Below, piece by piece: positions 1 to 64,000 of a stretch of DNA of 64,000 nucleotides. The notes beneath the pieces were generated by a model, which did no database searches, was not told the DNA's origin, and saw only the letters and a list, made by a program, of their open reading frames with translations. Source of the DNA: Pyrobaculum oguniense TE7. Lineage in GTDB: Archaea > Thermoproteota > Thermoprotei > Thermoproteales > Thermoproteaceae. The stretch spans positions 343,233-407,232 of the forward strand of contig CP003316.1 in NCBI GenBank assembly GCA_000247545.1. The letters run 5' to 3'. Within the stretch, counting starts at the first letter, position 1. Every line of letters begins with the position of its first letter. The position numbers and the translations under genes were made by a program.

Positions 1-1104
1 GGCGTGTTGTGGTCGGGGGCAACGCCCGAGGTCTTGGAGTTATCCCGCATGTTGTACGCCCCTATCGTGTCGACGTTGCCGGGCAAGGCGGCGGTACCTC
101 ACGATTATCCCCTCTACATGGGCCCAGCAGGGATGCACGGAAGAGCTGAGGCAGATGCCGCGTTGGCGAACGCAGATGTTATACTCGCAGTAGGCACGAG
201 ATTCAGCGATAGAACATGGGGCAGGTTTAAAGAACTCCAGGAAAATGTGAAGAACGGAAAGGTAAAACTGATACACATAGACGCAGATAGAAGCGAGATT
301 GGGAAAAACGTAAAGCCAACAATAGGCGTCATCGCGGATGCCAAGGAGGCGCTGAGGACGCTACTCAAATTTGTGGACGCCAGCGCCCAAAGAGATGGAA
401 AATTCGTAACTTGGCTACTGGAAATAAGGAAGAAGTACGAAGAAGTAATGTCAAAAATAGCCGACTCGTCTAAGGCCTTTCACCCCTGGCGTGTGCTTAA
501 AGTACTGAGGAGGGCCGCGCCGAGGAACACCATCACAACGACGGGCGTTGGGAGCCACCAGATGTGGGCGGAGGTGGCATGGGAAGTATACGAGCCCGGC
601 ACCTTCATCACTTCGGCTGGCCTCGGCACCATGGGCTTCGGCGTGCCGGCAGCACTGGGGGCAAAACTGGCGGATCCCACAAGGCCGGTTCTGTGCATAG
701 ACGGCGACGGCTCGTTCCAAATGACCATGAATAACCTAGCCCTAGTGAGGGAGTACAACCTGCCCATCGTGGTGGCTGTCTTCGATAATAGAGCCTTGCA
801 ACTGGTAAAACAGTGGCAGATATACCTCTATAGGCGGAGGATTATAGCCACGGAGTTCGGCAAAATGCCCGACTTCATGAAAATAGCTGAGGCATACGAC
901 ATAGAGGGAATAAAGCCGGAGAGCTACGACCAGCTGGAGAAGGCCGTGGCTAAGGCCCTGAGAAATAACGAGGCGCTGATAGTGGACTTGACGATTGACA
1001 GCGAAGAGGACATAGTGCTACCATGGGTTAAGCCAGGCGATTGGCTTACCTCGGCGATACTCCCAGAAGGGATGAACACCCCGCTGACATATGTGGAGAA
1101 TTAG
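1..1104 (+). CDS. ilvB: acetolactate synthase large subunit, 5' end outside window
   Basis: Thiamine diphosphate enzyme of the first common step of valine, leucine and isoleucine synthesis. The frame is open from base 1, so the N-terminal pyrimidine-binding domain lies before the window. What remains is the central domain (GTRFSDR near residue 65) and the C-terminal TPP domain with the GDGSFQMT motif near residue 235, followed by the NNLALVREY and VFDN segments typical of acetolactate synthase. The gene overlaps ilvN by 14 bases and leads the ilvBNCE operon. The family relation to oxalyl-CoA decarboxylases and other TPP enzymes is settled by the ilvN-ilvC-ilvE context. Confidence 0.93.
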   Translation, partial: GVLWSGATPEVLELSRMLYAPIVSTLPGKAAVPHDYPLYMGPAGMHGRAEADAALANADVILAVGTRFSDRTWGRFKELQENVKNGKVKLIHIDADRSEIGKNVKPTIGVIADAKEALRTLLKFVDASAQRDGKFVTWLLEIRKKYEEVMSKIADSSKAFHPWRVLKVLRRAAPRNTITTTGVGSHQMWAEVAWEVYEPGTFITSAGLGTMGFGVPAALGAKLADPTRPVLCIDGDGSFQMTMNNLALVREYNLPIVVAVFDNRALQLVKQWQIYLYRRRIIATEFGKMPDFMKIAEAYDIEGIKPESYDQLEKAVAKALRNNEALIVDLTIDSEEDIVLPWVKPGDWLTSAILPEGMNTPLTYVEN

Positions 1105-1327
1105 TGCTATCCTCCCAAAATCGCTCGACGGGCTGGGGCGACTTGTGGCAATTACGAGACGCGCCAAGGTGGAGGTGCTGAAAATGACAGTCACCACCAA
1201 CGATATGAGGACTTACAACGTAGTTCTTGAAATCAGAGGAGAGCCAGACGAAGTGAACTGGCTTGTAGCAAAGCTTGATAAGTTACCAGAGATTCTTTCG
1301 ATTGAACAGATAAATATAGGCCCCTGA
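1091..1327 (+). CDS. ilvN: acetolactate synthase small (regulatory) subunit
   Basis: A 78-residue ACT-domain protein, the regulatory partner of acetolactate synthase. The beta-alpha-beta ACT pattern is visible: an early strand with a GLGRLV loop, a basic helix, then strands around YNVVLEIRG and the end ILSIEQI. It is about half the length of bacterial IlvN (around 160 residues) because the second domain is missing, which is common in Thermoproteales. The ATG lies inside the end of ilvB, so the two are translationally coupled. Feedback control by valine is known for the family and is inferred here. Confidence 0.85.
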   Translation: MWRISAILPKSLDGLGRLVAITRRAKVEVLKMTVTTNDMRTYNVVLEIRGEPDEVNWLVAKLDKLPEILSIEQINIGP

Positions 1328-3236
<1,909 letters not shown>

Positions 3237-3240
<4 letters not shown>

Positions 3241-3689
3241 TCTATAAATACTGTGGAGCCGGCGTACTTTGCCTCCCTCAGCGCCTTTCTTCTCCTGGCC
3301 AACTTCACGGCGGCCTCGACGGCACGCCTCGCATATTCCTCAACCCTCTCTAAGGCCTGTATCCTGTTAGCACCTGGGCCAATGATGCCCAGCGTAATGG
3401 GCTTCCCCGACTCTACGGAGATGTCTAATATTTTCCTCGCGGCTTGATGCGCCACTACCTCGTCGTGTTTCGTTGCCCCTTGTATCACCGCACCTAGCGT
3501 GACAACCGCATCCACCTCCTCTTTAGCCACAAGCTCTCTGAGCAAGGTGGGAATGTCGTAGACGCCTGGCACTTTTACGACGTAAGTCACCTCAGCGCCT
3601 AGGAACTTCGCATGCTCAAGCGCTTTTTGTAACATCAGTTGGGTAACGTCGTAGTTGAACTCGGAGACTACTAAAGCTATTCTTACCAT
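3237..3689 (-). CDS. ribH: 6,7-dimethyl-8-ribityllumazine synthase
   Basis: Riboflavin pathway enzyme that condenses 5-amino-6-ribitylaminouracil with dihydroxybutanone phosphate. The 150-residue length and motifs fit: SEFNYDVTQ at the N-terminus, VPGVYDIP near residue 43, and [14 protein letters not shown] with the proton-transferring His. No other riboflavin gene is adjacent. A TATA-like run lies upstream on the minus strand around 3708-3716. The family forms pentamers or 60-mers; nothing in the sequence decides which. Confidence 0.95.
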
Positions 3690-3742
3690 GCGGCGGCAAT
3701 CGCAATGACTTATAAATATACCGCCTAGGGCTCTTATTGAAT

Positions 3743-3757
3743 GTTTAAATATACTCG
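3743..3757 (+). promoter_or_regulatory. TATA-like promoter of the winged-helix gene
   Basis: An AT run containing tttaaata is centred about 24 bases before the ATG at 3773, the spacing of leaderless archaeal promoters. Confidence 0.55.
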
Positions 3758-3772
3758 AATTTATGTAGATTC

Positions 3773-3961
3773 ATGCCCTCAGGGGTTAAGAACAAGATAT
3801 ATGACCATCTTCTCCAGAATAAAGGTAAAGAATTTACAGCAGAGGAAATCGCCAGCGCCGTCGGCATTGAGAAAGTAGCCGTGGTTAAAGCACAGCTCAC
3901 TAGGCTTATCAGAGAAGGGAAAGTGGAGAAAACCGCTGACGGGCGTTATAGAGCTAAATAA
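3773..3961 (+). CDS. small winged-helix DNA-binding protein
   Basis: A 62-residue protein that is a single helix-turn-helix/winged-helix domain: helix (KIYDHLLQ), recognition region (TAEEIASAVG and VAVVKAQLTRLIREGKV) and a wing (KTADGRYRAK). It is probably a DNA-binding regulator or nucleoid-associated protein. It has its own leaderless promoter and is followed 34 bases later by the isoprenyl diphosphate synthase gene. Target and effector are unknown. Confidence 0.78.
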   Translation: MPSGVKNKIYDHLLQNKGKEFTAEEIASAVGIEKVAVVKAQLTRLIREGKVEKTADGRYRAK

Positions 3962-3995
3962 CATAAGCATAAAAACATCAATCTTTTTCAAGAAC

Positions 3996-4787
3996 GTGTA
4001 TATTCTGCCGCGTGATGTATTAGTGGCGCTGGAGCGCGTGGTCGCCGATCTGCAAGAAGTTGGCAGAGACATCAAGCCGGAGTCGCTGAGAGGAGCCACG
4101 CGATATTATATCGAAAAACCGGGCAAGATGTTGAGACCCATCTTACTTCTCACATTTTCTTACAGCCTAGACAGGAGGTCGTTAATGGATCCGCGGGTGT
4201 TACAAGCAGCTACGATAGTAGAACTACTACACATAGTATCTCTTCTACAAGACGACGTGATGGACAAACACGACGAAAGAAGAGGGGCTAAAACTCCCCG
4301 CGTAATTTACGGAGATGAGAGGACTGTGCTGGCAAGCGACTGGCTTATCGCAGAGTCGATAAAGCGAGCCGTAAAGTTGGGAGAAGAAGTAGTGGAGTAC
4401 CTCGCCGACGTGGCCCAGAGGCTATCCATGGGCCAAGCCCTCGACTTAGAGGGAGAGCGGGAAAAGGCTGCGGAGCTGAAAACCGCCCCGCTTATAGAGG
4501 CTACGCTGGTCTTACCGGCGCTTCTGTTAAAGCGGAGAGATGTGTTAGAGCTAGCCAAGAGACTAGGCGCCTCCCTAGGCGTCCTCTACCAGTATTCCGA
4601 TGACATGAGCGATGAGGGAGAGCGGCGGGATAAAACAGCTGAGGTAACTGCCGAGGTGAAAAACGTGCTTGCCAAAATGCGCGAAGTAATAGGGGAGGCG
4701 TTCACGCCCTTTGAAAACCTTGTAAACGAGATATTAAAAAGGGCACTCCAAGCATCTCTCACAGTCGCGAGGAGTTTTATACCATAG
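3996..4787 (+). CDS. isoprenyl diphosphate synthase (GGPP/FPP synthase family)
   Basis: Trans-prenyltransferase that makes lipid precursors. The first aspartate-rich motif DDVMDKHDERRG is intact near residue 90. The second motif reads YSDDMSDEGERR near residue 203, so it keeps DDxxD but not the usual family context. At 263 residues it is about 60 shorter than common archaeal GGPP synthases, mainly at the C-terminus. GTG start; no better start is seen. Product chain length cannot be read from the sequence. It could be a second prenyl synthase with a changed product, or a shortened main GGPP synthase. Confidence 0.8.
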   Translation: MYILPRDVLVALERVVADLQEVGRDIKPESLRGATRYYIEKPGKMLRPILLLTFSYSLDRRSLMDPRVLQAATIVELLHIVSLLQDDVMDKHDERRGAKTPRVIYGDERTVLASDWLIAESIKRAVKLGEEVVEYLADVAQRLSMGQALDLEGEREKAAELKTAPLIEATLVLPALLLKRRDVLELAKRLGASLGVLYQYSDDMSDEGERRDKTAEVTAEVKNVLAKMREVIGEAFTPFENLVNEILKRALQASLTVARSFIP

Positions 4788-4796
4788 CCAAGACGT

Positions 4797-4852
4797 GGTC
4801 GTGATGAGGCTAGACTAAGCCGAGAGATGACGTGGCGTGAAAGGGCTGAGGT
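4797..4852 (+). ncRNA. possible box C/D sRNA overlapping the NTPase start
   Basis: C box GTGATGA at 4801-4807, a 12-base guide, then CCGA (D'-like) at 4820-4823, a weak C' GAGATGA at 4824-4830 and CTGA at 4846-4849. The first half has the right geometry. The second half does not: there is no spacer between D' and C', and the guide is 15 bases. It would overlap the first codons of the NTPase. It is weaker than the four other C/D genes in this window. Confidence 0.3.
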
Positions 4853-5345
4853 TAGAATCGGCATCTCCGGCATGCCCGGCGTAGGCAAGACTACGCTAGT
4901 GCTTAAAGTCGCCGAGCTGGCGGCTAAAAAGCTACGTGTCTGCGGATTTGTAACCCAGGAAGTCAAAGAGAGGGGGGTACGCATAGGTTTTGACGTAGTT
5001 GATATAGCCAGTGGAAGACGGACACCACTTGCTAGGGTGGGTACAGGGGAGCCCTCTGTGGGTAAGTATGTCGTATTTTTAGGCGCTTGTTCTACAATAA
5101 GCGAGGCGCTACGTGGTACCTGCGACTTGTTGATTGTCGACGAGATAGGCGCGATGGAGTTTAAATGTCCTGGTTTTGGTTCAGAACTAGAAAGAGCTGT
5201 GTACAACTCACCCAAGGTATTGGCTGTGGTGCATAGGAATTACACAAACTTGGCTAAGAGCCTTGGATTTGAAATCTTGTGGCTCACTAGAGATAACTGG
5301 AGTACTATATACAACCAAGTCGTGCACCGCCTAGGTCTTGCCTAG
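4827..5345 (+). CDS. THEP1-type nucleoside-triphosphatase
   Basis: P-loop NTPase of the THEP1 family (172 residues). Walker A is GMPGVGKTT near residues 15-23, Walker [12 protein letters not shown] near residue 108, and the family pattern [17 protein letters not shown] follows Walker A. Members hydrolyse NTPs slowly and may act on RNA or nucleotides; the cellular role is not established. The 3' end overlaps the convergent GTPase gene by 15 bases. The start could be slightly downstream, because the first codons overlap a possible C/D sRNA. Confidence 0.85.
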
Positions 5346-5816
5346 TAAAATCCCTATAAACACTTCAGGGGGATCTCTAGCCGCGGATATATAGTACACT
5401 TCCGAGGCGCCGATAGCCCGCGCTACTTCATCCGCCTCTACGTAGAATCCCACCTCTTCGGCCAAGTCCTTTTTATTACCAACCACAACAATCTCTCTAG
5501 CTCCCTGTGAGCCTCTATCTGTGAAGATGTTGTGCAATTCAGCAATTGCCTGGAGACTCTCGTGACTTGTCATGTCGTACATGTAGATAAGTCGATCTAC
5601 CACCGGGATTTTAAACGAGGCAAACCTCATGGCAACTTCATAGACTCTTTGGCCGGGCACATCTATTAGGTCCACTTCCAAATCGCCGATGTAGAGTCTA
5701 TAGTAGCTAGGTTTTAAGGTGAGTACAGGCACGTCGGAAAGGCCCAACAACCTGTAGGCAAAAGTGGTCTTGCCGACGCCGCCGACGCCAAGCAATGCCA
5801 CGACTCTCCTATACAT
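5331..5816 (-). CDS. small Ras-like GTPase
   Basis: A 161-residue single-domain GTPase of the archaeal Arf/Rag/Ras-like group. G1 is GVGGVGKT near residue 9, G3 DVPGQ near residue 48, G4 NKKD near residue 113 and G5 SAA near residue 143. I start at the ATG at 5816 because the upstream open frame is a run of hydrophobic codons with no homology to GTPases. No membrane anchor is seen. It may pair with a Roadblock protein, but none is adjacent. Confidence 0.82.
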
Positions 5817-6008
5817 CACCAAGCATAGAGATGTCACTAAAGAAAAATTTAGCCCACGTAGCATGGTTGAGAAAGGTCTAGAAGAGCATAGAATATACAG
5901 AAAGAGAAATACTAAATAAATTATAAAAAGAATAAACACCGCTATTCCAATAGTAATTTTATTAACATAGCTCTTTAATAATATACAGTATCTAAATTAA
6001 ACAAAACA

Positions 6009-6016
6009 TTTAAATA
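6009..6016 (+). promoter_or_regulatory. TATA box of the CC1-like gene
   Basis: The run tttaaata is centred 24 bases before the ATG at 6037, implying a leaderless transcript. A strong promoter fits an abundant chromatin protein. Confidence 0.6.
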
Positions 6017-6036
6017 CCGGCACGTATCTTGGACTC

Positions 6037-6210
6037 ATGTCCAAGAAACAGAAGCTAAAGTTCTATGATATAAAGGCGAAGCAGGCGTTTGAGACTGATC
6101 AGTATGAGGTTGTGGAGAAGCAGACTGCGCGTGGGCCGATGATGTTTGCTGTGGCTAAGTCTCCGTACACCGGCATCAAAGTATACAGGTTGCTAGGCAA
6201 GAAGAAATAA
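6037..6210 (+). CDS. small basic protein, probable crenarchaeal chromatin protein CC1
   Basis: A 57-residue lysine-rich protein starting MSKKQKLKFYDIKAKQ and containing AKSPYTG and a basic YRLLGKKK end. Size, charge and pattern match what I recall of CC1, the 6-kDa single- and double-stranded DNA-binding protein of Thermoproteus and Pyrobaculum, lineages that lack a classical SSB. It stands alone behind a well-spaced TATA box, and a pyrimidine-rich tract follows the stop. The assignment rests on pattern memory without alignment; the alternative is another small nucleic-acid-binding protein. Confidence 0.68.
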   Translation: MSKKQKLKFYDIKAKQAFETDQYEVVEKQTARGPMMFAVAKSPYTGIKVYRLLGKKK

Positions 6211-6227
6211 CCACAAAAACAACCCAA

Positions 6228-6246
6228 TTTTTTCCTTTCTCTTTTT
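6228..6246 (+). terminator. pyrimidine-rich transcription stop after the CC1-like gene
   Basis: A T-rich tract (tttttt, then cctttctcttttt) directly follows the gene. Archaeal termination at T-tracts is established knowledge; use of this site is inferred. Confidence 0.4.
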
Positions 6247-7246
6247 ACCATCTCAATATAGCTGCAACTCCTCCCATTGCTCTAAGCCCAACGCCTATTT
6301 CTGTATCTTCTCGAATTATGAAGATCTTGCTACGGCTTTTATACGCGCGGGATATAATAGCCCAGGCCTCTCCCGGGTTTTCTTTTATGAAAGAATCAAG
6401 CACCAGCAACGCGTCAATGCGCCCAGCAGAGGCTGCCTCCTCAACATCCTTAGGTCCCGTCGCCACCCTCTCGCTGTTCGTAGCTAATAGTTGCAGAAGT
6501 TTTTCATATGCTGAGAAGCCCATCTCGGCCTTAAACGCGTCGTAGAGCCCTCTTCTCACGAATTCGTACACTCCGGCTAGGCCGCCAGAGCTCTGCGGGA
6601 TGCGGTCTCCGTGTACGTATCTCGCAACTTGTTCCAAGATAATTTGGGGGCCTGCGAACACGACCTTGTCTGGGTTGTAGCGGCGCCTCAGGTTCTCCAT
6701 TGCCTTTCCCACCGCGGCTAGAAATTCGTCTAATAGGCTACCCTTCTCACCACCTCTCCTGGCGTCGTTGCGTAGAAAATACAATACCTCTACTCCCAAC
6801 GCCGTCACGTAGGCAAAGGCCGCCTCCTCGTCGTCTACAGACACCAGGAGAATCCTCGGCAGTATGCCCTTGGCCATCTCCAACACGCCTTCGGCCGCCT
6901 CTAGAGCCTCCTCGTCTGCCTTTTCGATCTCGACCTCCCTCCCAGCGACTATGTCAAAGGTGTGCCTCCTCCCCTTGACGCCCTCTATGCCCTCCTCGAC
7001 CTCCACCACAGGCCCCCTCACTCTCAAGCTACCGCGGAACTTGTGGTACTCCAACGCCTCGACCTTAATGCCAAGAAACATTTTAACCCGCTCTCCCTCC
7101 TTCGTGCCGTCCGGTTTGTACTCCCTCACAGTCCACCCTCTCACCACGTCGCCGACATCTATTAGGAGGTAGAGAAAGTAGAGGTCCTCTTCCCTCTCAG
7201 GCGTGACTCTTACAATACGCCGCCTCTTGTCAACCTCGTATCTCAC
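6245..7246 (-). CDS. pelA: pelota/Dom34 ribosome rescue factor
   Basis: A release-factor-like protein that, with an ABCE1 partner, splits stalled ribosomes. It has the three-domain pelota order: N-terminal Sm-like domain (RRRIVRVTPEREEDLYFLY), a central domain from about residue 125 (PRILLVSVDDEEAAFAYV) and a C-terminal eL30-like domain (IDALLVLDS). There is no GGQ motif, as expected for pelota. I start at GTG 7246 because a GGGGG-containing Shine-Dalgarno-like stretch lies just upstream and the longer reading frame adds about 45 unrelated residues. Length is 333, normal for archaea. Confidence 0.92.
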   Translation of the reverse strand: MRYEVDKRRRIVRVTPEREEDLYFLYLLIDVGDVVRGWTVREYKPDGTKEGERVKMFLGIKVEALEYHKFRGSLRVRGPVVEVEEGIEGVKGRRHTFDIVAGREVEIEKADEEALEAAEGVLEMAKGILPRILLVSVDDEEAAFAYVTALGVEVLYFLRNDARRGGEKGSLLDEFLAAVGKAMENLRRRYNPDKVVFAGPQIILEQVARYVHGDRIPQSSGGLAGVYEFVRRGLYDAFKAEMGFSAYEKLLQLLATNSERVATGPKDVEEAASAGRIDALLVLDSFIKENPGEAWAIISRAYKSRSKIFIIREDTEIGVGLRAMGGVAAILRW

Positions 7247-7271
7247 TTTTAACCCCCAAGTCCGGCGGTAT

Positions 7272-7330
7272 ATATAGTGATGACCCCGACCAAAAACGAG
7301 GGGTGAAGACGCGGCAGCTGTCTGATATGC
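7272..7330 (+). ncRNA. box C/D guide sRNA
   Basis: C box GTGATGA (7277-7283), 12-base guide, D'-like ACGA (7296-7299), 3-base spacer, C' GTGAAGA (7303-7309), 12-base guide, D box CTGA (7322-7325). The 12-4-3-7-12-4 layout is typical for archaeal 2'-O-methylation guides bound by L7Ae, Nop5 and fibrillarin. Only D' is degenerate. The complement of the D guide, ACAGCTGCCGCG, resembles the conserved 530 loop of 16S rRNA apart from a central base; that target is inference. It lies between divergent pelota and a small gene. Confidence 0.8.
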
Positions 7331-7334
7331 GAAA

Positions 7335-7345
7335 GATTTATATAC
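7335..7345 (+). promoter_or_regulatory. TATA box of the 51-residue gene
   Basis: gatttatatac is centred about 25 bases before the ATG at 7365, consistent with leaderless transcription. Confidence 0.5.
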
Positions 7346-7364
7346 TGTAGTATTTAGGCAAACA

Positions 7365-7520
7365 ATGAAGCTAAACACGTCTCTGGTCGAAGAATTGACG
7401 AGACTGACAAACCTATTCTACGAACACGGCTACATAGAAGTGGCTAGGATGCTAGAACAGGCGAGGACTTTGGCACTACAAAAAGAAAGAGAGGCGCTAA
7501 TCCCCCCAGCTACTGACTGA
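7365..7520 (+). CDS. small hypothetical protein, 51 residues
   Basis: An ATG with a TATA box 25 bases upstream opens a 51-residue frame that is largely one amphipathic helix (SLVEELTRLTNLFYEHGYIE, then ARMLEQARTLALQKEREAL). No known domain is recognised. It overlaps the 3' end of the Dsb-like gene on the other strand by 11 bases. Good promoter spacing and charged heptad-like composition argue for a real gene. Confidence 0.6.
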   Translation: MKLNTSLVEELTRLTNLFYEHGYIEVARMLEQARTLALQKEREALIPPATD

Positions 7521-8136
7521 TAAGAGAGGCTACGCGGTCTACCTGGGCGCCTACAACAACTTCAATAGTCCCGTTTTTTATTATGATAAAGGTGGGGGTG
7601 CCCAACTGTGTTATCCTTACGCCTTTTTGGGCCAGATACCGCACCAAGGCCCTCGCAGCGTTTTCAAAGTCGGTTGCGCTAGGCGCGTCGTTGCATCTGT
7701 ACTGTTGCAGGAGTTGCAACTGCTTCCCAGTGTCCTGAGGATCGTAGGCCTCGTACAGCCGCGTTATCAAATCGAGGGTCTTGTTGCCAAGTTGCCTGTA
7801 CGCGCAGTGCAAGTATTGGTGTGCCAACAGAGCGTCGGGGTGCACTATGAGGTCTAGAAAGATTAGCCTCAGCTTTCCCTCCCCAACTAGTTTTTTGTAC
7901 AGCGGGTCCAGCTGTATGTGCGCCCACGCGCAGTAGGGACAGTGTAGGTCGAACAGCTCGATAACGGTTACCGGCGCGTTGGGGTTTCCAAAAGACATGG
8001 CCCATGTAGGTAGAGGTAACTCGCCAAGTTGCGATGGCGTTTGCACGGAAGGAGGCCCTAAACGCGTATATACAATCGCGATAGATAACAAAACAAACAC
8101 AGCAATGGCCACCGTAAATATAATGGTAGGTCTCAT
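7510..8136 (-). CDS. membrane-anchored DsbA-like thiol-disulfide oxidoreductase
   Basis: Thioredoxin-fold protein with an N-terminal signal anchor (hydrophobic residues 4-22) and a CPYC active site at about residues 66-69, followed by a helical insertion with two further Cys and the cis-Pro loop GTPTF near residue 186. It probably forms or isomerises disulfides outside the membrane; disulfide-rich proteins are known in Pyrobaculum. The ATG at 8136 is preferred over one 13 codons upstream because an AT-rich promoter (8153-8165) sits about 24 bases before it. A second Dsb-like protein, without an anchor, is at 44832. Confidence 0.85.
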   Translation of the reverse strand: MRPTIIFTVAIAVFVLLSIAIVYTRLGPPSVQTPSQLGELPLPTWAMSFGNPNAPVTVIELFDLHCPYCAWAHIQLDPLYKKLVGEGKLRLIFLDLIVHPDALLAHQYLHCAYRQLGNKTLDLITRLYEAYDPQDTGKQLQLLQQYRCNDAPSATDFENAARALVRYLAQKGVRITQLGTPTFIIIKNGTIEVVVGAQVDRVASLISQ

Positions 8137-8261
8137 ATGCAGATAGAAATTATGGCTAATTAATCCTTGCTCCATACAATGCCCTTATTTCCTCCCTATG
8201 CGCATTTTACGTAGGCATCGTAGCCACTGTGCCTGCCAATACTTGGTCACCCAATTTGGCA

Positions 8262-8780
8262 TCACGCTTTCTGCTGGCACTGTTCGAGGTAGTTAAAGAG
8301 TCTTAGTATGGAGTCTCTATACCAGTCAACAGGTATTGCCACAAGAGCGCCGAGGTAGTGGCCATATGCCACAACAGATCTCGGAGGAGCCAGTTTAATA
8401 AAGGCGAGGGAAAGCATATCCTCCTCACCATTTACCTTGATCAGTACGCCTCCCTCCACGGCCTCCTCCACCGCCGCCCAAGCCTCTTCGGTTATGTAAC
8501 CTGGCGGGTTGTTGACTCTTATCACCCTCTTGTACAAGCCCAGCCCCTCCACCTTAATCCCCCGCCTTGTCTTTTCGTCCACAGCTACTGAAGTAGGGGC
8601 AAGGCCATATTCGAGAAAATTTCTGGTAACCACATCGCCAACAGTGTAGATATGCCTAATGTCGTAGCTCTCCACGAAATCTCTAACCACCTCGACCGAG
8701 CGTGGGGGATCCCTCCAAACGGTGAGAGGGTAGGGAAACGCGAAGAGGTCACGCCGCCTTGAAAGCTTGTAACACGTCAT
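8262..8780 (-). CDS. GTP-dependent dephospho-CoA kinase (DUF359)
   Basis: A 172-residue DUF359 protein, the archaeal enzyme that phosphorylates dephospho-CoA with GTP in the last step of CoA synthesis. Family patterns seen are IYTVGDVVTRN (near residue 44), VDEKTRRG and the VNGEEDML acidic segment. The start at 8780 overlaps the stop of the upstream hydrolase gene as ATGA; an ATG six codons earlier is less likely. It forms a two-gene operon with the MBL-fold gene. Confidence 0.88.
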   Translation of the reverse strand: MTCYKLSRRRDLFAFPYPLTVWRDPPRSVEVVRDFVESYDIRHIYTVGDVVTRNFLEYGLAPTSVAVDEKTRRGIKVEGLGLYKRVIRVNNPPGYITEEAWAAVEEAVEGGVLIKVNGEEDMLSLAFIKLAPPRSVVAYGHYLGALVAIPVDWYRDSILRLFNYLEQCQQKA

Positions 8781-9484
8781 ATAGGGAGCCTCCCACAAGG
8801 CGTCGGGATTATCAGCGTGACGCTTGGGGGAACCACTGGGGGGTCTACGTAGAAGTGTATCGGCATGAGCATCCGCACACCAGCCCTCTTCGCGATCTCC
8901 ACGGCGTCTGCCGTGGTGCTGTGGCCGACTCTATGCGCCTCCTCCTCTTGCCCTGGGTTTCCCGAGACTTCGTGTATCAACAAGTCGCAACCACGGGCCA
9001 GCTCTACGATGTTGTCAGATGGCGCGGTGTCGGAGCTGTACACCGCACATTTTCCCCCGTGTTCTATCCTCACGGCAAGGGTTTGAACTGGGTGTGAGGT
9101 GGGGGCGAAGGTCAGCTTAGTCTCCCCTATTGTCATAGGCCCGGAGGCCTCCACGAACTCTACATATGGCAAAGAGTTCTCTATCCCCACCAGACGCGCC
9201 AACTCCGCCGCCGCCTCAAGCGTCTCCCGATCGGCGACCACCCTAAGCCTTTTCCCGACTCTTCTGGCCATGAGCATAAAGGTGGGGAGGCCCAGTATGT
9301 GGTCGCCGTGTCTGTGGCTTATAAACACCACGTCGGGCCACGACAAGCCGCACTGCGTCAACCTGGCATATGTGCACTCCCCGGCGTCTAACAATATGCC
9401 CACATCAGTTCTCACATACAGAGATGTGTAGCCAATGTGCGGAGAGGAGATCCACCCCCCGTAGCCTATTGTGTATATCTCCAC
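8777..9484 (-). CDS. metallo-beta-lactamase fold hydrolase, RNase Z-like
   Basis: A 235-residue MBL-fold protein. The metal site motif SHRHGDH is near residue 57, a further His lies at TSHPVQT, Asp at SSDTAPSD, His at HEVSG and the last His at MPIHFY near residue 213. The layout resembles archaeal RNase Z (tRNA 3' processing), but the long flexible exosite arm is not evident, so a related phosphodiesterase is possible. GTG start with a TATA element about 22 bases upstream that is shared with the divergent dehydrogenase gene. Confidence 0.75.
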   Translation of the reverse strand: MEIYTIGYGGWISSPHIGYTSLYVRTDVGILLDAGECTYARLTQCGLSWPDVVFISHRHGDHILGLPTFMLMARRVGKRLRVVADRETLEAAAELARLVGIENSLPYVEFVEASGPMTIGETKLTFAPTSHPVQTLAVRIEHGGKCAVYSSDTAPSDNIVELARGCDLLIHEVSGNPGQEEEAHRVGHSTTADAVEIAKRAGVRMLMPIHFYVDPPVVPPSVTLIIPTPCGRLPI

Positions 9485-9498
9485 TACGCGGTAATGAT

Positions 9499-9510
9499 GT
9501 ATTTTTTAAA
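9499..9510. promoter_or_regulatory. shared palindromic TATA between divergent genes
   Basis: The run ttttttaaaaa lies 22 bases from the minus-strand GTG at 9484 and about 27 bases from the plus-strand ATG at 9534. Both starts fit leaderless transcription from one symmetrical element in a 49-base gap. Confidence 0.5.
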
Positions 9511-9533
9511 AAGCTGTATTCGCCAAACCCCCT

Positions 9534-10883
9534 ATGCTTGTCGAGCTTCTCAAGCGTGGCGAGCTCACAGTCGCGGTCTACGGCCTCGGCTATGTCGGGA
9601 TGGCCCTATCCGCCGCCTGGACGCTGGCTGGGGCTAGGGTCATAGGAGTCGACGTAGATACGGTAAAAGTAGAGAAGCTGAACAGCGGTGTGGTGGAGTA
9701 CCCAGAGAGAGATGTCGTGGAGATACTTCTACCAGCAGTGAAGAACGGGAGGTTTACAGCAACTACTGACGGCGTCGTGGCGTCAATAAGAAGCCAAGTG
9801 AAGATCGTGGCAGTTCCTGTCTTCCTCAAGAAGTCGGCTACCTCAGTGGAGGTGGACTTCTCTGCCCTCGTCTCCGCCTCAAAGGCCATAGGGGCTGGCC
9901 TTAAAAAAGGCGACTTAGTGATAATAGAATCCAGCGTGCCGCCCGGCACCACAGAGGAGGTCGTTAAGCCTGTGCTAGAAAACACCTCCGGCCTTGAGGC
10001 GGAGGAGGACTTCTTCCTCGCCTACAGCCCCGAACGCATAATGGTAGGCCACGCCCTCAAGGACATCGTGGAGAATTACCCCAAGGTAGTTGCCGGCGTC
10101 GGGCCGAAGAGCACAGAAGAAGCCGCCGGGCTTTATAGACTAGTATCCAAAAAAGGCGTAGTGGTGCTGAACAGCGCCAAGGAGGCTGAATTCGAAAAAC
10201 TACTAGAAGGCGTATACAGAGACGTCAACATAGCCCTAGCCAACGAGATGGCGAAGCTGGCAAACGCCCTAGGCATATCCTTCAGAAAGGCTAGGGAGGC
10301 CGCCAACAGCCAGCCCTACAGCCACGTACACAAACCAGGTTCAGGAGTCGGAGGCAACTGCATCCCCGTATACCCCTACTTCCTCATGTGGGCAGCGGCT
10401 AAATACGGCGTAGATCTCCCCCTTACGCGCGTAGCTAGGGCGATAAACGAGAGGCAACCGTCAGAAGTGGCCTTCGCCGCGGTTAGGGCAATGCTCAAAA
10501 ATAGAGTAAACCCAGCAACTGCCAAGATCGCGATTCTAGGGCTGGCTTTTAGAGGCGACGTAGACGACCCCCGCGAAAGCCCCACATACGGCATAATCTC
10601 CACTCTACTAAACATCGGAATAAGGCCAGAGCAGATTGTAGTACACGACCCCTATATCAAGCAGGATCCCCAGCTGGCAAAGTGGGGCATCGCCATCTTC
10701 CAAGACCTAGAGGTTGCGGTAAAGGGGGCAGACGCCGTCGTGGTGTCGACAGACCACACAGTCTACAGGATAGAGGCAAGTAGAATAGCCAAGCTCATGA
10801 GAACGCCTCTAATTGTGGACGCCCGCGGGGTACTTATCCCAGACGTCGAGATATACTCAATCGACGGAGGGCGCTGGCCTTAA
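9534..10883 (+). CDS. nucleotide-sugar dehydrogenase (UDP-ManNAc/UDP-Glc dehydrogenase family)
   Basis: NAD-dependent dehydrogenase of the UDP-sugar family, 449 residues. Rossmann motif YGLGYVGM is near residue 16, the catalytic lysine region DVNIALANE near residue 230, the catalytic Cys276 sits in VGGNCIPVYP, and the C-terminal UDP-binding domain begins ILGLAFRGDVDDPRESP. The 'NCIPVYP' form is more like UDP-N-acetylmannosamine dehydrogenase (WecC) than Ugd. It probably supplies uronic sugars for surface glycans or N-glycosylation. No glycosyltransferases are adjacent. The 3' end overlaps convergent porC by 27 bases. Confidence 0.87.
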   Translation: MLVELLKRGELTVAVYGLGYVGMALSAAWTLAGARVIGVDVDTVKVEKLNSGVVEYPERDVVEILLPAVKNGRFTATTDGVVASIRSQVKIVAVPVFLKKSATSVEVDFSALVSASKAIGAGLKKGDLVIIESSVPPGTTEEVVKPVLENTSGLEAEEDFFLAYSPERIMVGHALKDIVENYPKVVAGVGPKSTEEAAGLYRLVSKKGVVVLNSAKEAEFEKLLEGVYRDVNIALANEMAKLANALGISFRKAREAANSQPYSHVHKPGSGVGGNCIPVYPYFLMWAAAKYGVDLPLTRVARAINERQPSEVAFAAVRAMLKNRVNPATAKIAILGLAFRGDVDDPRESPTYGIISTLLNIGIRPEQIVVHDPYIKQDPQLAKWGIAIFQDLEVAVKGADAVVVSTDHTVYRIEASRIAKLMRTPLIVDARGVLIPDVEIYSIDGGRWP

Positions 10884-11405
10884 GATCCTCTTAGCAACCT
10901 CGTAGCCCTCCACTACGGCCTTTATGTTACTCTCGACAAATCGCTTAGGTACGTATTCTGGAATCGCCTTCACGATGCTGTCTAGAGAAACTAGCCCACT
11001 CACAGCAGCTAGCGCCGCCGCCATTATTAGATTAACCACAGGCCACCCAGCCACAATAAGGCCGTGCTTCAAGGCGATGGAGGTGGCGTCTATGGCTATG
11101 TACCAATCCGCCGGCGTCTTGCTGTTCACTATATACACGGCTCCCGGCTTGCCGTATTGCCTCACATCGATCTGCTCAACAATACGCCCGTCCAGCACCA
11201 CCACATAATCCGCCTTTTTCACCGAAGAATGTAGAAGCACATCCCCCACTCTGAGATAGGCCCTCACTATGGCCCCTCTCCTCTCTGCGCCGAACTCGGG
11301 CAACGCTTGTGCCTTCTTTCCCTCCAGGGCTGCGGCATAGGCGAGAAGCTGGACAGCAGTCACCGCCCCTTGTCCTCCCCGACCCAGAAACACTGCCTCG
11401 AACAC
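10857..11405 (-). CDS. porC: pyruvate/2-oxoacid:ferredoxin oxidoreductase gamma subunit
   Basis: The gamma subunit carries the GRGGQGAVTAVQLLAYAA motif at its start. It is 182 residues from the GTG at 11405, chosen because a TATA element (about 11425-11435) lies 25 bases upstream; a TTG five codons earlier is the alternative. It is encoded divergently from porDAB, with about 150 bases between, so the four-subunit enzyme is split over two transcripts. The enzyme decarboxylates 2-oxoacids to acyl-CoA and reduces ferredoxin. Confidence 0.9.
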   Translation of the reverse strand: MFEAVFLGRGGQGAVTAVQLLAYAAALEGKKAQALPEFGAERRGAIVRAYLRVGDVLLHSSVKKADYVVVLDGRIVEQIDVRQYGKPGAVYIVNSKTPADWYIAIDATSIALKHGLIVAGWPVVNLIMAAALAAVSGLVSLDSIVKAIPEYVPKRFVESNIKAVVEGYEVAKRILRPAPSVD

Positions 11406-11423
11406 GGATAAAAAATCCAAAAG

Positions 11424-11437
11424 TTTTATAAAATTTT
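11424..11437 (-). promoter_or_regulatory. TATA element of porC
   Basis: The minus-strand run attttataaaa is centred 25 bases before the porC GTG at 11405. Confidence 0.5.
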
Positions 11438-11524
11438 AGAGTGTCACACTGTCGTAAACGTATTTTACTTCTCGTATTTCATACAATTACAGAAGTTTTT
11501 ACGGTTCTATATACCACTATAAAG

Positions 11525-11533
11525 TATATAAAT
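11525..11533 (+). promoter_or_regulatory. TATA box of porDAB
   Basis: tatataaat is centred 25 bases before the GTG of porD at 11554, giving a leaderless first gene. Confidence 0.55.
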
Positions 11534-11553
11534 GCAGATCAACCATTAACAAC

Positions 11554-11802
11554 GTGATTCCCCTCTCAAAACCCGCACCCGCCTCAGCCGGCATCACCGG
11601 CACGTGGCGCACCTATAAACCCGTCGTAAGCCTAGACAAGTGCATAGACTGCGGCCTTTGTTGGCTCTACTGCCCCGAGTCGGTCATAGACTGGGAAAAA
11701 GGACACAAAGTAACTATAGACTACACCTACTGCAAGGGTTGCGGCATCTGCGCCGACGTCTGCCCCGTCAAAGCAATAAACATGATCCCCGAGGAGGCAT
11801 GA
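11554..11802 (+). CDS. porD: pyruvate/2-oxoacid:ferredoxin oxidoreductase delta subunit
   Basis: An 82-residue ferredoxin-like subunit with two [4Fe-4S] motifs, [13 protein letters not shown] near residue 30 and [12 protein letters not shown] near residue 60. It relays electrons from the TPP subunit to ferredoxin. GTG start, leaderless. Its stop codon overlaps the porA ATG (ATGA), preceded by GAGGAGG that acts as the porA ribosome binding site. Confidence 0.93.
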
Positions 11803-12953
11803 AGGCGTTGACAGCTCAGAAAACCGCGCTGACGGGGAACTACGCAGTGGCCTATGCGGTGAAGGCGGCGAAGCCCCACGTGATAGCCGCCTATCCCATC
11901 ACCCCGCAGACGTCGATAGTGGAGAAGCTCTCAGAGTTCGTCGAGAAGGGAGAACTCAGCGCAAGGTTCGTCAACGTGGAGTCTGAATTCGCCGCCATGT
12001 CCGTGGTCTATGGAGCCGCAATGGCGGGAGCCAGGGCGTTTACGGCCACCTCCTCCCACGGCCTGCTCTACATGTACGAAGCCACTTGGTGGGCCGCGCT
12101 TAGCAGGGCGCCGGTCGTCATGGCAGTGGTGACTAGGACAATAGGCCCTCCATGGAATATCCACGTAGAGCACAACGACATCCTCACCCTCAGAGACTCC
12201 GGCTGGATTATTGGGATGGCCGAGACAGTGCAGGAGGTGTTCGACATGACGCTACAAGCATTCAGAATAGCTGAAGCCGCACTACTGCCCACGGCCATAG
12301 GCCTAGACGGCTTTATTTTAAGCCACTCCACAGAGCCCGTCGAAGTAACGCCACAAGACATAGTCGACAAATTCCTACCCCCGCGGAGACCCGATGCCCC
12401 GATAACACTCCGCCCCGGCGAGCCGGTGATCTTCGGCAACTTGCCCTCCGACAACAGAATACACGCAAGACACAAAGTAGCGACTGTGTACGAGGCCCAG
12501 AATCAAGCGAAGGATATCATAAAGAAGACAGATGAAGAATACGGAAAATTAACCGGCAGGAGCTACGGAGGGCTTGTCGAGTGGTACAAGACAGGCGATG
12601 CCAAATACGCCGCCGTCTGCATGGGGGCTTGGTGTAGCGATGCGAAGGCGGCAGTAGATGCCCTAAGGAGGCGCGGCATCCCCATCGGCCTAATGAGAGT
12701 CAGATTCCTCAGACCCTTCCCCAGCGAAGAGGTCGCCAAGCTCGACCAATACGAAAAAGTCATCGTCTTCGACAGAGACATAACCCCACTAGGCGGCGTT
12801 CTTGGGGTAGAGGTGAGGGCCCACCTGACCAGGGCCGAGGTGGTCAACATCGTTGCCGGAATCGCCGGCGTCGACTTCGACGCCCAGGGCTTCCTAGACG
12901 CCGTGCAGAAAGCGGTAGAAGGCCAATACAGGGGTGTGGAGTTCGTAATATGA
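11799..12953 (+). CDS. porA: pyruvate/2-oxoacid:ferredoxin oxidoreductase alpha subunit
   Basis: A 384-residue alpha subunit with the [15 protein letters not shown] motif near residue 31, typical for the pyrimidine-binding domain, and a C-terminal transketolase-like domain ([15 protein letters not shown]). The ATG at 11799 overlaps the porD stop and has a GAGGAGG site 3-9 bases upstream. It is translationally coupled on both sides, as porB begins inside its stop. Pyruvate as substrate is the most likely choice from subunit type, but other 2-oxoacids cannot be excluded. Confidence 0.93.
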
Positions 12954-13849
12954 GCTTCCGCCTAGACCAGCTCCCCAAGAAGAGGTACGTCGTGCCTGGA
13001 AACGCCGCCTGCGCCGGATGCGGCATGATGATTGGGTGGAAAATACTTGGAATGGCCCTCGGCGAGGAGGCTGTATTGACCATACCAGCCAGCTGCGCCT
13101 CGGTTGTCCAAGGACTAAGCCCCAAGTCCGGAATCGCCATGCCCATCCTCAACGTCCCCTTCGCCTCAGCCGCCGCCGTGGCGACTGGCATCGCAGAGGC
13201 CTTCAAAACACTCGGCGTGAAGGGACACGCCGTGGTTTGGGCAGGGGACGGAGGCACCGCAGACATAGGCTTCGCGACGCTTAGCGGCGCCGCCGAGAGG
13301 AACAGCAACATCCTATACATCATGTACGACAACGAGGCCTATATGAACACCGGCATACAGCGCAGTAGCTCCACTCCCCGCGCCGCCTGGACCACCACAA
13401 CGCCTATGGGCAAACGCGAGAGGAAAAAAGACGTAGCGCTATTAATGGCTATGCACGGCGCCCCTTACGTGGCCACAGCCAGCATTGCATACCCCCAGGA
13501 CTTCTACAGAAAGTTAAAGAGGGCGGCCGAGGTGGAGGGCTTCAAATTCATACACCTGCACACACCCTGCCCACCCGGCTGGAGATTCGACCCAGCCAAA
13601 ACCGTAGAGGTGGCAAGGCTAGCTGTGGAGACAGGCGCTTGGATCCTGTGGGAATACGACAACGGCAAATTCAAACTCAACCCGCCCTCAACTATATATG
13701 CAGACAAGAACAAAAGAAAGCCACTAAAAGAATACCTAAAACTCCAGGGAAGATTCGCCCACCTCACCGACAACGACATCAAAAACCTCGAAGAGGAAAT
13801 AGACGCAAAGTGGCAAACCATATTAGCGCTGGCCAAGACATTTTCTTAA
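12950..13849 (+). CDS. porB: pyruvate/2-oxoacid:ferredoxin oxidoreductase beta subunit
   Basis: The TPP-binding beta subunit, 299 residues. CAGCGMM near residue 23 holds cluster cysteines, and the TPP motif GDGGTADIGF lies near residue 101, followed by NILYIMYDNEAYMNTG. A conserved HLHTPCPPGW segment near residue 202 carries another cluster ligand. It overlaps porA by four bases and ends the operon. Confidence 0.94.
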   Translation: MSFRLDQLPKKRYVVPGNAACAGCGMMIGWKILGMALGEEAVLTIPASCASVVQGLSPKSGIAMPILNVPFASAAAVATGIAEAFKTLGVKGHAVVWAGDGGTADIGFATLSGAAERNSNILYIMYDNEAYMNTGIQRSSSTPRAAWTTTTPMGKRERKKDVALLMAMHGAPYVATASIAYPQDFYRKLKRAAEVEGFKFIHLHTPCPPGWRFDPAKTVEVARLAVETGAWILWEYDNGKFKLNPPSTIYADKNKRKPLKEYLKLQGRFAHLTDNDIKNLEEEIDAKWQTILALAKTFS

Positions 13850-14077
13850 CCCAAAAACGGCGCACAAAGACAAAGCCATAGCCAACCCCGAAAAACAGAG
13901 ACAAACTCTTAATCCAGATCATATACTCGCCTCTCGCGGCAAAACCCGTCTTTGATTTTCACCAATCTGCCCTCCTAGTCACAGTGCGCAACCAACACTC
14001 CTCATGAGCCTATCCTGCAGAAGCCATCGTATTGGCCTCTACCCTCTGCCTGTCGTCAACGTGTTTTAGCGGAGAAA

Positions 14078-14088
14078 AATTTTTATAT
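14078..14088 (+). promoter_or_regulatory. TATA box of the thermosome gene
   Basis: atttttatatg is centred about 25 bases before the ATG at 14108. This decides the start over an in-frame codon at 14087 that would lie within the box. Confidence 0.55.
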
Positions 14089-14107
14089 GCATTATTTATG
14101 TCAAGCC

Positions 14108-15763
14108 ATGGCACAGCAAGCACCAAAGTCAGGAGTGCCGGTTATGATATTAAAGGAGGGTTCCCAGCGTACCACCGGCGTTGACGCCCGACGCTCCAAC
14201 ATACAGGCTGCTAAGGTAATCGCGGAGATACTGGCGACGTCCCTAGGTCCTCGCGGAATGGACAAGATGCTCATCGACGCCTTTGGGGACGTCACGATTA
14301 CTGGCGACGGCGCTACGATTCTCAAGGAGATGGAAGTCCAGCACCCCGCCGCCAAGCTGTTGATCGAAGTAGCGAAGGCCCAAGACGCCGAGGTCGGCGA
14401 CGGTACCACGACAGTCGTGGTCCTCGCAGGCAAGCTCCTTGAGCTCGGCGAAGAGCTCCTCGAGGAGGGGATCCACCCGACCATTGTGGTAGACGGCTAC
14501 AAGAAGGCCTCCGACTACGCTCTGAAGGTAGCCGAGGAGGTCGCCAAGCCCATTGAACTTACCAAGGAGCAGTTGCTGAAGGTTGTGTCCAGCGCCCTTT
14601 CCTCTAAGGTAGTAGCTGAGACTAGGGACTACCTCGCCGGTATCGTCGTCGAGGCGGCGATGCAGGCAGTGGAGCAGAGAGATGGCAAGCCGTATCTAGA
14701 CCTAGACTGGATTAAGATCGAGAAGAAGAAGGGCAAGTCCATCTACGAGACCCAGCTGGTTAGGGGCATTGTGCTGGACAAGGAGGTGGTGCACCCCGGC
14801 ATGCCGAAGCGCGTCACCAATGCCAAAATCGCCATTCTAGACGCGCCTCTGGAGATCGAGAAGCCCGAGTGGACGACGAAGATAAGCGTGACCAGCCCCG
14901 ACCAGATTAAGGCCTTCCTCGACCAGGAGGCTGAGATCCTCAAGTCGTACGTGGAACACTTGGCCTCCATCGGCGCCAACGTGGTAATTACGCAGAAGGG
15001 CATTGACGAAGTGGCCCAGCACTTCTTGGCGAAGAAGGGCATACTGGCGGTTAGGAGAGTGAAGAGGAGCGACATCGAGAAACTGGCGAGGGCTACAGGC
15101 GCCAAGATAATTACGTCCATTAAGGACGCCAGACCTGAGGACCTCGGCACAGCTGGCCTCGTCGAGGAGAGGAAGGTGGGCGAGGAGAAGATGGTGTTTG
15201 TAGAGGACATCCCCAACCCGAGGGCCGTCACCATCCTGGTGAGGGGCGGCAGCGACCGCATACTAGACGAGGTCGAGCGCTCTCTGCAAGACGCCCTCCA
15301 CGTGTCCCGCGACCTGTTCAGAGAGCCTAAGATCGTGCCCGGCGGCGGCGCCTTCGAGGTAGAGGTGGCAAGGAGAGTGAGGGAGTACGCAAGGAAGCTA
15401 CCAGGCAAGGAGCAACTCGCGGCGCTGAAATTCGCCGATGCCCTTGAGCACATCCCCACCATACTGGCGCTGACGGCGGGCCTTGACCCCGTAGACGCGA
15501 TCGCCGAGCTGAGGAGGAGACACGACAACGGCGAGCTCACCGCTGGCGTTGACGTCTACGGCGGCAAGATCACCGACATGGCCGCCCTCAACGTGTGGGA
15601 TCCGCTAATTGTGAAGAAGCAGGTAATCAAATCGGCGGTGGAGGCCGCGATAATGATACTACGCATAGATGACATAATCGCAGCGGGAGCGCCGAAGAAA
15701 GAGGAGAAGAAAGGCAAGAAAGAGGAGGGCGAAGAAGAGAAGAGCGAGACCAAGTTCGACTAA
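14108..15763 (+). CDS. ths: thermosome subunit (group II chaperonin)
   Basis: ATP-dependent group II chaperonin of 551 residues. Typical segments are [15 protein letters not shown] near residue 43, [12 protein letters not shown] near residue 98, GGGAFEVE near residue 414 and [15 protein letters not shown] near residue 463. The C-terminus is a highly charged Lys/Glu tail, not a GGM repeat. Leaderless promoter. Most Thermoproteales carry two thermosome genes; which of the alpha or beta forms this is cannot be decided here. Confidence 0.95.
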
Positions 15764-15795
15764 TTTTTTAAAAGGTTCCCTCTATTCTTACCTGT

Positions 15796-15810
15796 CATTT
15801 TCTCTTTTTT
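15796..15810 (+). terminator. T-rich tract after the thermosome gene
   Basis: cattttctctttttt about 35 bases beyond the stop codon, a plausible archaeal T-tract stop. Confidence 0.35.
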
Positions 15811-16025
15811 GGCAATTAACCTGACGCACTACTACACGTAGCCCATCTTGGATTTTTTGTCTACATGTTCGAAATTTGCGAGCCTTAGAGCTATCGCTGT
15901 TGCCGGATTTCTGAGGGCCAGACGGCTAGCTGGGCGGTTTGACTGGTCGCATCAGCATTGTTGGCAGAAATTCGAACAAGTCTTCTTCCTACAAATTTAT
16001 AAACAGGTTTCTACTGGCCCTTGTC

Positions 16026-16355
16026 GTGGAGGCGGTGTCTACTGCTGAACTTTTAGAAAAGATAGAAAAAATGGCCGAGCTTCTTGAGAGGGCCTTGGTA
16101 AAGCGGGACTTCTATCCGCCACGTCTCACGAAGTATGAGATTGCCCGCGTAGTAGGGGCTAGGGCTATTCAGCTGGCGATGGGGGCACAGCCGTTGGTCG
16201 ACCCTCAGGAGGTGGGGTCCATGGACCCTGTGATTATCGCCATAGAGGAGTTTAGACGGGGCCTCCTGGACTTTATAATTGTGAGAGAGTACCCTGACGG
16301 CAAGTCTGTCCGGATCAGGTTGAAGGAGCTTCTTGAGCTTGAGAAGTCTCTTTGA
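16026..16355 (+). CDS. rpoK: DNA-directed RNA polymerase subunit K (Rpo6)
   Basis: The archaeal homologue of bacterial omega and eukaryotic Rpb6. The diagnostic segment is LTKYEIARVVGARAIQLAMGA, followed by the acidic GSMDPVIIAIEEFRRG. I take GTG 16026, about 28 bases behind a TATA box at 15993-16002, which gives 109 residues; a GTG three codons later is possible. The N-terminus has a predicted helix of about 25 residues in front of the conserved core. Confidence 0.88.
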   Translation: MEAVSTAELLEKIEKMAELLERALVKRDFYPPRLTKYEIARVVGARAIQLAMGAQPLVDPQEVGSMDPVIIAIEEFRRGLLDFIIVREYPDGKSVRIRLKELLELEKSL

Positions 16356-16518
16356 TGGGCTTTATAACAACCGCGTCCTTGAAGAAGTAGAATTCGTGCC
16401 CTCCGCGTACCACCTTTTTTTCTGGGATTTGTCCAATTTCCGTGTCGTCAAATAGGTAGTATATAGCCAACTTCTTTGTTTTGAATACCTTATACCTAAC
16501 GCCGGGGGGCATCTGCAT
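16315..16518 (-). CDS. small hypothetical protein, 67 residues
   Basis: A basic-then-acidic frame (VRYKVFKTKKLAIYYLFDDTEIG, shown in part) directly downstream of livF, starting inside the last codons of livF and ending 41 bases inside rpoK on the other strand. Its beta-rich pattern and coupling to livF suggest a real gene, but no family is recognised. Start at 16518 or two codons later. Confidence 0.45.
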   Translation of the reverse strand: MQMPPGVRYKVFKTKKLAIYYLFDDTEIGQIPEKKVVRGGHEFYFFKDAVVIKPIKETSQAQEAPST

Positions 16519-17269
16519 AGGTAGGTGTCTCGCCTCCTGTCTCTGCACCGAGGAATAGCTCGGCGAGTTTGTCCTCGCTCAGCGACTTGGCGTCCCCGCT
16601 GTACTTAATGCGGCCTGTTACGAGGACGTAGGCTCTGTCGCCTATTTCCAGCGCCTTCCTGGCATTCTGCTCTACGAGGAGGACAGAGATGCCAAGCTTG
16701 TCTCTAATATCTCTTATGGCCAAGAAAAAGTCGCTTACTAGCTTCGGAGCGAGGCCGGCCGTGGGCTCGTCAAGCATCAACAACTTGGGCTTTTTCATCA
16801 GCCCAAGCCCAATTGCGAGCATCTGCCTTTCGCCGCCCGACAAGAATTTGCCCTTCCTCTCCCTTAACTCTCTCAGCTTCGGAAAAATTTCAAAAACCTC
16901 CTCTATCCTACGCTGGGCTTCGCCTCTCGGAATCCCGGCAGAGGCGGCGACTAGGTTTTCGTACACGGTGAGCTCGCCGAAGATGTTCGGCGTGCCGAAG
17001 TTGTTAGGACTCTGCATGACGTAGGCGACGCCCATCTTCGTAACCTCGTGGGGCGGTCTACCCGTGATCTCTTGCCCCATCAGCACAATGCGCCCCGAGT
17101 AGACATCGGCCATCCCCACTACGCTGTTTAAGAGCGTCGACTTGCCAGCGCCGTTCGGGCCGAGAAGGACCACAATCTCGCCGGCCTTAACTACAAGGTC
17201 TACGCCAAACAATACGTGAAATTTGCCGTAGCCCGCCTCTACCCCCTCAATCTTTAAAATTTCAGACAC
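16496..17269 (-). CDS. livF: branched-chain amino acid ABC transporter ATP-binding protein
   Basis: An ABC ATPase of the LivF type, 257 residues. Walker A is GPNGAGKST near residue 36, the signature LSGGERQ near residue 143, Walker B LLMLDEPTAGL near residue 161, with the LivF-like ending LAELFLGAE. I start at GTG 17269 (VSEILKIEG); ten upstream codons are non-homologous. It is divergent from the livJ binding protein 59 bases away. The permeases and LivG are not in the window. Confidence 0.88.
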   Translation of the reverse strand: MSEILKIEGVEAGYGKFHVLFGVDLVVKAGEIVVLLGPNGAGKSTLLNSVVGMADVYSGRIVLMGQEITGRPPHEVTKMGVAYVMQSPNNFGTPNIFGELTVYENLVAASAGIPRGEAQRRIEEVFEIFPKLRELRERKGKFLSGGERQMLAIGLGLMKKPKLLMLDEPTAGLAPKLVSDFFLAIRDIRDKLGISVLLVEQNARKALEIGDRAYVLVTGRIKYSGDAKSLSEDKLAELFLGAETGGETPTYADAPRR

Positions 17270-17328
17270 GCCACTTGGAAAGCATTGGTTAATAAACAAT
17301 ACTTAAAAACACTCACAATGCTGTACCT

Positions 17329-18636
17329 ATGAAGAATACTTTGTATATTGTAGGGGTTGTAATTGTGTTGATTGCAGTATTGGGCATACTCCTCACCATG
17401 AGCGGCGGCCAACAACAGACAACAACCGCGCCACCAGCCGGCACTCAGACGACCCAACCCACCACCACGACTAAGGTCTTTAAGCTGGGCGCCCTTCTGC
17501 CGCTGACAGGCGGCTTTAGTAGCTACGCCAAGTTGGCCCAATGCGCCGCGGAACTCGCGTTAGATGAGCTCAACTCCGAATATGCGAGCAAGGGATACAA
17601 ATTCGAGCTGTACGTCGAAGACACCCAGCTTGACCCCAACGTGGCGGCCCAGAAGCTACAAAGCCTCTACGCCAGAGGCGTGAGGGCAGTCCACGCAGGC
17701 CTCACCAGCAGAGAGGCTTCCGGAGAGAAGCCATTCGCCGACCAGAACCACATAATCCTCTTCAGTGCGTGGTCTACGTCGTCGCTTCTAGCCTTGCCTA
17801 ACGACTGGCTGTACAGAATTGTCGGCACCGACGCCAAACAGATCAGAGCCATAGGCGCCGTCCTGAAGGAGCTCGGAGTAAAGAAGGTGGCTCTTGTATA
17901 TAGGAAAGACGCCTACGGCGAGGGCCTATACCTGGAGCTTCAAAAAGAGGCCGAGAGACGCGGCTTCAAGCTCGTCTCCGTCGCCGCCTATGACCCCGAC
18001 CCAAAGGCCTTTCCACAAGCAGCTCCCGAGGCTGTGAAAAAAATATCCTCGGAGGTTAAAGACTTAGTAGGCCCCGACTTCGCCCTGGTCATCGTATCCT
18101 TTGAAGACGACGGTTCAGTGGTGCTAAACGCAATAGGACAAGACCCCGTACTCTCTAAGGCCAGGCTTATAGGCACTGAGGGCATGGCGTATTCGCCCAT
18201 ACTGCTACAAGAAGGCGGCAACGTCATGGCAAATGGGAAGATCATAGGAACCGCCAACTGGGCTCTGGCCACCACACCGGAGTATCAGCAGTTCGCCCAG
18301 AAGTTCCGCGCTAAGTGCGGCGCCGAGCCCATAACCCCCGCCCCCCAGTCCTACGACATTATAAAAATGCTTGGCGAAATCATGGCCACAATAGGGACTG
18401 ACGACCCCGACAAGGTACGCGCCACGCTTGAGCAGTGGGGCAAAGAAGGCCGGTACAAGGGAGCAACCGGCACGGTGCTCCTCGACGAAAACGGCGACAG
18501 GGCCAACCCCAGCTTCATCCTCTGGGGCGTCACAGTAAAGAACGGCAAGCCGCAGTACATTGACATCGGCTTCTACAACTACGACAAAGACACCATCGAG
18601 TTCACCCAGGAGGGCAAACAGTACTTCTACGGGTAA
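17329..18636 (+). CDS. livJ: branched-chain amino acid ABC transporter substrate-binding protein
   Basis: An extracellular binding protein of 435 residues. A hydrophobic segment (residues 5-23) is followed by a Thr/Gln/Pro-rich linker (residues 27-50), the usual tether of archaeal binding proteins, then a type I periplasmic binding fold starting LGALLPLTGGFSSYAK. The C-terminal region DIIKMLGEIMATIGTDDPDKV fits LivJ-type proteins. Leaderless TATA near 17305. Ligand specificity (amino acid, amide or urea) cannot be read from the sequence. Confidence 0.88.
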   Translation: MKNTLYIVGVVIVLIAVLGILLTMSGGQQQTTTAPPAGTQTTQPTTTTKVFKLGALLPLTGGFSSYAKLAQCAAELALDELNSEYASKGYKFELYVEDTQLDPNVAAQKLQSLYARGVRAVHAGLTSREASGEKPFADQNHIILFSAWSTSSLLALPNDWLYRIVGTDAKQIRAIGAVLKELGVKKVALVYRKDAYGEGLYLELQKEAERRGFKLVSVAAYDPDPKAFPQAAPEAVKKISSEVKDLVGPDFALVIVSFEDDGSVVLNAIGQDPVLSKARLIGTEGMAYSPILLQEGGNVMANGKIIGTANWALATTPEYQQFAQKFRAKCGAEPITPAPQSYDIIKMLGEIMATIGTDDPDKVRATLEQWGKEGRYKGATGTVLLDENGDRANPSFILWGVTVKNGKPQYIDIGFYNYDKDTIEFTQEGKQYFYG

Positions 18637-18642
18637 CCCCCA

Positions 18643-18652
18643 CTTTTTTCTT
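18643..18652 (+). terminator. T-tract after livJ
   Basis: cttttttctt follows the livJ stop within 20 bases. Confidence 0.3.
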
Positions 18653-18723
18653 CAGATCGGCGGAAAGCCCAACAGCCCAAACCCAATTCCCCCGCACATA
18701 TTTTTACTGACAAGCAATTCTAC

Positions 18724-19062
18724 GTAGAGTCGTGGCTACAAAAGGCCGCGCATTTTATGGAGTTAGCCAGGCGCAATTTCGAAATGGGGGCCTACGACCT
18801 TGCATGCTTCCTTGCACAGCAGTTTGCCGAGCTTCTCCTTAAGGCCGCTCTGGTTAGGGAGGCTGGTGCAAGGCCCATGACCCACAGTCTCTACGAAATG
18901 GCAAAGAGGCTATCCATGATAAAAAACGTCGAAATAGGCGAGGGGGTTGCGCTGTGCGCCAAGGCCCTAGAATAGCACTACGTCCAATCGAGATACCCCG
19001 ACGCCCGAGTAAGCGACTACGAGCAGTGGGAAGCCGAACACTGCCTAAAATGCCTAGAATAG
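18724..19062 (+). pseudogene. HEPN-domain protein, broken by an in-frame stop
   Basis: The frame encodes an N-terminal HEPN domain (WLQKAAHFMELARRNFE, then AQQFAELLLKAAL). A TAG at 18973-18975 interrupts it. Reading on in the same frame gives the typical HEPN end, HYVQSRYPDARVSDYEQWEA, up to a stop at 19060-19062. The natural start is also doubtful: the TATA-like run near 18697-18707 points to codon 18724, which is GTA, and the first ATG is 18757, inside the first helix. HEPN proteins are RNases paired with MNT antitoxins. Confidence 0.78.
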
Positions 19063-19235
19063 ATATGGCGCTGGACAAGTGGATTGAAGTAGCTAAGGCC
19101 AGGGAGGCGGAGCTGAAGGACGCGGTGAGGCGGTTCGTCCTAGAACACTGCACCCGCGGAGACGTCGTCTTGCTCAGCTCAAGAACCCGCGGCGACAGCC
19201 ACGCCCTCAGCGACTGGGACATCCCCCACAACTAA
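19050..19235 (+). pseudogene. MNT nucleotidyltransferase (antitoxin) remnant
   Basis: A minimal nucleotidyltransferase N-terminus of 61 codons overlapping the end of the HEPN frame. The active-site segment reads SSRTRGDSHALSDWD; the family has GS at the first position, so the glycine is lost. The frame stops directly after DWD, and the rest of the fold (second metal ligand and C-terminal strands) is absent. It ends about 85 bases before tRNA-Gly. This is a dead antitoxin gene beside a dead HEPN gene. Confidence 0.75.
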
Positions 19236-19321
19236 GCCGAGCAGGAAGCCAACGCGGCGGGAGTTGCCGCCGCGGGGCTTCTAGGTAAAAACTTTTTAAC
19301 CAACCACTATCTAACAGCCAT

Positions 19322-19397
19322 GCGGCGGTAGTCTAGCCTGGTTTAGGATGGCGGCCTCCCAAGCCGTTGATCCCGGGTTCGAATCCCGGCCGCCGCA
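19322..19397 (+). tRNA. tRNA-Gly (anticodon CCC)
   Basis: The acceptor stem GCGGCGG pairs with CCGCCGC, the anticodon loop is CTCCCAA on a five-pair stem, and the T arm is CCGGG-TTCGAAT-CCCGG. No intron and no encoded CCA; discriminator A. A T-rich promoter element lies near 19290-19297. Confidence 0.95.
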
Positions 19398-19438
19398 TAG
19401 CCCGCCTCTCCCCGCGCCGCCGGCGAGGGGGCCGTTTT

Positions 19439-19888
19439 TTACCTCCTGCACCCGCATATCCAGATCTCCTTCTCCTTTCCGTCTACTGTCCCCCTCCACT
19501 TTTCCCACTTCCCGTCGCACGACGGCGTTGAGAAGAAGAACTCCTTTCCGCAGTCGCTGAATAGGGTTGTGGGGAACCTCCAGCCGAAGCAGAACAGGGC
19601 ATAGGTCTTGCCGGGAGGTATCCTCCCGCCTTTCACCTCTCCCTCGAGCTCCCGGAGCTCCGCCCGCTTGCACCTCACAGGCGTGCAGAGGCCAAGCCGG
19701 CCTTCAAGAAACCTACACGACGAGGGCATAAACCACAAAACTATCAGCGTAGCCACAAAAAGTCCAAAGAGCAGAGGGGCAAGGATGTGTATTAAATAAC
19801 CTGCGTAATACGACGCTAAGAGCACTGCCACAAATGGGCCGAATATAGCTAAGAGCTCGAATAGCCTAACCGCCAGCCCCCTTAGCAT
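19439..19888 (-). CDS. hypothetical membrane protein with Cys-rich external domain
   Basis: A 149-residue protein. Two hydrophobic segments (about residues 8-28 and 33-54) are followed by a soluble part with seven Cys, including CGWRF-like and CDGKW patterns and a CGC near the end. It could be a small redox or disulfide-stabilised surface protein. No family is recognised. An AT-rich promoter is seen on the minus strand near 19893-19920. Confidence 0.6.
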   Translation of the reverse strand: MLRGLAVRLFELLAIFGPFVAVLLASYYAGYLIHILAPLLFGLFVATLIVLWFMPSSCRFLEGRLGLCTPVRCKRAELRELEGEVKGGRIPPGKTYALFCFGWRFPTTLFSDCGKEFFFSTPSCDGKWEKWRGTVDGKEKEIWICGCRR

Positions 19889-20194
19889 AAGGCTTAAAAA
19901 ACTGTGAAAAAAATGTTTAAGTCTCAGAAAGTACCCAAGGAGACGTAGAACTTATTACCAGAAGGAGACAGGTGGGTGTGCTGAAGCCTGTCTTTATCTC
20001 TCCATCCCAATGGAGATGAAGATTAGGAGAAATCTCTGTAATTGCTATACGTTTAGTAGGCCCCCATAACTCGGTAAACTATTTTAACCCAGAGGAGCGC
20101 GTATATCACATGTGCCATGGGTGCCATCTTCTAGCTACCTGCTACTGGGAAAAGCTAGTAGATTTAGGCAAGGCCAGCCTTTTACAGCTAGTGC
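19889..20194. other. 306-base gap with two hairpins
   Basis: No supported gene. On the plus strand AGACAGG (19966-19972) pairs with CCTGTCT (19987-19993), and TCTCCAT (19999-20005) pairs with ATGGAGA (20010-20016). The tandem hairpins might be part of a small RNA or degraded DNA; no box C/D layout fits. Confidence 0.3.
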
Positions 20195-20734
20195 ATGGAG
20201 TTTTGGATAACAAGAACTGAGATTTTGCTATCATCGATATTTGAAAGCCGGGTTTTGCACGTAGCGCTAGCCTATGTGTTGTCTGTCTTGGCGGTGCTTT
20301 ACGTATATTACAGCATATATGTAAGAGATGAGAAAAAACGTAAGACTTTGATAATCATAGCAGCGGCTACACCTCTCGTCGTTATCGGCGCCGTTGCCGC
20401 CGGCGTCTTGACGGCGCCGCCTGTAATCGGCTTTAAGATTAACAAAACCCACATCGTCGTCGACGTTGGGTGGTGGGGCGTGCCGAGGGGGGCTGTGTAC
20501 GAGATAGACAAGTGCCAAGTGGACTGGTTACGCACATCAGAGGTTGAGATCTACAGAGCCATGGGCTTTGGCGCAGGTAGAATCACAGTAGGGAGGCTCA
20601 CAATTAGGGACGACGCCTCGCTAACCGGCTATGGGCTTGTGGTAGAGCCGTCGGAGTGGATCGCGGTGGCTAGGTGTCCCGACGCTATTCTCATCCTGTC
20701 CGCGCCGGGGCTGTCCCCAGACGCCGCGCGGTGA
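20195..20734 (+). CDS. hypothetical membrane protein, 179 residues
   Basis: Two transmembrane segments (about residues 22-42 and 52-74) are followed by a beta-rich domain of about 100 residues resembling the bacterial PH-like membrane proteins that start with a 'WGVPRGAVYEI' strand. No function is claimed. It overlaps the CPBP protease start by one base, so both are probably cotranscribed, and the protein could be a partner or substrate of that protease. Confidence 0.65.
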   Translation: MEFWITRTEILLSSIFESRVLHVALAYVLSVLAVLYVYYSIYVRDEKKRKTLIIIAAATPLVVIGAVAAGVLTAPPVIGFKINKTHIVVDVGWWGVPRGAVYEIDKCQVDWLRTSEVEIYRAMGFGAGRITVGRLTIRDDASLTGYGLVVEPSEWIAVARCPDAILILSAPGLSPDAAR

Positions 20735-21567
20735 TGTGGAGGTTCTTCGCGGTGGCCTTCGGCATTCCGTGGCTTTTAATGCCGGTTATGTACCACACGG
20801 GGTATGCCCAGTGGGCTCTTCTGGTTATGTTCGCCCCGGCCATGGGGGCGCTGGCAGCCGGCTTCAGGGAGAGGCCAGAGCTACAGCTGTCTGCGTTTAA
20901 GCCCTTCTTCTACCCCCTTCTGTGGGTGGTGGCGGCCCTCGCCGTTGCGCCTCTGCTGGGGGTGAGGCCCGCGTTCGGCGAGTCGCTGAGGCTGGTCCTG
21001 GCGAAGGCCCTCAACGTACCGCCCGACGAGTTGCCGGAGGAGGTGGTGGAGCTGGTTGAGGTTCAGAACTTGTTGATGCCCCTTCTCGTGCCGATGGCGC
21101 TCTTAGTCAACACCTTTGTCGCCTTTGGCGAGGAGTACGGCTGGCGGGGCTACCTAACGCCGGCGCTCGCCAGGAGACTCGGCTGGGCTAAGGCCTCCGT
21201 CGCCGTGGGCGTCTTGTGGGGGGTCTGGCACGCCCCCGTGTTGTTGCTGGGCCACAACTACTTCTACAAGTTCTGGCCGCCCTCGGCGTTGCTCATGGCG
21301 GCTTTCTGCGCCGCGGCGTCGCCTTTCTTCACCTACGTATATCTCAGACACGGGGTTTGGGGAGCCGCCGCGTCGCACGGCGGAGTCAACGCCTTCGCCG
21401 GGCTTTACTACCTCCTCTACCCGCCAGAACCAGTGTGGCTCTCAAACCCAGCGGGGCTCGCCGGGACGCTCGCCTGGCTACCCCTCTCGCTCTACGCCTA
21501 CTCGAAGCTACGCCGGGCGGCTAAGGAGTCGTCAGCCTCGGCAGATGTGTCGACGCCAGGGACGTAG
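20734..21567 (+). CDS. CPBP family intramembrane metalloprotease
   Basis: A polytopic membrane protein of 277 residues with the CAAX/CPBP (Abi) motifs: EEYGWRGYL near residue 133, WGVWHAP near residue 163 and a later SHGGVNAF. These supply the Glu and His metal ligands of the family. Substrates are unknown; bacterial relatives are linked to bacteriocin immunity and prenyl-protein processing. ATG start overlaps the upstream stop by one base. Confidence 0.85.
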   Translation: MWRFFAVAFGIPWLLMPVMYHTGYAQWALLVMFAPAMGALAAGFRERPELQLSAFKPFFYPLLWVVAALAVAPLLGVRPAFGESLRLVLAKALNVPPDELPEEVVELVEVQNLLMPLLVPMALLVNTFVAFGEEYGWRGYLTPALARRLGWAKASVAVGVLWGVWHAPVLLLGHNYFYKFWPPSALLMAAFCAAASPFFTYVYLRHGVWGAAASHGGVNAFAGLYYLLYPPEPVWLSNPAGLAGTLAWLPLSLYAYSKLRRAAKESSASADVSTPGT

Positions 21568-22272
21568 CCGCTGTCAGCCGTCTACCACAGCCCAGGTAGT
21601 AGGAGAGCACAAAACAAACGGCCACTAGTAGCTATAAATCAAGACGTCTTTTCCACTCGCGTGTTTCTCTAGTCTTCTCCCATCCACGTACCCGTCATAG
21701 CATGAACCGCCCCTCTCCCGATGCGCCTTTTACCACTCTGCTTTGGCTAACAGTGCGCCGACGTCCTTGACGTAGCTAAGCTCTGCCACTTACACCTTTA
21801 ACTGCTTGCAAGGCTCAGCGGCTTCCTCGTAACGCCGTTGCTCGCGGCTAAAATACAGCAGCTGAGCACGGGTCATGTCCCGCTGAGCGGCTTCACTAGG
21901 CTATTCGCGGTATATCGTGTTGTATACAGCGGTAACGTGGAAAGTCGATCCTATGGTAGGCTACTCACATCGCTATAGCCGTGGCTGTATTCGCTACCAG
22001 CTTGATAGCCCCTGTCGCATCTGCCATAGATGAGGTCAACAACCCTTAGATCTACGACGTCGCAGTCTTAATACGGCTACACCTCTTTTTACGTGCACGG
22101 CAGATGGCGATTTTCCCAACGGCCAACTCGCTACAAGTTGAGTAGCGACTAACAATAAAGGCATCTACAACACCTCCCGGCGCGCGGACAGCCGCTGGGC
22201 GGATTAAAGCGGTAGGGGTCAGCTGTTTGTCTCTGCGTAAAAGCTTAAAACTGCGCAATTATTTAGAAGTAG
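21568..22272. other. 705-base stretch without a supported gene
   Basis: All six frames are broken by stops. A short hydrophobic, coding-like run (AVAVFATSLIAPVASAIDEV, around 21980-22040 plus) suggests a decayed secreted-protein gene, but no family is recognised. An AT-rich element at about 22240-22250 probably drives tRNA-Leu. Confidence 0.3.
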
Positions 22273-22357
22273 GCGGGGGTGCCCGAGCCAGGTCAAAGGG
22301 GCAGGGCTTAAGACCCTGTGGCGTAGGCCTGCGTGGGTTCGAATCCCACCCCCCGCA
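22273..22357 (+). tRNA. tRNA-Leu (anticodon UAA)
   Basis: An 85-base class II tRNA: acceptor GCGGGGG pairs with CCCCCGC, anticodon loop CTTAAGA on CAGGG/CCCTG, long variable arm, T arm GTGGG-TTCGAAT-CCCAC. No intron, no CCA encoded, discriminator A. Confidence 0.95.
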
Positions 22358-22664
22358 CCTTTTCTCTTGGCGCGTCTTCATATTTAAGAGCGCAGGTGAA
22401 CCGCGTTACTAACCGCCATCTTGGCCACGTACAAAAAGCCGGGTTGGCGCTAGACGTGACTAACCTGATCTCCCCTTCGCGCGACGTGAGGCGACTTAGA
22501 GCCGGCCCCGACAGGCGCTGAACTCCACACTTCTAGGTAGCGCCATACCATAGGCCAACTCCGTTGAATTGCAAACCCACTTGGCGCCCCCTATTGCCGC
22601 AACTTGCCTATGCTCCAGGAGCAAACTTACACCTTAAGTTATTTTTATACCTTCCAAACTATAC
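22358..22664. other. 307-base gap, nothing supported
   Basis: No frame with coding character and no C/D pattern. A TATA-like tatttttatac at about 22639-22650 precedes the GTG at 22665. Confidence 0.3.
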
Positions 22665-23345
22665 GTGTCCCTCTCCGCGGAGGAGAAGAGGCGGTTTTTG
22701 AAGGCGTTGGAGGAGGATGTGGAGTTTAGGTATGCGGTGGCCGGCCTCCTCGGCCTCGGCGAGGTGTTGAACGAGCTGAGGAAGCTGAGAGAAGACTTCA
22801 ATAAATACGTCGAAAAAAGCGAGAAGAGGTGGAGACAAAACGAAAGGCGGTGGAAAGAAAACGAGAAGAGGTGGAAGGAGTGGTTTGACACGTGGAAGAA
22901 GTTCTTAGAGGACTACGAAAAGAGGTGGCAAGAAAACGAACGTAAATGGGAGGAGGCCTACAAGCGTTTTGACAACATTGAGAGGAGGCTCTCCAATGTG
23001 GAGACCACTGTGGGGGCTGTGGCTGAGAGCCAGTACTCCCGGTACGTCTGGGAGGACCTAAAGGAGGAGATTAAGGCGAGGGGGGAGGCCGTGGTTCGCA
23101 GAGTTAGAAACGCCAAGGTGGATAACGTGGACGTCGACCTCCTAGTGGAGACTGATAGGCGGGTCTACGTGGTGGAGGTGAAGATTAGGCCTAGGGTGGA
23201 GGACGTGGGGGCTTTGCTAGCCAAGGCGGAGGTGGTGAAAGCCGCCTTGGGCAAAGAGGCGGTGCCGATACTGACGGGGACTTGGATAGGAGACGACGTA
23301 GAGAAATACGCGAGGGGGAAGGGAGTGATGATATACAGCTACTAG
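22665..23345 (+). CDS. DUF3782-type coiled-coil protein with PD-(D/E)XK-like domain
   Basis: A 226-residue protein. Residues about 40-115 form a long charged coiled coil with a repeated ERRW/EKRW-ENE pattern (RWRQNERRWKENEKRWKEW). The C-terminal domain has VDVDLLVETDRRVYVVEVK, matching the D...ExK core of a restriction-like nuclease fold. Such proteins are multi-copy in Pyrobaculum and Sulfolobales and often sit in accessory regions. Nuclease activity is inferred from the fold only. GTG start. Confidence 0.75.
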   Translation: MSLSAEEKRRFLKALEEDVEFRYAVAGLLGLGEVLNELRKLREDFNKYVEKSEKRWRQNERRWKENEKRWKEWFDTWKKFLEDYEKRWQENERKWEEAYKRFDNIERRLSNVETTVGAVAESQYSRYVWEDLKEEIKARGEAVVRRVRNAKVDNVDVDLLVETDRRVYVVEVKIRPRVEDVGALLAKAEVVKAALGKEAVPILTGTWIGDDVEKYARGKGVMIYSY

Positions 23346-23884
23346 CGGGCGTCATATGTTTTTGCCGCGCGTCCCTCGCGAGCCACTTGGCCCGACGTAT
23401 GGGGCTGGACAGCTCTCTTGCCGGTTGTGGTTCAATAGCGTCAGCCTTCCTGGAGCTTTTGTGGCTTTTGTGGTTACGCTCTTTTATTGACTTCTCGGCG
23501 ATCTGGGGGCTTATATCGAGTTTGTTTGGTCTGTCTTATCGCTTCTCCTCGAGCAGTAGTATGGATCTGTTTAGAGGCCGTGGGCGTTGGCGGGGATCTG
23601 GAGGGGCTACCGCGGCCGGCCTATTGGGCGGTGCACCGAGGTGGTTGGCTGGTGGCACGCGCCCTGGGACTGTGTTCACGAGAATGGCTGGGAAGGCGCA
23701 GAGGGGGCCTTTAGGTTGACCGGACTGGCGTGGACTACGTGGTTCGGGCTCTTATGGCCTGGCTCGCGCTTCCTGTTTTGTGGGGCTCTGGGCTTGTGTT
23801 GTCTGGGCCCCTAACGAGGGGGTTGTCCGCCTGCGTGGGGCATTTCCGGCGTTTAGTTTTTTAACTTCTTGATCCTTTCTGCCT
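23346..23884. other. 539-base stretch without a supported gene
   Basis: T- and G-rich on the plus strand. Open frames exist but show low-complexity translations unlike neighbouring genes, with no promoter at their starts. A frame around 23587-23814 looks partly protein-like (WDCVHENGWEGAEGAF) and may be a decayed gene. Nothing more can be said. Confidence 0.3.
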
Positions 23885-24340
23885 ATGTCTAAGGAGCTTA
23901 TTGTGAGCAAGATTGAGAACGGCACTGTGATTGATCACATACCTGCGGGCCGCGCACTTGCGGTGCTTAGGGTGTTGGGGATTACCGGGAAGGAGGGGGC
24001 CAGAGTGGCGCTGGTTATGAACGTCGAGTCTAAGAAGCTGGGGAGGAAGGACATTGTGAAGATTGAAGGCCGTGAGCTGACGCCGGAGGAGGTTAACATA
24101 ATCTCGGCAGTGGCGCCCACGGCCACGATTAACATTATCCGCAACTTCGAGGTGGTGCGGAAGTTCAACGTCACGCCGCCCGAGGTGATAAGGGGCAGAT
24201 TTAAGTGTAAAAACCCCACCTGCATAACAAACGCCCCAAGAGAGCCGGTTGAGCCGACCTTTTACCTCGTCAGGAGGGAGCCTCCGCTCTTCGTCTGCGC
24301 CTACTGCGGCCGATACCACGAGCTCGGCGATTTGGTATGA
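23885..24340 (+). CDS. pyrI: aspartate carbamoyltransferase regulatory subunit
   Basis: A 151-residue PyrI: N-terminal nucleotide-binding domain ([18 protein letters not shown]) and C-terminal zinc domain with CKNPTCIT and CAYCGRYHE. It gives CTP/ATP control to the PyrB catalytic trimer. pyrB is not next to it, which is unusual because pyrB and pyrI are commonly adjacent. It starts a pyrI-pyrE-pyrD operon, each start overlapping the previous stop. Confidence 0.95.
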
Positions 24341-24915
24341 TCCAGCGACTTCTGGAAGTCGGCGTGGTGAAATTTGGCGACTTCGTCCTATCCAGCGGCC
24401 TCAAAAGCCCGTTTTACATAGATTTGAGAGCCGTCTTGGGCCACCCAGACCTCTTTCAATGGGTGGTCTCGCAGTACCTCTCCACCTTGTCGAAGTTGGA
24501 GTATGACGTGATCCTCGGCGTCGCCACAGGTGGGATACCCTACGCCTCTGTCTTGGGCTACCTCCTCCAAAGGCCGTTCGGCTACGTGAGGCCGGAGGCG
24601 AAGGGCCACGGCGTCGGTCGCCAGATAGAGGGGGCAGAGGTGGCTGGAAAGCGGGCGGTGGTTGTCGACGACGTGTTGACCACTGGCAAAAGCGTGTTGG
24701 GCGCCATCTCAGCCGTTGGGGAGGCAGGAGGCCGTGTCACAGCCGTCGTGGTCTTCCTGGACAGGGAGCAGTGCGGCGCAGAGGCCGTCAGGAGGGCCGG
24801 CGCCGGGGTGTACAGCGTTTACAAAATGAGGGAGCTTCTCGAGGCTCTGAGGCCCCACATAGGGGAGGGGCAGTACCGCTCCGCGGTGGAGTACCTCTCG
24901 CAATGGCGTTGCTGA
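24337..24915 (+). CDS. pyrE: orotate phosphoribosyltransferase
   Basis: A 192-residue type I phosphoribosyltransferase. The PRPP loop [14 protein letters not shown] is near residue 110, and the N-terminal [18 protein letters not shown] is characteristic of OPRTase. It converts orotate and PRPP to OMP. ATGA overlap with pyrI. pyrF is not in the window. Confidence 0.95.
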
Positions 24916-25796
24916 CCGCTGTAGCCAGAGCCCTCCACTACGTCCACCCGGAGATCAGCTACAAGCTTGGCCGCCTCCTCTTCTCCCTGCCCCTCCCCCC
25001 TTGCAAGTGCGAGGGGGGCTGGGAGGTGGGCGGGGTCAAGATCTGCGGCCCCGTCGGGATCGCCGCTGGGCTGGACAAGACTGGTATGTACGCCAGGTTT
25101 CTCTCCTTCTTCTGCCCTGGCTTTATCGTGGTGGGCTCCACCCTGCCGCGGCCGCGGCGGGGGAACAAGCCGCCGAGAGTTGCCAGGGTTTGGCCCTACT
25201 CCATGGTCAACGCCATGGGGCTTAACAGCCCCGGCTTGCCGCACGTGGTGTCTAGGATCTCCAACCTCAAGTACCCGGTGTTCGTCAGCATAGCGGGCTT
25301 CAGCGCCGGGGACTTCGCAGTGCAGCTGGCCTACCTGCGCAGGTACTATAAGCCAGCCGCCGTGGAGCTGAACATCTCCAGCCCCACCTACCGGGGGTTT
25401 TGGCGGGTCGCCCCGGAGCTCGACGGCGTGGACATCCCTATTTTCCTAAAGGTTGGGCCCTCCGTCGATCTCAGAGAGGCGGTAAGGCAAGCGGTGAAGG
25501 CTGGGTGGGGGCTCGTGGTGACCAACACATTGCCCATTGAGGACGGGAGGCTGAGCACGGGGCAAGGGGGGCTGAGCGGCCTCCTCCTCTACAAGTATGG
25601 GGTTAAGCTACTGGAGAGGGCAAGGCGGCTGGCGGGGGGCGGCGTGCCGATTATATACAGCGGCGGCTTGTACACTTGTAGCCAGCTGGGGGAAGTCCTC
25701 AAGCTTGCCAACGCCGCCGAGGTCTTGACCTCCGTGCTGTACTACACGCCGTACATCCTGAAGCTCCTCAACCGCTGCACGGCGCTACGGCCTTAG
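24903..25796 (+). CDS. pyrD: dihydroorotate dehydrogenase, class 2-like
   Basis: An FMN-dependent TIM-barrel enzyme, 297 residues. The N-terminus [23 protein letters not shown] near residue 57, [10 protein letters not shown] near residue 157, FLKVGP and GQGGLSGL resemble the class 2 (quinone-linked) type more than class 1, and there is no catalytic Cys of class 1 in the expected loop. It is shorter than bacterial class 2 proteins. The start overlaps pyrE by 13 bases. Electron acceptor is therefore probably a quinone, an inference. Confidence 0.88.
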
Positions 25797-26268
25797 CCTC
25801 CTCCACGAGCCTCCTCAGCCTGCGCCAGTGGGAGCCCACCCAGTAGTACTTGCCACACCGAGCACAACGCCAGCACTTCTCGCTACGGATTTTGTGCCCC
25901 ACAGCCGCCTCTGCCTCGCCGCAGTCCACCTCTTCCAGTTCGCCCCCGCATAGGGGGCAGACGGACTTCTCGAAGGGCCTCATGCCTAGGTTCAGAAACA
26001 CGGAGACCCACTTGACGTGGTCGTCTGTTTTCAGCAAGATGGTAGGCCCCCTCCTGCGCCTAAACAGCTCCTCGTCCCTCGTCACAACTAGGCACTCCGT
26101 CTCGACAAGCTCCGCGTCTTCAGCATCTGGGCTGTACACGACCGAGGCGCCGAACAGAATGCGTAGGATCCTGGCGAGCCACCCCAACATGGCGTCTACA
26201 TATACACAATTCGGGACGGCTGTCCCCATCTCCTTGTACAACACACCGCACGTCTCTTCGGGATACAC
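25768..26268 (-). CDS. Mut7-C PIN-like RNase domain protein with zinc ribbon
   Basis: A Mut7-C family protein of up to 166 residues. The PIN-like part has the early acidic strand YVDAMLGWLARILRILFG, DAEDAELV and TRDEELFRR; the C-terminal zinc ribbon has CPLCGGEL and CWRCARCGKYYW. The family is predicted to act as an RNase. It overlaps the 3' end of pyrD by 29 bases. The start is uncertain: GTG 26268 or ATG 26229. Confidence 0.82.
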   Translation of the reverse strand: MYPEETCGVLYKEMGTAVPNCVYVDAMLGWLARILRILFGASVVYSPDAEDAELVETECLVVTRDEELFRRRRGPTILLKTDDHVKWVSVFLNLGMRPFEKSVCPLCGGELEEVDCGEAEAAVGHKIRSEKCWRCARCGKYYWVGSHWRRLRRLVEEAKAVAPCSG

Positions 26269-26301
26269 GAGAAAACTATTTAAGCTCTTTTTTTTCGCAC
26301 T

Positions 26302-28461
26302 ATGCGTCGGGCTAAGATAATACTGATGCTCGTGCTAGTAACAGCGTCGCTGGCTCTTGCAGAGCGGGTATACGTCTACGAGGTGCAGAGCGACTTCGAA
26401 CTCCCCGAAGGCGCCGCACCGCACATCCCCGGCGCCTCGTGGAAATTCGGCGGCCAGGCCCTTGTCGTGTACGTACCCAAGGATATTGGTCCCGGCATCG
26501 TGCTCTTCACAAATGAGACAGCCGACGTCCGGCTCTACGACAGGAGGTACTTCCTCTTGGTGATACCTGCCGGCGTAAGGCCTAACCCCAAAGCAAAGAC
26601 CGAGGCCGTACTTGAGACGGTAGACGGGGTAATACCTCTTGTGTTCAGAGGGCCCGACAGAGGCATAGTGGACATAGCCGCCGCCGATTTAAAAGACGCC
26701 GAGGCTATTCTTAGGCAACTCGGCCTAGAGCCAGAATACAGAGGCAAGGCCAGGTTGAAGAGGGTCGATACCCAAGAGAGGTCCCCAGAAGCTGGTTCCT
26801 CGCCGTTTGGTTCTGTAGGCGTCCAGGTCGCCCGGCCGAGCTTGGGCTCTACACTAGACGTGTACGGAGGCATATACTTCAGATCCGTCACCGAATCCAG
26901 AACCGGAAGGGTAGACATCCCCGTACACGGCGACGTCTCCGCTTGCCCAAACGTCCCCGATGCGGCATATGTAGGCTACGATGCGAGATATCTTACACTC
27001 GGCGTCTTGATAGTTGGCGGAACCGTCAATGGAGAGCTCGTTGTCGATGTCTTCAAAATAGATGTAACAGGTTGCGAGTACTTAGGCACGCGGAGGTACT
27101 TTATAGCCAACAGGACTAGGTACTGGGTTGACTTAGTTAACCCGACAAACAGCGTCAGCCAGCTGGCCGTGCGCCTCTATCTAAACGTAAACAGCTACAC
27201 GGGTAGGCCAAGGGTAAACGTGAGCGGCGCCGTTCTCTACACCAGGACATATAGACACGGCTTTGAGATTGGGGAGTTCTCGGCAAAAACTGCTAGTGCC
27301 AGCGGCTATCTGGTTTATAACTACGTTAGGCGCATAGTCATAGGGCCCTACGTGGCATACGATGGATATGTCGCAAACACCTTCTCCTCCACCTTGTCTC
27401 TAGACATATCCACAGACCCCGTGAACGGAGCATGCAAGGACCTATCCATTACCTCTTACCTCAACGGCGCCATATATTCCAGGTCGACTTATAAAGGGGC
27501 TTACAACGGCTTAGTATGTGTGTACAACGTCAATATCCCCGGCGTGAGCCAAGCCGGCTTCACTTTTGAGTATTCGTACGCCAAGGCCTTCGGCGGCGGG
27601 CTCTTCTGGGTATTGGACGTCGTGTACGCCGACGGTTCTACGCCCTACATCAGAACCATCCACTTAAAAGACAGCGACACATTTAGATACTGGAGGTGGG
27701 CAGAGCAGTGGAAGACGTGGCCAGATTTCGTAGATAGCATATGGGCGAGTCCATTTCTCTCCTCTACCTTTGAGATATATCTCGCCCCCACAGAGCCGTC
27801 CGCCGCCCCTGGAATTTACCATGGCTTAGTTACTGTAAGGCCTAACGCAGCTGGTCAAACTCAGACTAGAGTTATTGTCACGATTTCTGGCAGATATATA
27901 TACCCGGGGCTGGGTTCTGTGGTATACATTAACAAGGCCGAGGTTTATATGTTCGTTCCGCTGCCTACAGACGGCGCGGAAGTTAAAGTAGCGGCTTATC
28001 TAATGCCTGGCGGCTCCCTTACTTCAATTACAGCGCCTAAGTGGGTTGAGATCGCACAGAGGGTGAAGGATACCATAGATTTCATACTTACTATCACAGG
28101 CTTCGGGGGGAGGGCGGCAGGCCTACTATCCTTTGTCGTCGGGCAGGCTCTTCAAAGCGCAGGTGACGTAGTGAGGGTAGAGCAACTAAGCTATAACTCT
28201 TTGAGGCTCGTGTACCAAAGAGGCTGGGGATCTTACGTGTCCTCAGATACCGTTATAGCTCCTCTTAGCATCCCGGCGCTAGAAGGAAGGAAAGTGCCTA
28301 CTGAAATCACTTTGACCCAGATATGTCTAGACGGCTTCTGCACTACGCCGAACTTAAAGACGTATGTACAGCCAGATACTGGATACCTCAAAGCGTTGCA
28401 TACGACGGTAAAGAACTGGATGTTTAGGGGACAAACACAACACACAGATGTCTACAGGTAA
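26302..28461 (+). CDS. large secreted protein of unknown function, 719 residues
   Basis: The N-terminus is a clear signal peptide (RRAKIILMLVLVTASLALA, likely cleaved before ERVYVY). The rest is beta-rich and Tyr/Gly/Ser-rich with several possible N-glycosylation sites and no C-terminal membrane anchor. No domain is recognised. It has a leaderless promoter (TATA about 26275-26283) shared with the divergent Mut7-C gene. The next gene, a polytopic membrane protein, starts 14 bases before its stop, suggesting a secreted/membrane pair. Confidence 0.75.
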   Translation: MRRAKIILMLVLVTASLALAERVYVYEVQSDFELPEGAAPHIPGASWKFGGQALVVYVPKDIGPGIVLFTNETADVRLYDRRYFLLVIPAGVRPNPKAKTEAVLETVDGVIPLVFRGPDRGIVDIAAADLKDAEAILRQLGLEPEYRGKARLKRVDTQERSPEAGSSPFGSVGVQVARPSLGSTLDVYGGIYFRSVTESRTGRVDIPVHGDVSACPNVPDAAYVGYDARYLTLGVLIVGGTVNGELVVDVFKIDVTGCEYLGTRRYFIANRTRYWVDLVNPTNSVSQLAVRLYLNVNSYTGRPRVNVSGAVLYTRTYRHGFEIGEFSAKTASASGYLVYNYVRRIVIGPYVAYDGYVANTFSSTLSLDISTDPVNGACKDLSITSYLNGAIYSRSTYKGAYNGLVCVYNVNIPGVSQAGFTFEYSYAKAFGGGLFWVLDVVYADGSTPYIRTIHLKDSDTFRYWRWAEQWKTWPDFVDSIWASPFLSSTFEIYLAPTEPSAAPGIYHGLVTVRPNAAGQTQTRVIVTISGRYIYPGLGSVVYINKAEVYMFVPLPTDGAEVKVAAYLMPGGSLTSITAPKWVEIAQRVKDTIDFILTITGFGGRAAGLLSFVVGQALQSAGDVVRVEQLSYNSLRLVYQRGWGSYVSSDTVIAPLSIPALEGRKVPTEITLTQICLDGFCTTPNLKTYVQPDTGYLKALHTTVKNWMFRGQTQHTDVYR

Positions 28462-28966
28462 ATCACCTTCTTTTTTCTTCTTAATCCTTGTGTTGTATTC
28501 TCTTTTGTGGTTTTTCTGGCCGTGGTCTCAGCTAGTGGCTCTGTTTGTCGCTGGGCTCGTCTTCCTCTGGGTGTTGTTCTTCGCGTCTTTCCTGGCGCCG
28601 AGCCGCGGCTTGGTGCTAGCCGCTGGGCTCGCGGCGTTGCCCCTCGCGGCGGCGCCTCTGGCTGAGCCTCTCTATCTCTGGTACGCCGTGTCTCCCCTGG
28701 TGTTTTTCGGGCTTATTGTCTACGCCGCGTCGAGGATATACGGCTGGTTGTGGGGGCTTGTCTTTGTGATTGGATCCCTCTGGCTACACGTGGCGATGCT
28801 GATGGTTTTGGACTGGGTCTCAGGCGGCTTCGTGCAGGCTGCCTTTCGTATAGGCTTTGACGTCTACGTGAGGTGGAACGTGTCCCTAGTCGCGGCTCTC
28901 GACTCCTCCGCCCTCTACGTCTCGTGTGTCGTAATGAGGCGGTTGCTCAGGAGGCGCGTTGCGTGA
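28448..28966 (+). CDS. polytopic membrane protein, 172 residues
   Basis: About five hydrophobic segments fill the protein (first around residues 8-24, then a long pair around 25-60), ending in a basic RRLLRRR tail. No family is recognised. It overlaps the large secreted protein gene by 14 bases and probably acts with it, for example in anchoring or assembly. Confidence 0.68.
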   Translation: MSTGKSPSFFFLILVLYSLLWFFWPWSQLVALFVAGLVFLWVLFFASFLAPSRGLVLAAGLAALPLAAAPLAEPLYLWYAVSPLVFFGLIVYAASRIYGWLWGLVFVIGSLWLHVAMLMVLDWVSGGFVQAAFRIGFDVYVRWNVSLVAALDSSALYVSCVVMRRLLRRRVA

Positions 28967-28970
28967 GGCA

Positions 28971-30815
28971 TTACCACGTGGCGAATATTTGTTCCACCTC
29001 TTCCCACGGCATCGGCGCGCCGCGTCCCTCTTCCGAAATCCTGGAAGGCCCCGGCAGGGTCGCGGCTATCTCGTCTACGGGGCAACCGCCCCACTTCTCG
29101 GCCAGCTCTTTGGCCAGCTTCCCCTTTTCCTTATTGCCGGGGGTCACCACCACGTATCTCTCGGCGAGTAGGGGGGCCGACTTCGGTGGGGCCGCCACGG
29201 CTCTGTAGACGTCGCCGTCTCTTCTACAGCCCACCGCCAGCTCTAGGCGGATGTGCCTCACGTACTCCCTCTTACCGTACACCATAAAGGATCCTTTGGC
29301 CAGGTACTGGCCGGAGGGGGGTTGCTTCGACACTTGCTCCCCCCTTACATAGTATACGTCGACGGCGTGGATGCCTATTTTCCACGCCCTGCTGTACGCC
29401 GCGGCGAACTGGGCCACTTGCAAGATCTCAAGCGGATCATCCATGGGTGGGGCCGCCACGGCGGAGGCGCCGGGTATGTCGGCGTGGAAGAAGAAGTAGT
29501 GGTCTTTCAGGTACCTCCTAACCACCGCCTCGTTCTGCGACGCGTCTCTGCCGCCTATCACCGGCCTCCTCCCAGTAGTGACCGTCCAGTGGAATTTCTC
29601 AAACCAGCTCCTCTTAGCCACAACCTTGGCCGACGCCTTCAGCGCCTCCTCCGCTCGGCGTTGTTGCTCTTCGAGGGCAGAGAGCTCCTTCCTGAGCTTC
29701 TCCAACACCTGCTCCGCCTTCCGCGCCTTCTCCTCCAGCTCCTTCGCCTTTTCGAAAAGCTCAGTGATCTGGCGGCCTAGGGGTACGCCCTTCTTGAGCT
29801 CTACGCCCCCTCCCTCTGGCAACTCTATCCTAATCTTGGAGGCGTCTACGTTTACTACACGTATACTGGACTCCCTGCCGGCAAGCGCCTCTTCTATCTC
29901 TACCTTATACACGAGGAGCTTGTGGGCAACCGCCTTGAGCTTGGCCGCCTCGCTCCTGTATTCAGGAATTTTCTCCTCCAGTTCCTTGATTGAGGCCTCC
30001 AGCCTCTTACGCCTCTGGGCTATACCCTGCGTTGCCTGAGCCGCCGTTGCCTCCAGCTCCATGGGGGAGAAGTAGAAGTCCAGGGCTGACCAGAAGGAGT
30101 CGAAGCTTTTGTACTCGTCGCAGTTGAGGGAGACGGGCCTAATCGGCATGACAGTTACGGGGACGCCTCCCTTAATGCAGACCGTCGGCTCCAGAGCCCC
30201 GGCCCGCACCCTCTCGATGAGCGTCTTAAACTCCGCCGCGATGTCCCGGGGAGACTCCCCCGCCCGGGCTATCAGCTCGTCTGCGAGCTCCGGGCCGGTG
30301 CCCAGCCTCCTAATTAGGCTACGCCTAAGGTCGCTGGGGTCTATGGCCTTGGCTAACTCCTCCACGTCGGCTGACAAGGCGTCCACGAAGACGGCAGGCG
30401 GGTAGGCGTAGGCCGCTCCTGGTACGACGGCCCTATCCTTGCCCTTGTAGCTGTGCATGAGCCAGACAACCCTGCCCTCGCGGACTGCGACTATGTTAAA
30501 CGGCTCCAAGAGCTCGGCCACCAGCCTTCCGGTGGGGAAGACGAATTCCGCAATCCGGTCGAAGCGGGGCATAGAGACTGCGAGGAGCCTCTCGTCGCGG
30601 AAAAGCCCCCTCAACGTCTCAGCCCCCTCGTGCGTCTTCTCGGGGACGATGCCGGTCAGGGAAACCCTGAACTTGGTGACAGCCACGAAGCCCCCGGCGA
30701 ATTTGAAAAGGTACCCGGCGCCGGTTCTGTATACGTTTTCCAGCTTCCCACCTGCCAGACGCGACATCTCAGACACAGACGCCAGCAAGTCAAAGGCGGT
30801 GACAACCCTCTTCAC
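28971..30815 (-). CDS. NFACT family ribosome quality control protein (Rqc2/RqcH/NEMF homologue)
   Basis: A 614-residue protein with NFACT order: N-terminal NFACT-N (FDLLASVSEMSRLAGGKLEN), helix-hairpin segment, long coiled coil (about residues 250-400) and NFACT-R (DUF814) with FHWTVTTGR, VIGGRDASQNE and YFFFHADIPGAS. Homologues bind split large subunits with obstructed nascent chains; bacterial RqcH adds alanine tails. Pelota is in the same window but not the same operon. GTG start. Confidence 0.9.
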   Translation of the reverse strand: MKRVVTAFDLLASVSEMSRLAGGKLENVYRTGAGYLFKFAGGFVAVTKFRVSLTGIVPEKTHEGAETLRGLFRDERLLAVSMPRFDRIAEFVFPTGRLVAELLEPFNIVAVREGRVVWLMHSYKGKDRAVVPGAAYAYPPAVFVDALSADVEELAKAIDPSDLRRSLIRRLGTGPELADELIARAGESPRDIAAEFKTLIERVRAGALEPTVCIKGGVPVTVMPIRPVSLNCDEYKSFDSFWSALDFYFSPMELEATAAQATQGIAQRRKRLEASIKELEEKIPEYRSEAAKLKAVAHKLLVYKVEIEEALAGRESSIRVVNVDASKIRIELPEGGGVELKKGVPLGRQITELFEKAKELEEKARKAEQVLEKLRKELSALEEQQRRAEEALKASAKVVAKRSWFEKFHWTVTTGRRPVIGGRDASQNEAVVRRYLKDHYFFFHADIPGASAVAAPPMDDPLEILQVAQFAAAYSRAWKIGIHAVDVYYVRGEQVSKQPPSGQYLAKGSFMVYGKREYVRHIRLELAVGCRRDGDVYRAVAAPPKSAPLLAERYVVVTPGNKEKGKLAKELAEKWGGCPVDEIAATLPGPSRISEEGRGAPMPWEEVEQIFATW

Positions 30816-30860
30816 GACTTAATAAAACAATGTAGATATTAAACTGCCCAGCCGGCGGCT

Positions 30861-31685
30861 CTAGGCGAGGCGGACTCCCACCTTCTCCAACACCTCCTTC
30901 ATGACGAGTGCATCCTTCTCCAGGAGGGGGGACTCGCAGATGAGGGTAATGGTTATGTCTCTGTTTTTCAGCTCCCTGGCGAGGGGCTCGAAGGGGGGCA
31001 TATTCCTCTCTATGGGCTCGTGCTCGTCAACGAATTTGCCGTTTCTGTAGCGGATCGAGGTGAAGTGGGTGTGCATGTGGGCGCCTCCGAACTCCTTGGC
31101 CCAGAGGTCGAGGACCTCGCCGTAGTTGATAGAGCCGTTGTTCCTGGCGTAGAGGTGGCCCCAGTCTATCACGGGGGTGACAAAGGGGAGCTCCTTGGCG
31201 AGGCTAAAGGCCTCCTCCACGCTTCCGAACTGGTTGGTGCGCGCCGTCACCTCCACGCCTATATAGACGCCGGAGACGCCGGACTCCCTATACGCCTTTT
31301 CTAACTCCTCCTTTACCTTCTCGTAGCACTTTTTCGGCCCGAGCTTCCCGTAGTAGGCGGCGTGGACGACGACTACCCACGCCCCCATGTAGTAGGCCCG
31401 GTCTAGGGAGTCCACAAGCCTCTGCCTCGACTTCTCTACCTTGTCGACCTCGTCGCTACACAGATTAATGAAGTAGGGGGCATGGACCGAGAGCTTAACC
31501 TCGTATTCCTGAGCCGCCTTGCCCACCTGCTTCGCGAGGTCTCTAGACATGCGGACGCCCTGGACAAACTCCACCTCCATCGCGTTTAGGCCAAGCTCCC
31601 TCACCACCTTAACCGCCTCAAGAGTCGACTTTGCCTTAACAACAAACTGCGGTATCCCCGCCGGCCCGAGGTACACCTTAGCCAT
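30861..31685 (-). CDS. endonuclease IV-like TIM-barrel protein
   Basis: A 274-residue xylose-isomerase-like barrel of the AP endonuclease family 2. The metal ligands of endonuclease IV have counterparts: VHAPYF, VVVHAAYYG, VEVTAR, VIDWGHLYAR, HMHTHFT, DEHEP and ICESP. It is probably a DNA repair AP endonuclease, although sugar isomerase-like relatives exist. The ATG at 31685 has an AT-rich promoter about 23 bases upstream; the longer frame is disfavoured. Confidence 0.82.
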   Translation of the reverse strand: MAKVYLGPAGIPQFVVKAKSTLEAVKVVRELGLNAMEVEFVQGVRMSRDLAKQVGKAAQEYEVKLSVHAPYFINLCSDEVDKVEKSRQRLVDSLDRAYYMGAWVVVVHAAYYGKLGPKKCYEKVKEELEKAYRESGVSGVYIGVEVTARTNQFGSVEEAFSLAKELPFVTPVIDWGHLYARNNGSINYGEVLDLWAKEFGGAHMHTHFTSIRYRNGKFVDEHEPIERNMPPFEPLARELKNRDITITLICESPLLEKDALVMKEVLEKVGVRLA

Positions 31686-31939
31686 TACCACAGTATTTGG
31701 CATAGTTTTAATAGTTGAACATGCACTGCGCGACGCTCTGCTTCGCGAAAACGGCGGCCGATATCGGCGGTATAGGCACTAATGCAGAGCAACCCGTAGC
31801 TAGTCACGTGGACCACTCGCCGCGCCCGATGCAAGTTCTAAAATCGTGTCTTGGCAGTTCTAGAGTAATTATCTCAACGACTCGGTAGGAGAGAATGGCG
31901 TGATAATACTGCTATAAGAATGCGTAGCTTGTTGCTATG

Positions 31940-32452
31940 CTAGCTTGCTTGTAGACTGATAAAGCTTTGGCTCCATCGATACACTGTATCTACTTCACAA
32001 CTCCATGACCACCATAGATTCCCATTGCAGAAATAGGCAGGTTGCGAATTAGGCTCTGGGCCATCTCTAAGAGTTATGATCCTTCTAGTACGATCCACGA
32101 TAACTTGATATCTACAACGCCCATCGCCCATCTTTTTAGTGAAGTCACCATCACTGTACCCACTATACCCGTATCACGATCTGCAGTACCCAAGTTTTCT
32201 CATAAACCCATCTACGTCCTCGTTCTCCGGTATTCTATAATTCTCACTTCCACAATCATTCGGAGCTGGCGCTAATGCTGGATCACCCTCACCGCATCCA
32301 CAGACGGAGCCACTCCAAGGCCCATTACTACACGTACCCTGTATACAACACTTCGCACAAGTACAGTCGGGTTTGCAATCAATTCCAGCAGAAACAAACA
32401 ATGAGAGTAGTGCCGCAACTAAAATGAACAACAATAGGTAAAACCGTCTCAT
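31940..32452 (-). pseudogene. Cys-rich secreted protein interrupted by an in-frame TGA
   Basis: The first part (ATG 32452) has a signal peptide (RRFYLLLFILVAALLSLFVS) and a Cys-rich segment (CKPDCTCAKCC, CGCGEGD). A TGA at 32174-32176 stops it after LGYCRS. The same frame continues open for 78 more codons (YGYSGYSDGDFTKKMGDG, later WWSWSCEVD) to a TAG at 31940. Composition is alike on both sides, so a single gene of about 170 codons with one nonsense change is the simplest reading. It follows the upstream gene by one base. Confidence 0.65.
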
Positions 32453-32453
32453 A

Positions 32454-33359
32454 CTATTTCCACTCCACAAGATTTATTTCAGATATAAGTTTGTGAGGTA
32501 ACGCCGTTAGGTCGTAGCTCCTAGCCTGGACCACCACGCCGCTGAGGTCTATGAGGTAGACGTGCCGGTAGATTTTAGTGCTAGCGTGCTCCTCATTTCT
32601 GCTTTCCGACTTAGTTCTGCTCTTAATCCTCTGCTCCATCTCCACCACGTAGCACTTGCCGCTTGGGCCGTTGCAGTCAACAAGTTTCTTGTCGACTTTA
32701 AACGTCGCCGTTACGTCGGTAATGCTCGTGAAATTTATACGCAAATCTGTGACATTCCACTTGTTCACCACTCTGATAGTGGCCCCCTCCTTAACATATG
32801 GCCATATCGAGGGAGCCGCAGGCACCATAGAGTCGAATTGCGTGCAAGAGCCGGGCCTTATAGGCACCTCCTCCACATACATGCTATCTCCGGTATAGAT
32901 GTAGAGCAGGTATAGAGTGTTGTTGACAACGCGCCAGTGCGTTACTAAGGGCAAGCCCTTAATTACTCGACTGCCTTGCACTATGTTGGTGTATGTCACG
33001 TCTACTATTTCATATCCCCACTCTGTCTCTGTGACATTGAACTCATATCTTGAATACATCGCGCCGTCTGATAGCGGCTTCACGGCGGTTTCGTATACGT
33101 AGTAACCTGGCCTAAGAGTGAAGTTCCTTACAGGCTCCGCGTCTATGGAGAACTCAATCTCAACATAGCGGGAGTAGTTGTCCCGTGTCCACTTTTTTCT
33201 CACTTGCTGTCTCAATGTGTTTACGTCCACTTTCTCTACCTTAAACAGATCTTCGCTTGGCTGTATCGCCTTTGGAAACAGCCAAGGCCACCAAGTCGCC
33301 AGCGCCAAAGCCGCCACCACCGCGGTGGCCACAATCAGTACCAGTTTTAGATGTGACAT
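32454..33359 (-). CDS. secreted or membrane-anchored hypothetical protein, 301 residues
   Basis: A hydrophobic N-terminal segment (LVLIVATAVVAALALATWW) acts as a signal or anchor; the rest is a beta-rich extracellular domain with several NxT/S sequons (NFT, NVT, NNT, NFTS). No family is recognised. It is followed by the interrupted Cys-rich gene, with one base between, so both formed one operon. Confidence 0.68.
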   Translation of the reverse strand: MSHLKLVLIVATAVVAALALATWWPWLFPKAIQPSEDLFKVEKVDVNTLRQQVRKKWTRDNYSRYVEIEFSIDAEPVRNFTLRPGYYVYETAVKPLSDGAMYSRYEFNVTETEWGYEIVDVTYTNIVQGSRVIKGLPLVTHWRVVNNTLYLLYIYTGDSMYVEEVPIRPGSCTQFDSMVPAAPSIWPYVKEGATIRVVNKWNVTDLRINFTSITDVTATFKVDKKLVDCNGPSGKCYVVEMEQRIKSRTKSESRNEEHASTKIYRHVYLIDLSGVVVQARSYDLTALPHKLISEINLVEWK

Positions 33360-33597
33360 AGCGTGCCCCTACACAGATCTTTTTTTAACTTTAGCTTTTC
33401 AATGTAATGTTTTTAGCTGTCTTCGTAATTTAAACTATCGATTGGGAGGCCGGCATAAGAGAAGAGAACGCCCTTACATCTTGTGCAAATTCTATATTCC
33501 CAAACAGCGAAGGCAATGAGCGCCCCCTTTATGCCTTTATGTATACGAGCTAGTACTGTCTATATCCAAGCATATTTAGCAAAATTGTTTTGAAAAA

Positions 33598-33607
33598 ATT
33601 TAAAGTA
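33598..33607 (+). promoter_or_regulatory. TATA element of the protease fragment gene
   Basis: aatttaaagt is centred about 24 bases before the ATG at 33627. Confidence 0.5.
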
Positions 33608-33626
33608 AAAAGCTAACTCTTGACGT

Positions 33627-33920
33627 ATGGCTCGCGCCCAGCTGGGGTGGAGCCAGACTGTAGTAAGTGGGAAGGCGACGTCGCTTTGGGTGTGCAATTA
33701 TGTAACCTCGCCATCCTCCAACTATTGGGTTGTTATGAGGTGTCACACGGAAGTTGACATATCTCCTCAAAAATTCCAGGCAGGTGACAGTGGTTCGCCA
33801 ATATACAGGTTACAAAGCGGAGGGGTTTCGGCTTACGGCGTATTAACTGGGCGCCTCGGCTACCCAAGCCTAATGTGGGTTGCTACATTAGACTGGATCT
33901 ATGTGAAGCTAACACGATGA
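33627..33920 (+). CDS. trypsin-like (S1) serine protease, C-terminal half only
   Basis: A 97-residue protein with the catalytic serine motif GDSGSPIY near residue 52 and the following strand GVLTGRLGYP, as in chymotrypsin-fold proteases. The N-terminal lobe with the catalytic His and Asp is absent, and the 267 bases upstream contain no remnant. Yet a TATA box lies 24 bases before the ATG. It could be a decayed gene that gained a start, or an inactive module. It is coupled by ATGA overlap to the next membrane protein. Confidence 0.68.
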   Translation: MARAQLGWSQTVVSGKATSLWVCNYVTSPSSNYWVVMRCHTEVDISPQKFQAGDSGSPIYRLQSGGVSAYGVLTGRLGYPSLMWVATLDWIYVKLTR

Positions 33921-34297
33921 TATTTTCTATCTTTCTTTTAGACTTTTTTGCTCAGCTCGTTATTCTTTTTCTAATCTTAAGGGGGGCTACAAGAGCTCTA
34001 ATCTTAGTCGGTGTTGGTATCGCGCTAGTGCCTCCTATTATGGCCTTGGCGGCCGGTATTTGCAACGTGCCTCCGATGCTTGCGTGCTTCTCAATCACGC
34101 CGACAGCGGCTGAGCTAGCGGCTCTCGTAGCTGATGCGTCGGTGGCGGCCATCGCTACGCTTGCCGCCTTAGCTAGGAGGTACTATATTGAAACATTATT
34201 ATATACAACTTCACTAATATTATATGTGTATATAATTGTTAAATATTTTGATTGTATTCTGCTTCTAGAGGAAATATGTAGAGAAAAATGCCACTAA
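33917..34297 (+). CDS. polytopic membrane protein, 126 residues
   Basis: Four hydrophobic segments (about residues 2-20, 25-45, 60-85 and 92-112) and a short Cys-containing tail (KYFDCILLLEEICREKC). The ATG overlaps the stop of the protease fragment. No family is recognised; its partner is likely the upstream protein. Confidence 0.6.
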   Translation: MIFSIFLLDFFAQLVILFLILRGATRALILVGVGIALVPPIMALAAGICNVPPMLACFSITPTAAELAALVADASVAAIATLAALARRYYIETLLYTTSLILYVYIIVKYFDCILLLEEICREKCH

Positions 34298-34510
34298 GGG
34301 TCAAAGCGTCGGCTCAGAGCCTTACAGTGACGGTACCCCTTTCTACGTCTCTGCATAAATGCTATTCAGAGGGCGAGGATAGTTTCTCAGCCTGGGAATA
34401 AATCAAGATTATAATATGAACCTCAGACTTCAAACAGTGCTGGGGCGTACGGTAAATGGAAGGGGCCTAGGCGCGTACAGCAGATTTATTGAATCGTATA
34501 TAACTCTCAT

Positions 34511-35273
34511 ATGCGACCTCCCAGTGTATATAGATCTAACGCTGTGAGGTACTTGTCGGCGCTTTTCTTGGCGTTGGGGGGGGCCTCAGCCGCCGTGTTG
34601 TTTCTAGTCACGCAACACACACCTTCTACAGCCGGCAACGCGACTGTTGAGGGGGGCCGTGGGGATGTGTGCAAGCTGGGGCTTAACATCACGTGTCTTG
34701 GCGGCTTTGTAAACGCCAGCGGGACGGTCTGGAGCGGTTGCGAGTACAGAGGCGAAGTCGTCCTCAACCCGCCTTTGCCCATTGACTGGGGCGGATACTG
34801 GGGCGAACGTTGGGCTTGCCTAGCGGCTGGGAGGGCCCGCGGCTACTATTACGTGGTCTTAGTCCGGGAGGCGCTGGCAGGTGGGCTAAGCAGACATGAT
34901 CCGTTTCACACCGACATAGTGGTGAGGTGTTACTGCGAGAAGTATGTCAAAGACGAGACCTGCCGCGCCGTCTACCCGGCGATTGGCTACCCCGTCGCGG
35001 TGTTGATCACGGTGAATGTCAACAAGAGCGTTGGGTACGTCACTTTTTCTATACAATCCCTGGTACCAGCTGTTTAACAGAACTGTGGTTTTCGGCGGCT
35101 CCGGTGTCTACATTGATCTGCCTGAGGGGGCCGAGGTCGGCGTGAAGGAGGAGGTTCTCGGTCCTGTGCTCAGCCGCTGCTCCTACGTGGTGAATGCGTC
35201 TTTAAACCCCGCCGAGCTGAGGCTGGGCGAGCCGCTTTACAACACCACGGGGCGCTACTTCAGGATTGGGTAA
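34511..35273 (+). pseudogene. secreted glycoprotein-like gene with a frameshift
   Basis: Frame 1 begins with a signal anchor (YLSALFLALGGASAAVLFLV) and runs to a stop at 35077. At the T-tract 35044-35048 a shift of one base joins it to a second frame that continues WYQLFNRTVVFGGSGVYID to a stop at 35273, giving about 253 residues. Seven NxS/T sequons are spread over both frames (NAT, NIT, NAS, NKS, then NRT, NAS, NTT), so both parts look like one extracellular protein. Four Ts instead of five would restore it. Confidence 0.68.
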
Positions 35274-35657
35274 GCCACGCGGCGACGGCACACCCCGGCG
35301 CATGGCCGCGACGAGGCAAACCACCGCGCGTTGTACACATAGAGCGTCACTGTGGCTCAGAGTTCCCCGCGAGGGGTCTAGCCCCCGAGTAACACCCGTA
35401 CTCCGTCCTCAATCTAATCTCTCGGCTGTCTCGGTCCCTCCGTTGCAGGCCGGGCACCTTCCCGTAGTTGCCTGTGGCCAAGCCGACACGCCGTGTATAG
35501 ACTAGTCGGCCCAGTTGCTTGGCCTTCTTGTCGGCTTCCTCCAGCTAACGCGCCTTAGCCGGCGAAAAGTCTCGCTAATGAGGCGGCGTTTTTAACCATA
35601 CATAAACACGACCTAGTTGGCTACAATATTATTAATTTTTAGGATTGCATATCGCCA
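35274..35657. other. 384-base gap, no supported gene
   Basis: Only a low-quality open frame is present and it lacks a promoter. A CPACNGG-like run on the minus strand around 35450 is not enough for a zinc-ribbon assignment. An AT element at 35632-35640 precedes truD by about 22 bases. Confidence 0.3.
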
Positions 35658-36899
35658 GTGCGGGAGGCTCCGCCGTTTGACAAGGCGCTTGGCATGTACT
35701 ACTATGTGACTGACACGTGCCCCTCGGGGGGCGTGATTAAGAAGAGCCCAGAGGACTTCGTCGTGGAGGAGGTGTTGGCGGATGGGACGGTGGTGGCCGT
35801 CGGCGGCGTTCAGCTGAGGCCGAGGGTCGGGGGCTGGACGTGGATCCACGTGGTGAAGCGCAATGTCGACACGATTAGGCTGATGTTACGCCTCGCCAAG
35901 GCCCTCGGCGTAAGTCCCAGGGAAGTGTCTGTGGGAGGTATCAAGGATACCCGGGCTGTGGCCTCCCACATAATCTCGGTTAGGGGGGCCGTGAAAGGTT
36001 TGCCGGAGGTCCCCGGCGTCAAGTTCCTCGGCATGTGGTCAATGGATAGGCCTATGTCGCCGTCTGAGATATACGGCAACCGCTTCACCATTGTGTTACG
36101 CGACGTGGAGAGGGTGGACTGCGCCGTGGAGGCTCTGGAGGCCTTGAAGAGCGCGGCGGTGCCCAACTACTACGGCTACCAGCGCTTCGGCACTATTAGG
36201 CCTGTGTCGCACCTCTTGGGCAGGGCGCTTTTGCGGAAAAGCCCCGAGGAGTTTTTCGACGCGATGTTCTGCAAGATCTTCGAACACGAATCGGCCGCCG
36301 CGAAGAAGGCCAGGGAGCTGGCGTGTAGGGGGGAGTACCAGAAGGCCCTAGAGACCTTCCCCAGGCGATTTGTCGAGGAGAGGGCCTTCCTCCGCAGGCT
36401 GGCTCAGGGCTATGACATGTGGAACGCCATTATGGGGATACCCCTCCAGATCTTGCGGATATACGTCGAGGCGGCCCAGTCCTACCTCTTCAACAGATTC
36501 TTATCCGCCCGGCTGGAGCTAGGCCCCCTGGACAAGCCTCTAGAAGGCGACCTCGTGGAGGTGGGTGGGCAGGTGGCATATTACGCCGAGGGCCTCGGGG
36601 GGGATGTGGTGTTGCCGGTGGCCGGCGCGGGGGTCAGGATGCCGCGGGGCAAGGTGGGGGAGGCGTTGCTGAAGGTGATGAAGGGGGAGGGGGTTGACCC
36701 CGCGGCTTTTTTGAAAATGCCAAGAGGCCTAAAGGCCTACGGCTCGTACCGCCGCGCCAGGCTGGAGGTGGGTGACTTCTCCTACGCTGTTCGGGGCAGA
36801 GACGTGGAGCTCCGGTTTGTCTTGCCCAGGGGGAGTTACGCCACGGTGCTTCTGAGAGAGGCGGTGAAGCCGGCGGAGCCGTACAGACATGGGTTTTAG
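35658..36899 (+). CDS. truD: tRNA pseudouridine synthase D
   Basis: A 413-residue TruD/Pus7 protein. The catalytic Asp97 lies in VGGIKDTRAV, with the N-terminal KKSPEDFVVEEV and the NYYGYQRFG segment near residue 170 also typical. It makes pseudouridine at tRNA position 13 or related sites. GTG start behind a TATA element, leaderless. The stop TAG shares its last base with the GTG of the next gene, so the two form an operon. Confidence 0.94.
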   Translation: MREAPPFDKALGMYYYVTDTCPSGGVIKKSPEDFVVEEVLADGTVVAVGGVQLRPRVGGWTWIHVVKRNVDTIRLMLRLAKALGVSPREVSVGGIKDTRAVASHIISVRGAVKGLPEVPGVKFLGMWSMDRPMSPSEIYGNRFTIVLRDVERVDCAVEALEALKSAAVPNYYGYQRFGTIRPVSHLLGRALLRKSPEEFFDAMFCKIFEHESAAAKKARELACRGEYQKALETFPRRFVEERAFLRRLAQGYDMWNAIMGIPLQILRIYVEAAQSYLFNRFLSARLELGPLDKPLEGDLVEVGGQVAYYAEGLGGDVVLPVAGAGVRMPRGKVGEALLKVMKGEGVDPAAFLKMPRGLKAYGSYRRARLEVGDFSYAVRGRDVELRFVLPRGSYATVLLREAVKPAEPYRHGF

Positions 36900-37735
36900 T
36901 GGGGAAATATTTAATTCTAGGCGGAGTAACTCCCGTGGTCGAGGCATTCCCCGCAGACAGCGAGATCCCCATCCCGAAGAGAGACGCGTTGATAATACTG
37001 GCGGTGCACTCCTACATCCCATCGCAGGGCAACCCCCGCGCCGAGTTCCTGGAGGCGATCCTAAAAGAGCTCCAGGGGAGGGACATCTCCATCACGTTTT
37101 CCATGCCTAAGTCCTACTTTGAGAAGGCGGTTAAGGTTATGGGCCTTGAGAAGATGGCGGGGAAGTACGGGGCGAAGATAGTGCAGCCGCATCAAAACGC
37201 CAACTATAAAATCGAGCTGGAGTCGCCGAGGGGGGCTAAGATAAGGGTTAGGGCCCTGGAGGCGGCTTTTGACGAGTCGCTTTTGAAAATCGTCGTGGCG
37301 ATACCGGTGAGCCACCCCCAGACGATACTCTACCTCACCACCCCCACGGCGGCGCTTCAGATACTGGAGCCTAAGGACTCGCAGAACCTTTACGAGGGGT
37401 TTAGGCCCCTCTACAAGTACATAGCGGAGATATATAAAATGGAGAAGAACACCCTGTGCATAGCCGACGGCAAGTTCGTCATAGAGGGGGACGGCCCAAT
37501 AAAGGGCTTCCAGAGGTACTGGGGGGTGGCGGTGGTTGGGGAGAACTGCGCAGATGTCGACTACGCCACCGCCCAGGGGCTGGGGATAAATCCAGAGGAT
37601 CTGGGCTACCTCTACTTCTACTACGGGGGGAACTGGCCCAAGACGTCTTTGCCCCCGCTTCTGGAGAAGAATAAAATATCTATCAAACTAACAAGCAACG
37701 TGGGCATCCTCCTCAGCTGGAAAAGGGGAGTGTAA
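36899..37735 (+). CDS. DUF362-like protein
   Basis: A 278-residue protein. The C-terminal part has the DUF362 pattern: a GDGPIKGF loop near residue 200, VGENCADVDYATAQGLGI and NPEDLGYLYF. The DUF362 ferredoxin domain is not seen. Function of the family is unknown. GTG start overlaps truD by one base. It is followed by a C/D sRNA. Confidence 0.7.
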   Translation: MGKYLILGGVTPVVEAFPADSEIPIPKRDALIILAVHSYIPSQGNPRAEFLEAILKELQGRDISITFSMPKSYFEKAVKVMGLEKMAGKYGAKIVQPHQNANYKIELESPRGAKIRVRALEAAFDESLLKIVVAIPVSHPQTILYLTTPTAALQILEPKDSQNLYEGFRPLYKYIAEIYKMEKNTLCIADGKFVIEGDGPIKGFQRYWGVAVVGENCADVDYATAQGLGINPEDLGYLYFYYGGNWPKTSLPPLLEKNKISIKLTSNVGILLSWKRGV

Positions 37736-37741
37736 GCGGTC

Positions 37742-37800
37742 GGCTGGTGATGAATGTGTTGGTGGCCGAGCGGTGATGGACGACGGACGGGCTGAGGTAC
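37742..37800 (+). ncRNA. box C/D guide sRNA
   Basis: C box GTGATGA (37747-37753), 12-base guide, D'-like CCGA (37766-37769), 3-base spacer, C' GTGATGG (37773-37779), 12-base guide ACGACGGACGGG, D box CTGA (37792-37795). This layout is that of archaeal 2'-O-methylation guides. It sits in the 147-base gap between the DUF362 gene and rpl14. Targets are not known. Confidence 0.85.
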
Positions 37801-37855
37801 GTTTAGCGCCACAAATAATACAAGCGCTGTCTCCATGCCGCAGGGGGCGTGAAAG

Positions 37856-37865
37856 TATTTAAATA
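37856..37865 (+). promoter_or_regulatory. TATA box of rpl14
   Basis: tatttaaata is centred about 23 bases before the ATG at 37883; leaderless. Confidence 0.6.
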
Positions 37866-37882
37866 CGGGGTAATAGGGGGCT

Positions 37883-38317
37883 ATGGCAAAGCGCGGTGGC
37901 AAGAGGACGGTAGGAGTGCCCTACAGGTTCCACGTCACGCCCGGCATTTTCATGAACAGCCTCGTGCCTGTTGCGGACAACTCTGGCGCTAAGCTGGTGA
38001 GGGTTATAGGCGTCGTTGGGCACTACTCGAAGACGGTCCACAGGAGGATCCCCGGCGCAGGTGTCGGCGATATGGTAGTAGTCGTCGTGAAGGAAGGGAA
38101 GCCAGAGCTTAGGAGACAAATCTTCAGAGGCATTGTAGTTAGGCAGAGGCGGCCATACAGGCGGCCAGATGGGACGTGGGTTGCTTTTGAGGACAACGCA
38201 GTGGTTATTGTGACTCCTGAGGGCGATCCGAAGGGCTCCGAGATACACGGCCCCGTTGCGATGGAGGCTACGCTGAGGTGGCCTACAATAGCAAACCTCG
38301 CCTCTATCGTCGTATAG
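37883..38317 (+). CDS. rpl14: 50S ribosomal protein L14 (uL14)
   Basis: A 144-residue archaeal uL14. Recognised by [19 protein letters not shown] near residue 26, [18 protein letters not shown], and the C-terminal [17 protein letters not shown]. It is alone here, outside a large ribosomal operon, as seen in some Thermoproteales. Leaderless promoter. Confidence 0.96.
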
Positions 38318-38372
38318 TTTCAGACAAGTCTCCCCTTTCTTTATTGTAACTACTGAACTTATATCGCGGCAG

Positions 38373-38708
38373 GTGGACATCTCCGTGGCGGTGTCACAGC
38401 TTGAGGTTTTATTGCCCAAACTAACCAAGATGTCCCCCGAGAAGAAGATGGCTTTACTGTACAAGCTGAGGGAGGAACTAGACTATGAAAACTTCAGGGA
38501 GGTGGCGGCGCTTTTCGCCATCAATCTAAGCCGCGGCGAAAATCCCAAGAGGTGGAGCCTCCCCGACTTGGAAGAGGTTGTGAGCGAGGAGCAGCTTGAG
38601 GCGGTGGAGGACCTTATAGAGGGGGATATCGAGGACGTGGAGGAGGTGGAAGGCGACGAATATTTGGGACAGAGGGTTGTGGAAAGAGTATGGAGGTCGA
38701 CTATATAA
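38373..38708 (+). CDS. hypothetical protein, 111 residues
   Basis: A helical, strongly acidic protein with a C-terminal run rich in Glu and Asp (GDIEDVEEVEGDEY). No family is recognised. GTG start, 55 bases after rpl14. It overlaps the next gene by 19 bases, so the pair is coupled. The overlap and the charge pattern support a real gene. Confidence 0.65.
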   Translation: MDISVAVSQLEVLLPKLTKMSPEKKMALLYKLREELDYENFREVAALFAINLSRGENPKRWSLPDLEEVVSEEQLEAVEDLIEGDIEDVEEVEGDEYLGQRVVERVWRSTI

Positions 38709-39061
38709 TTGAGAGGTTGGGCCCCTACCTGGGAGGGATAGACGTGGAGAAGGTGAGGGAGGCCTTGCGGAGGGAGCATGTGGGGGTTGAAAGGGTTTTG
38801 GGCATAGAGATCGAGGAGGGGCCTAGCGTCGAGGAGCTGGAGTGTGTGCGGATTAGGAGCTTCGCGGAGCATTATGCTGAAGAGGAGAAAAAGCTGAGGG
38901 CTCTTTACAACGAGCTGAGGGCTCTCGGCATATCGCCTAGCGACATGGCCCAGCTTAGGGGGAAGATACGCGCCGCGAGGCGCAGGGCGCGCATGTACCG
39001 AGAAATGTTGAAGAAGTGTCAGGGCAGGTCAGTCACGTCATCGTTCAGTCCCCAGAGTTGA
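38690..39061 (+). CDS. hypothetical protein, 123 residues
   Basis: An all-helical protein with a coiled-coil-like stretch (HYAEEEKKLRALYNELRAL) and a basic region (GKIRAARRRARMYREML). It starts within the upstream acidic protein gene; a complex of the acidic and basic partners is a reasonable guess. No family is recognised. Confidence 0.65.
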   Translation: MEVDYIIERLGPYLGGIDVEKVREALRREHVGVERVLGIEIEEGPSVEELECVRIRSFAEHYAEEEKKLRALYNELRALGISPSDMAQLRGKIRAARRRARMYREMLKKCQGRSVTSSFSPQS

Positions 39062-39097
39062 CATCACACAAAGGGTAATACTCTGGGAGTTAAAACT

Positions 39098-40411
39098 TTA
39101 TGTTCCAAGCTCCCACGACGAGATGTACAGCCTCTGCTCCTCCGTCAACTCCTCAACCTCTATACCCATCGTCTTGAGCTTTAGCCTCGCCACTTCTCTG
39201 TCAATTTCATCCGGTAGCTTGTAGACGTCTACCTGCAGATTGTTCTTGGCGATGTACTCAGCGGCCAGGGCCTGGTTGGCGAAGGATAGGTCCATGACCT
39301 CAGACGGGTGGCCCTCCGCAGCGACTAGGTTCACGAGGCGGCCCTCTCCTATTAGGTAGACGCGCCTGCCGTTCGGCAAGGCGTATTCCTCCAGGTAGGG
39401 CCTTATCCTCCTCTTGGCTACTGCTATCCGCTCCAAGCCGGCCACGTCTATCTCCACATTGAAGTGCCCCGCGTTGGCCAACACGGCGCCGTCTTTCATC
39501 TTAAAGATGTGGCCCAGGTTGATGGCTCTTATATTCCCCGTGGCCGTTATGAATATGTCGCCGACCTCCGCAGCTTTGTCCATAGGCATGACCTCGAAGC
39601 CGTCGAAGACCGCCTCCAGTGCCCGGATCGGATCGGCCTCGACGACTATTACCCTCCTGGCGCCTAGGCCTCTGGCCCTTATGGCTATGCCCCTCCCCAC
39701 CCAGCCGTAGCCCGCCACGACGACGTTTTTACCAGCAATCAGCAAGTTGGTTGCCCGCATCACGCCGTCCCAAGTGGACTGGCCGGTGCCGTATCTGTTG
39801 TCGAAGAGGTATTTGGTGTACGATTCATTTACAGCAATTACTGGGTACAAGAGTTTGCCCGCCTTTTTCAGCGCCCTTAACCTAATCACTCCTGTGGTGG
39901 TCTCCTCGGTGCCTCCCCTCAGCCTCGAAAGGAGCTTCCCACCGTCCAGGGGGCCCGCCACCTCCGTCACGTAGTCAACTGTATGATCCCTAACACCGTA
40001 GCCTATCTTGTGTATTGTTGCGGTTAAGTCGGCGCCGTCGTCTAGCGTGATTGTGGGGTTGAACGAGAGGGCGAAGCCGATGGCGTTGTAGTATTCTCTT
40101 TCCGACATGCCGCGCCACGCGTAGACGTAGATGCCCTCCTGCGCCAAGGCGGCGGCGACATCGTCTTGCGTGGAGAGGGGGTTTGAGGGTATTAGCACCA
40201 CCTGCGCCCCTCCCGCCGCGAGCGTGCGCACCAGCACCCCCGTCTCCTTAGTAACGTGGAGACACGCCGCGACGACTTGCCCGGCGAGGGGTTTCTCCTT
40301 CTCAAACCTCTTCCTTATTTCCATCAACACGGGCATATTCCGCTCTGCCCAGTAGAGCTGTTCCCGGCCCCTATCTGCCAACGATGGATCCTTGACGCGG
40401 GAATCCGGCAT
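39098..40411 (-). CDS. ahcY: adenosylhomocysteinase
   Basis: S-adenosylhomocysteine hydrolase, 437 residues, which removes the product inhibitor of methyltransferases. NAD-binding motif [10 protein letters not shown], adenosine-binding LTATIHKIG-like segment and [14 protein letters not shown] are visible. I start at ATG 40411, 25 bases behind a TATA element at 40431-40441; the longer open frame adds 23 residues of unrelated sequence. It is divergent from a KaiC-like ATPase gene 46 bases away. Confidence 0.95.
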
Positions 40412-40430
40412 TGGCAGAAAAAGGGTCAAA

Positions 40431-40441
40431 GTATTAAAGTT
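40431..40441. promoter_or_regulatory. shared TATA element of ahcY and the KaiC-like gene
   Basis: The run attaaagttat lies about 25 bases from both leaderless starts, the minus-strand ATG at 40411 and the plus-strand ATG at 40458. Confidence 0.5.
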
Positions 40442-40457
40442 ATACGTAATTCGGCAC

Positions 40458-41309
40458 ATGGTCGTGCCGAGGGTTCGCACTTATATCCCAGGGCTAGACG
40501 AGATTTTGTACGGCGGCATTCCCGAGAGAAGCATCGTGTTGTTAAGCGGAGGGCCGGGTACAGGGAAGTCGATTATGGCAAAGCAATTCTTATATAACGG
40601 CCTTAAGAGAGGCGAGGCCGGCGTCTTCGTGGCGTTGGAGGAACACCCCGTGGCCGTGCGCCGCAGTTTTAGGCACTTCGGCTGGGACATCTCTCAGTAT
40701 GAGCGGGAGGGGAAATTCGCCGTTGTCGATGCGTTTACAGGCGGCGTAGGGGCCGCGGCCCAGAGGGAGAGGTACGTGGTGAAGCAAGTAGACGACGTCC
40801 ACGAGCTTAGCGACGTTTTGCGGCAAGCCATCAAGGAGGTGGACGCCCGCCGGGTCGTAATTGACTCGGTATCCACCCTTTATCTAACAAAGCCGGCGGT
40901 GGCCCGCGGCACTATAATGACCCTGAAGCGGGTGATAGCAGGGCTTGGGTGCACGGCATTTTTTGTGTCGCAGATCTCAGTTGGCGAGAGGGGCTTCGGC
41001 GGGCCGGGAGTAGAGCATGCGGTCGATGGCATAATTAGGCTTGACCTTGACGAGTTTGACGGGAGGCTCTACCGATCGGTAATAGTCTGGAAAATGAGAG
41101 ATACTAAGCACTCCATGATGCGCCACCCCATGGAAATAAAGGACACCGGCATTGAGATACTGTGGGACAAGTTCTTGAAGGTTTCTGGGAGCGTGGTGAG
41201 GGTAGAGCCGCTGTCTAAAGAGGAGGTGGAGGCCATGAAGAGGGCGGTGGAGGAGGCGGAGAAGCGGCCCTCTCCTGTTCAGAGAAAGATTGAGGTTGAG
41301 GAGGAGTAG
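40458..41309 (+). CDS. KaiC-like RecA-fold ATPase
   Basis: A single-domain KaiC/RadA-type ATPase, 283 residues. Start signature [16 protein letters not shown], Walker A GGPGTGKS at about residues 31-38 and Walker [13 protein letters not shown]. Archaeal single-domain KaiC proteins act in signalling or motility control, but their targets vary. It is followed two bases later by a helix-turn-helix protein; conserved pairs of this kind suggest a regulatory unit. The ATG at 40458 is supported by the TATA position. Confidence 0.85.
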
Positions 41310-41311
41310 GT

Positions 41312-41734
41312 ATGTCGGTGCCACTTAAGCCGGTGGGCAGAGAAGAGATCAGGCGGCTGGAATCAGCGCTGTTGGTCATGTCGCTTTTCGATAAGGAGAC
41401 TTTCGAAGCTATTAAGGACCCGGGGACGAGGGTGACGTGGGTAGATTCGCTCTACGTAGCGGCGGCCGCGTTTGCCCGCGACCGCGCCGGGATGCCCACG
41501 TCAAAAATAGCGGAGGAGTTGGGGGTGACGGAGGCCACCGTGAGGCGCCACCTCAAGGGCGAGACAAGGGCTGGGCAAGTGGTGGCGAGGGCCTATGAGA
41601 AGCTGTCTAAAGAGGGCTTCAAGCTGGAGCTACCGCCAGAGCTGGCAGAGGAGTGTAGCAAGCAGGTGGCGGAGTTGCGGGAGAAGCTAGAAAAGGTCAA
41701 GAAGGCACTTGCAGAAATTCAGTCCTGGCTGTAG
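41312..41734 (+). CDS. helix-turn-helix regulator linked to the KaiC-like gene
   Basis: A 140-residue protein. The helix-turn-helix is MPTSKIAEELGVTEATVRRH near residues 62-81, preceded by a helical domain and followed by a coiled-coil tail (KQVAELREKLEKVKKALAE). It resembles predicted archaeal regulators of COG1318. It lies two bases after the KaiC-like gene, so the ATPase may control it. Confidence 0.78.
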   Translation: MSVPLKPVGREEIRRLESALLVMSLFDKETFEAIKDPGTRVTWVDSLYVAAAAFARDRAGMPTSKIAEELGVTEATVRRHLKGETRAGQVVARAYEKLSKEGFKLELPPELAEECSKQVAELREKLEKVKKALAEIQSWL

Positions 41735-41761
41735 TTTTTAATTCCCCCCTTTTCTATCCCC

Positions 41762-42427
41762 ATGCTGGCTATAGTCAACGAGGTGAGGAATCTGGGCGTC
41801 TTTGTGGCTTACGACGTAGTCAAGGGGGTTGACAACACCAAGTACCTCCCTCAGCTGGAGGAGGAGATTAGGCGTGCGGTGGAGGAGGCGCGGCGGTCTC
41901 TGTCGTTAGAGACGCTGAAGGATCACCCCATAATTAGGGCCTACCGCGACTTCTACTGGAGGGTTCTAGGCATAGACCCCACGAAGCAGAGGCCGGCCCA
42001 GGAGGCGTTGCTGAGGAGGGTCCTCCGCGGCGAGCCGTTGCCCCGGATAAACCCCGTCGTCGACGCGGGGAACGCCGCGTCGGTAAAGTACATGGTCCCC
42101 ATAGGGCTGTACGACGTGGCGAAAATTAGGGGAGGGCCTTTGCGGATTAGGATGTCTAGGAAGGGGGAGGTCTTCCACCCAATAGGGGGCTCCCCCATGG
42201 AGCTGGAGGACCAGATAGTGCTCGCCGCGGACGGCCAGATACTCCATATCTACCCGTATAGAGACAGCGTGGAGACGAAAATAGAGGAGGGCACGCGGGA
42301 CGTGTTGGTGGTGGTTGCCGGCGTCGCTGGGGTTGGGGAGGAGAGGCTGGTACAGACGGCGAAGTACCTACTCGGTCTTCTCTCACTATTGGGAGGCGTC
42401 CCCGCAGGGGAAATTACGCTAGCGTAG
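41762..42427 (+). CDS. B3/B4 domain protein (tRNA-editing-like)
   Basis: A free-standing B3/B4 domain of 221 residues, related to the editing domain of the phenylalanyl-tRNA synthetase beta subunit. FYWRVLGIDPTKQRPAQEAL near residue 61, RINPVVDAGNAASV and HPIGGSPMELEDQIV fit the family. Function of stand-alone members is not settled; trans-editing of tRNA is possible. It overlaps the convergent gene by 9 bases. Confidence 0.8.
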   Translation: MLAIVNEVRNLGVFVAYDVVKGVDNTKYLPQLEEEIRRAVEEARRSLSLETLKDHPIIRAYRDFYWRVLGIDPTKQRPAQEALLRRVLRGEPLPRINPVVDAGNAASVKYMVPIGLYDVAKIRGGPLRIRMSRKGEVFHPIGGSPMELEDQIVLAADGQILHIYPYRDSVETKIEEGTRDVLVVVAGVAGVGEERLVQTAKYLLGLLSLLGGVPAGEITLA

Positions 42428-43726
42428 AGACGCCGTTTCGAGGAACCGATCAACAAGTTCTTTGACTGTCGGCCCTTCCACTACCTTAAGCCTCCAGGAG
42501 ACCCTCGCAATCGGCTTGTCAATCTTGACGACGCGCTCAATTTTCGCAGGAGTAGCGAGCAACACGAGGTCTGCGTCGGCCCTTCTAATAGTTTCTTCTA
42601 GGTCACGTTTCTGCTCCTCGGTGTAGCCCAGACTTGGCAGGACGGGCCCTGTGCCGTACACTTCGTACACTTTTTTAATTACGCCCACTGCGTAGGGTCT
42701 TGGGTCTACCACAATTGCGCCGTATTTAACCGCAGCAATGTAGCCAGCGGCGTAGGGCAACCCTCCGTGGGTGACTGTCGGTGCGTCTTCGACCACCAGC
42801 ACCCTCTTGCCCGATATGTTGCTGTCGACGCCGACTTCTAGGTCTGCCTTGGTTATGGTGGCCCTGGGGTTGACCCTCTTGACGTTGTCCACAACTTTTT
42901 CGACGTTTTCCCTCCCGGCGTCACTGACCTTTGTAATTATCACGGCGTCTGCTAGACGTAGGTTGACCTCTCCTGGGAAGGAGCCGACCTCGTGCCCAGC
43001 CCTCCTGGCATCGGTAACTACTATCATGAAGCCCGGCTTGAAGAAGGGGAAGTCGTTGTTGCCGCCATCCCACAAGACAACGTCGCCGTGCCTCTCTGCC
43101 TCCCTCAGCACCAGTCCGTAGTCCACGCCGGCAAGGACGGGCACGCCCATCTCGACGTACTGCTCGTACTCCTCTCTCTCCTCGAAGGTAAGCTTCTCTA
43201 GGTCTTCCGGCTTTTTGAATACCTCCACGACGCTGTCCTCCAGCTCTCTGTACGGCATAGGGTGCCTCACAGCCACGACCCTTAACCCACGCGAGGTGAG
43301 TTCTCTTACAACCTCCCGGGAGACGGTGGATTTGCCCGCGCCTGTTCTAGTTGCCGTTACTGCGATGACGGGCCTTATAGAATTTAGGTACGTGTCGTTG
43401 GGCCCGTGTATTTTAAATGAGGCGCCGCTGGCCAACACCGCTGAGATTATGTGGCCAACCTCCTCATAGGTCAAATCGCTGAACGCCAAGACCGCCTCGT
43501 CGACACGAAGCTCTTTCAGATATCTAGTCAACTCCTCGTAACTTTTCCAGGTGTATATTGGGATCCCCTCCGACACGCCCGAGAGAGAGGGCGGATATCT
43601 CCTGTTTGGGATAGGGATCTGGGTCATTAGAAACGCCACGACTTTATATTCTCGCGAGCCTCGGTATACGGTGTTATAGACGTGGAAGTCTCTTCCGGCA
43701 GCTCCGATAATTGCAACTCTACGCAT
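42419..43726 (-). CDS. COG2403 family P-loop protein (cyclic 2,3-diphosphoglycerate synthetase-like)
   Basis: A 435-residue protein with an N-terminal nucleotide-binding-like domain (VAIIGAAGRDFHVYNTVY) and a central P-loop VTATRTGAGKSTVSREV near residue 122. The order and length match COG2403, which contains cyclic 2,3-diphosphoglycerate synthetase. That enzyme makes a thermoprotectant in some methanogens; Pyrobaculum homologues are unproven. It is divergent from a phosphoesterase gene. Confidence 0.78.
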   Translation of the reverse strand: MRRVAIIGAAGRDFHVYNTVYRGSREYKVVAFLMTQIPIPNRRYPPSLSGVSEGIPIYTWKSYEELTRYLKELRVDEAVLAFSDLTYEEVGHIISAVLASGASFKIHGPNDTYLNSIRPVIAVTATRTGAGKSTVSREVVRELTSRGLRVVAVRHPMPYRELEDSVVEVFKKPEDLEKLTFEEREEYEQYVEMGVPVLAGVDYGLVLREAERHGDVVLWDGGNNDFPFFKPGFMIVVTDARRAGHEVGSFPGEVNLRLADAVIITKVSDAGRENVEKVVDNVKRVNPRATITKADLEVGVDSNISGKRVLVVEDAPTVTHGGLPYAAGYIAAVKYGAIVVDPRPYAVGVIKKVYEVYGTGPVLPSLGYTEEQKRDLEETIRRADADLVLLATPAKIERVVKIDKPIARVSWRLKVVEGPTVKELVDRFLETASLR

Positions 43727-43797
43727 GCACCCATCGAAACACCATCTATATATATCTAAATACGGTATTTGTTATAAAGAAGGAGTTGGGAACCGGC

Positions 43798-44391
43798 GTG
43801 ATTGTCTTAGGCGATGTGCACATCGGGTCCCGCAGTGCCAAGATACAGGAGCTGAGGAGTTGTCTGAAATCAATAAGCCCGGAGGAGGTGGCGATCACCG
43901 GCGATTTGTTCGACGACCAGCACAGGAGGATTAATAGAGAGGAGGCCCTTCGGCTTTTCAAAAAGGCGATGGAAATCCTAGGGATTAGGCCCAGGAGGCT
44001 TTACATAGCGCTCAGCTCGTCTTCTCACGACCCCATTCTGCCGGGCCCCCTCGCCGCCGAGATAGACGGCATCGAAGTAGCGGCGCACAACGGAGAGATC
44101 GTCGTAGATGGGAAATTTGTAATCACACACGGAGATAGGATAGTGAAAAACGGCGTCGCGGCATATTTCCTAGACTTGCTGAAAAGGGGACACATCGGAA
44201 GGGCCCTTCGGAAAAAGCTAGGGCTGGGGGACAACGTGTGGCTCGTATACGGCCATAGCCATGTGCCGTATGTCAACGTCCAGGAGAAGATACTCAACCC
44301 AGGGAGCTGGAAGATATACGGGGTCAGGAGGATAAGGGGCAACGTCTACGAGCTACCGTCTGCCAAGCCTCTCTGCCAGCCAGACCTCTAG
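43798..44391 (+). CDS. metallophosphoesterase family protein
   Basis: Calcineurin-like phosphoesterase of about 197 residues. Metal motifs GDVHIG, GDLFDD, THGD and GHSHVP are present. The usual GNHD box reads SSHD, so the Asn ligand is replaced by Ser. I take GTG 43798, with ggag 14 bases upstream; TTG at 43786 is also possible. The 3' end overlaps an opposite-strand gene by 39 bases. Substrate unknown. Confidence 0.8.
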   Translation: MIVLGDVHIGSRSAKIQELRSCLKSISPEEVAITGDLFDDQHRRINREEALRLFKKAMEILGIRPRRLYIALSSSSHDPILPGPLAAEIDGIEVAAHNGEIVVDGKFVITHGDRIVKNGVAAYFLDLLKRGHIGRALRKKLGLGDNVWLVYGHSHVPYVNVQEKILNPGSWKIYGVRRIRGNVYELPSAKPLCQPDL

Positions 44392-44835
44392 CCTGGGCAG
44401 GGCCTCTGGTAGCTGGCCGAGAACCACCACCTCCCTCGGTTGCGGATCGCCCCACAGGCACTTCTCCCACATAACCCTATACCTAGTATTACTCCTCGCT
44501 ACTCTGCGCACGTTTTCTAGCGTGAGCTCTTCTGGGTTCACCACAGCGCCCGGCCCGGCGTAGGCCAGCCTGTGGGCGTAGCCGACGTAGACAAGTTCCC
44601 CCGACGCGTTGGCCAAAACCTTAGCTATGGTGGACCTCCTACAGGTGGGCAGGTTCAGCACCCTGGCCCTGTACCCCAGCTTCGCCACCAGTGCCCCTAT
44701 CACGGCGAATTGGTAGGAAGAGCCAGGCGGGGGAGGAACGACGGTGACCTCGCCCAAGGGGCTGGCCACGTCGAATAGGAGGTGGGTGAAGAAGTCGCGC
44801 AGTACATACCCCCCGGCTACCTCTCCCAAGATCAT
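44353..44835 (-). CDS. hypothetical protein, 160 residues
   Basis: A soluble alpha/beta protein. Notable patterns are VVPPPPGSSYQFAVIGALV near residue 32 and LPTCRRSTIAK near residue 62. No family is recognised. It starts with a four-base overlap of the Dsb-like gene stop, so the two are an operon. Confidence 0.62.
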   Translation of the reverse strand: MILGEVAGGYVLRDFFTHLLFDVASPLGEVTVVPPPPGSSYQFAVIGALVAKLGYRARVLNLPTCRRSTIAKVLANASGELVYVGYAHRLAYAGPGAVVNPEELTLENVRRVARSNTRYRVMWEKCLWGDPQPREVVVLGQLPEALPRLEVWLAERLGRR

Positions 44836-45332
44836 AAGGCGGAGATAGCCTCTAGGACTTCGCTGGGTGACATGTAGCCGAAGTGAATGTAGCCCCTCCC
44901 CTTGGCGAAGTTGTAGAAAATTATGGTGGGGGTCCCGTAGACGCCCACTTCCTCAGCCAGCCTTTCGCACTCCCTCAAGTTGCCCTCGGGGCAGTCGCCG
45001 ACCTCAACCTTCTTCCCGCTGAAGGCCTCTGCGATGAACTTCAGCCTTTCATCCTCGGCCGTGCACCTCAGCTTCCTGTGAAGAGGCTCGGCGTCTTTGT
45101 GCACCACGTAGTCACACATGGCAAACGTGATGACGCCCCTACTCGCCATCTCCACAAGGGTTTCCTCAGCCTCTTTAAAAAGCCGCGCACAGAAGGGGCA
45201 TCTGAGGTCGAAGAAGACGAGCACTGCCTTATCGCTATTGCCTATTTTCACCGGCGCCATTTCGAGCAACCTCTTTACCACCTCTGTCTTAGTGACGGGG
45301 GTGAGCCTAGGCCCCCTCTTTCTGAATATCAC
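44832..45332 (-). CDS. cytoplasmic DsbA-like thiol oxidoreductase
   Basis: A 166-residue thioredoxin-fold protein with CPFC near residue 45 and the cis-Pro loop GTPTIIFY near residue 133. Extra Cys lie in the helical insertion. It has no signal peptide, in contrast to the Dsb-like protein at 7510, and probably acts on cytosolic disulfides, which are common in Pyrobaculum. Confidence 0.82.
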   Translation of the reverse strand: MIFRKRGPRLTPVTKTEVVKRLLEMAPVKIGNSDKAVLVFFDLRCPFCARLFKEAEETLVEMASRGVITFAMCDYVVHKDAEPLHRKLRCTAEDERLKFIAEAFSGKKVEVGDCPEGNLRECERLAEEVGVYGTPTIIFYNFAKGRGYIHFGYMSPSEVLEAISAL

Positions 45333-45365
45333 GGCGCTAAGAACAAATATCCATTAAAAAAGTTA

Positions 45366-45424
45366 AAGCGGTGACGAGATTGGTCTTAGCTGAGCTGTGA
45401 AGACGGGAACGAGTTCCGATATAA
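45366..45424 (+). ncRNA. box C/D guide sRNA
   Basis: C box GTGACGA (45371-45377), 12-base guide GATTGGTCTTAG, D' CTGA (45390-45393), 3-base spacer, C' GTGAAGA (45397-45403), 12-base guide CGGGAACGAGTT, D-like CCGA (45416-45419). Same layout as the 37747 and 7277 RNAs. It lies just before the leaderless gene at 45445. A GTG at 45397 that could be read as a start belongs to the C' box. Confidence 0.8.
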
Positions 45425-45444
45425 ATCCCGGAAATTTTACTACC

Positions 45445-46176
45445 ATGATTAGAGTGGTGATACACCACACATGCAAGTCCTCCTACGCTCTGTACAAGGC
45501 CCTCAAGGGGGAGGCGGGGGTAAGCTTCGAGATGGCCACGACGCCATACTTCCCCTACCTGAGGCAGTACGTCCTGAGCGTCCCAGCCGTTTTTAAAGAC
45601 GGAGCGCTAGTGCTTTTAGACCCGGTGGAGCCTGGAGACGTCCTGGCGCTTAGAGATGGGAGGACTGAGAAGGAGCTGGATGTGGATGAGGCTGTGGAGA
45701 ACGCGGTTAGGGCCGTAATGGCCAGCCAAGCCATGTTGTCGGCCGTCATGTTGTACAAGTCGCTTAGGCCGGTGCTAGACCCCGAAATAGTCGCCGTTAC
45801 CTCGAGGGCGAGGTTCCACAAGCAGGAGCAAAAAGTTGAGCAAATCGCCAAGGCGCTTGCCGAGAGGGAGGCCGAAATCCTGGAAGAGCACTGGGAGCAC
45901 CTCGTGAAGCTCCTCGCATTTGGCCTCGTCAGAGAGATGTACTGGCTAGGCATAGACGTGGAGGAGGTGGAGAAGAGCCACGTGAAGATGTGGTTGCTGG
46001 CAAAGGCCACCGTGGGGCGGCTGGGTCTCCCCCACCCCGTCCCCAAAGTGCCAGAGGAGGTCGCCGACGCCGTACATGCAGTTCTCAAAGAGTCGGGGAG
46101 GAGGTATCTAGACAAAGTCATCGAGGAGCAGCAGATAATCCAGAGCGACGCAGAATTCATCTCCCTCGCGAAATAA
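45445..46176 (+). CDS. thioredoxin-fold-like protein, 243 residues
   Basis: The N-terminal half starts like a thioredoxin fold (VVIHHTCKSSYALYKAL) with a single Cys in place of CxxC and a later SVPAVFKDG cis-Pro-like loop. The C-terminal half is helical, with Glu- and Lys-rich segments. No precise family is recognised. I start at ATG 45445, about 24 bases behind a gatataaat element; the longer frame would run through a C/D sRNA. Confidence 0.7.
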   Translation: MIRVVIHHTCKSSYALYKALKGEAGVSFEMATTPYFPYLRQYVLSVPAVFKDGALVLLDPVEPGDVLALRDGRTEKELDVDEAVENAVRAVMASQAMLSAVMLYKSLRPVLDPEIVAVTSRARFHKQEQKVEQIAKALAEREAEILEEHWEHLVKLLAFGLVREMYWLGIDVEEVEKSHVKMWLLAKATVGRLGLPHPVPKVPEEVADAVHAVLKESGRRYLDKVIEEQQIIQSDAEFISLAK

Positions 46177-46260
46177 GACAGGACTAATAAGAACTTCCAC
46201 AGATCTCCCCTCCGCCTATTTTACCTACAGCAAATATATCTCAAAAATGAGGATTGTACG

Positions 46261-49200
46261 ATGTCAGTTAACAAGCTCGACGGCCGAGTGGAGCCTTTCT
46301 CCATGGAGAAGCTCAAAATCTCTATAGCCAAGGCGGGGGCCGAAGTGGGGGTTGATACAAACGGCGACGTATCCCTGGAGGTGAAGAAAGAAGTTGTGTG
46401 GAGCTGGGAGCTGGCCGACATGGTGCAACTAGAGCTCTTAAAACGCGCCATTGACCGTCCGGAGCTGGCGTTAGTAGCGCAATCCCACCTCCTGGGGCGG
46501 GTTTACAAGGAGGCCTTCGGCAAGGACTTCCTCAAGACAAAGGCGGGGTACGGCGAAAGGGCAGCGGCCCGGTTCAAGTCGCTGGTAGACGCAGGCTTGT
46601 TGAAGAGGGAGGCGCTGGAGTTCCTCCCCAAGTTTGAGCCTAGGCCTGATTTCGACCGCTCTCTCAGCTACAACGCCCTTAGGCTCTTCACCAACGGCAA
46701 CTACGCCCTTAGAGACCAGAACTTCAGGCTGGCGGAGACGCCCTCGATGGCGGCTTGGCGCGTGGCTACGGCCGTGGCAAGGGATTTAGAAAAGGCGCGG
46801 CTCTACTACGACTACATCACCAAGCTGAAGATAGTGCCGGCCTCGCCCTTCTGGTTCAACGCCTGGACGAAGAAGGAGATGTTCGCCTCCTGCTTCACGC
46901 TGGAGGTGGAGGACTGCCTCTCCTCCATCACCCACCCCGGAAGGTACTGCATATACGACGCCCTTGCCTACTCAGGGATAATCCAGCAACTGGGCGGCGG
47001 CGTCGGCTACGACTTCTCGCTGTTGCGCCCCGAGGGAGACGTAGTGAGGGGCTCAGTAGGCGTCGCCTCTGGCCCCATAAGCTTCATGCGGCTGTTCGAC
47101 ACAAACGTAGACGTTATTAAACAAGGCGGGAAGCGCCGCGGCGCCCAGATGGGAACCCTCCACGTGTGGCACCCCGACATCCGCAAGTTCATTAAGGCTA
47201 AGACCGGTGAGCTGAAAGACGCCCACCTCCAGAACTTCAACATATCGGTATTCGCAGACGACGCCTTTATGGAAAAGGCGCTAGGAATAGACCAGAACCC
47301 CAAGTACAAGCTGATAAACCCGAGAGCGTTTGTCGAAAAAACGGGGACCAAACCAGTTGAGTATGTTGACGAGAGGGAAGTCGCCATCCCCGAGGAGGCT
47401 GTTTGGGGCGAGATAAATGCCAAGGAGCTGTTCAAGGAGATCGCCCACGGTGCCTGGGACTCTGGCGATCCCGGAATGATATTTAAGTCAAACCTAAACG
47501 CCTCTAACCCGCTCCTAGGCGTTGAGATTGAAGTCGCTGGATACAAATTTAGATACGTCTGGAGGTCTGTAAACCCATGTGTCACCGGCGACACCAGGGT
47601 GTTGACTAGGGATGGCTATCTGAAGATATCTGAGGTGTACAAGAGGGCAAAGGAGAGGGGTGAGTTGTTCTTGATTTCAGAAGGCGTTGAGAAAGACGGC
47701 GATCCCAAGGGATACGCCGTACACGTCGTGGTGCCCTTGCTACAAGTAAAGACAGACGGCAGAACCGAACAGGTGGCCCAGCTGGTGAAGTCGGGAGTTC
47801 TTAAGGTGGGCACAAAGGATGTCTACTTGGTGGCCACTAAGGAGGGCTTCGAGATAAAGGCTACGGGCGACCACAAGCTCCTCGTGGTGAACTCTCTAGG
47901 GGAATATGAGTGGAGGCGTGTAGACGAGCTGAGGCCAGGCGACAAGCTAGTTGTGTCGATGGTGGATATCAGCAGAGCGGATATAGGCGAGGACACAATG
48001 CCGGCCAGCGTCGCATATCTCCTGGGCAGAGTTGTGGGAGACGGCTCTATCATTGTGGACAAACACAACAGGCCGCATATATACGTGTACTTTAGCAAAG
48101 AGGAGTTAGAGGAGGCGTTGGCTCTAATTGATATGCTGAGAGCGGAGTTTGGATCCGACATTTCCTATACGCTGAGCGAAAAGCGTACTGAAATCGCGCT
48201 GGAGATCTCAGGAACGGTAGCCCGCGCGATCGCCTCTATGGTTCCGGAGCTGATTCACTTGAAGAGAGACAAGATGGTTCCCGAAGTAATATTCGAAAGC
48301 AAGCCGGGGATTATCAGATGGTTCCTCCGCGGCCTCTTCGACGCCGATGGCACAATTGACAGAGACTATGCAATAAGGCTCACCTCAACGTCGAAGAGAC
48401 TGCTCCGGGAAGTGCAACAGCTTCTCCTCCTGTTCGGCATATACTCCGTCATTTATAAGCGGAGGAGAAAGGGCGGGATGTTCAAGTACGTAACAAAGTC
48501 CGGCGAAGAGAGGGTGTACAAGAGCTCTGAAGTGTACTACGAGCTGGTAATCAAGAACGAGTCTAGGTGTAGGTTTATGGAGAAGATAGGCCTCTCGCCG
48601 CGCAAATCCGCTAAGATCAGCTTGAAGAAGTGCAAGAGGGAGAAGCCTTTTGCCACCGTGGCTAGTGTTGAGTACATCGGCAAAGAGGTGGTATACGACT
48701 TCGGCGTTCCTGACTACCACAGGTACATCGCTGAGGGAATTGTAAGCCACAATTGCGCCGAGACTGTGCAAAATCCATTTGAGGTATGTAACCTTACGCA
48801 CATTAACTTAGTAAAGTTCGTTAAGGACAACTGTGGCGGCAGATCGTTTGAGGAGAAGCTTGGGTGTATAGACTGGGATGGTTTAGCCCAGGCGGCTAGG
48901 GTTGGGACCAGGTTCTTAGACGATGCCATTGACAGGAGCAAGACGGGGATAGAAGTCATTGACGAGATGAACGCAGCGACGCGCAAGAACGGCCTCGGTA
49001 TCATGGGCTTTGCCGAGTTGTTGATAAAGCTAGGTGTGCCCTACGCCTCTTGGGAGGCGGTGGAGCTGATAAACCGAATCATGGGCTGGATATATGTAAA
49101 TGCCCTCGACGAATCCGCCGAGCTGGCCAGGGAGAAAGGACCGTTCAGATTCTTCCACAAGTCCATATACGCCAGGGGCGAGATACCTGTGTTGAAGTTC

Positions 49201-49983
49201 CAAGACCACGTCTGGTCGCGCTGGGAGAGGATCAAGCGGGTGTATCCGCGCGAGTTGCAGGAGGCCGGGGACAAGCTGAGGGACATCACCATGAGGACGA
49301 GGCAGTGGCTGGGGCCCTATCTCGACAAGCTTTCTGAGAAGGTGAGGGGCGGGGTTAGGAACTCGGTGGTGCTCTCCATTGCCCCGACTGGTCGCACCAG
49401 CATACTGGCGGGCACCACCAGCGGGGTTGAGCCCGTATTCGCCTTGGCCTTTCTACGCAACGTCACTGTGGGGACGCTTGTGGAGTACTACGAGCCGGGG
49501 ATCGAGTTGTTGAAGTCGCGCGGGTTGTGGACGCCGCAGGTGAGGAAGGTGGTGGAGGAGACGGGCATGCTGAGAGACGCCCCGGTGCCGGAGGAGGTTA
49601 AGCACTTGCTGGCCACGGCGATGGAGATAGGTTGGCTGTGGCACGTGTTGATGCAGGCAAGCGCCCAGCAGTGGGTAGACCAAGGCATCTCCAAGACGAT
49701 AAACATGCCGGCCAACGCCCCGGAGGAGGACGTCTACTGGGCCTTCGCCTTCGCGTGGGCGGTCGGCGTCAAGGGCATAACTGTGTACCGCGACAAGTCA
49801 AAATCTGTCCAGGTGATATACACCGGCTTGAAGCAGGAGATAAAGAAGAAGCTGGCCGACACAAAGATCGTCGTGAAGCCCCTCGCCCTAGGAGCCTCCA
49901 TAGACGAGGCGGCTAACGAGGCCAAGCTCAAGGCGCTGGAGGAGGGAAAAGACCCCTACTGCAAAACTGGCGATTGCGGATAG
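46261..49983 (+). CDS. nrdJ: adenosylcobalamin-dependent ribonucleotide reductase (class II) with an intein
   Basis: A 1240-codon frame: 848 residues of class II reductase plus a 392-residue intein. The host part has an N-terminal ATP-cone-like region (KLDGRVEPFSMEKLKISIAK), the first redox Cys region (SCFTLEVEDC), the catalytic NPCAET motif that the intein splits, and the C-terminal CKTGDCG relay cysteines. The enzyme supplies deoxynucleotides and needs no oxygen or second subunit. A TATA-like aatatatc element lies about 24 bases upstream. Confidence 0.95.
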   Translation: MSVNKLDGRVEPFSMEKLKISIAKAGAEVGVDTNGDVSLEVKKEVVWSWELADMVQLELLKRAIDRPELALVAQSHLLGRVYKEAFGKDFLKTKAGYGERAAARFKSLVDAGLLKREALEFLPKFEPRPDFDRSLSYNALRLFTNGNYALRDQNFRLAETPSMAAWRVATAVARDLEKARLYYDYITKLKIVPASPFWFNAWTKKEMFASCFTLEVEDCLSSITHPGRYCIYDALAYSGIIQQLGGGVGYDFSLLRPEGDVVRGSVGVASGPISFMRLFDTNVDVIKQGGKRRGAQMGTLHVWHPDIRKFIKAKTGELKDAHLQNFNISVFADDAFMEKALGIDQNPKYKLINPRAFVEKTGTKPVEYVDEREVAIPEEAVWGEINAKELFKEIAHGAWDSGDPGMIFKSNLNASNPLLGVEIEVAGYKFRYVWRSVNPCVTGDTRVLTRDGYLKISEVYKRAKERGELFLISEGVEKDGDPKGYAVHVVVPLLQVKTDGRTEQVAQLVKSGVLKVGTKDVYLVATKEGFEIKATGDHKLLVVNSLGEYEWRRVDELRPGDKLVVSMVDISRADIGEDTMPASVAYLLGRVVGDGSIIVDKHNRPHIYVYFSKEELEEALALIDMLRAEFGSDISYTLSEKRTEIALEISGTVARAIASMVPELIHLKRDKMVPEVIFESKPGIIRWFLRGLFDADGTIDRDYAIRLTSTSKRLLREVQQLLLLFGIYSVIYKRRRKGGMFKYVTKSGEERVYKSSEVYYELVIKNESRCRFMEKIGLSPRKSAKISLKKCKREKPFATVASVEYIGKEVVYDFGVPDYHRYIAEGIVSHNCAETVQNPFEVCNLTHINLVKFVKDNCGGRSFEEKLGCIDWDGLAQAARVGTRFLDDAIDRSKTGIEVIDEMNAATRKNGLGIMGFAELLIKLGVPYASWEAVELINRIMGWIYVNALDESAELAREKGPFRFFHKSIYARGEIPVLKFQDHVWSRWERIKRVYPRELQEAGDKLRDITMRTRQWLGPYLDKLSEKVRGGVRNSVVLSIAPTGRTSILAGTTSGVEPVFALAFLRNVTVGTLVEYYEPGIELLKSRGLWTPQVRKVVEETGMLRDAPVPEEVKHLLATAMEIGWLWHVLMQASAQQWVDQGISKTINMPANAPEEDVYWAFAFAWAVGVKGITVYRDKSKSVQVIYTGLKQEIKKKLADTKIVVKPLALGASIDEAANEAKLKALEEGKDPYCKTGDCG
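47578..48753 (+). other. intein with LAGLIDADG homing endonuclease
   Basis: An in-frame insertion of 392 codons between Pro439 and the catalytic Cys of the reductase. It begins with Cys (CVTGDTRV), has TGDHKLLVV as block B, two endonuclease motifs LLGRVVGDGS and FLRGLFDADG, and ends VYDFGVPDYHRYIAEG...VSHN before Cys. Cys1, His-Asn and Cys+1 are all present, so splicing should work. The +1 residue is the radical cysteine of the reductase. Confidence 0.93.
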
Positions 49984-50019
49984 CTACTGGTCTTTTATAC
50001 TGCATCTTCTCCCAAAAAC

Positions 50020-50499
50020 ATGATTGACCTCATAGCCCGGTCTGTTAGGGTGGGTCTTGTTTTCGTTCTCTTCAGCGTTATTTACACTCTTTTTAACCTC
50101 TGGTGGGGAGGCGTATTGGACGTCTACCCGCTTCTTGTTGGCGTCTACGCGATGACGGTGGTATCCGTGGTGCCGTACGTCATTGTGAATATCGCCACAG
50201 CTGTGAGGAATAGAAACGACGGAAAGTGGATCGTAACTGCCGGTCTCTCCGTGACGCTGATGGCATCGCTTGTGGCCGCGTTGGCAAAATTAGCCAGCCT
50301 CAGGTCTGCCGTCACGCCGTTTACGCTGTCTCAGCTACGCTATGACAGTAGTCTCGCGCTGTCGCTTGCGCTCTTGGGTTTGGCCACGTTGGTATACCTA
50401 GGCGGCATAGGGCTTGAGGGGAAGAGGTTGGCCAAGGCTATGTACCTCAGCATTGTGGGCGACGACGAGGACGGCGACGAGGAGGTTACGACGATCTGA
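50020..50499 (+). CDS. hypothetical membrane protein, four segments
   Basis: A 159-residue protein with four hydrophobic segments (about residues 9-30, 34-58, 72-92 and 110-130) and an acidic cytoplasmic end (GDDEDGDEE). No family is recognised. ATG start with a ttttatac element about 25 bases upstream. Confidence 0.65.
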   Translation: MIDLIARSVRVGLVFVLFSVIYTLFNLWWGGVLDVYPLLVGVYAMTVVSVVPYVIVNIATAVRNRNDGKWIVTAGLSVTLMASLVAALAKLASLRSAVTPFTLSQLRYDSSLALSLALLGLATLVYLGGIGLEGKRLAKAMYLSIVGDDEDGDEEVTTI

Positions 50500-50529
50500 T
50501 AGCATATAAATTAGGGATTCTGTAAATAC

Positions 50530-50799
50530 GTGGAAGCGGTTCTGCTGATTAGAGAATTTGAGAAAGAGCCGGTATACGAGCTGGTAGAGGTCTTGCGGTT
50601 TGAGAGAGGCCGCCGCTATATATATAGGCTGGTGTCGAGCGATCGCGAGTACTTCATACATGTACTGGCTTTTGTAGACGGCACCTATGTAGAGTTTTGG
50701 CACCCAGGCTATGCGGTGCCGTTGCTGGTATTCCGCGTGTTCAAGGATGAGGAGCTTGCCAGGGTTTTGACACTTTTGAGGTCGCTTGTTGGCAGGTAA
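50530..50799 (+). CDS. hypothetical protein, 89 residues
   Basis: A small beta-rich protein (YELVEVLRFERGRRYIYRLV) with GTG start and a catataaatt element about 22 bases upstream, so leaderless. It ends 31 bases before serS. No family recognised. Confidence 0.6.
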   Translation: MEAVLLIREFEKEPVYELVEVLRFERGRRYIYRLVSSDREYFIHVLAFVDGTYVEFWHPGYAVPLLVFRVFKDEELARVLTLLRSLVGR

Positions 50800-50830
50800 A
50801 AGTTTTATAGATAGGGTAGGCTACGCGACA

Positions 50831-52180
50831 ATGTCGTATAGCGTATTAGAGGCGCTCAGAAACAACCCAGACGCGGTGAGGAAGGTCTTAGTTGCCAGGA
50901 GGATGGATCCGTCTCTCGTCGAAAAATTCCTTGGACTAGACGAGCGCTGGAGGCAGTTGAAAAAGGAGGTGGACGAGCTGAGGCACGAGTATAACAAGCT
51001 CTCAAGGGAAGGGGCCAGGGCGCCGCCGGAGAGGCGCAGGGAATTGGCAGAAAGGGCAAAGGAACTCGCGGCGAGGTTGGAGAAGGTGGAGAAAGAGTTG
51101 GAAGATGTGGAGAAGGCCAGGGAGGAGGTTTTGTGGAGTTTCCCCAATCTCATACACGAATCTGTGCCCACATGTCCTGAGGGGGTTGACTCCGTCCCAG
51201 TTAGATATTGGGGAGTGGTAAAGGTGGCAAATAACGCGGCTGAACTGCCACGGGGGGTTGACTACGTAGTGGTGGAGAGACCCCCCGTGGGGCACGCCGA
51301 CATGGCGGAGATGGTGCTGAAAATGGCGGATACGCTAAAGGCCGGAGAGGTGGCGGGGAGTCGCTTCTACTATTTATTCGACGACCTGGTGTGGCTGGAC
51401 TTCGCACTGGCAATGTACGCCATGGACTATCTCACGCAGAGGGGGTTTAGGCCGGTGATACCGCCCTATATGCTGAAATTCGACGTGATACGCCGGGTGC
51501 TCGACTTCGACACCTTTAAAGACGCCATATATAAGATAGACGGGGAAGACCTATATCTGATAGCCACGGCAGAGCACGGGATCGCGGCGTATCTCTACAA
51601 GCGCGAACTCGTCGAGGAGGAGTTGCCACAGCTCTACGTTGGCTGGTCCCCGTGTTTTAGGAAAGAGGCGGGGGCAGGCAATAGGGATCTAAAAGGCATT
51701 TTCAGGGTGCACATCTTCCACAAGGTTGAGCAGTTCGTCTTCTCCCTCCCCGAGGAGTCGTGGAAGTGGCACGAGGAGATTACAAAGAACACCGAGGAGC
51801 TGATAAGGGGCCTGGGCCTCCCCTACAGGGTAGTGAACATCTGTGCCCACGACCTCGGCGCCCCCGCGGCGAAGAAATACGACATAGAGGTGTGGTACCC
51901 CGCCCAAGGGATGTACAGGGAGCTGGCCAGTTGTTCCAACGTGACGGATTGGCAGTCCTACCGGCTTGGGATAAGGGTGACCAGGAAGGGGATGAAGCGG
52001 GAGTTCGTCCACACCCTCAACTGCACCGGCCTCGCAACCACCCGCACAATCACCGCCATACTGGAGAACTTCCAGCGGGAGGATGGCGCTGTGGAGATAC
52101 CCAAGGCGCTGAGACCCTACCTAGAGCCCATAAAGGCGGCTCCTAAAGACTCAATACTTCCAAGAGGCGTTAAGCGATAG
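50831..52180 (+). CDS. serS: seryl-tRNA synthetase
   Basis: Class II aminoacyl-tRNA synthetase of the common type, 449 residues. An N-terminal coiled-coil arm spans about residues 35-110 (rich in Glu and Lys), motif 2 lies around GWSPCFRKEAGAGNRDLKGI, and motif 3 is TTRTITAILENFQ. Serine is charged to tRNA-Ser. ATG at 50831 is supported by a ttttata box about 24 bases upstream; a longer frame to 50786 is less likely. Confidence 0.95.
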   Translation: MSYSVLEALRNNPDAVRKVLVARRMDPSLVEKFLGLDERWRQLKKEVDELRHEYNKLSREGARAPPERRRELAERAKELAARLEKVEKELEDVEKAREEVLWSFPNLIHESVPTCPEGVDSVPVRYWGVVKVANNAAELPRGVDYVVVERPPVGHADMAEMVLKMADTLKAGEVAGSRFYYLFDDLVWLDFALAMYAMDYLTQRGFRPVIPPYMLKFDVIRRVLDFDTFKDAIYKIDGEDLYLIATAEHGIAAYLYKRELVEEELPQLYVGWSPCFRKEAGAGNRDLKGIFRVHIFHKVEQFVFSLPEESWKWHEEITKNTEELIRGLGLPYRVVNICAHDLGAPAAKKYDIEVWYPAQGMYRELASCSNVTDWQSYRLGIRVTRKGMKREFVHTLNCTGLATTRTITAILENFQREDGAVEIPKALRPYLEPIKAAPKDSILPRGVKR

Positions 52181-52191
52181 CATATTTTCAT

Positions 52192-52249
52192 ACCGCTCAG
52201 CGTTTAGATCCCTCTTCACACCTCAGCTAGCCTGGATTCGTCATCGCAG
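52192..52249 (-). ncRNA. box C/D guide sRNA
   Basis: On the minus strand: C box ATGACGA (52244-52238), 11-base guide ATCCAGGCTAG, D' CTGA (52226-52223), 3-base spacer, C' GTGAAGA (52219-52213), 12-base guide GGGATCTAAACG, D box CTGA (52200-52197). Boxes D' and D are perfect. The complement of the D' guide, CTAGCCTGGAT, shares nine bases with the D arm of the tRNA-Gly(CCC) in this window, a possible target. Confidence 0.85.
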
Positions 52250-52295
52250 TCGTGTACCCACTTAAACGTATATAACTAATTGGGTTTAGGGCGTT

Positions 52296-52817
52296 GTGTC
52301 TGCAAAAGATATGGTGACCGACATAATTGCCCAGGCATTTGTGGATTTCATAAGGCGCGTCTGTGAATGTGAGAATTTGTGGAAGGCACACGCTAAAGAT
52401 CTAGAGTTGGCCAAAGTCGGCGACGAGGTCACTAAGGCCATATCAGAAGGGATAGAGGGTGAATATGGCCCCGTGACTGTGAAAGTCCGCAAGAAGCTCC
52501 TCGGCAGGAGGGAGGTAAGGGTGTGGCTCTACGGCAACGAAATAGATGTAGATGCCTTGCTGGCCGAAATTTCCAAGGCTAGGTCTAGAGCGGCGTGGCT
52601 TCTAAACGACTGTTCCGAAAACGCACTTCTCGAAACACTATACAAATACGAGGATAGGTACCTGATTGAGGTGGCTCAGAGAAATTTTGACAAGGTCAAA
52701 AATATCTGCGCCGGCGAGTTGCCTCGGATAGAGTTCGGCGAGGCGCCTGCCCACGTGGTAGAGGGCGTAGTGAAGGGTGTGAGGATCTACCTCTCGGGGC
52801 ATGGCACTAGTGCTTAA
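52296..52817 (+). CDS. hypothetical protein, 173 residues
   Basis: A soluble, mostly helical protein with several Cys (CECENLW, NDCSEN, ICAGELP). GTG start about 25 bases behind a gtatataact box. It overlaps the pyrH start by 17 bases. No family recognised. Confidence 0.65.
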   Translation: MSAKDMVTDIIAQAFVDFIRRVCECENLWKAHAKDLELAKVGDEVTKAISEGIEGEYGPVTVKVRKKLLGRREVRVWLYGNEIDVDALLAEISKARSRAAWLLNDCSENALLETLYKYEDRYLIEVAQRNFDKVKNICAGELPRIEFGEAPAHVVEGVVKGVRIYLSGHGTSA

Positions 52818-53454
52818 AATTTCGGGCAGGGTCTTCGACAACGAGGAGCTGGTGTTGAAATACGCCGAGCTCCTTAACAAGTTGCCCGGAAGAATCGCGG
52901 TTGTGGCAGGCGGGGGGGAGGTGGCGAGGAGATACATTGCAGTGGCGAGGAAGGGAGGAGCTTCCAACACTTTTCAAGACCTCCTAGGCATATACGCGAG
53001 TAGGCTAAACGCCCTCCTCCTTATTTCGCTTTTAAAAGACGCCTACGCAAAGGTGCCCAGGAATATGGAGGAGTTCTTGGATGCGTGGGGCCGGAGCCGC
53101 ATCGTCGTTACCGGCGGTTTCCAGCCTGGGCAGTCCACCGCCACAGTGGCGGCGCTAGTAGCGGAAGCGGTTAGGGCAGCGGCGTTGTTAAATGCTGCGA
53201 ACATAGATGCGGTGTACAACGACGACCCGAGGAAAAACCCAAACGCAACGAGACTGTCGGAGTTGAAATACGACGAGTTTGAGAGGATTCTACGCTCCTC
53301 AAACCTGCCAGGTGGCTACGAGTTGATTGACACCTGGGCCGTCTCAATACTGAAGCGTAGTTGCATAACGACCTACATATTCGACGGGAGGACGCCGGAG
53401 GCTATTGAGGCAGTGGTGCGGGGGGAGAATCCAGGCTCGAAAATTACCTGCTAA
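52801..53454 (+). CDS. pyrH: uridylate kinase
   Basis: An amino acid kinase family UMP kinase, 217 residues, a normal archaeal length. Motifs include VVAGGGEVARRYI near residue 37, a FQPGQSTATVAALVAEAV segment and NIDAVYNDDPRKNP. UMP is phosphorylated to UDP. It starts inside the upstream gene, so it is cotranscribed. Confidence 0.94.
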   Translation: MALVLKISGRVFDNEELVLKYAELLNKLPGRIAVVAGGGEVARRYIAVARKGGASNTFQDLLGIYASRLNALLLISLLKDAYAKVPRNMEEFLDAWGRSRIVVTGGFQPGQSTATVAALVAEAVRAAALLNAANIDAVYNDDPRKNPNATRLSELKYDEFERILRSSNLPGGYELIDTWAVSILKRSCITTYIFDGRTPEAIEAVVRGENPGSKITC

Positions 53455-53573
53455 AGGCGGTGTGTGAACCCCGCGGCAGGGGGCCCTCTCACCGGGGCCC
53501 TCTGGGCCGCTCTGAGCCCCCCACCCAAACAGCGCAATGTGCATAGATTTAAATGCCTTTTTCTTCGGCATTT

Positions 53574-53990
53574 ATGCACTGCATATTCTGTAGCATAGTC
53601 AAGGGGGAGGCTCCCGCTTGGAAGGTATACGAGGACGACGAGTTTGTCGTAATACTGGACAAGTACCCGGCGTCTTACGGCCACCTCCTCGTAGTGTCTA
53701 AAAAACACTTCACAAACGTCCTCGACGCGCCTGTAGAGCTTGTAGCTAAGGGATTTGAAATAGCGACGCGGCTTGCCAAGGCGTGGGCTAAGCTCGGCGC
53801 TCGCGGGGTTAACATTGTCACCAACGCAGGACGCGAGGCAGGCCAGATGGTATTCCACATGCATATACACGTAATACCTAGGTGGGGCGGCGAGTTGCGG
53901 TGGCACGGCAAGGAGGAGTTGAGGGATGAGGTGGCTAGAGAGGTTGTGGAGAGGCTGAGGCCCATAATACCGGAATATTTCAGCAGATAG
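53574..53990 (+). CDS. HIT family hydrolase
   Basis: A 138-residue HIT protein with the histidine triad HMHIHVIP near residue 100 and a CIFC N-terminal zinc-like motif. It probably hydrolyses adenosine phosphoramidate or diadenosine polyphosphates. ATG 53574 has a gatttaaat box about 23 bases upstream; a longer start seven codons earlier is unlikely. Confidence 0.9.
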   Translation: MHCIFCSIVKGEAPAWKVYEDDEFVVILDKYPASYGHLLVVSKKHFTNVLDAPVELVAKGFEIATRLAKAWAKLGARGVNIVTNAGREAGQMVFHMHIHVIPRWGGELRWHGKEELRDEVAREVVERLRPIIPEYFSR

Positions 53991-54011
53991 TTATTAGCCG
54001 GGGCGCTGGAT

Positions 54012-54482
54012 GTGTCGGTGAGACTCACAGAGACAGAGAGGAGAGTCGCTGAGCTGTACTCAAGGGGGATGAAGCCGAGGCAGATAGCCGAGGCCTTGGG
54101 AATCTCTGTAAATACCGTGTACAAAGCGCTCTCCAAGGCCCGTAAAGCGGCAGAAGTGGTCGAGATCCAGCCGCTTCCTGAGCTCGCACAGCACTACTAC
54201 GTCTTCAATACAAAGGTGCACACCTATCCGGTGTCGCAGTACTCCGCCTCTGCAATAGTGGTATCTAAGGCTGTTGTGGTCTACGACGTAGCTGATGCCA
54301 TCTTAAAAAAGCTAGACGAGATTTTATCAATTCTAAAGAACTCTGGGCAACCCCGCCATGTTGAGAAGAGGGCGCCTATTATAGAGGTGTCCGACAATGG
54401 GCACGACGGAGATGGCCATTTGCCGGAGGCGTTTAGGAAGAATATGTGGATATCCCTACTACGTAGCAAGAGGGCTATCTAG
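54012..54482 (+). CDS. helix-turn-helix transcription regulator
   Basis: A 156-residue protein. An LuxR-like or sigma4-like helix-turn-helix occupies residues 3-38 (RLTETERRVAELYSRGMKPR, then QIAEALGISVNTVYKALSKA). The rest has no known domain. GTG start. The 3' end overlaps the YchF-like gene by 8 bases. It could regulate either neighbour. Confidence 0.75.
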   Translation: MSVRLTETERRVAELYSRGMKPRQIAEALGISVNTVYKALSKARKAAEVVEIQPLPELAQHYYVFNTKVHTYPVSQYSASAIVVSKAVVVYDVADAILKKLDEILSILKNSGQPRHVEKRAPIIEVSDNGHDGDGHLPEAFRKNMWISLLRSKRAI

Positions 54483-55680
54483 CGACGATCTTTAAAACAA
54501 GGCCGTGCGTCACCTGCTCATCTGAGGCGAGCCTGCGCCCGCTTCTGGCGTCTATTGCCGTTACGAACCTCTCGCCCAGGTCTGTGTGTATTGCATACGC
54601 CACGTCTCTCGCCGTGTAGGTCTTAGGAACCAACAGGAGATCCGGTAGCACGTTCCCCTGTTTGTCGCTCATGCGCCTTTCATCCTCTACTGGGTACACT
54701 GCGACGTACTGGAGCGCGTCGAAAACAGCCGCGTTAAGCGCCCTCGTCACTCCTGTGCTACCCCACTTCTTTAACAAGTCGGCGATTTTCTCGAGGACGG
54801 CCTTCTGCTGGGGCGTAGCCTCTCCCACCAGCTCGAATGTTCCATCACCTGGTTTGTATTTCACCAGGCCCTTAGCGGCCGCCCTGCGTAAGGCGAGCTC
54901 TGCCTCTGCCGAGGTGGGTATGATTAGCTTGTGTGAATACGTCTCCTTAAGTCTCTTATACCCCTCCTCTCCTTCCGGGAGGTCTATCTTGTTAGCGGCG
55001 ATTACAATGGGCTTGCTGAGCGATCTGGCAGTGCTGGAGAATTTGTAGAAGTCCTCCTCGCCCCACTTGCTAGGCGGTTTTTTCAACAAGTCGGAGCTCT
55101 CCAAGGCCTTCTCGACTTGGACACGCCCAATCCCCAGTCCGGCCAACCGCTCCGAAAGCACCTCCACAATGTCTTTTTTGCTGAACTCTACAAACCTCAC
55201 AACCTTATCCCAGTCTTTGCGTATGATTGAGGCTATCCAGAGGTCCACCTCCCGCTCTAAGAACTCCACGTCTTTTACGGGGTCGTGGGTACCGGGCTTG
55301 ACGAGCCTCCCCTCCTCGTCTGTTGAGCCCGACGCGTCTACTACGTGTATCAAGACGGGGGCCCTCCTGAGGTGGTCGAGGAACTGGTTGCCCAGCCCTC
55401 TGCCCTGCCACGCGCCTGGGACCAGCCCGGCGACGTCTATAAGCTCCACGGGGGCGTAGCACACGCCCTCGACTACGGAGTAGCTCCTGGGGTTGCACCT
55501 AATGCTTCTGCAGGGGCAGTCGTCTATTCTCACGTAGCCGATGCCTATATTAGGGTCTATTGTCGTGAAGGGCGTGGGGGATATCTTTACGTCCTTAAGA
55601 GTGGCGGCGGCGAAGAAAGTGGACTTCCCCGCGTTAGGCTTCCCTACAATGCCTATCTGTACCCTGCTGAGCGTAACCAC
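54475..55680 (-). CDS. YchF-like Obg-family GTP-binding protein
   Basis: A 401-residue GTPase of the archaeal YchF-like COG0012 group. Walker A is GKPNAGKST near residue 11, DVAGLVPGAWQGRGLGN carries G3, and NKIDLPEG is G4. The C-terminal TGS domain includes PDLLLVPKTYTARDVAYAIH. It is thought to bind ribosomes. It is divergent from a membrane protein gene with only 24 bases between. Confidence 0.92.
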   Translation of the reverse strand: MVTLSRVQIGIVGKPNAGKSTFFAAATLKDVKISPTPFTTIDPNIGIGYVRIDDCPCRSIRCNPRSYSVVEGVCYAPVELIDVAGLVPGAWQGRGLGNQFLDHLRRAPVLIHVVDASGSTDEEGRLVKPGTHDPVKDVEFLEREVDLWIASIIRKDWDKVVRFVEFSKKDIVEVLSERLAGLGIGRVQVEKALESSDLLKKPPSKWGEEDFYKFSSTARSLSKPIVIAANKIDLPEGEEGYKRLKETYSHKLIIPTSAEAELALRRAAAKGLVKYKPGDGTFELVGEATPQQKAVLEKIADLLKKWGSTGVTRALNAAVFDALQYVAVYPVEDERRMSDKQGNVLPDLLLVPKTYTARDVAYAIHTDLGERFVTAIDARSGRRLASDEQVTHGLVLKIVAR

Positions 55681-55704
55681 GTCTATAAGACTAGGGTCCT
55701 ATTA

Positions 55705-56910
55705 ATGCGTAACATCGCAATAGCGCTGGTGGTTTTGGCCCTTCTCGTGCTGAGCCCCCCACTGGGCTTATTAGCCCTTGTCGTTGTGCTGGCCAGGAGA
55801 TTTCTCGTGCTGTATGCACGCCTCTGGCTGAGGCTGGCCAGATGCGAGCTCTTAACTCCCGCTATCGCTGCGGCAGGCGTTTTGGCTACGGCCGCATCGC
55901 CTTACGTAGGCACCGCGAAGCTCGTATTGCTTGTACTTGGACTCTCCGCGCTTTACCTTGCCCCAATTGCCCCTAGAGCGTCCAGGCTCGTTGCGACACT
56001 TGCAGCTGGGCTCGCGGTGGAGGCGCCTTTTAAGCCCGCGGTCGTGCTCGCCGCCTTGTTCTTAGGCTACTATCTATACAAGTATGAGGCCTGTGGCTAT
56101 ATATGTGTAAAGGCTCCGACAATGCCCCAGGGCGACTTGGCCTTCTCGCCTAAGCTCGGTGTGGTGTGCGCCTTTGAAAAAGGCGGCGTAGACATGGCGC
56201 AGCTTTGGCTCAGGCTTGGGGACAGCTATGCCATGTGTTCCTACGCGGCGTGTCTGCCCGTTAGTGAAGAGACCTTCAAGAAGGGGGTCGGCACGGTGGA
56301 GAACTACGTACTAGAGCCCGAGCCCCCCGTCTTTAAGGGGGTGATAAACGTGGTGGCAACTCCCGATACGGCGCTGAGGCTCTTGAGTAGGTATTTCCCC
56401 GTGCTCGTCGTAATCGCGGAAGGCGTGGAGGCCAGGTCTGCGCGCCTCGTTTCAGCGTCTAAAATAGAGCCGGAAACGCTGGCGGAGATATACGGGGCGG
56501 TCTACGGCCTCTCCCCAGAGCAGAAGATCCAGCTACGAGACTTGTTGGAGAAGGGGGAGGCAATGAGGTGGTCTACACGCCACGCCTGGCTGAGACCTCT
56601 TGTGGAGGTGTGGGAGGGGGGAGAGGAGCCCGCCGGCGCGGTGAAGAGCAGAGCCGCCGGTAAGACCGGTGTTCTAGACTCGTTGTTATATGCCTACGTA
56701 GCCAAGGCGCCGGTGTTGACGGACAGAAAAGACGTAGCCAAATTGGCAGGCGAGATGGGGTTTACTGTGTTTTTACTCTCCGGCGAGGCTACGGGGAATT
56801 TCCTAATTACGGGACCAGCCGTGGTGAGGCTACCCGAGGGCTCTTTGGAAGTGGGGCCCGGGGGCTATCTGCTACACGTCGGGGGGCTTATCTACGGAGG
56901 CCTCATATAA
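55705..56910 (+). CDS. membrane-anchored hypothetical protein, 401 residues
   Basis: The N-terminal 125 residues contain about five hydrophobic segments; a soluble domain of about 270 residues follows with Cys pairs (CGYICVK, CSYAAC). No domain recognised. I start at ATG 55705 because the preceding open frame is the shadow of the divergent GTPase gene. A tctataag element about 20 bases upstream could be the promoter. Confidence 0.7.
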   Translation: MRNIAIALVVLALLVLSPPLGLLALVVVLARRFLVLYARLWLRLARCELLTPAIAAAGVLATAASPYVGTAKLVLLVLGLSALYLAPIAPRASRLVATLAAGLAVEAPFKPAVVLAALFLGYYLYKYEACGYICVKAPTMPQGDLAFSPKLGVVCAFEKGGVDMAQLWLRLGDSYAMCSYAACLPVSEETFKKGVGTVENYVLEPEPPVFKGVINVVATPDTALRLLSRYFPVLVVIAEGVEARSARLVSASKIEPETLAEIYGAVYGLSPEQKIQLRDLLEKGEAMRWSTRHAWLRPLVEVWEGGEEPAGAVKSRAAGKTGVLDSLLYAYVAKAPVLTDRKDVAKLAGEMGFTVFLLSGEATGNFLITGPAVVRLPEGSLEVGPGGYLLHVGGLIYGGLI

Positions 56911-56938
56911 TTTTAAAAGCTAAAACCTTCTTCATTAT

Positions 56939-61179
<4,241 letters not shown>

Positions 61180-61210
61180 AGTTTATAAAGGACATACACA
61201 GAGACGTCTT

Positions 61211-61735
61211 ATGTCTATTTTCGACGAATTTGAGAGATTCATGAAGAAATGGTACCAATTCTTTGAGGAAATAGAGAGGCAGATAGAGGAGGATTTCAAG
61301 AGGTTATCCTCGCCGGGAGTGAGCGGCAGCCGGCCCCGGTACTACTACTACGGATTTGAGATAACCATGGGGCCAGACGGCAAGCCTGTGGTTAGGGAGT
61401 TCGGCAACGTCAGGAGGAGGCCTGACATGGAGAGGATAGAGGTGGTCGACGAGATCGACCCCCTCACCGATATCGTAGAGGAAGACGACAAGATAAAGGT
61501 TGTGGTGGACATGCCTGGAGTTGAAAAAGAGGACATAAAGCTCTACGTCAGCGAAGACGGGAGGACGCTGACAATAGACGCCAAGGGGAAGGACAGGAAG
61601 TACCACAAAGAGATTAGGCTACCAGCAGCCGTAGATCCCAGCAAGGCCAAGGCTTCTTACAAAAACGGTGTGCTGTCGGTGGAGCTCGAAAAAGCTGAGA
61701 AGAAAAAAAGGGGGTTTGAAATAAAGATCGACTAG
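61211..61735 (+). CDS. small heat shock protein (Hsp20 family)
   Basis: A 174-residue alpha-crystallin protein. The core domain begins around residue 85 (DIVEEDDKIKVVVDMPGVEK) and ends with KASYKNGVLSVELEK near residue 155. It prevents aggregation of unfolded proteins. It is 31 bases downstream of cdc48 and probably transcribed with it. The last four bases overlap the convergent gene. Confidence 0.93.
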   Translation: MSIFDEFERFMKKWYQFFEEIERQIEEDFKRLSSPGVSGSRPRYYYYGFEITMGPDGKPVVREFGNVRRRPDMERIEVVDEIDPLTDIVEEDDKIKVVVDMPGVEKEDIKLYVSEDGRTLTIDAKGKDRKYHKEIRLPAAVDPSKAKASYKNGVLSVELEKAEKKKRGFEIKID

Positions 61736-62181
61736 GGTATTTCGCTAAGCAAGGTCTCGATTTTTTTGCGGATTTCGCTCATCTTCTTCTCGCACTCTTC
61801 CACCTTTTTCTGCACCTCGCTGTGGGGGATGAACCACTCTATCTTAGGCTCGCCGAAGACGAGCTTCCCCCCCTCCACGGCGGCCTCTACAGTAATCCTG
61901 ATAATGTCAAGCTTGCCTATGCCCATCGAGATTAGTGTCTCGTAGATCCGCTTGTTAAGCTCCGAGGTTGCTCTGACTATTTCCTCTCTTGGCAATACGC
62001 CGCCGAACACCGCGAAGGCCGTTCTCCTTATCTTATCGGCGAACCTCGCCGCTATGATGACCCCCGTCTTTATTTCATATTTGTTAGGAGCCTTGAGGAG
62101 GTGTCCTCCATACAATTCAATGTTTTCATGTGCTTTTTCCAGGTCGCGTTGTATATTTTCTTCTAGTTTCCACGTTGCCAT
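61732..62181 (-). CDS. DUF2258-like conserved archaeal protein
   Basis: A 149-residue protein with KTGVIIAARFADKIRRTAFAV near residues 36-57, similar to DUF2258, followed by a C-terminal coiled coil (KKVEECEKKMSEIRKKI). Function unknown. It is divergent from the THUMP protein gene. The DUF assignment is from pattern memory. Confidence 0.65.
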   Translation of the reverse strand: MATWKLEENIQRDLEKAHENIELYGGHLLKAPNKYEIKTGVIIAARFADKIRRTAFAVFGGVLPREEIVRATSELNKRIYETLISMGIGKLDIIRITVEAAVEGGKLVFGEPKIEWFIPHSEVQKKVEECEKKMSEIRKKIETLLSEIP

Positions 62182-62247
62182 AAATATTAATGAACCTATA
62201 TTTAAATTATTGCGTTATGTTTTTTATAGAGGTACAACAACGGCGAT

Positions 62248-63342
62248 GTGGACGTAATAGTAAAGACGAGGAGGGGGTTTGAGAAAATCGCCGCGTCGCA
62301 CATTGGCGAGGTCTTGGGACCAGGTGCTGAGGTCGAGCCTGCTCCGTTCGGCTACCTAGGCATAGTGTTTGTGAAGGCCCCGGGTTCGGACAAGTGGGCC
62401 CTTGCCCAGCTCATAGCGCAGAAGGTGCCAGAAGCCGACCGCGTGTTGGTGGTGGAAAAGCTGGTGCCCGCCGACCCCGCCGAGATAGAAAAGGCGGCGG
62501 TTGAGGTGGCCAAGCGGTACATAAATCCAGACGACACCTTCGCCATTAGGACTACCAGGAGAGGCTCCCATACCTTCTCCTCAATTGACATAAACGTCAG
62601 AGTGGGCGCCGCGGTGAAGGAGATCACCGGCGCCAATGTAGACCTTGAAGAGCCCACAAAGCCTCTATACGTGGAGATTTTCCAGGACACCGCGGCTGTG
62701 TGCATCCCAGCGACGGGGGAGTATAGAAAGCTCCGCCGCGACAAGCCACTTGCCTTGGGGTATCTTAGAAAGGTGGCTCTGGGGCAATTCGTATACGAGG
62801 GCGACGAGGAGGCCGTGCGTAAAATGGGGGAGAGAATTGGCCGCGCCGTCCAGACATTTGAAGTGGGGGAGTTGACAATACTCCTACACAAGCCGGTGCA
62901 AGGCCGCGCTCTCCGCGCCTTTATACAGGCGGTGGAGGAGGGTATAGAGAGTAGGTATCAAATACAAGTCAAGAGCTACGGCAGGGCCGTTTGGAAAGTC
63001 CCCGTCTACGTCTACGAGCTCTACCAATACGTCAGAGCCAGAGAGGGCGAGCCAATTGTAGTCACAGACCCCAAGGGGGAATATGTCACCCACGTGAAGG
63101 AAAAACTGGCAGAGCTGTTCAGCCGCGAAAGGGTAAATATCCTCATAGGCGCGAGGGAGGGGGTGCCGCCGGGAGTATTCCGATTCGCCACCCTCGTTGT
63201 AGACCTAGTCCCCCAAGTAACCATAGCCACAGACTTCGTCGTGCCCTCCCTGGCGATAGCCCTCATAAGCGCGCTGGAGGAGGCCAAAGCCCTGCCGAAA
63301 TATACGGGGAGGCGGGACAAAAAGCTGAGAACACTAACATAA
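62248..63342 (+). CDS. THUMP/SPOUT RNA methylase-like protein
   Basis: A 364-residue protein. The N-terminal THUMP-like region (TRRGFEKIAASHIGEVLG and FAIRTTRRGSHTFSSIDIN) binds RNA; the C-terminal part (EGEPIVVTDPKGEYVTHVKE, later IGAREGVPPGVFRFAT) fits archaeal SPOUT RNA methylases of COG1818. It probably modifies tRNA. The start is ATG or GTG near 62248 (GTG used here: gtggacgtaatag). Confidence 0.82.
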   Translation: MDVIVKTRRGFEKIAASHIGEVLGPGAEVEPAPFGYLGIVFVKAPGSDKWALAQLIAQKVPEADRVLVVEKLVPADPAEIEKAAVEVAKRYINPDDTFAIRTTRRGSHTFSSIDINVRVGAAVKEITGANVDLEEPTKPLYVEIFQDTAAVCIPATGEYRKLRRDKPLALGYLRKVALGQFVYEGDEEAVRKMGERIGRAVQTFEVGELTILLHKPVQGRALRAFIQAVEEGIESRYQIQVKSYGRAVWKVPVYVYELYQYVRAREGEPIVVTDPKGEYVTHVKEKLAELFSRERVNILIGAREGVPPGVFRFATLVVDLVPQVTIATDFVVPSLAIALISALEEAKALPKYTGRRDKKLRTLT

Positions 63343-63415
63343 AAATAGGCGTTAAACGAAATAACTTACTACATCTGTCTAGCGAAAAAAAATATTGAGC
63401 GTATAACAGCGTAGT

Positions 63416-64000
63416 ATGGCTAGGGGTTTGTGGTGGATAGGAGTTGCGTTTGTAATTCTATCCGTGTCGCTAGCTCTGTGGGGTGTTGGCCACGCTGGGA
63501 GAGTTGACGTTGCGGCGCCGAGAGAGGCTATCAACTACGCCGGCAATCACACCACGCTGTGGGGTAAGATCGCAGCCCTTGCCCATTTCGACGTTATCAA
63601 GACAACGGAGCCTTTGACTTGTTCAGACGGCGTTGCTAACTTCACATGTCTACTTAGCAAAACTGACGTAAGGCCAATTCTAAGCGCGTTGAGCAAAGCT
63701 GGCGTTAAGGCAGAGGCCAGGGAGGTAGGCGCAGAATGGGTGCTAGTGCTCTATTACAACTACACCACCGCGCAGTGGCAATGGAAAAACCACACAGTAA
63801 TAAAGGCATGGGAACTTACATGGAAAAATCAGACAGTAAAAGTATACCAGACAAATATAAAAAAGTCTCTAGGAGAAATGCTAAGATTAAAGGAGCGTAT
63901 AAGTGAGAAGTTTCTCATTAAGGGTGAGCTTAAGAATATCACTTTAGTAGGCGCAGTGCTTGAAAGCCTAGTCGTAGGAACCTCAAACGGAACATTGGGA
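63416..64000 (+). CDS. secreted hypothetical protein, 3' end outside window
   Basis: An open frame of 195 codons reaching the window end. A signal peptide or anchor (WWIGVAFVILSVSLALWGVG) is followed by an extracellular domain with at least seven NxS/T sequons (NHT, NFT, NYT, NHT, NQT, NIT, NGT). An aaaatatt box lies about 24 bases before the ATG. No family recognised. The high sequon density resembles the frameshifted gene at 34511. Confidence 0.72.
   Translation, partial: MARGLWWIGVAFVILSVSLALWGVGHAGRVDVAAPREAINYAGNHTTLWGKIAALAHFDVIKTTEPLTCSDGVANFTCLLSKTDVRPILSALSKAGVKAEAREVGAEWVLVLYYNYTTAQWQWKNHTVIKAWELTWKNQTVKVYQTNIKKSLGEMLRLKERISEKFLIKGELKNITLVGAVLESLVVGTSNGTLG

What the first reader, a model, noticed from the sequence alone, without database searches (positions are those of the whole stretch)
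47578..48753. Intein inserted exactly at the radical cysteine of class II ribonucleotide reductase
The 392-residue intein splits the NP|CAET motif, so the +1 nucleophile of splicing is the same Cys that forms the substrate thiyl radical. The host cannot lose splicing without losing the enzyme, and the endonuclease target is the most conserved part of the gene. Both LAGLIDADG motifs are intact, so it may still be mobile.
Basis: partly seen in the sequence, partly recalled or inferred. Interest (0 to 1): 0.6.

Follow-up and report, generated by a model that had tools for sequence, protein, structure and literature searches.

The report
Intein at ribonucleotide reductase radical cysteine
A self-removing protein insert (intein) sits exactly at the cysteine that the only DNA-precursor enzyme of Pyrobaculum oguniense uses to start its radical chemistry; the insert is real and of a known type, and related copies show that it has jumped between genera of hot-spring archaea, carrying neighbouring host DNA along.

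Summary
nrdJ (46261-49983) of Pyrobaculum oguniense TE7 carries a 392-aa class 1 intein at 47578-48753, between NP and CAET. The +1 Cys aligns with the finger-loop thiyl cysteine of Thermotoga NrdJ. It is the only intein and the only RNR found in the genome, so growth should need splicing.

Splicing residues and both LAGLIDADG motifs are intact. But the site is not the most conserved part of the gene, and the intein can be absent: 11 of 15 complete family nrdJ genes have the empty site.

Nor is the site new. At least 22 Thermoproteota NrdJ inteins sit at this NP|C site, and homologous inteins occupy the equivalent NL|C site in class Ib RNR of phage SPbeta and others.

New here is evidence of homing. 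The Thermoproteus sp. CP80 intein is 93% identical to that of Pyrobaculum sp. WP30 (dS 0.22, exteins 0.92), inside an ~855-bp donor-like tract: intergeneric homing with co-conversion. One empty-site relative has 5 changes in the 15 bp beside the junction. Across the allele, splicing residues stay while endonuclease residues decay in 8 of 22.

Verdict: a new member of a known intein allele.

The parts
46261..49983 (+). nrdJ, class II (adenosylcobalamin-dependent) ribonucleotide reductase, precursor of 1240 aa
   Evidence: TIGR02504 NrdJ_Z 659 bits against cut-off 400, PF02867 390.6 bits
46261..47577 (+). N-extein, 439 aa, ending ...SVNP (Pro at -1)
   Evidence: junction set by empty-site relatives
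47578..48753 (+). intein, 392 aa, class 1 with LAGLIDADG endonuclease domain
   Evidence: AlphaFold model pLDDT 91; PDB fold matches to intein endonucleases
47578..47580 (+). intein Cys1 (first splicing nucleophile)
   Evidence: invariant in 22 of 22 NP|C inteins
47863..47874 (+). block B T96-G-D-H99
   Evidence: T and H invariant in 22 of 22
47968..48630 (+). homing endonuclease region, about residues 131-351 (limits approximate)
   Evidence: LAGLIDADG_3 over residues 246-338; model; pairwise dN/dS 0.12-0.14
48016..48051 (+). first LAGLIDADG motif YLLGRVVGDGSI (acidic D155)
48322..48354 (+). second LAGLIDADG motif FLRGLFDADGT (acidic D255/D257)
48697..48699 (+). block F Asp374
   Evidence: invariant in 22 of 22
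48748..48753 (+). penultimate His391 and terminal Asn392
48754..48756 (+). Cys+1: splicing nucleophile and NrdJ finger-loop radical cysteine
   Evidence: aligned to position 322 of 1xje; conserved finger-loop thiyl Cys of RNRs described in PMC9531940
48754..49983 (+). C-extein, 409 aa, ending YCKTGDCG (C-terminal Cys pair)

Best explanation
It is a canonical class 1 intein with a two-motif LAGLIDADG homing endonuclease, a member of an old allele specific to the RNR finger-loop site (NP|C in class II, NL|C in class I). The precursor folds and Cys1 attacks the Pro(-1) carbonyl. The N-extein is transferred to Cys+1, Asn392 cyclises, and an S-to-N shift leaves the native NPCAET loop with Cys+1 free to become the thiyl radical (established class 1 chemistry, inferred here). 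The endonuclease cuts the empty nrdJ allele of other strains, and repair copies the intein together with flanking host DNA (supported by the mosaic gene of the related Thermoproteus sp. CP80, inferred for P. oguniense). The element persists because it spreads and because a host with one RNR tolerates only precise removal.
For: Exact junctions, with empty alleles in 11 of 15 complete family genes. All class 1 residues present; Cys1, block B Thr/His and block F Asp invariant across 22 homologues at the same site. Confident model: mean pLDDT 91, pTM 0.90. Best PDB folds are TliVMA, PI-PfuI, PhoVMA and PI-PkoII intein endonucleases. Patchy distribution: in the extein tree each of the four family carriers is sister to an empty gene. 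G006/G012 inteins 92.7% aa identical, dS 0.22, against exteins dS 0.92. Donor-like tract -241 to +614 around the site in G012: 100 of 131 informative sites donor-like within +0 to +600, against 81 of 386 outside; Fisher p about 1e-29, permutation p 5e-4. Sole RNR large-subunit gene found and no class III gene.
Against: No experiment: splicing and cleavage by this copy are not shown. Pro at -1 is reported to hamper the first splicing step in another intein (PMC13123727). No significant co-conversion tract is seen in P. oguniense itself (p 0.40-0.66), so its own acquisition is old or its donor unsampled. The CP80 mosaic rests on one draft contig, and both tests treat informative sites as independent.
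Confidence: 0.93

Rival explanations
1. The P. oguniense copy still splices but no longer homes: a fixed, vertically kept relic whose endonuclease has lost activity despite intact motifs.
For: No recent co-conversion signal in G000. Its intein is at least as diverged from the other three copies as the exteins are (dS about 1.5 against 1.0-1.45). Decayed endonucleases occur in 8 of 22 copies of the allele.
Against: Both catalytic motifs are intact. The endonuclease region has a dN/dS of 0.115-0.14 against the other family copies, about as low as the splicing domain; a dead domain should relax.
Confidence: 0.3
2. The intein is a useful switch: splicing at the radical cysteine couples RNR maturation to temperature, redox state or folding, so the host keeps it.
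For: Pro at -1 and Cys at both junctions could make splicing temperature- and redox-sensitive (inference; conditional splicing is reviewed in PMC4031507). In Aquifex the intein in the R2 subunit raises iron loading and activity (PMC8772380).
Against: Most close relatives lack it (11 of 15). The distribution looks like invasion and loss rather than retention.
Confidence: 0.08
3. The insert is a permanently retained domain of NrdJ, or an artefact of a frameshift or misassembly, rather than an intein.
For: None found beyond the open frame.
Against: All intein blocks are present, empty alleles are exact, and independent homologues lie at the same point.
Confidence: 0.01

Closest known systems
   Same: Same insertion point, 71% identical over the full length, all motifs intact
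   Different: P. oguniense branches first among the four (midpoint-rooted tree); WP30/CP80 show recent transfer, P. oguniense does not
Thermococcales-type B12-dependent RNR with inteins (profile NF006207/PRK08332)
   Same: The intein aligns full length (1-392) to profile positions 860-1241 at 313.6 bits, and one stretch of the precursor (248-986) runs across that part of the profile, so the same site appears to be occupied there
   Different: The profile is longer (1684 positions), consistent with further inteins; its origin in Pyrococcus/Thermococcus RIR1 is recalled, not checked sequence by sequence
SPbeta bnrdE (class Ib RNR) intein, with Brochothrix phage A9 and Miltoncostaea oceani plasmid nrdE inteins
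   Same: Full-length homologues (26-28% identity over residues 1-392) at the equivalent position SNL|CSE; the +1 Cys is the corresponding class I cysteine. A9 gp128 is also the best viral fold match
   Different: Class Ib host enzyme, Leu at -1, ends GN not HN
Mth RIR1 mini-intein (Methanothermobacter)
   Same: Recalled: class II RNR host, natural Pro at -1 and Cys at +1
   Different: Recalled: no endonuclease (134 aa). Not available to the tools, so site identity not tested here
NrdJ-1 split intein
   Same: Same RNR finger loop
   Different: Inserted one residue later, NPC|SEI with +1 Ser; split (PMC13123727)
Aquifex aeolicus NrdB (R2) intein
   Same: Intein between catalytic residues of an RNR in a hyperthermophile (PMC8772380)
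   Different: Small subunit, between iron ligands, not at the thiyl cysteine

Membership tests
Class 1 intein | Nucleophile at residue 1 (Cys/Ser) | tested here: met
   Cys1
Class 1 intein | Block B TxxH | tested here: met
   T96-G-D-H99
Class 1 intein | Terminal Asn with penultimate His and +1 Cys/Ser/Thr | tested here: met
   HN|C
Class 1 intein | HINT (horseshoe) splicing fold | tested here: met
   AlphaFold pLDDT 91; Foldseek to TliVMA and PI-PfuI inteins, E down to 8e-22
Class 1 intein | Splices in vivo or in vitro | not testable with these tools
   Needs expression or mass spectrometry
LAGLIDADG (DOD) homing endonuclease | Two LAGLIDADG motifs with acidic residues | tested here: met
   LLGRVVGDG and LRGLFDADG; LAGLIDADG_3 86.8 bits
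LAGLIDADG (DOD) homing endonuclease | Cuts the empty host allele | not testable with these tools
   Indirect only: co-conversion tract in a relative
RNR large-subunit intein allele at the thiyl cysteine | Insertion immediately before the finger-loop Cys | tested here: met
   Alignment to 1xje position 322; empty-site relatives
RNR large-subunit intein allele at the thiyl cysteine | Homologous inteins at the same site elsewhere | tested here: met
   22 Thermoproteota copies; phage and plasmid copies
Class II RNR (NrdJ) | NrdJ_Z model above cut-off | tested here: met
   TIGR02504 659 bits against cut-off 400
InBase allele rir1-b | Exact InBase site definition | not tested
   InBase not held; the Halobacteria paper lists rir1-b as the RIR1 allele with most relatives outside Halobacteria but the passages read do not give the site residues

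The most novel reading that the evidence does not exclude
The intein has become a maturation switch. With Pro at -1, Cys at both junctions and the radical cysteine masked until splicing, it keeps class II RNR silent until temperature and redox conditions suit adenosylcobalamin radical chemistry, so this site would be favoured for more than target conservation.
Probability: 0.06. Interest if true: 0.65.

Novelty: new member of a known kind. Interest (0 to 1): 0.32.

Why it matters
The single feature is ordinary intein biology, but the allele is a clean natural series. It shows empty sites, intact mobile inteins, inteins with decayed endonucleases and a mini-intein, all at the catalytic cysteine of an essential enzyme. 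It includes one recent jump between two genera of hyperthermophilic archaea with its co-conversion tract still visible. That makes intein homing in crenarchaea directly testable, and shows that an intein can move host codons of an essential gene between genera.

Tried and rejected
(1) 'Most conserved part of the gene': a conservation scan rejected it within the family. (2) Co-conversion in P. oguniense itself with three possible donors: best segments lie just upstream of the site (-85 to +5) but are not significant, p 0.40-0.66. (3) A viral or plasmid carrier in archaea: the IMG/VR scan gave one distant hit only; phages and plasmids gave only bacterial homologues at or below 28% identity among the rows listed. 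(4) A second RNR that would relax dependence on splicing: none found. (5) AlphaFold with the 4-sequence alignment was poor (pLDDT 49.5) and was replaced by a 22-sequence one. (7) P. arsenaticum, the closest relative (about 96% nucleotide identity, PMC3558965), was not identifiable in the collections, so its site could not be read. (8) A literature search for intein with RNR and Pyrobaculum gave nothing on this intein.

Full report
Identity of the source. The chromosome that holds the window is 2,436,033 bp in a genome of 2,452,920 bp in two contigs; the difference, 16,887 bp, and the chromosome size are the published sizes of Pyrobaculum oguniense TE7 (PMC3558965). That paper does not mention an intein or ribonucleotide reductase.

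The observation. The ORF at 46261-49983 encodes a class II ribonucleotide reductase, NrdJ (TIGR02504 659 bits), interrupted in frame by 392 codons at 47578-48753. The junctions are NP|CVTGD and VSHN|CAET. Eleven of fifteen complete nrdJ genes of the family lack the insert and read NPC[AS]E... without a break, most of them as NPCAETVQNPFEVCNL, so the junctions are fixed by comparison and not only by motif. Alignment to Thermotoga maritima NrdJ places the +1 Cys at position 322 of PDB 1xje, in the NPCGE loop. The literature describes a conserved finger-loop cysteine as the site of the thiyl radical in all characterised RNRs (PMC9531940). That residue 322 is the Thermotoga radical cysteine is established knowledge of that structure and was not re-derived here.

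What it is. Pfam and NCBIfam models for intein splicing and LAGLIDADG endonucleases exceed their cut-offs. AlphaFold with 22 homologues gives mean pLDDT 91 and pTM 0.90. The closest solved folds are the TliVMA, PI-PfuI, PhoVMA and PI-PkoII intein endonucleases. Cys1, T96, H99, D374, H391 and N392 form the standard class 1 splicing set, and both LAGLIDADG motifs keep their acidic residues. It is the only match in the genome to the intein N-terminal model.

Dependence of the host. The genome has one hit for the RNR barrel domain, this gene, and none for the anaerobic class III enzyme. If these searches are complete, the cell's deoxyribonucleotide synthesis depends on splicing. This does not mean that the element cannot be lost: precise absence is the common state in the family.

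Distribution and mobility. In the extein tree the four family carriers are each sister to an empty-site gene (G000-G001, G005-G004, G006-G008, G012-G016). The intein of Thermoproteus sp. CP80 (G012; named) is 92.7% identical to that of Pyrobaculum sp. WP30 (G006), with dS 0.22 against 0.92 for their exteins. Around the site the CP80 gene is a mosaic. Far upstream and far downstream it follows its congener G016, but from -241 to +614 it follows WP30; the upstream edge is less clear than the downstream one. Of informative sites within 600 nt downstream, 100 of 131 are WP30-like, against 81 of 386 outside the tract (Fisher p about 1e-29; sites treated as independent). Trees of the two gene halves place G012 with its congeners upstream (100/100) and with the WP30 lineage downstream (89/93). 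The simplest reading is homing from a WP30-like Pyrobaculum into a Thermoproteus, with co-conversion of about 0.85 kb. The mosaic enters and leaves within one gene on one contig, which makes an assembly chimera unlikely but not excluded. For P. oguniense the same test found no significant tract.

Target site. Within the family the site is moderately, not maximally, conserved: 17-47% of windows of 5-31 residues are at least as conserved. The empty gene G004 differs from its close sister G005 (which carries the intein) by five bases within the 15 bp just downstream of the junction, giving CSETH in place of CAETV. G004 alone differs from the other five genes compared at four of the five positions and carries a unique base at the fifth. 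At the rate in the gene core such a cluster at a place named beforehand has p about 3e-5. It may be a scar of intein loss or a target that resists the endonuclease; this is not settled.

The allele at large. A search of 398 Thermoproteota genomes gave at least 18 further NrdJ inteins at the same NP|C point, 22 in all. All 22 keep Cys1, the block B Thr and His, and the block F Asp; 20 end in HN, while two end in LD. Eight of the 22 have lost the acidic endonuclease residues or, in G369 (157 aa), the whole domain. Splicing is thus kept while the endonuclease decays, as the homing-cycle model predicts.

Beyond archaea. The inteins of SPbeta bnrdE, of Brochothrix phage A9 and of a Miltoncostaea oceani plasmid nrdE match over residues 1-392 and lie at SNL|CSE, the equivalent point of the class Ib enzyme. 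The A9 protein is also the best viral fold match, followed by a Pandoravirus RNR. The allele therefore crosses RNR classes and is found in archaea, bacteria and phages. That inteins prefer conserved, functional sites, because only precise loss is tolerated, is published (PMC2814812), and inteins within catalytic sites of RNR subunits are known (PMC8772380).

Mechanism, shown and inferred. Shown by sequence: junctions, catalytic sets, predicted fold, transfer in a relative, purifying selection on both domains (endonuclease dN/dS 0.115-0.14 and splicing domain 0.13-0.20 between P. oguniense and the other three copies; dS near saturation). Inferred: that this copy splices, that it cuts empty nrdJ, and that the spliced enzyme is active. 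Pro at -1 is a caution, since it is reported to disrupt the first splicing step in the NrdJ-1 intein (PMC13123727); all 22 archaeal members of this allele nevertheless carry it, which suggests adaptation, perhaps aided by high temperature.

Verdict. A real, well-placed, probably active intein of a known allele. The claims of maximal conservation and of impossible loss do not. The intergeneric homing tract and the altered empty site are the parts worth a specialist's time.

Noticed in passing
L015/L081 (Thermoproteus sp. CP80 nrdJ): Mosaic nrdJ: about 855 bp around the intein are Pyrobaculum-like in an otherwise Thermoproteus-like gene.
   Followed up: yes
L010/L085 (G004 nrdJ, empty site): Five substitutions in two codons (AGT against GCC, CAC against GTC) within 15 bp downstream of the intein site, against its close intein-bearing sister G005; possible loss scar or resistant target.
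   Followed up: partly
L039 and L040 (G047, G095): NP|C inteins that end in Leu-Asp instead of His-Asn before the +1 Cys (non-canonical C-terminal Asp).
   Followed up: no
L034/L064 (G226) and L049/L077 (G250): NrdJ genes with an intein at a different site, ending VVHN or IIHN before TGFSFS; in G226 in addition to the NP|C intein.
   Followed up: no
L012/L087 (G015): nrdJ of a genome labelled as the second genus groups firmly with the G004/G005 Pyrobaculum lineage (100/100), suggesting whole-gene transfer.
   Followed up: no
window 45397-46176 (+): ORF directly upstream of nrdJ with no Pfam match; its start (MIRVVIHHTCKSSYALYKAL) looks thioredoxin-like by eye, a possible redox partner of NrdJ.
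   Followed up: partly
window 44832-45332 (-): Small protein with a CPFC motif that looks like a DsbA/thioredoxin-fold oxidoreductase, close to nrdJ on the other strand.
   Followed up: no
[quoted passage not shown]
   Followed up: no
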